Below are positions 1-42,321 of a stretch of DNA of 42,321 nt, piece after piece (within the stretch, counting starts at the first letter, position 1; each line of letters starts with the position of its first letter). Where the stretch lies: the NCBI GenBank assembly GCA_015061185.1, contig SUWZ01000029.1:1-42321 (forward strand), in the 5' to 3' direction. Position numbers and translations under genes: made by a program. Below the pieces are notes generated by a model. The model did not search any database and had not been told where the DNA came from. It saw only the letters and a program-made list of their open reading frames with translations. The DNA is from Bacteroidales bacterium (GTDB lineage Bacteria > Bacteroidota > Bacteroidia > Bacteroidales > Paludibacteraceae).

Positions 1-2966
1 CATCCTTGTGTTAATTCTTGGTACACAATTTTTGGCTTAAAGAAATCCTCCAAATAAGCGCAGTTCCTAAGGTTGTATGGAGTATCGCCCTTATCTGCTC
101 GCTTTGATATTTTATCCCAATATTGGTCTAAATGAGCCTTTACTGCAGGGTAATCGTTTACGTCAATTCGAGGTTTAACGCCTTTAATACCATTGTGAGT
201 GTTAATAAGCCACAGATTTGCCCAATCATATCCGTATCTCTTTATATCCCTGCCACGAAGAATCGGTCGTATAAGTTCAGCCGTACGTATCCTCTCTTCT
301 TCAGTCTGGCAATTAGCCAATATCTCGTCACGTTTTTCTGTTGAAATGATGAAGGCATCGTTATAGCCAGTAAGCATGCCACGATAGATTTTAATATCCC
401 AATCCTTAAGCGGTGTTCCTACTGACTCAATCTTTTGCTTGATACTCTGTTCTATTGGAGATAAAATGACCCAACTTTGTTCATTCGAAAAATTACAGAT
501 TGTATGTTGTTGCTGAACAAAATCGCTCAAATTCTTTACTCTATTCTTATCGATTTTATTAGTAACAGCACAAATTGTTTTATGTTGATTATTAGATTTT
601 GAGAAAAGGAGAATATTTGTATCAACTGTAGCACTTTCAAAAATTTTCACACCTGCAAAATCGATGAGAAGTTTTGGGTCTGTTTTTGTTGCAAAAAATA
701 CTCTTGTTTTTTCTCCATAACCTGCTCTCATCCATTTGTTTGAGGTAATAAAACAGAGATGTCCTTTTTGTTTTAATAGTTGCCATCCTCGTTCATAAAA
801 TAAACAATAAATATCTCCTGTTTTAGCATAAGTAGAGAAGTTGCATTTTTCATATTTCTTAGCTAAATCGCCTCCATTGTTTTGCAATTGAACGTACGGA
901 GGATTTCCAATAACAACGTCAAATCCGTCAGAAACGCCAAACATCCATTCTGGATCAAAGAAAGGGCTAACTGTATTTTGATCGTAAGGATTCCACTCAG
1001 CCAATTGTTTAGCGTCTTCTGGTGCGAAATTATAATTATCATTCGCTAATAGTTTGATTAATTCATTTCGTAATTTTTGATCCTTTTCACGTAGAATCCT
1101 TTTTTTGTATGCTGTTTTCGCTGAAAAATGTTCGTGTCGAATCTGTGCTAATTCTGCCTTAATTGCATCAATTTGAAAATTACCAAATAAATAACCTTGA
1201 ATTTCTTCTTCTTTTTTTGCTATTAATGTATCAGCTGTAACAAATTTAGTTTCTAAATTCGGCAGAGTAGGTATGCCAAAATTGGGTTTCGTACTATCTT
1301 TTTCACAATCGCATATTAGCGAAATAAAGAATCGTAACTTTGTAATTTGTGCAGCTATGCTTTGTATATCTGACCCGTACAAACAATTTTCTATTATTGA
1401 TAGTTTAAGATTATATTTGTTTTCACTTGGAGAAATTCTTTCTAAAATATCTACCATCCGATTTAGAAGTCCCATAGGGAAGGCTCCAGAACCGCAAGCA
1501 GGGTCTAATATTTTTATCTGTTTTAATTTTTCGGCTATTTCTTTGTATTCTATCTCTTTTGATATGTCAAAAACAAATTTGTCACTGAAGATGGAACGAA
1601 TAAAATCATTATCTCCCAAGTATGCTATTAAACTTTCGTTAACCATATAGTTAACCATTTCTCTTGGAGTGTAAAAAGAACCACTTTGGTTACGAGCAGT
1701 TTCTTTTGTTTCCGGGTTGTATGCTCCTAACAAGTTTTCAAAAACTTTGCCCAGTAATTCAGGATCAAGTGCTACTTGTTGCTCATTGGGAGTATTTTCT
1801 TCTATAGTGAAATTATATCTATTGAGAATTGAAAATAGTCCTGTTTCAGGCTTGAAAAATAAAGCATTGGGGACGACTGCTCGATATTTGTATCTTCCAT
1901 TAGCAAATTTTGCTTCATTTCTACTAAAACCGTCATAATTGAAAGATTTTTCTGCTCCATCAAGTGTTTTTGTTTTATCAAGACATTCGAATAATCCACC
2001 ATTTAAGAAAGGTACTTCTTCAAATATTTTTATTGTTTCAGTTTCACTAATTTTAAATAATTCAGCATATCTGTAAAGTGTTTTTAAATCTCTGCTATTT
2101 TTGTTTTGTGCAAATCGTCTTTGATTTCCCTCTTCATCAACTATAGCTCTATTTAAAGTTGCAAAAAATAAGTTTTGCAATATTGCATTGTAGTATGTAC
2201 CATCTGTTTCTGATTGACAATCAAAATCTTTTAATATGGATGATAGATATTCTTTGTCAAAAATTTTTTCTGGAACTAATTTTTTTTGTTTTATAAACCA
2301 TACGAACATTATTCTTGTAATCATTCGAATGATTTTAATATCAATATTTTCCCTATCATCATCTTCAATTTGAGTATAGTTAGGGAATGTTATATTAGAT
2401 TCTGTACTTACTGCCCATTGATACCATTGAAATAGGTCGCTGTAAAATTCTTTTGTTAATGCTTCAACTGAAAAGGTTTCAGTCAAATTTTTGAACGAAA
2501 TTCCTTTATTTTGCAAGTTTATAAAACGTCCTACTGGAGTGTTGTAGTAATTTTCTTTATTCCCAAACACGTATGTAAACCTTTTTGCAGCGGTCTCTTC
2601 TCCTTTTATGTCGCAAATAAAAGATAGTCGCCAATGGCAGTCATCGCTGAAAACGACCAAAGCTGCATCAAACTCACCCCAATTAGCATTGATAAATGAC
2701 TTTACTAAGTTGCGTAGTCCTACTCGTTTATTCGCTACAGAACCTTCTTGAATTTTGTAATGAAACAATCCTATGCGATAACTGTCTGTAGTTTCTATGT
2801 TGCCCAAATAGTAACCTTCTTCTGTTGAGTCTCCTTTGATTTTTTCGGGCTTTTCTTTCAACTCTTTTGCGCTGAAAAGGTATTGAAGTATATGGTACCA
2901 CTCTTCTAAATTAAAAGCTGACTGAAATAGATGTCTCAATGAATCTTGTGTGTATGTTGTTGTCAT
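1..2966 (-). CDS. Eco57I-type adenine DNA methyltransferase / type IIG-like restriction-modification enzyme (3' end outside window)
   Basis: The frame starting at the ATG complementary to 2964-2966 stays open for 988 codons and runs off the left edge, so the C-terminus is missing. Seen directly: the SAM-binding motif LDPACGSGAFPMG at about residues 487-499 and the amino-methylase motif GNPPYVQLQN at about 687-696, the pair that defines N6-adenine methylases of the Eco57I class. The part after about residue 750 looks like the start of a TaqI-like target-recognition region. Family members are often 1000-1400 residues, so most of the protein is present. It lies 41 bp downstream of the PLD-helicase gene on the same strand, which suggests co-expression as a restriction or defence module. 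I checked the frame at the start, motif I, motif IV and the left edge and found no shift. Target sequence and cleavage activity cannot be read from the sequence. Confidence 0.9.
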   Translation of the reverse strand, partial: MTTTYTQDSLRHLFQSAFNLEEWYHILQYLFSAKELKEKPEKIKGDSTEEGYYLGNIETTDSYRIGLFHYKIQEGSVANKRVGLRNLVKSFINANWGEFDAALVVFSDDCHWRLSFICDIKGEETAAKRFTYVFGNKENYYNTPVGRFINLQNKGISFKNLTETFSVEALTKEFYSDLFQWYQWAVSTESNITFPNYTQIEDDDRENIDIKIIRMITRIMFVWFIKQKKLVPEKIFDKEYLSSILKDFDCQSETDGTYYNAILQNLFFATLNRAIVDEEGNQRRFAQNKNSRDLKTLYRYAELFKISETETIKIFEEVPFLNGGLFECLDKTKTLDGAEKSFNYDGFSRNEAKFANGRYKYRAVVPNALFFKPETGLFSILNRYNFTIEENTPNEQQVALDPELLGKVFENLLGAYNPETKETARNQSGSFYTPREMVNYMVNESLIAYLGDNDFIRSIFSDKFVFDISKEIEYKEIAEKLKQIKILDPACGSGAFPMGLLNRMVDILERISPSENKYNLKLSIIENCLYGSDIQSIAAQITKLRFFISLICDCEKDSTKPNFGIPTLPNLETKFVTADTLIAKKEEEIQGYLFGNFQIDAIKAELAQIRHEHFSAKTAYKKRILREKDQKLRNELIKLLANDNYNFAPEDAKQLAEWNPYDQNTVSPFFDPEWMFGVSDGFDVVIGNPPYVQLQNNGGDLAKKYEKCNFSTYAKTGDIYCLFYERGWQLLKQKGHLCFITSNKWMRAGYGEKTRVFFATKTDPKLLIDFAGVKIFESATVDTNILLFSKSNNQHKTICAVTNKIDKNRVKNLSDFVQQQHTICNFSNEQSWVILSPIEQSIKQKIESVGTPLKDWDIKIYRGMLTGYNDAFIISTEKRDEILANCQTEEERIRTAELIRPILRGRDIKRYGYDWANLWLINTHNGIKGVKPRIDVNDYPAVKAHLDQYWDKISKRADKGDTPYNLRNCAYLEDFFKPKIVYQELTQG

Positions 2967-3007
2967 GGTGTATCGAATTTTAAAAGTTAGTACAGAATCG
3001 TTTTGTT

Positions 3008-6000
3008 TTAAATAAATGTTTCACTGATAATGATTTGAGGATCGGAAATATCCATTTTTTCATGTAGTTCCTCATTGTCCATGGTTTGATATTCATTGAG
3101 CAACTCGGAAATTCTATTTTCTATTTTGTATTCTTCCTCTTTTATTTTCAATCGATCATTTTTGTACTCTCGAGACAGTGTTTTTAATGCTCGTGGCAGT
3201 TTAGAATAGATTCCCTCTTCGATGTATTGCGTCAGTTTGTCACATTTGCCTTTTAGTTCTATGTCAGACGAAACCTGTTTGATTGTTCGTAAAAATCTAT
3301 TTGCTTCTTGAGCCGTTTTGTCAAGGTCTGTCCGATTGATAGATGAACTATCAGCCACCTCGATGTATTCGGTTGTATATTTCTCTTTTGCTTTTGTTAC
3401 ATAATTGTAGTGTTCTTCTGTATTTATGAATGGAGCTGGTTTCTCTTCTGGGGTAGCTTTTAAGTAGTTTACAGCATCAAGGAAGTCAATCACATTAACT
3501 CCTTTTGACGAGGCCAAATAAAACTCTGTTTTTACGTTGGAAGAGATAAATATCACAGTTTTACCATCGTGTTTTCCGATATCTCGCATAACCCGACTCT
3601 TCATGGGGAGTTTTTTGATTTTATGGTACAATTCTCGGTTGTTATTGTATAGTTCTCGAACCTCTCTCAATAGGGCAATCTTTTTATCGATGCTATCCTT
3701 AATGTTGTTATCAAACATTTGGAACTCCTTTACTATTTCCTCTCTGGAATAGATTTGTGCATCTTCGCCAAATGCAGAATGAAAACCTTGTAACTTGACA
3801 AGTGCGTTTTTGTATAACTTTATCTCTTTGTCACCTTGTTGTGATGGGTAGAACATATAGTTGTAAATATTTGGAGCCGAAGAGCCAATGCGGTTTACGC
3901 GACCGATACGTTGCATCAGTCGAGTGGCATTCCAAGGGGAGTCGTAATTGACAATTACATTGGAACGATGCAAGTTAACACCTTCAGCCAATACATCAGA
4001 GGTGATAATGATGTTGTACCTCATTGAATCGCTATCAAAATTCGCATCAAAGTTTTCTTTAATAGTCTGTCCTAAGCGGTTGCGGTTAGAGGCTGTCACC
4101 ATCAATACATCTGTATGACCCATTTCATTCGTTAATCTGTCATATAGATAATTCAGAGTGTCCACACTTTCAGAGAATATGACTAATTTCCCTGATGGAT
4201 TGATGGTTGTATCAAAGAATACATTAGTAAGATTCTCTTGGAACTTATCAAACTTTGGATCATCATTCTCTTTTGCCCAGTCTTCATTCAGGTCTTCCAA
4301 AATCACTCTGTCATGATGGAGCATTTCTATAAATTCTGGCATAAAATCGTCTGCTGTGTAAAGAATATCTTCACTGTTATATCCTTTTTCTATTGCATAT
4401 TCAAGGATTTCATCTAATTCCATATCTTTGGCTTGCAGATCTTTTATTTTTAAATCACGTGCAATGATTACTTTGTTTTCTTTAAACATCTTTATCATGT
4501 CTTTGGTGATTCTTAGAAGAGTTTGTAATGATCGTTTGAAAGCATGAAAACTACTCTCCAAGCGTTTTACCATGTGTACTCGATAGATACCTGCCAACGA
4601 CTGACCCACGTGTTCTGCATTTTTGTATTTTTCGCGAAGTTCAGGCTTTAAAAATTCTACTGCTCGGTAACGTGCGTAATTTAGGCCCTTTCCCAAAGGA
4701 TTTTCTTTCGATTTTCCATCCGTAAGCTCTTTTAGTGTTTTGTAGAATCGTTCGCTAGTATCGTTGTCCATTTGATACTCCAACTCATTCGGCGGAAGAA
4801 TGTTAGGAAATGCAATTCCTTGAGATTCAATATCAGCTCTATAATCTTCATCGTTTATGATATTGTTTCTCGTACGTCTGACAGTCACTTTATCAATTAC
4901 CTTGCTTCGTATCTCTTCGTATATAGCATCTACCTCTGATGTGACATCGCTTTTGTCTCGCTCTCGCATCAATTTTTTGTACTTTTCATTTAATGGGAAA
5001 AAGAATCTCTTGAGGTTAGGAATACCATCAATTGTACAGTTTTGGCTATTTTGAAACAACAATAATTGATTTAGCAAATCTTCAGGACGATTGTTCAACG
5101 GGGTTGCAGAAAGAAGCATAATCTTTTTACGACTACTTTTCAATAGTCCCATGTTGGAGCAAGCAGATTTACAGATTTTCTGTAATTCATCGTATTTGCC
5201 GGAGCTATCGCTTCGGAAACCATGAGCTTCATCCACAATAATCAGATCGAACTCCTCTTTATCTTTGTATTGATTTCGTCCTTCAAGAATTTTAGAGAGA
5301 CTTCCATTTGTGATGAATTGAGCTTTTTTCAAGATGCCGAATAACTTGAACGTACTTCTCCAGTTATCCTCAAGAGCAGGAGGGAAGACCACCAGGATAT
5401 TGGTGTTTTTTCCATTAGCTTCCACAAACCTTTTTGCAATCATGGTGGCAATCATAGTTTTACCTAAACCAACCACATCCGCCAAAAATAGACCATTGTG
5501 TTGCATCAGCATTTGGTATCCTTGGATAACTGCATCCTTTTGATATTTCAGGTCTTTAATACCATCTGGCAATTGTATGGAAAAATCGTCTTCTACTTGG
5601 TCGCCAAATGTATCTATCAGCACTTTGATGTATAATTCGTATGGAGTAGGTTGGTAGCCTAGATAGGTGTTATTCTGAAATTTATTAATATCTTCGGCAG
5701 TCAAGGCAACTGCATTTTCCCAAAGATTGTTAAATTCATCGTAGCAAAACTTTACATCATCATAATCTTTCATTGCTACATTCAATTCGTATTGAGGTGG
5801 TTGCTTGATGCCTAAGCCTGATTCGGAAATATTGGATGACCCCATAATTACCCAGCCATCACTGTGTTCGCTATGATTTTGCGGCAGACATAAATAGAAT
5901 TTAGCATGAAGGTTTTTATTGGCATGTATACGCATTTGTAGCCGTCCGGAGAGAAGATCGTCGCACATTTGCAAAATACCCTCTTCAACCTCTTGTGAAT

Positions 6001-6301
6001 AGTGCGATTTGATTATGTCATCGTAAAAAAAGTTTTCATAAATCTCTTTGGCTTTCTCTTCGTTTGCAAACATCAGAAGAGCTTTATTGTGTTTGCGAAA
6101 AATATTATCGATATTGATTCCTACTAAAATTTTAATTTCAGAAACATTACCTAAATCCTTTCTTAGTTTGAAGTAACCGGAAGAACGAAAGAATCCAACT
6201 ACAGCTAAAAATCTGTCAAAAGTTGCCATTCCGGAAGCAATGCCTTTTAGTTTGTCAAAAAGTGTATTGCCCTGTCCATTATTAAAAAACTTTGTACTCA
6301 T
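3008..6301 (-). CDS. PLD-domain SNF2-type DEAH helicase, partner of the adjacent methylase
   Basis: A 1097-residue protein. The N-terminal ~200 residues look like a phospholipase-D-type domain: H132-x-K134 followed by GSSN at 154-157, the HKD arrangement used by PLD-type nucleases. An SNF2/superfamily 2 helicase follows: Walker A DVVGLGKT at 275-282, DEAH at 357-360, SAT at 398-400, and a helicase C domain ending in QRIGRVNRIG at about residue 800. Only one HKD motif is evident, so cleavage would need a dimer, as in other single-HKD nucleases. It precedes the Eco57I-type methylase with a 41 bp gap, so the pair reads as translocase/nuclease plus modification enzyme. DISARM and the Dpd system also combine SNF2 helicases, PLD proteins and DNA modification, but as separate proteins, and their other genes are not seen here. 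Helicase and PLD assignments are firm; the defence role is inferred. Confidence 0.88.
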   Translation of the reverse strand: MSTKFFNNGQGNTLFDKLKGIASGMATFDRFLAVVGFFRSSGYFKLRKDLGNVSEIKILVGINIDNIFRKHNKALLMFANEEKAKEIYENFFYDDIIKSHYSQEVEEGILQMCDDLLSGRLQMRIHANKNLHAKFYLCLPQNHSEHSDGWVIMGSSNISESGLGIKQPPQYELNVAMKDYDDVKFCYDEFNNLWENAVALTAEDINKFQNNTYLGYQPTPYELYIKVLIDTFGDQVEDDFSIQLPDGIKDLKYQKDAVIQGYQMLMQHNGLFLADVVGLGKTMIATMIAKRFVEANGKNTNILVVFPPALEDNWRSTFKLFGILKKAQFITNGSLSKILEGRNQYKDKEEFDLIIVDEAHGFRSDSSGKYDELQKICKSACSNMGLLKSSRKKIMLLSATPLNNRPEDLLNQLLLFQNSQNCTIDGIPNLKRFFFPLNEKYKKLMRERDKSDVTSEVDAIYEEIRSKVIDKVTVRRTRNNIINDEDYRADIESQGIAFPNILPPNELEYQMDNDTSERFYKTLKELTDGKSKENPLGKGLNYARYRAVEFLKPELREKYKNAEHVGQSLAGIYRVHMVKRLESSFHAFKRSLQTLLRITKDMIKMFKENKVIIARDLKIKDLQAKDMELDEILEYAIEKGYNSEDILYTADDFMPEFIEMLHHDRVILEDLNEDWAKENDDPKFDKFQENLTNVFFDTTINPSGKLVIFSESVDTLNYLYDRLTNEMGHTDVLMVTASNRNRLGQTIKENFDANFDSDSMRYNIIITSDVLAEGVNLHRSNVIVNYDSPWNATRLMQRIGRVNRIGSSAPNIYNYMFYPSQQGDKEIKLYKNALVKLQGFHSAFGEDAQIYSREEIVKEFQMFDNNIKDSIDKKIALLREVRELYNNNRELYHKIKKLPMKSRVMRDIGKHDGKTVIFISSNVKTEFYLASSKGVNVIDFLDAVNYLKATPEEKPAPFINTEEHYNYVTKAKEKYTTEYIEVADSSSINRTDLDKTAQEANRFLRTIKQVSSDIELKGKCDKLTQYIEEGIYSKLPRALKTLSREYKNDRLKIKEEEYKIENRISELLNEYQTMDNEELHEKMDISDPQIIISETFI

Positions 6302-6372
6302 AATGAAGCAAAGTTTAGGGGTTTGGACTTCGGCAACCCATAGTTTCTATTTTATACCATACCTACAGACAC

Positions 6373-6659
6373 AAAAAAAGCGTGAAGCCCTGCACTGTCG
6401 CTCGCTCCACGTTCTGAGGCTCGTAGGAATGGCCATACAAATCGAAACGAACAACGTCAGACCCCACGCCGGTATCTATAACAATCCGCATATGCCCTAT
6501 GTTGCCATTGGCATACAAGTACACCAATGGCTATAGGCATATTGCGGCATGTATAACATACCCACGGGGCATTCACGTTGCTTGGTTTTTGATTTGTATC
6601 TTGAAATTTTCCTACGATTTCAGAACGTCAAAACCAAAGCGTAGTAAACGCCTTTTAAT
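6373..6659. repeat. Large imperfect inverted repeat (about 140-base arms)
   Basis: Matching blocks on both sides of a 12-base loop at 6512-6523 pair in order: 6486-6511 with 6524-6547, 6452-6457 with 6575-6580, 6435-6443 with 6591-6599, 6421-6428 with 6610-6617, 6409-6417 with 6620-6628, and a weaker outermost AAAAnGCGT block near 6375-6383 with 6648-6657. Both arms have higher GC than the flanks, and open frames cross the structure. An 8-base direct repeat TTGGACTT lies on each side at 6323-6330 and 6704-6711 and could be a target duplication, though chance is not excluded. It lies between the divergent helicase and glycosyltransferase genes. It could be a MITE, a REP-like mobile hairpin or a structured RNA gene. 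No terminator-like T-run follows. Confidence 0.8.
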
Positions 6660-6676
6660 ATGTCTTGTCCTATTGG

Positions 6677-6698
6677 GTTGATGGGGTATGCCCCCAAC
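6677..6698. repeat. Short GC-rich hairpin beside the large palindrome
   Basis: GTTG-AT-GGGG, loop TATG, CCCC-CAAC gives an 8-bp stem with a two-base bulge just outside the large inverted repeat. There is no T-run, so it does not look like a terminator. It may be part of the same mobile element. Confidence 0.5.
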
Positions 6699-6786
6699 AC
6701 CGCTTGGACTTATTTATCTACAAAGTAAGTTAAATAATTTATTATTTCAAATAGTAATTTTAATTTTAGGTGATTCTTGTTGGTGA

Positions 6787-6816
6787 TTGCTCGCTATCAG
6801 AAATTTATTACCTTTG
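6787..6816 (+). promoter_or_regulatory. Bacteroidota-type promoter of the GT90 gene
   Basis: TTG at 6787-6789, a 19-base spacer, then TACCTTTG at 6809-6816, an exact fit to the TTG-N19-TAnnTTTG consensus of the Bacteroidota housekeeping sigma factor. Transcription would start near 6823, giving a leader of about 30 bases before the ATG at 6853. Confidence 0.75.
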
Positions 6817-6852
6817 TTCTGTTGTTAGATTGTTAATATATCAGACTTCAAA

Positions 6853-7824
6853 ATGAATAAATTGTCCTATATTTTTAATAGTGGAAAAAATCCTAAATGG
6901 CTCTATTTCTTAAGGAGTTATCTAATCTATTTTTCGCCTAAGTTCATTGCTCGAAGGCGTTTGAAATCGATTCTTGCCAAGGCTAAAAAACGGTCGGATT
7001 GGGACTATATATGCGAGCGTGTGGAGTATTATAATAAATTGTCGGGTCATGTTGCATTGCCGGCCAATGCCATGACGATAGGGGAGCATACACTAAAAAA
7101 CAATAAATCTTCTTCAGTCTATTTTTTTGATAGTTATGAGTTTCTTCGCTATTTCCCGACGCACTATAAATGGCTCTCGGAGTTTGGAGATGTAACTTGG
7201 GTACCTAAATATCCATCATTGGTTAAAAGTCGTCCTATTGATGGGGATAACGCCAATTCAGTAGTTTTAAAGTTGGATAAGGTGCGTCATTTTATTTTTG
7301 TGGATGATAGAAGGTTGTTTGCGGAAAAAGAAGATAAAGCAATCTTTAGGGGGAAGGTGAGTGGCAAGGCCATCCGACAAGAGTTTATGACCCAATTTTT
7401 TGGACATCCTCGCATAGATGTAGGTGCCATAGAAAAGAATCCTCCTAAACCTGAGTGGAAGGCTGGGAAAATGACCATTCAAGAGCATTTGAACTTTCGC
7501 TATATCTTGGCTCTCGAAGGGAATGATGTGGCAAGCAACCTTAAGTGGGTGATGTCTTCCAACTCTATTGCCGTGATGCCTCGCCCTAATTACGAGACAT
7601 GGTTTATGGAGGGGAAATTGCTTCCGAACTATCATTATATTGAGGTGAAAGAGGACTTTTCTGACTTGGAAGAGAAGCTTGATTATTACTCTTCGCATAT
7701 TGTTGAGGCTGAAGCTATTATTGCTCATGCGCATGAATGGGTGGAGCAGTTTAAGGATAAGGAGAGGGAAGAGATTATTGCTCTTTTGGTTCTTGAGAAA
7801 TATTTTTCGATTTGTGATAATTAA
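6853..7824 (+). CDS. GT90 family glycosyltransferase (LpsA/CAP10-like)
   Basis: A 323-residue protein of the glycosyltransferase 90 family, which modifies lipopolysaccharide or other glycans in bacteria. Seen directly: the C-terminal signature LALEGNDVASNLKWVMSSNS at about 217-236, then MPRPNYETWFMEGKLLP, which is the conserved GT90 core for nucleotide-sugar binding. There is no signal peptide. The hydrophobic stretch near residues 17-32 may attach it to the membrane. The length fits the short bacterial form. It has its own promoter and stands alone, converging with the phosphoesterase gene only 9 bp downstream. The sugar and acceptor cannot be deduced. No other polysaccharide genes are nearby, so an orphan surface-glycan modifier is the likely role. 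Confidence 0.88.
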   Translation: MNKLSYIFNSGKNPKWLYFLRSYLIYFSPKFIARRRLKSILAKAKKRSDWDYICERVEYYNKLSGHVALPANAMTIGEHTLKNNKSSSVYFFDSYEFLRYFPTHYKWLSEFGDVTWVPKYPSLVKSRPIDGDNANSVVLKLDKVRHFIFVDDRRLFAEKEDKAIFRGKVSGKAIRQEFMTQFFGHPRIDVGAIEKNPPKPEWKAGKMTIQEHLNFRYILALEGNDVASNLKWVMSSNSIAVMPRPNYETWFMEGKLLPNYHYIEVKEDFSDLEEKLDYYSSHIVEAEAIIAHAHEWVEQFKDKEREEIIALLVLEKYFSICDN

Positions 7825-7833
7825 CTCACAAAT

Positions 7834-8328
7834 CTAACTCTCTCTCAATTCAATCACTTCTAAATTTTGGATTTTTTTACCCTCGATTTCAAAGCGCATC
7901 AAGGTTCGTACTTTATGAAATCCGTATGTGCCTGCAGCACCGGGATTTAGGTGCATGATTCTTAATTCACGGTCGAACATCGCTTTAAGAATATGTGAGT
8001 GCCCACAAACAAACAGGTCCGGTTTCTCTTGGTAGAGCAGAGCTTTGATACCCGGTGCATACTTCCCAGGATAACCTCCAATGTGAGTCATAATCACTTT
8101 TACCTCTTCTACCATAAAAGAGATGGTTTTATGAAATCGCGAACGCACCTCTCCGCAATCTATATTTCCGTAAACAGCTTTTACAGGTTTTATCTTTTCT
8201 AAATTTTCCACCACGTTGATCTCTCCGATATCACCGGCAATCCAAATTTCATCGCAGGATGAGAAGTAGTGGGCAAATTTAGGGTCCCAATAACCATGTA
8301 TATCAGACAATAAACCAATTTTTTTCAT
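7834..8328 (-). CDS. YfcE/MJ0936-type metallophosphoesterase
   Basis: A 164-residue calcineurin-like phosphoesterase of the small YfcE/MJ0936 class, which hydrolyses phosphodiesters with a two-metal centre. The full ligand set is visible: D9 and H11 (SDIHG), D34 (AGDIGE), N56 (YGNID), H83 (THIGG), H111 and H113 (CGHSH), and a closing NPGAAG motif. It has no signal peptide, so it is cytosolic. Its ATG overlaps the stop of the preceding membrane-protein gene by 4 bp, which indicates translational coupling at the end of the recA-hflX gene run. The physiological substrate of this family is not settled. Confidence 0.92.
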   Translation of the reverse strand: MKKIGLLSDIHGYWDPKFAHYFSSCDEIWIAGDIGEINVVENLEKIKPVKAVYGNIDCGEVRSRFHKTISFMVEEVKVIMTHIGGYPGKYAPGIKALLYQEKPDLFVCGHSHILKAMFDRELRIMHLNPGAAGTYGFHKVRTLMRFEIEGKKIQNLEVIELRES

Positions 8329-8933
8329 GATAGTTGATTGTGGAAATCCAATTTGTTTTGTTGGATCAACAACTCTTTCACATAGTCGTAGAAAGGGACG
8401 TTATACACTTTGCTCATTACCTTTCCCAAGATAACCATTTTGGCAACTGACTGAAAATCACTTCTTGCGATAATCGATTTAAAAGAGTTGTTAGGATAGA
8501 TAAAGCGCAAGTCGTAAATATGACTTTTAACCTGCTTGTTAAAAATTCCGCCAAAATTATAATTTGCCACCTCATTATAGCGTTGAAAAGCGATGTGGCT
8601 GCACTGCGGATTTAAAGGTTTCCAGTCGCCTTTTTCCCACTTAAATAAATAGTATCCCTCTCTTAACTCCTTGGTATCCGGATTAAATTCAAACAATTTT
8701 TTAGTACACATTAAAACAGTTCCAATGGCACAAAGAAGCAGGATAATAGGAAATTCAAAGCAAAGAAAATCCACAATTTGTTCGCTAAATTTCAAGGTAG
8801 GATCTTGAAAGAAATAGTAGAGCCAAATTATGACAATTGCCAAAGATGAAACATAAGAAATGAATCCGATGGCCACCCATATTGTCTCAAAATAATTTTC
8901 AGAACGAATTGATATAATGTTTTTATTCTCCAT
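8325..8933 (-). CDS. Small two-helix membrane protein of unknown function
   Basis: A 202-residue protein that I do not recognise. Two strongly hydrophobic segments at about residues 16-38 and 57-77 are followed by a soluble C-terminal half rich in aromatic residues, without recognisable motifs. It lies 3 bp after the DUF4954 gene and overlaps the phosphoesterase start by 4 bp, so it is almost certainly translated from the same message. Topology suggests an inner-membrane hairpin with the C-terminal domain in the cytosol. No catalytic residues can be proposed. Confidence 0.8.
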   Translation of the reverse strand: MENKNIISIRSENYFETIWVAIGFISYVSSLAIVIIWLYYFFQDPTLKFSEQIVDFLCFEFPIILLLCAIGTVLMCTKKLFEFNPDTKELREGYYLFKWEKGDWKPLNPQCSHIAFQRYNEVANYNFGGIFNKQVKSHIYDLRFIYPNNSFKSIIARSDFQSVAKMVILGKVMSKVYNVPFYDYVKELLIQQNKLDFHNQLS

Positions 8934-8936
8934 TGT

Positions 8937-10922
8937 TTATATATCTTTTATTCTTTCAATTAACTCGTTACCTAAAGCCTCTTTTCTCAAAATATGATCT
9001 TTCACCTCTAATACGAAAGGATTGCTATTGAATACACCTCTCACATTTTCAAAATCCTTTTGTTTTTCTTCGTCATCACCATCAGCACCAAATCCGGTTT
9101 GAACGGTTAGTGTAAACTCTTTTTTAGCATCTTCATACAAGATATTATCCAAGTCGATTACAGCCTTTTTCCAATCATTCACCAATTTGATAATATCTTC
9201 AATAGTGATTTCATCAATCGTTTTGTCCAAAGAAATTTCAATCTGTTTGATAGCCCATGTCCATTCTAATTTGTAGTATGAATTTTGAATTTGAGCATAT
9301 TGAGTGTTCAACTCATCCAATGAGTTATATTTTTCGTTTTTGATATTCAGAATCAACTCTTCAACAATTCTTTTAGGAAGAATCAAGCCGGCCATATCCA
9401 CCCACTCTCCAAGTCCGTATTCGGTATCTGGTTTCAGCCGTTCACGAATCTCTTCGATTGATTTGAATCGAGTATTTTCCAATCGTTTGATAATCGAATT
9501 ACCCAAGAACTTTGTTATCCCCATGCTATAAAGTTGCATACCTTTTTTTAGTGAAGAGATTTTAATTACAGTATTGTGGTAATAATATTTTTCGCAATCA
9601 AATCCGGCAATTTTCTGAAGCGATTTCAATATGTTAATTCCCTCCACCATTTTTTGAATTGTGTAAGGACTCAACAGATTAAAGTTGATTTGGTCTAATT
9701 TGTTGGGATCTGTTCTTTTGTCTCGCTTAGGCCATTTTTGAGCGTCACGAATTGTTCCCACGCTTCTAAGATTAGCCCCCGGAACCAATCGCGACTCGTT
9801 ATCGTGCTCAATCAAGTAAGAGAATGGCAGGTTGGTAGTGTCCGGATGATCGGTATGGCGACCCATAATCAGTGTAAAAGCTCCTATTTTGGCAGGCCAA
9901 AGGATGTAGGAGTCGCTGGTGGTTTTAGAACCCCTTTCTACGATACCCTGATGAATAGGACCTAATTTGTACATGTGATTACTTTGGTTACTTCCGGAAC
10001 CGGCATTCAAGAAAGAAAACATACCAGCAATCAACAAACTTGATTTATGGTGAGAAACGGTGAACGGTCCGGCAAAAATTGAGGCCGATTCCCCGTGAAA
10101 ACCTTGACAATTGCAGAAAAACAAAGTGTCAGTTGCAGAATATTGTTTCCCGATTTGACAAGCCTGTCCGACAAAGCATCGGTCAATCATCGCCCCCTCT
10201 GTTATTTCACTTCCGGAAGATATGATAAAATCCTTTGCAATCACCTTTGTACCGATGAATACAGGTGCAGAAGCGTTACTGTTGATGCTTCCATTCACCA
10301 ACTCTGATGCACTTTCTAAAGAGGCATTATCTCCGATTTTTACATTTTTGATGGTGCCACAATTTTTAATGATAACATTATTGCCAATAATTCCTACCTC
10401 AGACGTTACGCTATCGCAATATTTTTCGATTAATTTATGAATATTTCCAATCAAAGTTTTGCTATGGCGATACAATGACATCATGTAGGCAGTATGAGCC
10501 GACAAAATATCGCAAATAGGAACTTCGCGTCCGCCACCTTCATTTAGGGTAGCAACTAATGTGCCATTTCCAAAAGAACTCTTTTTTGTTACTACCAATA
10601 GATCAATATTTTCAATGTAAGTATTATTTCCAATTTGGTAGTTAGCAATATAGTTCCTGATATCACCTATATAAACATCATCTCCGATAGTACAATTATG
10701 AATTTTTGCATTATAGATACCGGACTCTCTCTTTAGACCGCCTTCCAAACAATAGCAATTATTAAAATTACCCAATTTAATAGTACCGGTAAATTTAGTA
10801 TTGACGACCTTGTGCGCATCAAATCCCTCTTTTACCTTGATGCTATCCCAACTCTCCGCAGAGCAATTTTGGCTTGTCAGGATTTGTATTTCTTTTTCGT
10901 TTAGATTTCTATATGCGTTCAT
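8937..10922 (-). CDS. DUF4954 family left-handed beta-helix protein
   Basis: A 661-residue protein matching the Bacteroidota-specific DUF4954 family: an opening YRNLNEKEIQILTSQNCSAE, then IHNCTIGDDVYIGDIRNYIA near residue 75 and GGGREVPI near 128. The first ~300 residues show hexapeptide-like repeats (IGNNV, VKIGDNASLE, VFIGTKVIAK) typical of a left-handed beta helix, as in acyl- and nucleotidyl-transferases. The C-terminal third is helical. There is no signal peptide. It follows hflX by 21 bp and precedes the membrane protein by 3 bp. The family has no established reaction. A sugar-nucleotide or acyl transferase fold is a reasonable guess only. Confidence 0.85.
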   Translation of the reverse strand: MNAYRNLNEKEIQILTSQNCSAESWDSIKVKEGFDAHKVVNTKFTGTIKLGNFNNCYCLEGGLKRESGIYNAKIHNCTIGDDVYIGDIRNYIANYQIGNNTYIENIDLLVVTKKSSFGNGTLVATLNEGGGREVPICDILSAHTAYMMSLYRHSKTLIGNIHKLIEKYCDSVTSEVGIIGNNVIIKNCGTIKNVKIGDNASLESASELVNGSINSNASAPVFIGTKVIAKDFIISSGSEITEGAMIDRCFVGQACQIGKQYSATDTLFFCNCQGFHGESASIFAGPFTVSHHKSSLLIAGMFSFLNAGSGSNQSNHMYKLGPIHQGIVERGSKTTSDSYILWPAKIGAFTLIMGRHTDHPDTTNLPFSYLIEHDNESRLVPGANLRSVGTIRDAQKWPKRDKRTDPNKLDQINFNLLSPYTIQKMVEGINILKSLQKIAGFDCEKYYYHNTVIKISSLKKGMQLYSMGITKFLGNSIIKRLENTRFKSIEEIRERLKPDTEYGLGEWVDMAGLILPKRIVEELILNIKNEKYNSLDELNTQYAQIQNSYYKLEWTWAIKQIEISLDKTIDEITIEDIIKLVNDWKKAVIDLDNILYEDAKKEFTLTVQTGFGADGDDEEKQKDFENVRGVFNSNPFVLEVKDHILRKEALGNELIERIKDI

Positions 10923-10943
10923 TCTCTTGAATATTAAATGTTG

Positions 10944-12185
10944 TTATTTAATCTCTTCCGCATTTTCATCATAAATTTGATAGATGAAATCATTGTACGG
11001 GAATCGAGTGATATGAATCTCTTTTACCTTTTGATATAGAAGCGCTTTAAATTCATCAATGTTGCTTCTTTCATGAGCAGATATAAAGATGCAATTTTCG
11101 TTTAGTTTTGACATCCATGTATTTTTTAGTTCATCTAAACTAATATTTTCTTTCGTTTTAGGTGTCAAATCATCCTCCTCTTTAGGAGTGTATGAAAATG
11201 CATCTATTTTATTAAATACCAATATGGTAGGTTTATTTTCTGTGTTTAATTCTTGCAAAGTTTTTTCCACTACAGCAATTTGGTCTTCAAACGTAGGGTG
11301 GGAGATATCTACCACATGAACCAATAAATCAGCCTCTCTCACCTCGTCCAATGTAGATTTAAACGATTCCACCAAATCGTGAGGTAACTTTCGAATAAAT
11401 CCCACTGTATCAGTCAGCAAGAAAGGTAAGTTTTCTATCGTAACCTTTCTTACGGTAGTATCCAAAGTGGCAAATAACTTATTTTCAGCGAATACATCCG
11501 ACTTACTTAAAAGATTCATCAAGGTTGATTTGCCCACATTGGTGTAGCCAACCAATGCAACGCGAACCATTTTACCTCTGTTTTTTCGTTGTATAACCTT
11601 TTGTTTATCAATGGATTTAAGTTCCTCTTTTAAGAGAGCAATTTTGTTTAAGATGATTCGTCTATCTGTTTCAATTTGAGTTTCACCGGGACCTCTCATA
11701 CCAATACCACCACGTTGCCTTTCCAAGTGAGTCCACATTCGGGTTAATCGAGGTAAAAGGTACTTATATTGCGCCAATTCAACCTGTGTTTTGGCGTGGG
11801 CAGTCTGTGCCCTTTTAGCAAATATATCAAGAATTAAACTGGTTCTGTCCAAAATTTTCAGATTCAACTCTTTCTCGATATTTCTAAGTTGTTTTGGAGA
11901 TAGCTCATCATCAAACAACACCAATCCCACTTCATTTTCGCTCTCTTCCTGCTCTTTGATGTAGGCTTTAATCTCCTCCAGTTTTCCCGGTCCCACAAAT
12001 GTATTAGGGTTCGGATATTCCAATTTTTGCATAAAAAACTTTTGAGGATAAGCTCCTGCCGTTTCTGCCAAAAATGCTAACTCATTGATGTATTCAGTTG
12101 CTTTTTGTTCATTTTGTTGGCCGGTTATCAATCCTACCAAAATAGCCTTTTCTGCATATATTTCAGTTTTTACTGATTGTCCCAT
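10944..12185 (-). CDS. hflX: GTPase HflX
   Basis: A 413-residue translational GTPase of the HflX family, which binds the 50S subunit and splits stalled ribosomes during stress. Motifs seen: GPGKLEEIK at 65-73, the family signature GIGMRGPGETQIETDRR at 160-176, G1 GYTNVGKST at 213-221, G3 DTVGF at 259-263, and G4 NKID at 325-328. The length is normal. It lies about 95 bp downstream of recA, separated by a hairpin, and leads into the DUF4954 gene, so it may be read both from recA and from its own start. Pairing with the DNA-damage gene recA is compatible with a stress role but proves nothing. Confidence 0.97.
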   Translation of the reverse strand: MGQSVKTEIYAEKAILVGLITGQQNEQKATEYINELAFLAETAGAYPQKFFMQKLEYPNPNTFVGPGKLEEIKAYIKEQEESENEVGLVLFDDELSPKQLRNIEKELNLKILDRTSLILDIFAKRAQTAHAKTQVELAQYKYLLPRLTRMWTHLERQRGGIGMRGPGETQIETDRRIILNKIALLKEELKSIDKQKVIQRKNRGKMVRVALVGYTNVGKSTLMNLLSKSDVFAENKLFATLDTTVRKVTIENLPFLLTDTVGFIRKLPHDLVESFKSTLDEVREADLLVHVVDISHPTFEDQIAVVEKTLQELNTENKPTILVFNKIDAFSYTPKEEDDLTPKTKENISLDELKNTWMSKLNENCIFISAHERSNIDEFKALLYQKVKEIHITRFPYNDFIYQIYDENAEEIK

Positions 12186-12210
12186 AGATTATAATTATTT
12201 TAGGTAACAT

Positions 12211-12259
12211 CTATAAATTAGGCAGAATAAGAAGTATGTTATTTCGACCTAATTTATAG
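12211..12259. repeat. Hairpin between recA and hflX
   Basis: A perfect 12-bp inverted repeat: CTATAAATTAGG at 12211-12222 and CCTAATTTATAG at 12248-12259, around a 25-base loop. No T-run follows on the minus strand, so it is not a standard terminator. It may be an mRNA processing or partial attenuation site that separates recA from hflX expression. Confidence 0.55.
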
Positions 12260-12279
12260 TTTTACCCCAAAATAGATTA

Positions 12280-13296
12280 TTAGTTTTCACTTTTTCCTTT
12301 GGCAGCTGCGCGAACCTTTGCTTGGATTTCTTCTGCCAACTCAGGATTATCTTTTAATAACTCTTTAGTGGCGTCTCTACCTTGAGCTAATTTGGTATCG
12401 CCGTAGCTAAACCATGAACCGCTTTTCTTTACAATTCCAAACTCTACACCTAAGTCGATAAGTTCACCAATCAAAGATACTCCCTCACCAAACATAATGT
12501 CAAATTCAGCTTTTCTGAACGGAGGAGCCACTTTATTTTTAACGACCTTTACTCGAGTTTGATTTCCGATAACGTTGTCACCATCTTTGATTTGACCGGT
12601 TTTTCTTATATCAAGGCGTACAGAAGCATAAAATTTAAGTGCATTACCACCGGTTGTAGTTTCCGGATTTCCGAACATTACACCAATTTTTTCTCTTAAT
12701 TGGTTGATAAATATACAAGTAGTATTTGTTTTGTTGATGCTTCCGGTTAGTTTACGCAAAGCTTGAGACATCAATCTTGCTTGAAGTCCCATCTTAGAGT
12801 CGCCCATATCTCCTTCGATTTCAGCTTTAGGAGTAAGAGCGGCCACAGAGTCAATTACCACAATATCGATGGCAGAAGAGCGGATAAGTTGGTCAGCAAT
12901 TTCCAAGGCTTGTTCACCATTGTCCGGTTGAGATATAAGTAGGTTCTCAATATCCACTCCCAATTTCTCTGCATAAAAACGGTCGAAAGCATGTTCTGCA
13001 TCTATGATTGCGGCAATTCCACCATTTTTCTGAGCTTCGGCAATTGCATGAATAGCCAATGTAGTCTTTCCTGAAGATTCAGGTCCGAAGATTTCAATCA
13101 CCCTTCCTCTTGGATATCCTCCTACTCCTAATGCCAAATCCAAACCTAATGAACCACTGGATATAACAGGTATCTCCTCAATTTTCTCATTACCCATCTT
13201 CATGATGGTTCCTTTCCCATGATCTTTTTCGATTTTTTCCATAGCAAGCTGAAGAGCCTTCAACTTTTCGCTTGATGGTTTTGTATTTTCTGCCAT
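12280..13296 (-). CDS. recA: Recombinase RecA
   Basis: A 338-residue RecA, the ATP-dependent strand-exchange recombinase that also triggers LexA-type SOS responses. Walker A GPESSGKT lies at 71-78, the Walker B segment [12 protein letters not shown] at about 143-154, and the DNA-binding loop region with [16 protein letters not shown] near 215-230. The C-terminus is short and lacks a long acidic tail, as is common in Bacteroidota. A TAnnTTTG box lies about 73 bases upstream. It is the first gene of a co-directional run with hflX and the DUF4954 gene. No inverted SOS-box-like operator could be recognised. Confidence 0.98.
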
Positions 13297-13368
13297 TTTA
13301 TTTAATTGTTATATTATAGATAAAACAAAAATTTTCTAATGTATTCAGGAATAAAACTGAATTTTGAA

Positions 13369-13376
13369 CAAATATA
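13369..13376 (-). promoter_or_regulatory. Probable recA promoter -7 box
   Basis: On the minus strand this reads TATATTTG, an exact TAnnTTTG box about 73 bases before the recA ATG. No clear TTG -33 element is visible at the usual spacing, so the call rests on the -7 box and its position. Confidence 0.5.
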
Positions 13377-13474
13377 ATGATTTTTGCTATATGAAAATCT
13401 TATTTTCACTTTTATTATGAACAATATTTCATCTTTTTATCTTCTCCGCAGCGGATGTCATCTTAGTCGGTTTT

Positions 13475-13710
13475 AGTCTGCTTTTGAATTTTTGTAATTC
13501 TTTCTTATTTTTCAGCATCTTTGAGATACTTTTTAATCTGTTTTTTGATCCTTTTTGATTTATTCCTGCAACTTACTGTTTGTCAGTCGGTTATACTGCT
13601 CACTTCTTTAGCACATCAATTTTCTCAAAAAACAAAAATACTGCTAAATGAATTTATAGAACCTACCTTCAAAACGTCTCTCAAATAGGCTCGAAATAAA
13701 TTTTAAAGAA
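13475..13710. mobile_element. Rearranged relic of the MITE A/B pair
   Basis: The right end (about 13676-13710) is the reverse complement of the left end of the MITE at 36788-37180, including TCTCTCAAATAGGCTCGAAA and the terminal CTTC next to TAA. The stretch at about 13510-13545 (CATCTTTGAGAT) is the reverse complement of that MITE's right part. Between them, 13550-13665 matches the nested element B in plus orientation (TGATTTATT, TTGTCAGTCGGT, TAGAACCTACC). The outer left end is poorly preserved. It fills the 417-base gap between recA and the PorP gene; the recA-proximal ~80 bases hold the recA promoter. Confidence 0.65.
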
Positions 13711-13713
13711 CTT

Positions 13714-14691
13714 CTAATTCTTTTTATTTTTTGGAATTCTGAAGGATATAATGACTTCGTGTGTGTTAGGAGGTAAAGTGTTGTTACTTCCTACTCCGAA
13801 TTCGTAAACATAACCCAATCTGAATATTTTTAGTTCAGCTCCTGCCATCACAGAAAGATAGGAGGGGTTACACTTGTTTACGACATCCGGACGCCATGAA
13901 AAACCACCCCAAATAAATCGTTGATAAAAGCCCATAACACCTAATTCAGGAAGATGGACTTTATTCCTATTCATGTAAGCTAAATTTATCAGCATATCCC
14001 ATTGTGGATTAAACATAATTGCTCTTGATGCGTATGCATATATATGTCTGTCCGATGCGTATGATGTAGATTCGCTATTGAGAAGGTGAGTGACCGAAAA
14101 TCCCAATGTCCAATTCAAAGAGTTGGCTTCAATACCGATGTTAAAGTCGGGCGTCACCACAGTTTCTCGTTCTTTGTAGTTATCCATTTGATCCCTTTCC
14201 GTCTCGTCCACAAGAGAGTTGGCCAAAGGATTATAACTACCAATAAATGCACCGCCGGATACCCCCATTGCCAAAACCCATTTGTCATTTAAATCTAACT
14301 GAAAAGAGTAGGCAGCTTTAATATCGGTGCTACTATGTCCGATCCCGAGTTTATCAAACGAGATAGACAATCCAACTCCGGATTTTATCTTTTCAAAATA
14401 GTTGCTTGCGTTCAGTAAGGTTGACTTTGGAGCATCATCAACTCCTAACCATTGCAAACGACCCAACAAGAATATATCGACATCAGCTGTATTACCTGTT
14501 GCAGCAGGATTGACATTCATACGTGAAAATATTTGTTGAGTAAAATGCAAATCTTGCTGTGCTAAAAGGGGAGTAATTACCGCATTAAAAGTAAAAATCA
14601 TGCAGATTAAGAGAAGTTTTATTCCGATATCAAAAGTTCGGAAGAAAAGTAAATTTGAACTATTCCCTATATATATATTTAATTTTTTCAT
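13714..14691 (-). CDS. PorP/SprF family type IX secretion-associated outer-membrane protein
   Basis: A 325-residue PorP/SprF-type beta-barrel. After a hydrophobic signal region (about residues 23-44, ending LLAQ) comes the family opening QQDLHFTQQIFSRMNVNPAATGN, then SVAYSFQ-like barrel strands and the closing FRLGYVYEFG. PorP/SprF proteins sit in the outer membrane and act with PorE/OmpA-like proteins in type IX secretion and gliding systems. The start is 5 bp after the OmpA gene stop, so the two are surely one operon. The first 30 residues are unusual for a signal peptide; a start at the internal ATG near 14598 would give a standard one. Bacteroidota carry many PorP paralogues, so this need not be the core secretion copy. 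Confidence 0.88.
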   Translation of the reverse strand: MKKLNIYIGNSSNLLFFRTFDIGIKLLLICMIFTFNAVITPLLAQQDLHFTQQIFSRMNVNPAATGNTADVDIFLLGRLQWLGVDDAPKSTLLNASNYFEKIKSGVGLSISFDKLGIGHSSTDIKAAYSFQLDLNDKWVLAMGVSGGAFIGSYNPLANSLVDETERDQMDNYKERETVVTPDFNIGIEANSLNWTLGFSVTHLLNSESTSYASDRHIYAYASRAIMFNPQWDMLINLAYMNRNKVHLPELGVMGFYQRFIWGGFSWRPDVVNKCNPSYLSVMAGAELKIFRLGYVYEFGVGSNNTLPPNTHEVIISFRIPKNKKN

Positions 14692-14696
14692 TCTAA

Positions 14697-16079
14697 CTAT
14701 TTTTCAATTTTTTCGATTACGACACGACGATTGAGTAGATGCTCTTTTTCGTTGCGAGCATTAGGAATGGCTAATTCCAATTCGCTACGTCCCACAGTGT
14801 TTAATCTTTTTCCATCCACTCCTTTATTCATTAAAATACTTTTTAATTTTTGAGCACGACGTTCAGATAATCTTTGGTTATACTCAATACTTCCACGAGT
14901 ATCTGTATGTCCTGTGATTTTAAAGTTCGCTCCCTTATGATAGTCAATAAAATTCATGATCATTTCAATCTCTTTTTTGTAATCATCTATAAAATTATCT
15001 TGGTCGAAGATAAAGTATAGAATACAAACGTTGATATTCTGGAATTCAAGTTTTTGAGCCTGACCAGAATCTATATTAGATTGATTGTCACCATTATTAT
15101 TGATGTTTTTAATTGCATTATCATCATTATTTGCTAATAGACTATCATCTTTTACAGAATTATCTCCAAGACTGTCTGCAACGATAGAATCTGTTGCAGC
15201 AATAAAAATTTGTTCCGGATAGTAAATGTCCGGATTCCCATCTCTATTAGAAACTAAGAAGAGGTGCTTACCATCTCCAACCATATTGTAATCATCCTCA
15301 TCAGAATTGAAAGGTTCTGCCAATAGGTGAGATTCTTGAGTTGTTAAGTTATGTTTGTAGATGTTACTTCCTTTGAGAGAGTCTTTTTTGTCAGAAGAAA
15401 AGTAAAGAAACTCATCATGAATGAATGGATAATTCTCGTTGGAAGCACTATTAATTGAATCTCCCATGTTGACAGGCTCATTCCACTCATTCTCTTTACC
15501 TTCGATCATATCAGAGTACCAGATGTCTAAATTTCCCTTAGTGCCGTAATAATTGGAGGCGTAGAATAATCGTTTCCCATCTTTACTCAAGTGCGGATTG
15601 TACATTACGATAGCGTCTTCTTCCGGGTATCTCCAACTTCTATAGAATAAGGAACTACCTCTCATTGTAACACGACGTTTCCCCATTCCTTTGATTTTCA
15701 ATTTTTCGGGTTTCCCCCATTGATTATCTTCTGTAATTTTTGCAATGTATAATTTCCCCTCGTGAGAAAAAATTATAGAACCCTTAGCGGTTTGAGTAAA
15801 CTGCCCCTCTATATTCCAATTGCTCCAATCTTTTTTTATTATAGTAGAGTCAAAATCCAGCAACTCCTTAAATTGTCCACAAAAAGTCTTATTGGGAGTG
15901 GAGTAGGCGAAAGAGTCGGTAAGCAAACTAACACCATCTTCCTTTTTATTTGTATTTACTTGTGATTTTTCCATTGTGTAACCATTCTCATATTTTGTTT
16001 CTATTCCGTATATAGGAATGCAAAACTCAAGAGTCATGGCTATTAGTAGTACAACGTAAAAAATATCTCTTCTTATCAT
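14697..16079 (-). CDS. OmpA-family protein with PD40 repeats, T9SS PorE-like
   Basis: A 460-residue envelope protein. Residues 1-24 form a signal peptide. Residues ~70-290 contain PD40/WD40-like beta-propeller repeats (SKDGKRLFYASNYYGTKGNLDIW, YPFIHDEFLYFSSDKK, HLFLVSNRDGNPDIY). A low-complexity N/D-rich linker at ~300-345 leads to a C-terminal OmpA domain at about 349-460 with GHTDTRGSIEYNQRLSERRA, the peptidoglycan-binding signature. This layout is that of PorE-like proteins that anchor the type IX secretion ring to peptidoglycan. It lacks the usual TPR and carboxypeptidase-regulatory parts, so it is a short version. Its partner PorP/SprF-type gene follows directly. Confidence 0.85.
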   Translation of the reverse strand: MIRRDIFYVVLLIAMTLEFCIPIYGIETKYENGYTMEKSQVNTNKKEDGVSLLTDSFAYSTPNKTFCGQFKELLDFDSTIIKKDWSNWNIEGQFTQTAKGSIIFSHEGKLYIAKITEDNQWGKPEKLKIKGMGKRRVTMRGSSLFYRSWRYPEEDAIVMYNPHLSKDGKRLFYASNYYGTKGNLDIWYSDMIEGKENEWNEPVNMGDSINSASNENYPFIHDEFLYFSSDKKDSLKGSNIYKHNLTTQESHLLAEPFNSDEDDYNMVGDGKHLFLVSNRDGNPDIYYPEQIFIAATDSIVADSLGDNSVKDDSLLANNDDNAIKNINNNGDNQSNIDSGQAQKLEFQNINVCILYFIFDQDNFIDDYKKEIEMIMNFIDYHKGANFKITGHTDTRGSIEYNQRLSERRAQKLKSILMNKGVDGKRLNTVGRSELELAIPNARNEKEHLLNRRVVIEKIEK

Positions 16080-16166
16080 AAATTGATAGTTCTTTATTTC
16101 CTAATTAGTGAAAATTTGAATCTATTTTCAGTGAGGCTAACCCTTTGTATATAATCCAAATTTTTG

Positions 16167-16174
16167 CAAAATTA
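16167..16174 (-). promoter_or_regulatory. Probable -7 box for the OmpA-PorP operon
   Basis: Reads TAATTTTG on the minus strand, fitting TAnnTTTG, about 88 bases before the OmpA-family ATG and just after the nuo terminator. No convincing TTG box at -33. Confidence 0.45.
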
Positions 16175-16211
16175 CTTCTTTTTTTTGATTGTTCAGAATA
16201 ATACATAAAAA

Positions 16212-16247
16212 AAATCCGGTTCGCAATTGGGACCGGATTTTTTTTTA
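16212..16247 (-). terminator. Terminator at the end of the nuo operon
   Basis: A stem of about 10 bp (AATCCGGTTC against GGACCGGATT, one G-T pair) with a 7-base loop and T-runs on both strands, starting 14 bases after the nuoN stop. It isolates the nuo operon from the OmpA gene. Confidence 0.85.
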
Positions 16248-16260
16248 TCTGATGTAACGA

Positions 16261-17679
16261 TTACATACCAAAAGAGATAGCGATAATTTTATCATAAATA
16301 GGACTAATAAATCCAAGAATAATCATAGCAACCGTGCAAATGATTAGACCGATTTTTGTCATATTATCGCTATTAAATGCAGGGATTGGATTTTCAGACT
16401 TGTTAATAAACATAGCCTTAACCACCCATAAGTAGTAGCACAATGAGATGATAGTATTTAGTAATGCTAAAAATACTAACAAATATTGACCTTGTTCTGC
16501 AGCGGCAGCAAATATAAAGAATTTACTAAAGAATCCGGCGAACGGAGGGATACCTCCTAAAGAGAACATTGCCAACATCATAACAAACGACAATTTAGGA
16601 TTTGTGCTATACAAACCGTTGTAGTCGTCCATTGTCAATTTATCTGATTTATTTTCGATAGCCGAAATAACTCCAAATGCAGCCAAGTTGGTGAACAAGT
16701 AAATAAACACGTAGTAAACCATTGCAGCCATACCTTGAGGAGTACCAGCAATAACACCCAACATGATGTAACCGGCTTGAGAAATTGAAGAGAAAGCCAA
16801 GAATCTCTTCATGTTTTTCTGTCTTAAAGCGAACAAGTTACCAATTGTAATAGTGATTACAATTATCCACCATAAGAAATTTTGCCAAGTATCAGGATAG
16901 TTAGCGAATGCCTTAATCATGATGCATAGCAGAGCAAAAGCAGCAGCACCTTTTGAGATTACAGACAAGTAGGCAGTAACGGATGTAGGAGCACCTTCAT
17001 AAGTATCGGCAGTCCATAAGTGGAAAGGAACCAAAGAAATCTTAAATCCAATACCGGCAAACATAAAGATAAGAGCCATAATGTGCAGAGGAGTAGTTTG
17101 GAATTTTATCAATATATCTCCGTAGTATAGAGAACCACAAGCTCCGTACATTAAGGAGATACCAAACAACATTACGGCAGAAGAGAAGGCTGCTGTTAGA
17201 ATATATTTGGCAGCCGCTTCTGCAGACTCTTTTTTGTTCTTGTTGAAAGCAACCAAGGTAGCCATAGGAATAGAAGCCGTTTCTAATCCAATGTAGAACA
17301 ATAAGAAATGTTCTGCAGATACCATGAAGTACATACCCAACAGGGTAGAGAGAGTTAAGAAGTAGAACTCACCCACTTGATTTCTATTCTTGTTTTCGTT
17401 CCAATAAAAAGCAAAAATAAAGACGATTAAAGTACCAATATTTAGAATATTTTTTACTAAGACGTGAATCTCAGAAGTAACGTACATTCCGGAGAATGCA
17501 GTAGCTTCGCCAATATTCCAATGGGTAAACCCTAAAACGGTATGTACCAAAAACAGCCCCATGGCAAAGAATTGAAAAATCCTTTTGTTCTTTCCAAATA
17601 AATCTGCCAATAATAGAGCAACTAAAACCACCACCAATGATAGTTCGTGGTTCATTATAATAAAATTGCTATAATCCAT
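16261..17679 (-). CDS. nuoN: NADH-quinone oxidoreductase subunit N
   Basis: A 472-residue polytopic membrane protein with about 13-14 hydrophobic helices, one of three antiporter-like proton channels in the membrane arm of complex I. Conserved segments include YIGLETASIPMATL near 128-141 (the essential TM5 glutamate), AGIGFKISLVPFHLWTADTYEGAPTSV near 209-235 (broken-helix lysine and HLW motif), and GGIPPFAGFFSKF near 377-389. It is the last gene of the operon, 33 bp after nuoM and followed by a terminator. The length is normal. Confidence 0.96.
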   Translation of the reverse strand: MDYSNFIIMNHELSLVVVLVALLLADLFGKNKRIFQFFAMGLFLVHTVLGFTHWNIGEATAFSGMYVTSEIHVLVKNILNIGTLIVFIFAFYWNENKNRNQVGEFYFLTLSTLLGMYFMVSAEHFLLFYIGLETASIPMATLVAFNKNKKESAEAAAKYILTAAFSSAVMLFGISLMYGACGSLYYGDILIKFQTTPLHIMALIFMFAGIGFKISLVPFHLWTADTYEGAPTSVTAYLSVISKGAAAFALLCIMIKAFANYPDTWQNFLWWIIVITITIGNLFALRQKNMKRFLAFSSISQAGYIMLGVIAGTPQGMAAMVYYVFIYLFTNLAAFGVISAIENKSDKLTMDDYNGLYSTNPKLSFVMMLAMFSLGGIPPFAGFFSKFFIFAAAAEQGQYLLVFLALLNTIISLCYYLWVVKAMFINKSENPIPAFNSDNMTKIGLIICTVAMIILGFISPIYDKIIAISFGM

Positions 17680-17712
17680 ACTTTCTATATTTATGTTCTA
17701 AGAACTTTTCAA

Positions 17713-19227
17713 TTAGAATAATTTTACGATATTTTCAATTCCGCCAGCAATCATATTTGACAACCAAAGAGGAGCCATACCGATAGCAGCTATTGCAAAG
17801 ATCAAAGTAAATATTGCGATCTTTTCGTACCATATAGCATCTGTTAAAGCAGCATGATGCTCGTCTTGAATCGGACCAAACAATATTTTACCCACAACGC
17901 GAAGGATATAGACTGCGGTGATTACGATGGAAGTACAACCAAGGATAACAAATACGCGATGGAACATATCCTCGTGTTCAAATGCACCTACAAAAATTGT
18001 CATTTCCGCTACAAAACCACTTAATCCGGGTAATCCCAAAGAAGCTAAACCTGCAATTACGTAGCAAACACAAAGAACCGGCATAACTTTCATCAGACCG
18101 CCCATTTCACGAATATCTCTTGTGTGAGTTCTTCCGTAAATCATACCAATCAAAGCAAAGAATAGTGCAGTCATCAAACCGTGAGAAACCATTTGAAGAA
18201 TAGCACCTGTCATGGCTGTTTTATTCATCATTAGGAGAGCAAATAAAACCAAACCGCAGTGACTAACCGAAGAGTATGCATTGATGTATTTTAAGTCGGT
18301 CTGTACACAAGCACTATAAGCACCATACACAACACTAATACCGGTTAAAATAATAAATATCCAAGCCAAATCATTTGCAGCATCAGGCATTAGGTACATA
18401 GCCACTCTGAAGCAACCATAACCTCCTAATTTCATCAATACTCCGGCGTGCAACATAGAAACAGCGGTTGGAGCAGAAGCATGACCATCCGGAGACCATG
18501 TATGGAAAGGGAACATAGCACCCAAAACTCCGAAACCTACGAATGTAAGAGGGAAGAAGATGTATTGCCAACTATTATCAGCCCCTTGTTCTTTCAGAGT
18601 AGTAACATTTGCCGCAATCTCTTGAATATTGAAAGTTAGTGAGCCACCTTCCGGAACAGAAAGGTAGTAGATTCCAAAAATACCCACCATCAAGAAAGCA
18701 GAACCACCCATCAACATAAGTGTAAGCTTCATGGCAGAATACTCTTTTTTACCACTTCCCCAAAGTCCGATTAGAAGATACATAGGGATAAGCGCAACCT
18801 CGTAGAATAAGAACATAGTGAACAAATCCAATGAGATAAAGAATCCGTACACACCGATAGATAATAACAAGAACCACAAGAAGTATTCTTTCGTTTGTTC
18901 CTCTATACTATAAGAAACAAAAACTCCTGTAATTACAACGATAGACGATAGTAGCAACATGGCAACAGAAACGCCATCTACACCGACTGCGTAGTGAATG
19001 TTAAAAGTTTCATACCACAAGATAGAATCTGTAAACAAAAATTCTGCCATATCACCCGCTTCGCGCGCAGCCAAGTATTCCACTGTCAGGTAAGCCGAAG
19101 TAGCCAATAGCGCAAATCCACCTATTGACATTACCATACGGATCATACTCTTTTTTTCGCTATCAATGCAGAAGATGATGGCCATCATAATGAGTGGAAT
19201 AATTACAAATAAAGATAATATATTCAT
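17713..19227 (-). CDS. nuoM: NADH-quinone oxidoreductase subunit M
   Basis: A 504-residue antiporter-like subunit with about 14 membrane helices, the middle proton channel of complex I. Seen: FYEVALIPMYLLIGLWG near 144-160 with the conserved glutamate, FPFHTWSPDGHASAPTAVSM near 244-263, and GLPGLSGFVAEM near 404-415. The gene lies between nuoL (18 bp gap) and nuoN (33 bp gap). The sequence is typical of Bacteroidota NuoM and nothing is missing. Confidence 0.96.
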   Translation of the reverse strand: MNILSLFVIIPLIMMAIIFCIDSEKKSMIRMVMSIGGFALLATSAYLTVEYLAAREAGDMAEFLFTDSILWYETFNIHYAVGVDGVSVAMLLLSSIVVITGVFVSYSIEEQTKEYFLWFLLLSIGVYGFFISLDLFTMFLFYEVALIPMYLLIGLWGSGKKEYSAMKLTLMLMGGSAFLMVGIFGIYYLSVPEGGSLTFNIQEIAANVTTLKEQGADNSWQYIFFPLTFVGFGVLGAMFPFHTWSPDGHASAPTAVSMLHAGVLMKLGGYGCFRVAMYLMPDAANDLAWIFIILTGISVVYGAYSACVQTDLKYINAYSSVSHCGLVLFALLMMNKTAMTGAILQMVSHGLMTALFFALIGMIYGRTHTRDIREMGGLMKVMPVLCVCYVIAGLASLGLPGLSGFVAEMTIFVGAFEHEDMFHRVFVILGCTSIVITAVYILRVVGKILFGPIQDEHHAALTDAIWYEKIAIFTLIFAIAAIGMAPLWLSNMIAGGIENIVKLF

Positions 19228-19245
19228 TGTCGTACTCTTTTTCGA

Positions 19246-21177
19246 TTATAAATAAATAGTCAATGCAACGATTGATAACACTCCCAATATAAATACCCAA
19301 GCATATTGCTGAACATTACCACTTTGGAAGGATTTAATTTCAAGAGAAGTCTTGTTAGTAATCCAAGAAAGTAAATTCATGAATCCATCTATAATATGTC
19401 TGTCGAACCATGCAATAGGATCGCAGATACATTTATAAATGATTTTATGCGTAATGAATAGATATACTTCGTCAATATAGAACTTGTTGTAGGCATAGTG
19501 GTAAGTGTTTTTGATACAAGCAACCACTTTATCAGGATATTCGGTTTTCTTCTTGTACATAAATGTTGCGATACCGATACCGATAAGAGCCACAATAACA
19601 CTTGGAATAGCAATATTCCAATGAATGTGAGATTCAAATCCCATCAAGTCCGGAGAGATATACTCTGTGAAAGGGAAGAAACCACTTGTACAAGTATATA
19701 CAGTAAGAACCATTAGTGGAATCCACATGTTAGCAGGAGACTCATGAGGAGTGTGATGACCATAATCAGGTTCGTTGTACCAGAATATTCTGTAATACAA
19801 TCTAAACATGTAGAAGGCAGTCAAACCGGCAACTAAAGTTTGGCACCAGTAAATTACCGGAGAAGCCTCGTGAGCTGCTACCAAAATTTCGTCTTTAGAG
19901 AAGAATCCCGAGAAGATAGGAATGCCGGCGATAGCCAAACAAGCAATTAAGAAAGCAATATGAGTGATTTTTAAATGTTTTCTTAAGTTACCCATTGCAT
20001 CCATCTCGTTGCTATGAACAGCATGAATTACGCAACCTGCAGCGAGGAACAAAGTAGCTTTGAACATTGCGTGAGTGAATAAGTGCCACATAGAGGCGGT
20101 GAAACCTAACCCATCGCTACCCTCGTAGCCGGATACACCTAAAGCAACCATCATGTAGGCTATTTGAGAGATGGTAGAGAACGCCAAAACTCTCTTGATG
20201 TCCGTTTGAGTGCAAGCGATAACAGCAGCAAACAAACTTGTAAATGCTCCGATGTAAGCAATGATGGTCAGTACATCATGTGCCTCAAAGAAGTAGATAG
20301 GGAACAGACGAGCCACCAAATAGACACCGGCAACCACCATAGTAGCAGCGTGGATAAGAGCCGAAGCCGGAGTAGGACCCTCCATTGCATCTGGCAACCA
20401 AATATGGAATGGGAACATAGCAGATTTACCTGCACCTCCCAAGAAAATTAAAAATACAGCTATCGAAATCACAGACAATCCGCAGAAAGTAACACCACCC
20501 ATTGTTTCACTCACAATTGCTACGTGATTATTTGTAACCTCTGTTAGTGGACCAAAGTCGAATGTTTGCGTGTAGAACGATAGAATCAAAATACCCATTA
20601 AGAAGAACATATCTGCAAAACGAGTAACGATAAACGCCTTTTTCGCAGCTTTAACAGCAGATGGTTTTGTATAGTAGAAGCTAATTAATAAGAAGGAAGA
20701 AACACCCACAAGTTCCCAAAAAATATACATTTGGAAGATGTTGGTTGCAACAACTAATCCCAACATAGCAAAAGAGAATAACGAAAGAACCGCATAATAT
20801 CTTTGGAAACCCTCTTCGCCATGCATATACCCCATACTATAGAGATGTACCATTAGAGACACTGTTGAGATAACGATAAGCATCATAGCTGAAATAGGAT
20901 CCAAAAGGAAACCAATGCTTATCACCAAATTTTCAGAAAATCTCAACCATTCAAAATTAAAAATAACCTCCTTTGCCATTGAACCATCAGCCAATCTGCC
21001 CGAACCGAAAAAGTAAGTCAAAGCAATGTAGTAGCAAACGATAGTTACAATACTAAATGCAGTAGTACCCAAAATTCCGGAGAATTTTGGAGTCATCTTA
21101 TAGCCAAACAATCCGATGATCATAAACATCAAGAGTGGTAGGGCTAATACGATAGGTGCTAAATTAGTCAATTCCAT
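19246..21177 (-). CDS. nuoL: NADH-quinone oxidoreductase subunit L
   Basis: A 643-residue distal proton channel of complex I. The N-terminal two thirds form the antiporter-like helix bundle, with FWELVGVSSFLLISFYY near 149-165, GAGKSAMFPFHIWLPDAMEG near 246-265 and GIPIFSGFFSKDE near 415-427. The C-terminal third, after about residue 500, would form the long lateral helix and last membrane anchor that ties NuoL to NuoM and NuoN. It follows nuoK by 5 bp. The length is normal. Confidence 0.96.
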   Translation of the reverse strand: MELTNLAPIVLALPLLMFMIIGLFGYKMTPKFSGILGTTAFSIVTIVCYYIALTYFFGSGRLADGSMAKEVIFNFEWLRFSENLVISIGFLLDPISAMMLIVISTVSLMVHLYSMGYMHGEEGFQRYYAVLSLFSFAMLGLVVATNIFQMYIFWELVGVSSFLLISFYYTKPSAVKAAKKAFIVTRFADMFFLMGILILSFYTQTFDFGPLTEVTNNHVAIVSETMGGVTFCGLSVISIAVFLIFLGGAGKSAMFPFHIWLPDAMEGPTPASALIHAATMVVAGVYLVARLFPIYFFEAHDVLTIIAYIGAFTSLFAAVIACTQTDIKRVLAFSTISQIAYMMVALGVSGYEGSDGLGFTASMWHLFTHAMFKATLFLAAGCVIHAVHSNEMDAMGNLRKHLKITHIAFLIACLAIAGIPIFSGFFSKDEILVAAHEASPVIYWCQTLVAGLTAFYMFRLYYRIFWYNEPDYGHHTPHESPANMWIPLMVLTVYTCTSGFFPFTEYISPDLMGFESHIHWNIAIPSVIVALIGIGIATFMYKKKTEYPDKVVACIKNTYHYAYNKFYIDEVYLFITHKIIYKCICDPIAWFDRHIIDGFMNLLSWITNKTSLEIKSFQSGNVQQYAWVFILGVLSIVALTIYL

Positions 21178-21182
21178 AACGT

Positions 21183-21494
21183 TTAATTCTTTAATTCGTT
21201 AATACTCTTGGTGTCGATGTTTTTCATCTTTCTATATACGTTGATGATGATTGAGATAGCAACAGCAGTTTCAGCGGCAGCTACAACAATCACGAACAAA
21301 CTATACATATATCCTTCCAAATGTTCTGGATATACAAAACGATTAAAAGCGACAAAATTGATACTCACAGCGTTCAACATCAATTCGATAGACATTAATA
21401 TGCTAATCAAATTTTTTCGAACGACAAACCCATAAACTCCGATAAAGAAGAGTAGGGTACTAACTATTAGATAATATTCTACGGGAATGCTCAT
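21183..21494 (-). CDS. nuoK: NADH-quinone oxidoreductase subunit K
   Basis: A 103-residue protein with three membrane helices, the MrpC-like subunit of the complex I membrane arm. The conserved block LISILMSIELMLNAVSINFVAF at about 29-50 includes the glutamate needed for proton transfer, and AAETAVAISIIINVYR follows in helix 3. Its start overlaps the nuoJ stop by 4 bp. Confidence 0.96.
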   Translation of the reverse strand: MSIPVEYYLIVSTLLFFIGVYGFVVRKNLISILMSIELMLNAVSINFVAFNRFVYPEHLEGYMYSLFVIVVAAAETAVAISIIINVYRKMKNIDTKSINELKN

Positions 21495-22030
21495 TTTTTC
21501 TCCTCCTTATGATTTTGTGCGATAACAATGCTTCCTACAATGCATGCAAGTAATAAAACACTCGCAGCTTCGAACGGAAGAATGTATTGAAATTTTTCGG
21601 TACCCATTAAAGTTTGACCGATTTCATTCATATCGATTATTGCTGCAATATCATTACATCTATCAGAATCGGTATGGAATCCGTATTTGTAGATGGTAAT
21701 TAAACTAATCACTAATCCCGTTAGAGCCGTTATTATTCCAAGAGCTCTTTTCGCTCCGCATAATTGTTCTGTCTCTTCGCCTAAATTCTTAATCAAAAGA
21801 ATAGCAAAAACGAACAATACAACAATACCCCCAGCATATACCGAAAGTTGAACTGCAGCCAAGAACTGGTAATTCATTTGCAAGTATAATCCAGCGATGC
21901 AGAATAATACGAAAAACAACGAGGTTGCCGCGCGAAGCACTTTTTTAGACGTAACTGTCAATATCCCGAATAGGATGATGGCTGCGGCAAGTATAAAAAA
22001 TATAATGTTGCTTGCTGTTAATAATTCCAT
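21491..22030 (-). CDS. nuoJ: NADH-quinone oxidoreductase subunit J
   Basis: A 179-residue protein with about five membrane helices. The family block AVQLSVYAGGIVVLFVFAIL at about 59-78, containing the pi-bulge region of helix 3, is clear. It closes the channel path between NuoH, NuoA and NuoK. It lies 5 bp after nuoI and overlaps nuoK by 4 bp. Confidence 0.94.
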   Translation of the reverse strand: MELLTASNIIFFILAAAIILFGILTVTSKKVLRAATSLFFVLFCIAGLYLQMNYQFLAAVQLSVYAGGIVVLFVFAILLIKNLGEETEQLCGAKRALGIITALTGLVISLITIYKYGFHTDSDRCNDIAAIIDMNEIGQTLMGTEKFQYILPFEAASVLLLACIVGSIVIAQNHKEEKK

Positions 22031-22035
22031 AACTC

Positions 22036-22515
22036 TTATTCTTTAGATGTTATTGCTTTCTTTTCCTCCACTTTTGAACCCTCTTTATTCAGTTGAATTC
22101 GCATTGCTTCTCTTGTAAATACAGAGTGTTCAAAATTATTTGTCCATACGATTGCTTTTTGAGGGCAATTCATTGAACATAGTCCACAGAATGTACAACT
22201 TGCCAAATCGTAGAAATATTTATCCAAGATTTTCTTGTTCTTGCCATCTTCAGTTGTTATCTGTTTTGTCTCTATACGAATAGTGCCGTTAGGACAATTC
22301 ATTTGACAAATACCACAAGCCGTACATTTATGTTCGTTCTTTTCGTTATGAGGCATTATCAATTCCCCTCTAAATCGTTCTGCATATACCTTTTTGCCTC
22401 TATTTTCCGGATATTGCTCCGTTACCTTTGGTCGGCAAAAATTAAGCATGGTAATGTACATACCCTTCAAAAGGTTTACTATACCATTAAATAAATCTTT
22501 AAAATATTGTATCAT
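22036..22515 (-). CDS. nuoI: NADH-quinone oxidoreductase subunit I, 2x[4Fe-4S] ferredoxin
   Basis: A 159-residue subunit that carries clusters N6a and N6b and passes electrons to NuoB. Both CxxCxxCxxxCP motifs are intact: C64-C67-C70-C74 and C107-C110-C113-C117. The first ~25 residues hold the amphipathic helix that contacts the membrane. In an operon without nuoEFG, this subunit is the likely entry point for electrons from an external donor. It sits 13 bp after nuoH and 5 bp before nuoJ. Confidence 0.96.
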   Translation of the reverse strand: MIQYFKDLFNGIVNLLKGMYITMLNFCRPKVTEQYPENRGKKVYAERFRGELIMPHNEKNEHKCTACGICQMNCPNGTIRIETKQITTEDGKNKKILDKYFYDLASCTFCGLCSMNCPQKAIVWTNNFEHSVFTREAMRIQLNKEGSKVEEKKAITSKE

Positions 22516-22528
22516 ATAGCCCCCTTTT

Positions 22529-23608
22529 TTAGAAAATTAGTACCCAAACTGCCATAATGAGCATATTAACTAAACTTATTGGCATTAAAATCTTCCATTC
22601 CAATTTAAGTAGTTGATCGATTCTCAATCGAGGGAATGACCATCTAACCCATAAACTTAAGAAAACTAATGCAAATACTTTTGCGAAGAACCACAACCAA
22701 GAAGGAATATAATCCATGATTGAGTTAAATCCGCTTGCCCATTCTGCATTGATGTGGAATGGTTGCCATCCTCCTAAAAAGATAGTAGTAGCTATTCCTG
22801 CAATAATGAACATATTCAAGTACTCAGCTAAGTAGAAAAATCCAAATTGAATTCCGGAGTACTCTGTATGGTATCCGGCTGTCAATTCTGATTCTGCTTC
22901 TGGTAAATCGAACGGACCGCGATTGGTTTCGGCATGTCCGGCAATTAAATAGATTACAAAAGCAATAAAAGCAGGAAGAGGAGCTTGGAAGATAAACCAA
23001 GCATCAGCTTGCTTTTCTACAATTGTAGATAATTGCATTGAACCTGCCAAGATTACCATTGTCAATATAGAGATACCGGCAGACAATTCGTAACTTACCA
23101 ATTGGGCACCACTACGCATAGCACCAATCAAGGTATATTTGTTATTACTAGCCCATCCGGCCAATAAGATTCCAACTACACCCAATGAAGATACAGCTAA
23201 TAAATAGAAAACACCTACATTGAAGTCAATTCCTTGTAGTCCTTTTCCGAATGGCAATGCGCCGAAAGTGCACAGAGAGCCGGCCAATACGATGAATGGA
23301 GCCAATTTGAACAAAACATTATCTGTTTTGCTGATGGCAATAATCTCTTTCAATAAGATCTTTACCATATCGGCAATACTTTGGAAAATTCCAAAAGGTC
23401 CCACACGATTAGGTCCGATACGACATTGGAAGAATGCACAGACTTTTCGTTCAACATAGATTAAAACCAATGCCAATACGCAGTAAACAGCCAAGAAGGC
23501 AACGCCTATCAGCACATACTCTATCAATGATACCAACCAAGCCATTTCCGGCATAGCCGAAGTCAATCCTTCGTGTATCAAATTTACTAATTTATCTAAT
23601 TCTAACAT
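22529..23608 (-). CDS. nuoH: NADH-quinone oxidoreductase subunit H
   Basis: A 359-residue protein with about eight membrane helices that forms the quinone pocket and links the peripheral and membrane arms. Seen: [26 protein letters not shown] at about 51-76, the signature of the family, and [22 protein letters not shown] near 231-252, the acidic loop near the quinone channel. It lies between nuoCD and nuoI. Confidence 0.96.
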
Positions 23609-23626
23609 GATCTTACTCTTTTGATA

Positions 23627-25255
23627 TTATCTGTCTGCACAAGGTATTACATAATCGAGAGAAGCTCCAATCATAATTAAATCGGCAATTTTCTCGTTTT
23701 TACACAATGGATCCAATGCGGATATTAGAGTCATACAAGGAGAGCGGAATTTCACACGATAAGGATTCTTTTCTCCTGTACTATTAATGTACACTCCAAA
23801 GTCTCCACGTGCATTTTCAACTCTTTGGTAATATTCTCCTGCAGGCAACTTAATGATAGCCGGTGTTTTAACTTTATAGTCACCTTCCGGCAAGTTATTG
23901 ATAAGTTGTTCGATGATGCGCAATGATTGCTCAATTTCATCCAAACGAATCAAATAACGATCCAAAGTTCCTCCTTCTGTACGTATAACCTCCTCAAAAT
24001 CCAACTTGTCATAACCTGCGTATGGCTCGATTTTTCTAACATCACATGACCAGCCTGAAGCTCTACCAACCGGTCCGGTTGTTCCCAATGCCACAGCCTG
24101 TTCTTTTGTTAGGAAACCAATATTTTCCATACGACCTCTTGCAATCGGATTGTAAGTAAACAACGTATGATATTCCTTAATCATTTTACGCATATAAGGA
24201 ATAAACTCTTTTACTTGGTCAATGAATTTAGGACTCACGTCGTTAGCAACACCACCAATGACATTGTATCCTACCATCAAACGACCACCTCCTGTTTCTT
24301 CAAAGATATCCATGATTTTCTCACGATCTCTCATTCCATAGATGAAAGCAGTGATTGAACCCATATCCATACAAGTACATCCCCAACCGAGTAGGTGAGA
24401 AGCAATTCTTGTCAACTCGTCAAATATAACACGTACAGCTTGAGCGCGAGCAGGAACTTCCAACCCCATGGCCTTCTCAACGCATAAGCAGAAAGCATGA
24501 CGGTTCATTGTTCCGGACAAATAATCCAAACGTTCAGTCAACTGTAATATTTGAGGATATGTTTTAGTTTCACACATCTTCTCGATACCACGGTGAATAT
24601 ATCCAAAGTTAGGATCCACTTTGTTGATAATTTCTCCGTCTAAAGAGACTCTTAAATGCAACACTCCGTGAGTTGCAGGGTGTTGAGGACCGATATTGAT
24701 GACATATTCCTGTTTCCCAAACAATGGTTTGCTGTTGGTAATCAAATCCCCATCTTTATTGACAGTCAATGTTGGAACATCCTCCATTGCTTCAATCGTT
24801 TGATTTTCCAATGGAACAGGATTTAGTTCAGGGTTCGAGTCATAATCTTTTCTAAAAGGATAACCATTCCAATCTTGACGAAGGAAGATTCTTCTCATAT
24901 CCGGATGATTGATAAATCGGATGCCGAAGAAGTCATACACTTCACGTTCATACAAGTTGGCTGATTCCCATATATCACTAACGGTCGGAATGACCGGATT
25001 TTCTCTATTATCCGTAGTCGTTTTTAGTACCACCATCGCATTTTTGTCCACTGACGATGAAATATGGTAGATAACTCCTAATGAGTCTTTATAATCCATA
25101 CCTGTCAGATTGAGCAAAAAATCGTATCCGTTTTCAAACAACTTTTTGGCTACATTTTTCAATTGTTCTGTCGGAACATTGATGGTGGGGTATTGGCAAT
25201 CTTCCACTGTAAGTGCCGAATTAACGGATGAAATTATATCATTAATCTTTTTCAT
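23627..25255 (-). CDS. nuoCD: Fused NADH-quinone oxidoreductase subunit C/D
   Basis: A 542-residue fusion. The N-terminal ~130 residues are NuoC (ESANLYEREVYDFFGIRFINHPDMRRIFL), and NuoD begins near residue 180 with NIGPQHPATHGVLHLRVSLDGE, followed by the quinone-site and LTERLDYLSGTMNRHAF segments. The two histidines of QHPATHG are near the quinone head group. The C/D fusion is common in Bacteroidota and gammaproteobacteria. The gene begins 3 bp after the nuoB stop. Confidence 0.96.
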   Translation of the reverse strand: MKKINDIISSVNSALTVEDCQYPTINVPTEQLKNVAKKLFENGYDFLLNLTGMDYKDSLGVIYHISSSVDKNAMVVLKTTTDNRENPVIPTVSDIWESANLYEREVYDFFGIRFINHPDMRRIFLRQDWNGYPFRKDYDSNPELNPVPLENQTIEAMEDVPTLTVNKDGDLITNSKPLFGKQEYVINIGPQHPATHGVLHLRVSLDGEIINKVDPNFGYIHRGIEKMCETKTYPQILQLTERLDYLSGTMNRHAFCLCVEKAMGLEVPARAQAVRVIFDELTRIASHLLGWGCTCMDMGSITAFIYGMRDREKIMDIFEETGGGRLMVGYNVIGGVANDVSPKFIDQVKEFIPYMRKMIKEYHTLFTYNPIARGRMENIGFLTKEQAVALGTTGPVGRASGWSCDVRKIEPYAGYDKLDFEEVIRTEGGTLDRYLIRLDEIEQSLRIIEQLINNLPEGDYKVKTPAIIKLPAGEYYQRVENARGDFGVYINSTGEKNPYRVKFRSPCMTLISALDPLCKNEKIADLIMIGASLDYVIPCADR

Positions 25256-25258
25256 TTC

Positions 25259-25894
25259 TTACTTGCTTTGAGTTGTGGATGATTCATCTGATGTCTCTTT
25301 CTCCCTATTCGGTTTGTTAGGAAGTTTGAAGAAATTTTCTACTTTGATTTTTCTTTGTAGTTGCATCATACCATACAGCATAGCATCCGGACGAGGAGGA
25401 CATCCCGGTACATAGACATCTACAGGGATAATTTGGTCCACACCTTTTACTACGTGGTATGAATCAATAAACGGACCACCTGAAATGGCACAACCACCAA
25501 CTGCAATCACGTACTTAGGTTCAGCCATTTGGTCATAAAGCCGTTTTAAAACCGGAGCCATTTTATGAACGATTGTTCCTGCTACGAAAATTACGTCGGC
25601 TTGACGAGGTGAATTTCGAGTTACCTCCCATCCAAAACGAGCAAAGTCTGTTCTGGCAGCACCTACACACATAAATTCAATACCGCAACAACTCGTTGCA
25701 AATGTTAGAGGCCAAACAGAATTGGAGCGTCCCCAATTGATTATGTCGTCTAACACTCCAACAACAACGTTTACGCCACCCTGACGAAGTTCTTCAACAT
25801 ATTTCTCCAAATAAGCATTGTCTTTGAAGTCCTCCGTCTTCATGTTTTTAATGCTGATATCTTTTACTTCCATTCTAACGCTCCTTTCTTCCAT
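25259..25894 (-). CDS. nuoB: NADH-quinone oxidoreductase subunit B
   Basis: A 211-residue subunit that binds cluster N2, the last carrier before quinone. All four ligands are present: adjacent C69-C70 ([10 protein letters not shown]), C135 (GGCAISGG) and C165 (VPGCPPRP). The frame overlaps the end of nuoA by 31 bp; using the ATG at residue 8 (25873) would cut this to 10 bp and is equally possible. A charged Ser/Thr-rich tail of about 25 residues extends past the family core. Confidence 0.96.
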
Positions 25895-26217
25895 GCATAA
25901 ACTAAACCAAGAATAAGAATGAATAAGAAGAACAACACGCTAATTAATCCCATTGTGCCTAAATTACGCATGATAGTTGCCCACGGAAATAGTAATACTG
26001 TTTCCACGTCAAACATCAAAAACAAGATGGCAAATAGGTAATAGCCGATGCGAAATTGCATCCATGAAGTTCCCCTTGTAGGAATACCGCACTCATACGG
26101 TTCTCCTTTTTGGGCATTGTTTGACTTTGGAGCCAACAACATCCCAATAAGTATTGCTGCAACAACCATGATGATGGCCGTCAACAATACTACAATGAAA
26201 ATTTCACTTGAACTCAT
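25864..26217 (-). CDS. nuoA: NADH-quinone oxidoreductase subunit A
   Basis: A 117-residue protein with three membrane helices, first gene of the operon. The loop between helices 1 and 2 has the conserved [13 protein letters not shown] with the cysteine near the quinone channel, followed by [19 protein letters not shown] in helix 2. The Bacteroidota complex I set here is A-B-CD-H-I-J-K-L-M-N. No nuoE, F or G lies upstream of nuoA. Confidence 0.95.
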
Positions 26218-27053
26218 TTTTTATGGTTATTATTTAATTATTATTTTTTTGTTTCTATTTTTATTCAACGATTTTATAAATAGCTAATTACAACCAATAA
26301 TTTCCTATTTAGTCATTAAGAAAAATAAAAAAAAGTTGCACCGATTTTAATTTCGATACAACCATCTATTTTATTGATACCTCACCCATTAAACAAGCCA
26401 AAATGGATTGCTTTTTCACTTGCTTATGGAGAATATCTATTAACATCTTTTCTTTTTCTTTTTCTATTTTTTACGCAAATTTGAAAAAGTTATTTGATTC
26501 TGCAAAATAAATTCAGCCAATTTTTATAACATATTTTGACATTTTGAAAGTTTTGTCGTGTGAAATTATCTATTTTTCTTTAAAATTATTTTCAAAATGT
26601 ACGAATATTGATTGTTGGTGTGTTAAAATGATAGTGAAATTACTTGTTAACCTCCTTTTTTGATTATTTAAAGTTTTTTTTCAACAACTATATTTTAAAG
26701 TAGTAGGAATAAAAATACATTTTTTAGTTTGTTTTTCTTTAATCTTCCATTTTGAGTAAAGATTATCGCAATGTTTTTCATCTTGCTTTTGGTGGGTGAT
26801 GTGGAGAGAGTATATGCATTCTGATTGTAGTAGTTTGGCATGATAGTGAATTTAGTCCTAAAGTATCCTTAATATAAATGATATAGAAAAAGAGAATTAT
26901 GAGGTTTATTGATATAAAAATAGAATAAAACCACATAAAAAAGTAATTGTGTAGAAGAATTGATGTATTTGGTAAAATTTAAACTCAATCAAATTTAGAG
27001 AAGTAGAGTTTTTATTGTATCTTTGTGTCGCAAATTGTAAATAATATAATAAG
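26218..27053. other. Divergent intergenic region between nuoA and the aspartokinase
   Basis: 836 bases of about 75% A+T without a credible gene. It must hold the nuo promoter on the minus strand, but I could not find a clean TAnnTTTG box there. The last 40 bases hold the aspartokinase promoter. No tRNA, terminator or strong repeat was seen. Confidence 0.6.
27018..27025 (+). promoter_or_regulatory. -7 box of the aspartokinase promoter
   Basis: TATCTTTG fits TAnnTTTG exactly and lies 28 bases before the ATG at 27054, giving a leader of about 20 bases. The -33 region is AT-rich without a perfect TTG. Confidence 0.6.
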
Positions 27054-28436
27054 ATGTTAACTGTTGAGAAAATAGGAGGAACCTCCATGTCGCAGTTCAA
27101 GGATGTCTTGAACAATATCATTATAGGTAATAGAAGTGGTGCAGATTTGTACAACCGCATTTTTGTTGTTTCTGCATATAATAACGTAACTAACTGGTTG
27201 CTTGAGCATAAAAAGACCGGTGCTCCAGGTATTTATGTTAAATTCTTAAATGATGAGAATTATGCAGAAGCATTAGATGAGTTATGTTTGAAATTAATCG
27301 CTTTGAACCGCAATTACGAGGAGATTAAGTTAGATCAAAAAGTGGCGGATGAGTTTATCATTAATCGTATTGAAAAGGCTAAAAACTATCTTCGTGCTAT
27401 GCACAGTGTTGTTGCATCCGGATATGTAGATCGTAACGACCTCTATTTAGCAGCTCGCGAGATTCTTTCATCTATAGGAGAGGCTCATTCTGCTTTTAAT
27501 TCTGTAAATATCATCAAAAATAATGGTATAGATGCTACCTTTATTGATTTATGTGGTTTTGATGATTCAGAAGCTCTTACAATTGATGAGCGAATTCATA
27601 AGGCTTTTCAAGGTGTTGACTTTTCTAAAACCTTGTGTGTGGCTACCGGTTATACCAAAGGTATAGAAGGTATTATGAGGGCTTTTGATAGAGGTTATTC
27701 TGAGGTTACTTTCTCTAAAATTGCGGTTGATGTTAAGGCGAATGAAGCTGTAATTCATAAAGAGTTTCACCTCTCTTCGGCGGACCCTAATTTGGTGGGA
27801 GCAGCCAACTCTATTCCGGTAGGGTTTACCAATTTTATGGTGGCAGACCAGTTAGCTGATGTCGGTATGGAGGCAATTCACCCCAAAGCATCCAAACCAT
27901 TGGAATTGGCTGGAATTAATATTCGTATCAAAAATACTTTTGAGCCGGAACATCCGGGTACTTTGATTTCTAAAGATTATGTGGCTAAAGAATCGCGAAT
28001 TGAAATTGTTTCAGGTACAGATAAAGTTTTGGCTGTAGAAGTTCACGATCCAATGATGGTGGGTGAAGTTGGGTTTGACTTAAGAATTATGAAGGTATTT
28101 GAAAAGCATGGTGTAAGTTATATCTTGAAATCTACTAATGCTAATAGCATTACTATGGTTATTTGGGATAAGCCAAAATCTGCCGGTTTAATTAAGGAGT
28201 TAAAGAATGTCTTCTATCAGGTGACGGTCAAAGAGGTTGCATTGGTTTGTTGTATGGGTACTAATATTGCTCATCCTGGATTCTTGTATAAGGCGGCAAA
28301 GGCTTTGTGTGATAATCATATAAATATCGAGTGTTTTGCTCAATCTTTACGTCAAGTTAACATGCAATTTGTAATTTGCAGAGATGGGTATTCTGATGCT
28401 ATTAAAGCTCTTAATAGTGCTCTTTGTATCGAATAG
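27054..28436 (+). CDS. Aspartate kinase, ectoine-type (Ask_Ect-like) subgroup
   Basis: A 460-residue aspartokinase (L-aspartate to 4-phospho-L-aspartate, first step of the Lys/Thr/Met pathway). The opening LTVEKIGGTSMSQF differs from the usual KFGGTSV and resembles the specialised aspartokinases of ectoine clusters. Substrate-site segments are visible: VATGYTKGIEGI near 198-209, RGYSEVTFSKIAVDVKANE, and MEAIHPKASKPLELAGI near 274-290. Two C-terminal ACT domains (about 320-385 and 395-460) imply allosteric control by an end product. No ectABC genes are adjacent and the gene stands alone with its own promoter and terminator, so general amino-acid synthesis is the more likely role. Confidence 0.85.
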   Translation: MLTVEKIGGTSMSQFKDVLNNIIIGNRSGADLYNRIFVVSAYNNVTNWLLEHKKTGAPGIYVKFLNDENYAEALDELCLKLIALNRNYEEIKLDQKVADEFIINRIEKAKNYLRAMHSVVASGYVDRNDLYLAAREILSSIGEAHSAFNSVNIIKNNGIDATFIDLCGFDDSEALTIDERIHKAFQGVDFSKTLCVATGYTKGIEGIMRAFDRGYSEVTFSKIAVDVKANEAVIHKEFHLSSADPNLVGAANSIPVGFTNFMVADQLADVGMEAIHPKASKPLELAGINIRIKNTFEPEHPGTLISKDYVAKESRIEIVSGTDKVLAVEVHDPMMVGEVGFDLRIMKVFEKHGVSYILKSTNANSITMVIWDKPKSAGLIKELKNVFYQVTVKEVALVCCMGTNIAHPGFLYKAAKALCDNHINIECFAQSLRQVNMQFVICRDGYSDAIKALNSALCIE

Positions 28437-28505
28437 TCTTAGAAGCTATAAAACTTATTCTGAGTTAATTAAATTTTTTCCTTTCGTTAGGAAATTGTAT
28501 ATATT

Positions 28506-28559
28506 AAGGCTACTTTTGAATTGTATTTTTTAAAGTACGAAATCAAAAGTAGCCTTTAA
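28506..28559. terminator. Bidirectional terminator between aspartokinase and sodA/B
   Basis: A 14-bp perfect stem (AAGGCTACTTTTGA at 28506-28519 against its complement ending near 28557) followed by TTTAATTTTT on the plus strand and an AT-rich tail on the other. It serves both convergent genes. Confidence 0.85.
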
Positions 28560-28576
28560 TTTTTAATCGACTGTTA

Positions 28577-29170
28577 TTAATTGCTTACGTAGCGTTTTTC
28601 TACGATTCGCCAATCTACAATATTCCATAAATTGCTAAGGTGTTTCTTGCGATCGTTTTGATAATCGAGATAGTAGGCGTGTTCCCATACGTCAAATGTT
28701 AGCAATGGTATTTTCCCATTCGTCAATGGAGTGTCTCCATTTTTTGTTTGCAGAATCTCAAGAAATCCATCTTTATTTTGGCATAGCCATACCCAGCCGG
28801 AGCCAAACAGTGAGACTCCCTGAGCGACAAATGTTTCTTGGAATGCTTCTATTGTTTCCCATTGGTCGCAGATTGCTTTGTAAAGTAGAGAGTCCGGTGA
28901 TGGACCATTTCCTCCTTTCGGAGAAAAAGAGAAGAAGTAGAAGTTGTGATTCCATACTTGAGCTGCATTGTTGTATAGAACTCCTTCTGCGTTCAGTAGG
29001 ATGTCTGTCATTGTATGGTAATCGCTATATTTTTCGTCCTCCAACAATTTATTTGTATTGTTAATGTAAGTTTGAAGGTGTTTCCCATGATGGAACTTTA
29101 ATGTTTTAGCTGAGATATAAGGTTCCAATGCATTGGGAGAGTAGGGTAGATCAGTTAATGCTATCTTCAT
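28577..29170 (-). CDS. Superoxide dismutase, Fe/Mn type
   Basis: A 197-residue Fe/Mn superoxide dismutase counted from the ATG at 29170 (MKIALTDLPYSPNALEPYIS, the usual N-terminus). Metal ligands are H27, H75, D160 (LTFDVWEHAYY) and H164. The open frame extends upstream to 29326, but those 52 residues have no counterpart in the family, so I used the internal start; the ATG at 29176 is the alternative. The GGNGPSPDSLL and GSGWVWL segments are typical. Fe versus Mn use cannot be decided from the sequence; many Bacteroidales enzymes are cambialistic. It acts in the cytosol against superoxide on oxygen exposure. Confidence 0.92.
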   Translation of the reverse strand: MKIALTDLPYSPNALEPYISAKTLKFHHGKHLQTYINNTNKLLEDEKYSDYHTMTDILLNAEGVLYNNAAQVWNHNFYFFSFSPKGGNGPSPDSLLYKAICDQWETIEAFQETFVAQGVSLFGSGWVWLCQNKDGFLEILQTKNGDTPLTNGKIPLLTFDVWEHAYYLDYQNDRKKHLSNLWNIVDWRIVEKRYVSN

Positions 29171-29334
29171 ATTCATATATATTATGGTTTCATTTAGTAT
29201 AACATCGTCTTTTTCTAATTGTTTATTGTAAATTGTTTCTTTTACATTAGGGCTAAGGATTAGCAGATGTAACGATTTGTTATTGGAAAAGTTAACTATA
29301 TATGAAAATTTGTTATTAATGACCACCCTATAAA

Positions 29335-29366
29335 AGAATCGGGCGTACTATAGTACACCCGATTCT
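29335..29366 (-). terminator. Terminator of the TonB gene
   Basis: Stem AGAATCGGG/CCCGATTCT with an inner GTAC-type extension, followed on the minus strand by TTTTAT, 23 bases after the TonB stop. Confidence 0.8.
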
Positions 29367-29388
29367 GTATATTTAGAAGAGATAATTC

Positions 29389-30069
29389 TTATTTAAATTT
29401 AAACATTACAGGAAGAGTAAATCTTGAACGTACTGTTTTACCACGTTGTTCAGCAGGAACCCATTTAGGCATTTTCTTAACAACGCGGATAGCCTCTTCG
29501 TCAAGGATAGGATCCACACCACGAGTAACCTTTACGTCTTGGATAGAACCATCTCTATTTACAACGAATTGAACAAACACGCGACCTTGTACATTGTTGT
29601 CAATTGCAATTTGAGGGTAAACCAACTCTTTTCTCAAGAACTCCATCAATTTTGCATTACCACCAGGGAAACTTGCCATTTTTTCTACCACTTGGAAGAT
29701 TTCCTCTTCTGCTTCCTCTTCTTCTTGAACATCCATTGGAGTAAATTCAATAGCCTCTTCTGTTGATTGTTCTTGAATATCAACTGTAGCAGTTGTTTCA
29801 ACCTCGTCACTTACCACTTTCAACACTTGTTGTACCACCTCTTTAGGTTTTTCAATCTTTTCAGGAGGAGTCTCGATTTGAGTGGTTTGAGGAATAATCA
29901 AATCCTCACTTTGATTGATGAATGTGTCTTCGACTTCATGGACGGTTACCTCTGTGTTTGTCCATTCAAAACAAATGTAAGTGAATCCGAATGCAAGAAC
30001 GAATCCAATCAAAATAAACATTGAACGTTTATTTTCTAAGTCTGCCTTAGGAGATTTTTTTATTTCCAT
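29389..30069 (-). CDS. Energy transducer TonB
   Basis: A 226-residue TonB protein that couples inner-membrane proton-motive force to outer-membrane TonB-dependent transporters. A cytosolic N-terminus is followed by one membrane helix at about 16-34, a Pro/Glu/Val-rich periplasmic linker at ~70-130 and a C-terminal TonB domain at ~147-226 (FPGGNAKLMEFLRKELVYPQ, GRVFVQFVVNRDGSI, PKWVPAEQRGKTVRSRFTLP). No exbBD or transporter gene is adjacent, so it is a stand-alone TonB paralogue, as is common in Bacteroidota. Confidence 0.95.
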   Translation of the reverse strand: MEIKKSPKADLENKRSMFILIGFVLAFGFTYICFEWTNTEVTVHEVEDTFINQSEDLIIPQTTQIETPPEKIEKPKEVVQQVLKVVSDEVETTATVDIQEQSTEEAIEFTPMDVQEEEEAEEEIFQVVEKMASFPGGNAKLMEFLRKELVYPQIAIDNNVQGRVFVQFVVNRDGSIQDVKVTRGVDPILDEEAIRVVKKMPKWVPAEQRGKTVRSRFTLPVMFKFK

Positions 30070-30117
30070 CTCTTAATGATATTTTTGAATAATTATACTT
30101 TTACTATTTTCTGAACG

Positions 30118-30125
30118 CAAATGTA
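30118..30125 (-). promoter_or_regulatory. -7 box of the TonB promoter
   Basis: Reads TACATTTG on the minus strand, an exact TAnnTTTG, giving a leader of about 40 bases before the TonB ATG at 30069. Confidence 0.6.
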
Positions 30126-30314
30126 ACATAAAATTTTTGAAGTTGCTTGTATTTTTCTCTTTTTTTTCTTCCTATAAACAATAATTTCTTGTTTCAATTG
30201 TTTCGGTTGATTTGAAATTGTTGTTTAAGAATCTGTTTTAGTTTTCATTTATATTGTTTTAGTCAATCAGAAAGGGTATTCTAAATACTTAAATTAAAGC
30301 AACATAATAAGAAA

Positions 30315-30343
30315 CGTGTTCGTACTTTTGGGATACGAACACG
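30315..30343 (-). terminator. Terminator of the dipeptidyl peptidase gene
   Basis: A perfect 10-bp stem CGTGTTCGTA/TACGAACACG with a 9-base loop, followed on the minus strand by TTTCTTATT. It lies about 55 bases after the stop. The remaining sequence of this 328-base gap is AT-rich and, besides the TonB promoter, holds nothing recognisable. Confidence 0.8.
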
Positions 30344-30397
30344 CACTTATACAAACTTTAATAAATAATTAATAGAAATCACCCTATAGGACCTACA

Positions 30398-32443
30398 TTA
30401 ATTTAATGCAGGTAGGTGAGAGTGATTTTTACTATATCTTAGCATTTGTTCAACAAAATTTTCATCGTAAGAAACCTCCACATCAACCAATTTATCTCCA
30501 TCATAAATTGGTTTGTAAACAGGATTTACAAAACCTTTGTATGGGGCTAAATTTAAACGTGCATATCTATCTTTAATCTCTTTATGCAAATTTTGATCCA
30601 CTTTTACCGCATACTTTTCAACTAACTCTTTTGCAGCTTCAAAATCACCTTCTGATTTGATTCGTTGTATTTCTGCTAAGAGATTTCCGATTAGGTCTCT
30701 CATTTTTTTGTAATCATTTATCACTACAAATGATTTTCCATCTCTCTCCTTGATTTCCACAACCTTATCTTTTTCTCCTTTCTCAAAGACCCAACGTGCA
30801 ATCAATTGTCTGTTTCTCATGTGAGATTCTTCTATGTTGTTTCCCAATTCAATTCTTGTTAGTTGAGTCATCAAACCATTCATCATATATTTATAATACT
30901 CAGCCTTATAAGCATCTTCATTCGGTAATAGTCCTAACTCTACCATTTTTTCATCTGCTGCATAGTAGAGTCCGAATAAATCAGCACGAGCCTCTTCTAT
31001 GGTTGCACCATACGCACGGAGTGCGTCTTGACTAACACCAGGGAGAAGTTTTCCAGAACCATGTCCTAAGCATTCATGCAAGTCGGTATGCAAATTATCA
31101 GCTTGAAAGCCATATTTTTCGATTAACTCTTTTTCTGTATCACTCCAAACAAACTCGTCAGAAAATCCATTGCCCAAACTTGCTTTGTCGTATGCATCTG
31201 TAATATTTTCAATTGTTACAGATTTTGATCCATGCATTTGGCGAATCCAATTAGCGTTAGGAAGGTTGATGCCGATTGGGGTTGCAGGATGACAATCGCC
31301 TCCCAACATGGCAGCGGTAATTACTTTGGCGGAAACACCGTGTACAGCCTCTTTTTTAAAGCGTGAATCTACAGGGGAGTTATCTTCAAACCATTGAGCA
31401 TTTTCACTGATGATTTCTGTTCTTTTTGTGGCTTCTAAATCTTTGAAATTTACTACGGATTCCCAACTCGCTTTCAGACCTAACGGATCTCCATAGGTTT
31501 CAATGAACCCATTTATGAAGTCGATTCTTGAGTCTAAATCCTTTACCCATAATATACTATATTCATCGAAGGTCAACAAGTCTCCGCTTTCGTAGTAGTC
31601 TATTAAAGAGTTGATAACACGTTGTTGTTCTTCATTTTCTGCCACTTTAGATGCTTTTTCCAACCAATATACTATCTTTTGGATTGCATCACTGTACATT
31701 CCGCCTATTTTCCATGTTTTCTCAACCAAATTTCCATTCTCTTTCATCAATTTGCTGTTCAACCCCCAAGAGATTGGCATAGGGTCATTAGGGTCTTTTT
31801 TGCTATTATAGTATTGATCCACTTCTGCTTCACTGACACCTTCATAATAGTTGTTGGCTGAATTTTTTACTAAGTCGATATCCTCATTTTGATTTACTCG
31901 TTTTGCATAAAGAGTAGAGTCGAAAATTACAGGTTTTATAGCTGCAATCAATTTTTCCACACTATTGTCGTATGCTTGAATGGGTAATGTGTTTGAAGGA
32001 AGTGTGCGAACAGTTGTTTCGAAGAAACTTTCTGAAAATTCAGGTGTAAACTTATCGGTAGCATAATGATGGTGAATACCATTGGAAAACCAGACTCTTT
32101 TTAGATAACATTCCAATGCTAAAAACTCTTTATCATTCCGATCCCCTTTATAATTTTCATAAATGGCTTCCAATGTTTTACGAATAGTGAGGTTGTATTT
32201 GTTGTTTTGGTCATACAAAATATCTCGCCCCTCTAATGCAGCCTGAGAAAGATAGTAGATAAGTTCCTTTTGTTTTAGGCTTAAATCTTCAAATCCGGGA
32301 ACTTTATATCGTAATACTTCTATATCGGCAAAGCGATCTACTGAATAGACAAAGTTGTCTGTCTTAGGTGTTGCAATCTCCTTTTCTGAGCAGGAGTTTA
32401 GTGTTAAGATTGACATAGTTGCTATAATTATTTTATGTTTCAT
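30398..32443 (-). CDS. Dipeptidyl peptidase III (M49), lipoprotein form
   Basis: A 681-residue zinc peptidase of family M49, which releases dipeptides from peptide N-termini. The zinc motif is HECLGH at 456-461 with the second part EEARAD at 483-488, matching the HExxGH...EExRA(E/D) pattern unique to M49. The N-terminus MKHKIIIATMSILTLNSC has a lipobox with C18, so it is likely a periplasmic or surface lipoprotein, as in Bacteroides and Porphyromonas, and not cytosolic as in eukaryotes. A role in peptide scavenging is likely. It follows the unknown secreted protein by 8 bp and ends the rimM gene run. Confidence 0.93.
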   Translation of the reverse strand: MKHKIIIATMSILTLNSCSEKEIATPKTDNFVYSVDRFADIEVLRYKVPGFEDLSLKQKELIYYLSQAALEGRDILYDQNNKYNLTIRKTLEAIYENYKGDRNDKEFLALECYLKRVWFSNGIHHHYATDKFTPEFSESFFETTVRTLPSNTLPIQAYDNSVEKLIAAIKPVIFDSTLYAKRVNQNEDIDLVKNSANNYYEGVSEAEVDQYYNSKKDPNDPMPISWGLNSKLMKENGNLVEKTWKIGGMYSDAIQKIVYWLEKASKVAENEEQQRVINSLIDYYESGDLLTFDEYSILWVKDLDSRIDFINGFIETYGDPLGLKASWESVVNFKDLEATKRTEIISENAQWFEDNSPVDSRFKKEAVHGVSAKVITAAMLGGDCHPATPIGINLPNANWIRQMHGSKSVTIENITDAYDKASLGNGFSDEFVWSDTEKELIEKYGFQADNLHTDLHECLGHGSGKLLPGVSQDALRAYGATIEEARADLFGLYYAADEKMVELGLLPNEDAYKAEYYKYMMNGLMTQLTRIELGNNIEESHMRNRQLIARWVFEKGEKDKVVEIKERDGKSFVVINDYKKMRDLIGNLLAEIQRIKSEGDFEAAKELVEKYAVKVDQNLHKEIKDRYARLNLAPYKGFVNPVYKPIYDGDKLVDVEVSYDENFVEQMLRYSKNHSHLPALN

Positions 32444-32451
32444 ATTTTTTA

Positions 32452-33384
32452 TTATTTGTTTCTTGCATCAATATTTTCTTCAAATCTCCACCCCCCTTTT
32501 TTCTCTATTCGATAGGCATCATAAGTAAAATCAGGTCCGTAATAGGCTTTTATTCCTTGATACATTGGCTCAATAGGAATTAAGTGGTCGAATATTATCA
32601 TGGTGTTGGTATCGTTCATGTTTAGAGTAACTTTTCCCTCCGAAGTGTATTCTAATACAATTCGCGAGAACTTTTTGTTTCCTGTTTCAAAAAGAGGTTT
32701 CCCAAAATAAGACACTCGACCGTTTCGGTCAAAAAATATGGGCTCGATAACTTTGAAGTCGGTGGAAGCGTCATTCCCGGACCAACCCAAGGCTAAATAA
32801 TATTCCTCTTTACGTTGTTTAATTTTTACCACCTTATAGTAAAGTGCGCCATACCAATTTGTTGGCGGAATGTTTTTGTTTTGCATTGGCACGTAAGGTG
32901 TTTCTCTAATTTTTAATGGGGTGGTTATTACCTTTTTTTTCTCTTTCTTTTGGATAAATCCTGCGAAAGCAAAACTTTTATCTTGAAGAGGAAATCCCCA
33001 TGTGTAAATTTTTACTTTCCCGTCATCGGAAAGCACTTTCCCGATATTAGGGAGCTCTTTATAGGGGTTGTCAAAAGATTCAGGGAGTGCTAGAATCTTC
33101 GAAAATAGGGAAATACACTCTTGGTTGATCTTAAGTTTTATGCTATCCGGTTGATTTTGTTTGAGCGTATCCAGCTTGCAAGACAATTGAAGAATGAACT
33201 CGTCTGAAGATTTTGCATTGATTTTTAATGGGATGGTTAGCAATATGAAAAAAGAGCCTGTCAATAGAAGTAGTCTTCCTGTTTTTTGATTTAAATTAGA
33301 ACGAAAACTTACCATCAAGAGGTCGAAATATAACTTTGCGATCTTTTGAATTCGTACGAAATATATGTAACTCTTCGTATTCAT
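32452..33384 (-). CDS. Conserved Bacteroidota secreted protein of unknown function
   Basis: A 310-residue protein with a signal-like hydrophobic segment at about 37-57 (GRLLLLTGSFFILLTIPLKI). A start at the internal ATG near 33315 would give a standard signal peptide. The body has KVKIYTWGFPLQDKSFAF, YYLALGWSGNDASTDFKVIE, and FDHLIPIEPMYQGIKAYYGP-DFTYDAY near the end, blocks I recognise as recurring in Bacteroidota hypothetical proteins without known function. It lies between the RluA-type gene (34 bp) and the dipeptidyl peptidase (8 bp). No catalytic motif was found. Confidence 0.8.
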   Translation of the reverse strand: MNTKSYIYFVRIQKIAKLYFDLLMVSFRSNLNQKTGRLLLLTGSFFILLTIPLKINAKSSDEFILQLSCKLDTLKQNQPDSIKLKINQECISLFSKILALPESFDNPYKELPNIGKVLSDDGKVKIYTWGFPLQDKSFAFAGFIQKKEKKKVITTPLKIRETPYVPMQNKNIPPTNWYGALYYKVVKIKQRKEEYYLALGWSGNDASTDFKVIEPIFFDRNGRVSYFGKPLFETGNKKFSRIVLEYTSEGKVTLNMNDTNTMIIFDHLIPIEPMYQGIKAYYGPDFTYDAYRIEKKGGWRFEENIDARNK

Positions 33385-33418
33385 TAGCCCATAAATTTAC
33401 ATAGAAACGATAATTTTT

Positions 33419-34111
33419 CTAATTTGTTGTGTTTCCAAATTGTTGTTCAAACTCTTTCCAAAGATTATCCTTATTAGGAACAGTTGCTACTAATTCGATA
33501 TTTTCTTTAGAAACGGGGTGTTTAAATTTCAGAGATCTTGCATGCAGACTGATGCCACCATCTTTATTACTTCTCGGGAATCCATATTTTAAGTCACCTT
33601 TTATCGGGCAACCGATATGAGCCAATTGAGCTCTTATTTGGTGATGTCTTCCTGTTTGCAAATTGATTTCCAATAGATAATAATTTTCAGACCTACCGAT
33701 TAATTTCAAAGATAAAGTAGATAATTTAGCCCCATTTTTAGGATTGTTGTAAACGTAAGTCTTATTTTGTTTTTCGTTTCTTAGAAGGTAGTGTGTTAAT
33801 GTCATTTCCTCTTCAGGAGGTCTGTTTTTTACGATAGCCCAATATTTTTTTGTCAAGTTGTGAGTTCTAAACATTTCGTTCAGTCTTTCCAATGCTTTAG
33901 AAGTTTTAGCAAATAAAACCAATCCGCTTACCGGTCTGTCCAAACGATGAGTAACGCCCACGAAGACATTTCCGGGTTTTGCATACTTTACCTTGATAAA
34001 CTCTTTTACCAATTCGGATAATGGTTTGTCGCCGGTTTTGTCCCCCTGTACAATCTCCGAGCAAGTTTTATTTACCGCAATAAGATGATTATCTTCGTAT
34101 ATGACCTCCAT
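33419..34111 (-). CDS. RluA family pseudouridine synthase
   Basis: A 230-residue rRNA/tRNA pseudouridine synthase. The catalytic aspartate is D58 in VTHRLDRPVSGLVLFAKT, and the conserved LLEINLQTGRHHQIRAQLAHIGCPIKGD follows near 148-175. There is no N-terminal S4 domain, as in the small RluA/TruC-like forms, so the target (23S rRNA or tRNA) cannot be named. It is part of an RNA-modification cluster with rlmB (63 bp upstream) and rimM. Confidence 0.94.
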   Translation of the reverse strand: MEVIYEDNHLIAVNKTCSEIVQGDKTGDKPLSELVKEFIKVKYAKPGNVFVGVTHRLDRPVSGLVLFAKTSKALERLNEMFRTHNLTKKYWAIVKNRPPEEEMTLTHYLLRNEKQNKTYVYNNPKNGAKLSTLSLKLIGRSENYYLLEINLQTGRHHQIRAQLAHIGCPIKGDLKYGFPRSNKDGGISLHARSLKFKHPVSKENIELVATVPNKDNLWKEFEQQFGNTTN

Positions 34112-34174
34112 ATTTTACTCCTTTATTCAATATTTATGTCATTCCAATGAATGCGTATGACACACCAATCAAAA

Positions 34175-34921
34175 TTAAACTTGTGACATTCGTTGTTTTA
34201 CACCTTCGTAAATCATTATTCCAGCGGCCACAGAAACATTTAGGGAGGATATATTTCCTTTGATTGGGATGGAAACCATTTCATCGCATAAACGGAGAAT
34301 TTCCGGAGAAACCCCTTTGTCTTCGGCTCCCATAACGATTGCAACCGGGTCATAAAGGTTTGCCTCTGTATAGTTTTTGTTGCCTTTTTCACTTGCAACA
34401 ACAATCCTTATTCCGCATTGTTTTAAGAATTTCAGAGCAGAAACCAAGTTGCTTTCTTTACAAACCGGTAATGTATGTAATGCACCTGCAGAAGTTTTGA
34501 CGGCATCAGCATTAACACTTGCTCCGCCTTTAACTGGAATTACTATAGCATCAACTCCTCCACATTCGCAAGTACGAGCAATGGCACCAAAGTTTCTTAC
34601 ATCTGTAACCCCATCTAGAACAACGAAGAAAGGTGTTTTCCCCTCTTCATATAACGTTGGAACAATGTCTGAAACCAACTGATAGGTAGTTTGACTTACA
34701 AATGCAATGGCTCCTTGATGATTTTTGTGGGTATAGCGGTTTAGTCGTTCTAATGGTACACGTTGTACTTGAATGTGACTAAAACCTTTTATCGCATTAA
34801 ATAATTCTTTGGCCAACTCGCTTTGCATATCATTCTTCAGAATGATTTTGTCTATTTGTTTATCCGATTTTATTGCCTCAATGATGGCGCGAATGCCAAA
34901 TATCATTTCATTTTCTTTCAT
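34175..34921 (-). CDS. rlmB: 23S rRNA 2'-O-ribose methyltransferase RlmB (TrmH/SpoU family)
   Basis: A 248-residue SpoU-type enzyme; RlmB methylates the 2'-O of G2251 in 23S rRNA. An L30e-like substrate-binding domain at 1-75 (MIFGIRAIIEAIKS) precedes the knotted SAM domain with NFGAIARTCECGGVDAIVIP near 110-129, IVMGAEDKGVSPEILRLCD near 193-211 and IPIKGNISSLNVSVAAGI near 216-233. It is 10 bp downstream of rimM, consistent with co-transcription. Confidence 0.93.
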   Translation of the reverse strand: MKENEMIFGIRAIIEAIKSDKQIDKIILKNDMQSELAKELFNAIKGFSHIQVQRVPLERLNRYTHKNHQGAIAFVSQTTYQLVSDIVPTLYEEGKTPFFVVLDGVTDVRNFGAIARTCECGGVDAIVIPVKGGASVNADAVKTSAGALHTLPVCKESNLVSALKFLKQCGIRIVVASEKGNKNYTEANLYDPVAIVMGAEDKGVSPEILRLCDEMVSIPIKGNISSLNVSVAAGIMIYEGVKQRMSQV

Positions 34922-34931
34922 GTCATTTATG

Positions 34932-35459
34932 TTAAAGTGAAAGTAAGCCTTCTGGCAAACTCATTATTATTTTTTTTCTTTGTTCGTCAATATTAACAAC
35001 AAAATCGTCTGACGCAGGAATAATCAACTCGTTTTTATTCTTATCATGTAACAAGAATAGAACATTTTCTGTTGTGTCATCAATGTCAACAACCTCGCCA
35101 ATGAATTGCTCCTCTTCAGTAAAAATTGAAAAACCTATAAAGTAACTATTACCTTCCAACTCTGATGCGTCTATTCCCTCCGTAAGGAATTTTTTATGGA
35201 TGTAAATATCTCTTTTGATTAACTCTTTAGCATCCATTTCATTTTCTATCCCTTTTAGGGAAAATAGGTAGGTGTTCTCATTTTTATATCGATACTCTTC
35301 AATAAAAAATGGAATGAATATACCATCCGTTTCGGCTACTATATAGGGAGTTTCACACTCTTCGAATAGCTCAGAATTTACGTCGATCTCTAATTCGCCA
35401 TTCAATCCATGCGATTTAGTGATTTTACCAATATGTACTAATTCTTCCCTTGCTATCAT
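34932..35459 (-). CDS. rimM: Ribosome maturation factor RimM
   Basis: A 175-residue RimM, which binds ribosomal protein S19 and helps mature the 30S head. The N-terminal barrel opens with HIGKITKSHGLNGELEI (12-28). The C-terminal PRC-barrel has GNSYFIGFSIFTEEEQFIGEVVDI near 103-126 and closes with ELIIPASDDFVVNIDEQRKK. It is the first gene of the run to dipeptidyl peptidase III. In many bacteria rimM is next to rpsP and trmD; here it is next to rlmB and an RluA-type gene. Confidence 0.94.
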   Translation of the reverse strand: MIAREELVHIGKITKSHGLNGELEIDVNSELFEECETPYIVAETDGIFIPFFIEEYRYKNENTYLFSLKGIENEMDAKELIKRDIYIHKKFLTEGIDASELEGNSYFIGFSIFTEEEQFIGEVVDIDDTTENVLFLLHDKNKNELIIPASDDFVVNIDEQRKKIIMSLPEGLLSL

Positions 35460-35482
35460 AATTTATGATTGGTTTATTTTGC

Positions 35483-35490
35483 AAATTTAG
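35483..35490 (-). promoter_or_regulatory. -7 box of the rimM operon promoter
   Basis: TAAATTTG on the minus strand fits TAnnTTTG and lies 24 bases before the rimM ATG. Confidence 0.55.
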
Positions 35491-35676
35491 TTTCTTTTAA
35501 TCAAAATATGAAATTTTAGGACTGAATAGATGGTTTATTCTTTAAATTTATTATAGGGTAAGTTTAAGAGAAATATTACCTAAATTATTTTCTTTCGTGA
35601 GGCTATAGGTCTATTTCAATTTCAATGTTTACAGAAAATGTTTTTTTTGATATTTTTTTATTTTTAAAGATATTTT

Positions 35677-35710
35677 TTTGTGGTTTATTCTATTTTTAAT
35701 ATTATATTTG
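35677..35710 (+). promoter_or_regulatory. Strong promoter of an orphan small transcript
   Basis: TTTG at 35677-35680, a 22-base spacer and TATATTTG at 35703-35710, close to the Bacteroidota TTTG-N19-22-TAnnTTTG consensus, with no gene directly behind it. Confidence 0.7.
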
Positions 35711-35716
35711 CAAAAT

Positions 35717-35828
35717 CAATGATGAAGATTGTTGATTTAAAGTGTAATAATGGTTTTTTGGTAATGAACTTTAATTATGAAAATCTACTGTTTTGGGAAG
35801 AACTTAGGTTCTTCTCAAAACATTTTTT
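35717..35828 (+). ncRNA. Candidate orphan small RNA, about 112 bases
   Basis: Transcription from the promoter at 35677-35710 would start near 35717 and meet a terminator 73-112 bases later: stem TGTTTTGGGAAGAAC at 35789-35803, loop TTAG, complementary arm at 35808-35822 (one G-T pair) and TTTTTT at 35823-35828. A 65-codon frame crosses the region but runs through the promoter and terminator, so a protein is unlikely. The length fits a regulatory small RNA. The family is not recognised. Confidence 0.6.
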
Positions 35829-36256
35829 GATAATCCCTGAATTTAATAAATTCAAAAATCTGCGAAATAAATTTTAGCCTGTACTTTTTTAATTGTTCTT
35901 TCTACAAAATTTGAGTTGTGTTCTTTTTTTGGGTGATGTTCTATACTTGAAATAATCATTCATCCTAAATTTGTTAACACTTGGTTTGATACACCCTTGT
36001 GAATTATACTAAATCAGAATTGAACCATATATGAATAGTTGGGTATGGTTAATTTTATTGAAGGTGTATTTAGAGTATTCTATATTATTATATATTGATG
36101 AATTTTACTTTGTTTGTCAAAGTTGGGATTGTCATTTTTTTTTAATTTTATGTAGGGTAGTTGGAAATGTTGCTTTTTTCGATGGAATGGGATAATTTTG
36201 AATTTAATTTCCATGCAAATGAATTTTTATTCTATGCTTTCAATGATTTTTTAGTT

Positions 36257-36459
36257 TACTTTTGCTTTACAATGATGGAAGGAATTATTTCTATTCAATT
36301 GTTCTTTAATTAGTGTAATAAAAAGAAGAATTATTTATTCTTCGAAAAGAAATAAAATAAAATCACATCAGAAGACTTTTAGAAAACCACAAAGGGGTGA
36401 GATAGCTGTGAAGCCATCTTGTTCCGAAAAAAAAGGAAACCTCAAAGTTTCCTTTTTTT
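36257..36459 (+). ncRNA. RNA-like repeat R, copy 1
   Basis: TACTTTTG at 36257-36264 (TAnnTTTG) starts the unit. A block at 36336-36393 is 57/58 identical to 37337-37394. It is followed by a hairpin with loop AGCTGTGAAGCC (36404-36415) closed by a 10-bp stem 36394-36403/36416-36425 (four G-T pairs), then a terminator GGAAAC-CTCAAA-GTTTCC-T7 at 36435-36459. It looks like a complete transcription unit of about 190 bases. No open frame of note. Family unknown. Confidence 0.7.
36435..36459 (+). terminator. Terminator of repeat R copy 1
   Basis: Perfect 6-bp stem GGAAAC/GTTTCC, extended by the A-run pairing with the T-run, loop CTCAAA, then seven T. Confidence 0.85.
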
Positions 36460-36583
36460 ATTTCTCTATCATCTTCTTTTTTGGTAATCCAGGTCATCAT
36501 CTATAAAAGAATATAGTGAAGATCTTTGAAGACTATTTTGTTAGGGTTATTTTTATTAAATGAGAGGTTGAAAGTAACAATAT

Positions 36584-36701
36584 TAAGATTTGCTCTAACA
36601 AAAATGTAGTAATAGTAATAAAATATAGAATCACTGCAGAAGACTTAAAAAATACACTAAGGTAAGATAGCTGTGAGGTTCTTTTGCTTTCATTTTTTTT
36701 T
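36584..36701 (+). ncRNA. RNA-like repeat R, copy 3 (degenerate)
   Basis: Retains AATCAC, CAGAAGACTT (36637-36646) and the loop core AGCTGTGAGG (36669-36678), then a T9 run. The stem around the loop is short (about four pairs with a mismatch) and the upstream box reads TTAAGATTTG. The ~40 bases after it (GTCTAACTTAAG...AAATTGCTCT) match those after copy 2, so a longer unit was duplicated. It is probably a decaying copy. Confidence 0.5.
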
Positions 36702-36787
36702 GTTAATATGGTTGTCTAACTTAAGCAAATTGCTCTTTAAATGAGCTTGACCATATCAGTTTAACTTCTATTGAATAGATATTCTTA

Positions 36788-37180
36788 GAAGTTGTTTGAA
36801 TTTTATTTCGAGCCTATTTGAGAGAGATTTTTAAATCTATTTTTTGTCTTCTTTTGCATAAAATAGTGGACTATTATCAAAAAAGGAGAATAAAAATAGG
36901 TTTAAGGTGAGTTCTATAAATTCACCGTTTAAAATTTAAAAAGTGTACATCGAAGATTGATAAACTTTTCGGTACTTTTTGATTTATTTTGGCAAATTGC
37001 TGCTTGTCAGTCGGTCACAGTACTTGCACTGCTTCCTTCTTTCGCACAGCAATTTACTCGAAATAAATTCAAAAATTCCACGAATTGAATTTTTAGAACC
37101 CACCTAAAAGAATCTCAAAGATGCCGAAAATAAGAGAGTGAAACTCTAAATTTTTTTTTTAATAAAATTTAAACAGCTTC
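36788..37180 (+). mobile_element. MITE A (393 bp) interrupted by nested MITE B
   Basis: Terminal inverted repeats of about 20 bases (GAAGTTGTTTGAATTTTA... against ...TAAAATTTAAACAGCTTC, 2 mismatches) and a 3-base direct repeat TTA at 36785-36787 and 37181-37183. No transposase frame. Its outer parts (36788-36905 and 37105-37180) match the 190-bp copy at 40882-41071 almost base for base. The TNA-type 3-base duplication fits elements moved by IS5-family (IS1031-like) transposases, a family inference. Confidence 0.85.
36906..37104 (+). mobile_element. MITE B (199 bp) nested inside MITE A
   Basis: Ends GGTGAGTTCTATAAATTCA and TGAATTTTTAGAACCCACC are inverted repeats (about 17/19). It is flanked by TAA at 36903-36905 and 37105-37107. 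The MITE A copy at 40882-41071 has the uninterrupted site: removing B and one TAA restores that sequence with a single base difference. B contains an inner inverted repeat AAATTGCTG/CAGCAATTT. A related B sequence lies in the relic at 13550-13665. Confidence 0.85.
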
Positions 37181-37250
37181 TTATAGTTTGTTTGCTATTT
37201 TATTACATTATAATGGTAATTTTTTCCATGTTAAAAATGATTTGAATTCT

Positions 37251-37462
37251 TACTTTTGTTGTACTGATTCTTAAGGAGTTGAGTCTTTATTCAGTTTTGA
37301 TTTATAAATGATATAAAATAATGAAGAGTAAATTTTTATTCTTCGTAAAGAAATAAAATAAAATCACATCAGAAGACTTTTAGAAAACCACAAAACAGGA
37401 CAGCTGTGAAGCCTTCCTGTTTTAACAATAAAAATGGAGGTGTTTTTGCCCCCATTTTTTTT
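37251..37462 (+). ncRNA. RNA-like repeat R, copy 2
   Basis: Same layout as copy 1: TACTTTTG at 37251-37258, the near-identical block 37337-37394, then a hairpin with core AGCTGTGAAGCC (37402-37413) closed by a fully Watson-Crick 9-bp stem AAAACAGGA-type (37392-37400/37415-37423) whose sequence is unrelated to that of copy 1, then a terminator. Loop and leader are conserved while the stem changes in a paired way, which is a sign of a selected RNA structure. Confidence 0.7.
37433..37462 (+). terminator. Terminator of repeat R copy 2
   Basis: Stem ATGGAGG/CCCCCAT with one A-C mismatch, loop TGTTTTTG, then eight T. Confidence 0.75.
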
Positions 37463-37502
37463 ATATATAAGGAGAGCGTCCGACTTAAGTAGAAATTGTT
37501 CT

Positions 37503-37670
37503 GTTTTGCTGAACATGGAAAGAGGCTGTTATGTGGAGGTGTTCTCTGTATTAGGAACAAACATAGCTTAGAAAACAGCAGAATCTGATGTGATGGAAGT
37601 CTCTGTTTCTGCTCCGGGAATCTATATTGTCAAGACCGGTTCGGTGAGCAGGAATGTGGTTGTAGAGTGA
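37503..37670 (+). pseudogene. Remnant of a T9SS type A sorting-domain gene 3' end
   Basis: One frame reads ...ERGCYVEVFSVLGTNIA, a stop at 37566-37568, then KTAESDVMEVSVSAPGIYIV and KTGSVSRNVVVE ending at 37668-37670. This matches the C-terminal sorting domain of type IX secretion cargo (V-Y/F-S-x-x-G ... P-G-I-Y-I-V-K-x-G). Only the last ~55 codons remain, with an internal stop and no upstream gene, so the rest was lost, probably when mobile elements inserted. Confidence 0.7.
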
Positions 37671-37690
37671 TGATAGTCTTCAAATATAAT

Positions 37691-37723
37691 GAGGCTGTCT
37701 AACAACAAAAGTTGGGCAGTCTC
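37691..37723. repeat. Hairpin after the sorting-domain remnant
   Basis: GAGGCTGTCTAAC and GTTGGGCAGTCTC pair over 13 positions with three G-T pairs around a 7-base loop, 20 bases after the remnant's stop. It could be the old gene's terminator or the end of an insertion sequence; GAGGCTGTC ends are common in Bacteroidota IS4-type elements. Confidence 0.5.
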
Positions 37724-37772
37724 TTACCTATAAAACTTATTATTAATCCGTCCAAATTTTTTTTTCAGATTA

Positions 37773-38170
37773 AAGTGCAAGCGACCCCTATGGATGGATA
37801 GTCTTCAGATTATAGAATCGACAACAATAACACTGTTCTCTAATCTTATTTTGAAAGGCACCGGGCGTCAGAGACAGGCAAGAAAAAAGGCAGTATAAAG
37901 GTGCATACGGTCATACTCGCCAATGAAGGTACCATCAAAATTCAAATTTGATTCACTCTGATTGCAAATTTGTTATTGAAGGTTCAGCAAAAACGACTGA
38001 CTCGCCCGTGGTGTTTCTCCGAATTGGCGACTACGGCGTTGATAACGCTGATGAATTATGTTGATTCTACAGTCTGTTTAATAATTCGGAAAAAAGATTG
38101 GGAAATTCCGGTGATTTTAGACAAAAGTACCTTCTCAACCAACACTTTTCTAAAGGGGGGCTTGGAATGA
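37773..38170 (+). pseudogene. Decayed IS4-type DDE transposase
   Basis: IIESTTITLFSNLILKGTG (37809-37865) corresponds to the first catalytic block, with the expected D of DSTTI changed to E. A +1 shift near 37866 leads into TGKKKGSIKVHTVILANEG up to 37930. This is joined directly to TIKIQI, a stop at 37949-37951, and FTLIANLLLKVQQKRLTRPW to 38170, which is the C-terminal end. The N-terminus and the region with the second and third catalytic residues are deleted. The open frame 37970-38170 is only the tail of this relic. Confidence 0.8.
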
Positions 38171-38264
38171 AAAAAAGAAATCTCATCCGCTAAAAATAAG
38201 CGTTTGAGACCCCTTTTTAGGTTTTATCGTAACTAATAAAATAATTATGGTTCTATTGAAATAG

Positions 38265-38304
38265 AAAGGTTGGAAGGAGTATTGTAAAACTTTCCAACCT
38301 TTTT
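38265..38304. terminator. Terminator of the xylanase gene (bidirectional)
   Basis: An 11-bp stem AAAGGTTGGAA/TTCCAACCTTT with a 16-base loop, T-rich on both sides, 9 bases after the xylanase stop. Confidence 0.8.
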
Positions 38305-38312
38305 AAGATGGA

Positions 38313-40334
38313 TTAATCATTTACCACAACCAATTGGTTCAAGCCATTTTCGCAACGAACCAAGTAGACTCCCTTCTTGAGGGATTCTTTCAACACCGAT
38401 AGATTTCCATTATCAATGTACGCAGAAGTAATCAAAGACCCTTGTAGAGAGTAAACTTTGCAAATTCCGGAGAAGTTTGAAATAGCGTCAACCTCTTTCA
38501 CACCAGTTTCTTCAGAGGTAGTGGTTGAAGTGAACACAAGTTTGTCGATGTTACAGTATGCGTTGGTGATAGTCAGGCGGAGGATATGTTCTCCCTCAGT
38601 CAAATTAAATTCTCCGAGTTCGATTTCCTCGAAAACGCTCCAATCATTGTCTCCGGTTTGAGGAACTGATACTTTTTCAACCAACGCTTTTCCATCCATG
38701 TCGAGTTTGAATCCTGAACCCTCTAATCCAGAGGCAGCGAATGCAGAAAGTTTATATTCACCGCTCTTTTTGACATTGACGGTATATTCAAGCCATTCGT
38801 CTGCCGCAGTATAACCGATTGCATAGTTATCGCCTCCGGTCACAATGTCGACACCACCATCTTGAATTTTAGCATCACCTTCATTTTCGCTGTCACTATC
38901 TTGGTAAACCTCGCCTTCGCAACCTTTGTCGAATGCTTCAACCTCGATTGTTCCAGGAATTGCTGCAGGCTCTCCGTTGAATGGAGCACGTGCTTCGCAT
39001 ACGAAGAATTCAGTTGAACATTCAACAGTGTTGCCGCTCTTGTCATAAGCAACGACCTTGATTGTATGGAAACCTGTTTCTGTTGGAGTATACTCCCATA
39101 CATAAGGTTCTACATACTTATTGACAAGCAAGCTGTCTCCGTCGAATATGTCAATATGGTCTATATCTCCTTCAAATTTTGCAGAAGCGGTGATTGTGAC
39201 TGTTTCTCCAAATTTAATAGTTTTGGATGACAAGTTCACAGTTGCTGATGGCCCACCACAATATGGACTTTTTGCATTTATAGCCGCATCAGTTGCCATA
39301 TAGCTCTTAAGCCACTTCATACCGCTACGATCAGCTCCCGAGCTTGTTACCAAACCTGTGTTATCTCTCCAAGTTGCTCCATTCACAAATCCCCAGATTG
39401 TGATACCTGCTACGTAATCAGCCTCCCACATTGGCTTGAAGGTATTCTTCATGATTGTTTCATAAGTGTTATCATCACCCTGTGAAATATCATACTCAGT
39501 GATGTAGCATAGCAATTCTTTGCCCCCTTTCTGAGTGATGCTATTGTGAATCTCCTTCAAAGTGTTGCCAAAGTTTGTGATTTGATTGTTTTTGTAATAG
39601 TCATCCAAATCGTGACTCTGGTGTCCATAAGCATCAATTGGTGCGCCTTGCTGTACCAAAGAGGCTACAAGGTCAATAAAATCATTTTTTTGCCAAGTGA
39701 AAGTGTTATAATCATTATAGATCAACACCGCATTAGGGAATCTCTTACGAGCCATTCTGAATGCCTCGGCAATCCACTTGTAGTCATATGGATTGGTGCT
39801 GTTACCCAATGCCTGACTCAAAAGTTTCTTGAAATCAGCACATGAGTGACCATTTTCTGTCCCTTCAGCATGTCCTCTTATCGCCTCATTGACAACATCG
39901 ATCATTGACAAATCAGGATATTTGATAGCGACAGCATCCATCCAATATTCCACCTGCTGCTTTAATTCTGTAGCGGAACAATTTGCCAAACATGAAGGCC
40001 ACTGACTAGTCCAAAGAAGACAGTGGAATTTGAACAATACTCCGTTCTCCTTACACCATTTGTAATGAGCATCCGAATTTTTCCAGTTCCATTTCTGGAC
40101 ACCCTCCTGAGCACTGTTCACCTTACAATTAACGATAGATCCCCACTTGGATTCATTTTCACAAGTGAGCTGATCCCACAATGCCTCATACCTCAGACCT
40201 CCAACATTAGGTTGAATCTGTCCGCGTGTGGTGATATTTCCCAAAAACTTACATGGGTTTTGATTTAGTTGTGCGAAACACGCAACACTGAAAGAAAATA
40301 GGAGAACTCCTATTGCCAGTAACCGTTTTTTCAT
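38313..40334 (-). CDS. Secreted GH10 endo-1,4-beta-xylanase with CBM6-like module and T9SS tail
   Basis: A 673-residue modular enzyme that cuts beta-1,4-xylan. Residues 1-21 form a signal peptide (ending CFAQ). GH10 catalytic domain: about 25-350 with acid/base E150 (DVVNEA), nucleophile E280 (ITEYDIS) and the WGFVNGATWRDN block near 314-325. An Ig-like domain lies at ~362-448. A carbohydrate-binding module of CBM6 type lies at ~462-610 (IEVEAFDKGCEG ... GYTAADEWLEYTVNV). A type IX secretion C-terminal sorting domain is at ~620-673 (KVYSLQGSLI ... LKKGVYLVRC). It would be exported through T9SS and placed on the surface or released. No PUL (susCD) genes flank it; it sits between mobile-element-rich regions, so it may have been transferred or stranded. 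Confidence 0.95.
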   Translation of the reverse strand: MKKRLLAIGVLLFSFSVACFAQLNQNPCKFLGNITTRGQIQPNVGGLRYEALWDQLTCENESKWGSIVNCKVNSAQEGVQKWNWKNSDAHYKWCKENGVLFKFHCLLWTSQWPSCLANCSATELKQQVEYWMDAVAIKYPDLSMIDVVNEAIRGHAEGTENGHSCADFKKLLSQALGNSTNPYDYKWIAEAFRMARKRFPNAVLIYNDYNTFTWQKNDFIDLVASLVQQGAPIDAYGHQSHDLDDYYKNNQITNFGNTLKEIHNSITQKGGKELLCYITEYDISQGDDNTYETIMKNTFKPMWEADYVAGITIWGFVNGATWRDNTGLVTSSGADRSGMKWLKSYMATDAAINAKSPYCGGPSATVNLSSKTIKFGETVTITASAKFEGDIDHIDIFDGDSLLVNKYVEPYVWEYTPTETGFHTIKVVAYDKSGNTVECSTEFFVCEARAPFNGEPAAIPGTIEVEAFDKGCEGEVYQDSDSENEGDAKIQDGGVDIVTGGDNYAIGYTAADEWLEYTVNVKKSGEYKLSAFAASGLEGSGFKLDMDGKALVEKVSVPQTGDNDWSVFEEIELGEFNLTEGEHILRLTITNAYCNIDKLVFTSTTTSEETGVKEVDAISNFSGICKVYSLQGSLITSAYIDNGNLSVLKESLKKGVYLVRCENGLNQLVVVND

Positions 40335-40428
40335 ATCTTATTATTGATTTAAATTTATAATTATGGTTTCTCTTCAAAGTGCAATAATACGATAATTTTT
40401 TTAAATTAAGGTGGATTTGAGAAAAAAA

Positions 40429-40566
40429 ATGCTAATAAATGGCAAGAAAACTTGTGAAGTGCTCAAAAGCGTTAGAAAATTGATTGCGGAAGCCAACGGG
40501 ATTCCGTACACACTGCCTAATGCAGTTTTGGAGGAGGATGCGCAGGCATGTGTCTTAATTTTTTAG
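40429..40566 (+). pseudogene. 45-codon gene fragment
   Basis: An ATG frame reading MLINGKKTCEVLKSVRKLIA followed by EANGIPYTLPNAVLEEDAQA resembles the conserved opening (MKINGKTCxLLKxIRxxIAxANGI) of Bacteroidota proteins of the TonB/carboxypeptidase-regulatory type. It ends at a stop after 45 codons, before the expected cysteine pair. It has higher GC than its surroundings. I take it as a 5' fragment of a lost gene; a real short peptide is less likely. The family assignment is from memory. Confidence 0.5.
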
Positions 40567-40881
40567 TTGTAAATTGCCTATTTTTAGAAAATTTAAAATT
40601 AGATCTGATTTTAATGTTAAATTTTAGATTTTTTTTGTATGTTTGTTTTATACTTAATGGGTAAGTAGTAAATTTAATAATTAGCCAGTATTTTTTATAC
40701 ATTGCTTAATTTAGAACTATTTACACTATTAAAGAAAACTATTATTATGCTTTTTTTGCTTTGATTATTTTACCATGATTTATAGGGTTATTTTCCCAGG
40801 TCAAGAATCTAGTATTTAGACCATAGCATAATTAGCTCCCATGTTTAGTTTATTTTTGTAATTAAGGAAAGATGGTCTTTA

Positions 40882-41071
40882 GAAGTTGTTTAAATTTTAT
40901 TTCGAGCATATTTGAGAGAGATTTTTAAATCTATTTTTAGTCTTCTTTTGCAGAAAATAGTGGACTATTATCAAAAAAGGAGAATAAAAATAGGTTAAAA
41001 AGAATCTCAAAGATGCCGAAAATAAGAGAGTGAAACTCTAAATTTTTTTTTAATAAAATTTAAACAGCTTC
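40882..41071 (+). mobile_element. MITE A, uninterrupted copy (190 bp)
   Basis: Inverted ends GAAGTTGTTTAAATTTTATT and AATAAAATTTAAACAGCTTC (one mismatch), flanked by TTA at 40879-40881 and 41072-41074. Apart from the absence of element B it is nearly identical to 36788-37180. It ends 74 bases before the leucine-rich-repeat gene. The rest of the 811-base gap between xylanase and this gene holds only the gene fragment at 40429-40566 and AT-rich sequence. Confidence 0.85.
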
Positions 41072-41145
41072 TTAGCATCATTTAAACTTAATTTTAGATA
41101 AATACTATCTAATTAAGATTCTGTAAAATTTTTATAAATTAAAAT

Positions 41146-42273
41146 ATGAAAAATAAAGTTTTAATATCTATTACGGCATTAATCATCTCTATTTCAATTA
41201 GTGCCGGAGGTTTTAACATGATTGTGAAACTTCGAAATGGAGAGAATTTTGTGTACAATACAGATGAGATAGAGGAAGTTTTCTTTGAAAAGAATGAATT
41301 TGAAGAAGAGGGCATATTAGATGTTCTAGATTCTCCCTTAAAGTTTGAGATTACTTCAGATTCTACGGTAAAAGTTATAAGAGATGTTTCGTATGAAAGT
41401 TTTACAGAAGTAGATATCCCATGTAGAGTCAGAATTGATGATAAGATATATAGTGTAACGGGTATTGGTCGATTGGCCTTTGCGTATGCCGTTGATTTAT
41501 CAAACGTTAAACTTCCTTCAACTCTTACAACTATAGATTACGGAGCTTTTAAGAATTGTTACGATTTAAATTCCATAGAAATTCCGGAAAGTGTTACACA
41601 TTTAGGTTCTTCAGTGTTTGCTTTCTCTAAATTAGAATCTGTTAATATCCCATCTGCTATTACATCTATCAGTGATAGTTTGTTCATAGGTTGTAATTTA
41701 AGTAACTTTAGAATACCTTCCTCAATTACTTCGATTGGGAAATATGCATTTGCATACAATAAAGCAAGTTTTACCAGCATAGAAATCCCGTCAAGTGTCC
41801 AAGATATTGGAGAGTATGCTTTTAAGGGTACGTATTATTTGAAAAGTGTAGTGTTATCATCAAATATCACTCAAATTAAAGAAGGAGTATTTTATGACTG
41901 CGCTATTACCAATATTACGATCCCGGCAAGCGTTAAAAGCATTGGAAAGAATGCTTTTTGTGTTGCTGATTTGGAAGAAATAGATATTCCCTCTAATGTT
42001 GTTTGTATAGGAGATAGTGCATTTGGTTATTGTGCTTTAACCCGTGTTTCTATTTCAGATAGTATTGCTTTTATAGGAAATGGAGCATTTTGTTTTAATG
42101 AGTTTACCAGCATTGATATACCTTCCAGTGTTACTAATATATCACCTTCTGCTTTTAGGAGTTGTGATGAATTAGTTAGCATAAGTGTTGCTGCAGAAAA
42201 TCCTAATTACTCTTCTTATGGCGGTGTATTGTATAATAAAAATGCGGCGTATAGGTCAATTTGCAGGCTGTAA
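41146..42273 (+). CDS. BspA-type leucine-rich-repeat surface protein (probably 3'-truncated)
   Basis: A 375-residue protein with a signal peptide (1-20, ISISISAGG), a linker of ~75 residues and about ten LRR_5 repeats from residue ~90 on, each about 22 residues with the pattern I-x-I-P-S-S-V-T-x-I-G-x-x-A-F. BspA-like proteins are surface adhesins and are often T9SS or lipoprotein-anchored. Here the frame ends within a repeat, right after AENPNYSSYGGVLYNKN, and a tail AAYRSICRL is encoded by a 20-base sequence that is repeated 41 bases on. The usual C-terminal sorting domain is missing, so the gene is likely broken or misassembled at this point. Confidence 0.85.
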   Translation: MKNKVLISITALIISISISAGGFNMIVKLRNGENFVYNTDEIEEVFFEKNEFEEEGILDVLDSPLKFEITSDSTVKVIRDVSYESFTEVDIPCRVRIDDKIYSVTGIGRLAFAYAVDLSNVKLPSTLTTIDYGAFKNCYDLNSIEIPESVTHLGSSVFAFSKLESVNIPSAITSISDSLFIGCNLSNFRIPSSITSIGKYAFAYNKASFTSIEIPSSVQDIGEYAFKGTYYLKSVVLSSNITQIKEGVFYDCAITNITIPASVKSIGKNAFCVADLEEIDIPSNVVCIGDSAFGYCALTRVSISDSIAFIGNGAFCFNEFTSIDIPSSVTNISPSAFRSCDELVSISVAAENPNYSSYGGVLYNKNAAYRSICRL

Positions 42274-42311
42274 ACAAGTATGTATTGTTCAATAGGTCAA
42301 TTTGCAGGCTG
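42251..42311 (+). repeat. 20-base direct repeat at the window end
   Basis: ATAGGTCAATTTGCAGGCTG occurs at 42251-42270 and again at 42292-42311, period 41 bases. The first copy ends the leucine-rich-repeat frame. Whether more copies follow lies outside the window. Confidence 0.8.
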
Positions 42312-42321
42312 AAATTGTAGC

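Follow-up and report, generated by a model that had tools for sequence, protein, structure and literature searches.

A probable new family of sibling structured RNAs with a constant leader in two Paludibacteraceae genomes

Introduction

Does a short repeat in one intergenic stretch of a Bacteroidales genome encode a structured RNA, and if so, what kind of RNA would it be? The original prediction had read the repeat as a functional structured RNA of a family that it did not recognise, because leader and loop were kept in the copies while the stems closing the loop changed and still paired. To our knowledge, small RNAs of Bacteroidales outside Bacteroides are little charted, and the locus offers a compact testable case in which a leader and a tetraloop, the presumed working part, are constant and a stem has been rewritten. 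From the sequence comparisons below, the feature is real at the level of both sequence and structure and belongs to a known kind; it is most likely a new, narrowly distributed family of sibling structured RNAs.

Results

Genomic setting and parts of the copies

The window, meaning the whole stretch of 42,321 nucleotides that was analysed, is the complete contig C13 of a 2.9-Mb genome (G000). It holds three copies of the repeat, A (36257-36460), B (about 36600-36702) and C (37251-37462), in a 2.85-kb intergenic stretch between rimM and a GH10/CBM6 gene. The pattern CAGAAGACTT...AGCTGTGA matches G000 at three places, each of them within this stretch, and its reversed-control version has no match in the genome. 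The parts are listed here; copy D belongs to a sister genome and R1 is a model of leader and hairpin, both described below.

34932..35459, minus strand: rimM, flanking the intergenic stretch of the copies
36257..36264, plus strand: copy A, TAnnTTTG promoter-like box (TACTTTTG), starting 112 bases before CAGAAGACTT
36325..36343, plus strand: copy A, 5' hairpin GAAGAAT/ATTCTTC, 7 bp (fold and hairpin search)
36357..36390, plus strand: copy A, 34-base leader shared without change by A, C and D (proposed as a seed or protein site)
36394..36425, plus strand: copy A, 13-position hairpin with GNRA loop GUGA, 12 positions paired (covariation, fold, model R1)
36428..36459, plus strand: copy A, intrinsic-terminator-like site (terminator scan)
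36629..36658, plus strand: copy B (degenerate), leader with CAGAAGACTT at 36637 (pattern match, model R1)
36659..36690, plus strand: copy B, hairpin with 12/13 positions pairable, then a T run; not the minimum-energy fold of B
36787..37181, no strand: 395-bp repeat element between B and C, not part of the RNA (terminal inverted repeats)
37251..37258, plus strand: copy C, TAnnTTTG promoter-like box (TACTTTTG), starting 119 bases before CAGAAGACTT
37321..37346, plus strand: copy C, 5' hairpin (fold)
37358..37391, plus strand: copy C, 34-base leader, identical to that of A (sequence comparison)
37392..37423, plus strand: copy C, 13-position hairpin with GNRA loop GUGA, 11 pairs and 2 mismatches (covariation, fold)
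37430..37462, plus strand: copy C, terminator-like hairpin and T run (fold only; the terminator scan does not have it)
38313..40334, minus strand: GH10/CBM6 gene, the other flank of the intergenic stretch

Copies A, C and D all have a promoter-like box, a 7-bp 5' hairpin, 34 identical leader bases and a terminator-like hairpin. The 58-base block first noticed in A and C was recovered exactly, with 57/58 bases identical between 36336-36393 and 37337-37394. The 5' hairpin, taken as the best 7-bp hairpin near each copy and thus a selection, forms 7/7 pairs also in A of the sister genome (5 Watson-Crick), in C and in D. In A, C and D the core is preceded, at a distance of 95-119 bases, by the TAnnTTTG box, which we take to be the Bacteroidota -7 element and which reads TACTTTTG or TACCTTTG (TACTTTTG in both window copies that have it). 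Of the positions in the intergenic stretch, 4.8% have such a box at 82-115 bases upstream, an interval too short to include the 119 of C. The same string occurs in Bacteroides promoter papers. The terminator scan lists the site of copy A only, and the terminators of C and D were seen in folds. For copy B, neither a TAnnTTTG in the 200 bases upstream nor a 7-bp 5' hairpin in the 70 bases upstream was found, and the scan gave no terminator-like site, so the claim that each copy has its own promoter box and terminator holds for A and C and is wrong for B. This middle copy is the degenerate third copy of the original prediction and keeps its motifs as described there (AGCTGTGAGG at 36669).

A cis-acting leader or riboswitch was rejected, as the window copies are not directly upstream of a same-strand gene. 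No plus-strand ORF of at least 90 aa was found between copy C and 39546, so the window copies do not lead into a gene; the next such ORFs past C are at 39546, inside the opposite-strand GH10 gene, and at 41146. Copy D has a 113-codon repeat-like ORF on the same strand about 90 bases past its terminator.

A fourth copy and rates of change in the sister genome

The sister genome (G012) is a Paludibacteraceae MAG, and G000 is placed in the same genus. In G012, A, B and C occupy the same place as in G000, and a fourth copy, D, is unlinked to them and lies on contig C92, flanked by genes that resemble dacB and a polysaccharide deacetylase (named by reading the ORFs). The 34 leader bases are identical in A, C and D, although D sits on another contig. 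In the D region (L012, 472-1711) the flanks are 92-94% identical between the genomes. The stretch that they enclose measures 1240 bases and includes D in G012, and in G000 it consists of 417 bases of unrelated sequence; since no alignable sequence lies between the matching flanks in G000, D is absent there. Judged by this alignment, the region is one of fast intergenic turnover.

The substitution tests were made on units picked after the genome comparison had been seen. From the box to the second hairpin, C differs at 1/174 sites between the genomes, compared with 101/1332 in the upstream region plus the B-C spacer (p = 3.5e-5) and 29/558 in the B-C spacer alone (p = 0.003), where the rate may not be neutral because the spacer holds a repeat element. 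The A unit is not slow-evolving, with 12 of 175 sites different (p = 0.44 against the flanks); within it the leader differs at 1/50 sites and the hairpin at 4/32, where two positions lose pairing. Leader and hairpin of B differ at three of 62 sites. For the leaders of A and C together the count is 1/97 (p = 0.005 against upstream plus spacer, 0.047 against the spacer alone), and for all three leaders 3/127 (p = 0.014 and 0.125, respectively). On these counts, constraint is visible for C and for the leaders of A and C, and not for the whole of A or for B.

Pairing and covariation in the second hairpin

Over the outer ten stem positions our counts agree with those first reported: all ten are paired in copy A (6 Watson-Crick and 4 G-U), and the copy at 37392-37423 has nine pairs, all Watson-Crick. 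The loop described as invariant needs a different reading. Its sequence AGCTGTGAAGCC is indeed exact at 36404 and 37402, but the 12-base 'loop' folds as GCU-GUGA-AGC, and the minimum-energy folds of A and C have a GNRA tetraloop (GUGA) on three pairs. The second hairpin is thus a 13-position stem with a GNRA tetraloop, and the supposed loop is mostly paired. The tetraloop is GUGA in A and C and GAGA in D, so that GNRA is kept. The stems of A and C both pair as had been claimed, but calling them unrelated is too strong: with crossed arms, the 5' arm of A and the 3' arm of C still make 8 of the outer 10 pairs (2 Watson-Crick), and the 5' arm of C and the 3' arm of A make 7 (6 Watson-Crick). The clearly different stem is that of copy D, where the own arms pair at 10/10 positions and crosses with the other copies at 4-7 of 10.

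The stem was laid out as 13-base arms around a 6-base middle, the arms being chosen after they had been seen, and in this layout the paired positions of 13 number 12 in A, 10 in A of G012, 12 in B, 11 in B of G012, 11 in C (the same in both genomes) and 13 in D. The evidence base is two genomes and six distinct stem sequences, among which 8/13 pairs have two-sided changes and 88.5% of 78 cells are paired. The covariation score of 0.651 was reached by 0/500 shuffles (0.357 +/- 0.055) and compares with 0.123 to 0.333 in slid-partner controls. Pairing at 12 or more of 13 positions occurs by chance in 0.03% of all 32-base stretches of the window and in 0.18% of those in the AT-rich intergenic region. 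The arms are purine- and pyrimidine-biased, and arm shuffling gives p of only 0.007-0.034 per copy; Fisher's combined value of 3.4e-5 treats four paralogs (B included) as independent, which is untrue. Folded from hairpin 1 to the terminator, A, C, D and C of G012 have z scores of -4.0, -5.1, -5.6 and -4.3, and A of G012 folds unremarkably (-1.3). Copy B folds no better than its shuffles (z +0.4), and its best fold is a different one. Of the original 'functional structured RNA', the structured part is supported by the covariation, the re-paired stem of D, the kept GNRA loop and the 34-base identity, and the functional part is what we infer.

Accessibility of the leader and search for targets

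Folding A, C and D from hairpin 1 to the terminator leaves the leader open in each minimum-energy structure. In predicted transcripts with an assumed start just after the box, its mean unpaired probability is 0.77 in A, 0.56 in C and 0.72 in D, and that of CAGAAGACTT is 0.78, 0.30 and 0.62, respectively. In these folding models the leader may be partly hidden in full-length C, which, although the most conserved copy, fares worst. The AUCAGAAGACUU part of the leader can pair with the UCUUC arm of hairpin 1 or with short 5' segments (UGAUG in copy A, GAGUCUU in copy C), and the RNA could thus alternate between a hidden and an accessible seed. That the 5' part works as such a switch, which would make this a lineage-restricted family with a toggling seed in hosts where no RbpB-type protein was found, is a speculative idea from the modelled folds to which we give little credence.

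Complements of a 17-base leader piece, with wobble and 2 mismatches allowed, were found at 61 places, two of them the copies themselves, leaving 59 non-self places versus 45 for the reversed control. Among the 28 of these 59 that were inspected (loci L079-L106), a screen considering ATG starts and frames of at least 80 codons found no clear start-proximal target. Nine of the 28 have the ATG of such a frame near the site, but each frame is already open 18-510 codons upstream, so none of the nine is clearly a translation start.

Searches for further members

No Rfam match at gathering score was found in the window with 4227 models, among which FopS may not be present, in agreement with the family not having been recognised at first sight. 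A permissive scan gave 15 matches, all below their own gathering scores, and the one with the lowest E was CyVA-1 over the copy C terminator (23.4 vs 41.4 bits). Two Bacteroides sRNAs overlap copy C weakly and at chance level, BTnc060 (RF04184; 21.8 bits vs a gathering score of 228.9, E 1.2) and BTnc231 (RF04180; 15.5 vs 80.4 bits, E 3.7).

The exact pattern occurs in 2/101 genomes (the own genome, congeners, family and order), and a 29-base leader with at most 3 mismatches in 2/300 family genomes; both times these are G000 and G012, and the 298 further family genomes, 14 congeners included, had no other carrier of the leader in exact or near-exact search. In genome_contigs (84,980 species; contigs of at least 3 kb) a relaxed leader pattern was matched exactly by five stretches, three in the own record of G012, one in Azonexus and one inside a susC-like gene (L021); the last two are without the RNA architecture and were rejected. 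Within G000, a search for an 18-base leader piece, with 3 mismatches allowed, gave three places in forward and none in reverse orientation beyond the copies (0 and 2 in the reversed control). The three lie, by reading, in a frame without a clear gene and in glyA-like and GTPase-like coding sequence and were dismissed as chance.

Model R1 covers leader and hairpin, was built from six distinct sequences of the seven copies and scores these at 74-90 bits, as expected from its building. Nothing else in 16 genomes of the genus exceeded 31.1 bits, with at most 150 candidates scored of the several hundred to 2478 found at first look per genome, and nine weak hits read by eye were discarded as terminators, coding or AT-rich sequence, none with the architecture. 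At the rimM loci of 13 other congeners, some of which end near rimM at a contig end, nothing scored above 8.9 bits. The susC-like L021 reaches 24.7 bits, owing to the leader by which it was selected.

Viral contigs have neither the exact 30-base leader nor the relaxed leader pattern; a 17-base leader piece is present in 10 of them and a leader-plus-loop pattern in four. When R1 was run over these 14 loci, the sites of the 10 scored up to 26.8 bits, the three alignments shown matching at only about 21 leader bases and skipping the hairpin, and the four leader-plus-loop loci had no hit at their site up to E 5. Four of the five viral sites translated read ITSED(L/F) in an open frame, and the viral matches are therefore taken as codon coincidence or chance. 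Blastn found no match of copy A in phages or of copy C in plasmids. In a literature search, none of the matches listed mentions Paludibacteraceae, which says little and does not prove the family undescribed.

Discussion

Taken together, the copies probably form a new family of sibling regulatory RNAs, seen so far in two genomes. None of the observations that might have overturned the original prediction was made: Rfam matches at gathering score are absent, the stems of the sister genome pair at 10-13 of 13 positions, and inverted repeats do not bound the units. We put a probability of about 0.6 on stand-alone, trans-acting sibling sRNAs with the leader as the working part, a reading in which anatomy, covariation, leader identity and copy number are shown, and transcription, ends, trans action and target pairing are inferred from the DNA. 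By sequence features, A, C and D, and not B, qualify as stand-alone paralogous genes with their own promoter and terminator. Copies A and C, and D in G012, would then be genes for sibling regulatory RNAs of roughly 165-195 nt, each with promoter and terminator of its own. In these RNAs the 5' hairpin (GAAGA.../...UCUUC) and the 13-position GNRA hairpin would bracket the A-rich leader AUAAAAUCACAUCAGAAGACUUUUAGAAAACCAC, and the leader would act either by pairing with target mRNAs or by docking a protein. The hairpins would serve as scaffold and protection, which would explain that the second one keeps mainly its pairing and the type of its tetraloop. Copy B is presumably a decaying sibling.

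The closest parallel is FopS, described in PMC11697453 as a family of paralogous sRNAs in Bacteroides that has been deposited in Rfam. Both would be multicopy sRNA genes of Bacteroidales that have canonical promoters and a terminator, share one region, single-stranded in FopS and predicted to be so here in the folds from hairpin 1, and differ among members elsewhere. In contrast, the FopS consensus consists of a single-stranded 5' stretch and a terminator hairpin, whereas two further hairpins bracket the leader here, and FopS has 12-15 copies per genome compared with 3-4 (PMC11697453). Unlike FopS, the present RNA has no Rfam match, and no RRM_1 (RbpB-type) protein was found at E <= 0.001 in either G000 or G012 (fragmented assemblies, at least 99% complete), while 2/14 controls were positive, among them Bacteroides ihuae. 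The extra hairpins, and the lack of an RRM_1 hit where a control Bacteroides has one, separate the RNA from FopS. The comparison suggests that the RNA works like FopS, from which it does not follow that it is FopS. These genomes are of interest because neither gave a hit for the RRM_1 protein at the centre of the FopS network in Bacteroides. Sibling sRNAs are known from several phyla, and PMC11697453 names OmrA/B, Qrr, LhrC1-7 and a Neisseria pair; these resemble the present case, by description only, in having several similar RNAs per genome with presumably overlapping targets.

Among other explanations, the leader and GNRA hairpin might bind and titrate an RNA-binding protein, with the copies raising the dose and no mRNA pairing involved. 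CsrB and RsmY are protein-titrating RNAs and offer a parallel in principle, and the usual sRNA seed is shorter than 34 bases. The 34-base length of the identical leader and the lack of a clear target in the single screen made would fit such a decoy, but one likely binder was not found, as neither genome has an RRM_1 hit at the above threshold, and we regard the decoy as unlikely, if the least so of the alternatives. It is somewhat less probable still that the copies are repeated DNA, multiplied through duplication, transposition or gene conversion and lacking any function as RNA, with leader identity due to recent copying. The surroundings are rich in repeats, including the 395-bp element between B and C, D occupies a 1240-base intergenic stretch where G000 has 417 unrelated bases, and copy A changes no more slowly than its flanks. 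However, the stem arms differ among copies and yet remain paired, C changes more slowly than its flanks, and no inverted repeats bound the units; an insertion sequence or MITE was rejected because 0/12 inverted-repeat pairs in 35460-38300 bound a unit, the longest one bounding the spacer element.

Tandem multicopy short RNAs also bring to mind the antitoxins of type I toxin-antitoxin arrays such as Sib/Ibs, which would act against short hydrophobic peptides encoded antisense. In at least one of the genomes each of A, B, C and D indeed has an ATG-started antisense ORF of 12 to 28 codons, and the hydrophobic 20-codon ORF of B and the 12-codon ORF of A are conserved between the two genomes. Nevertheless, the peptides of different copies are unlike each other and, by reading, lie in different frames over shared bases, and C of G012, the most conserved copy, is without an antisense ORF, which makes this array very unlikely. 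Even less can be said for a sense mimic of susC-like mRNAs, a sponge competing for sRNA binding there. The leader reads I-T-S-E-D-F and then a stop (I-T-A-E-D-L in B), like a phrase of some SusC plug regions, and one (L021) of the two non-kin leader hits in genome_contigs sits in a susC-like gene in that frame. But the SusC-like protein of the window's own genome reads SSLGEEAMKAQQT there, the same ITSED codons occur in viral genes at 4/5 of the sites translated, and A, C and D have a stop right after in that frame; we consider the sponge highly improbable.

Repeats and other features around the copies

The 395-bp element at 36787-37181 has terminal inverted repeats (AGAAGTTGTTTRAATTTTATT / AATAAAATTTAAACAGCTTCT) and lies at the same place in both genomes. 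With 36690-37260 as query, 61 matching pieces were found in G000 and 48 in G012 (E <= 1e-5), many of them at contig ends, and from the ends compared in 10 loci the element looks like a MITE. A shortened copy with about 200 middle bases missing is found at 40879-41074, just upstream of a BspA-type LRR gene, and several further contigs of G000 have this shortened form as well. Beside copy D there is a repeat of about 80 bases (L012, 997-1076), many copies of which are found in G000, several of them close together in contigs C8 and C41. Directly after the copy C terminator, about 300 bases at 37465-37765 are missing from G012, and the T run there runs on into the downstream stretch. The insert seems, by eye, to hold the end of what we take to be a T9SS-type sorting domain.
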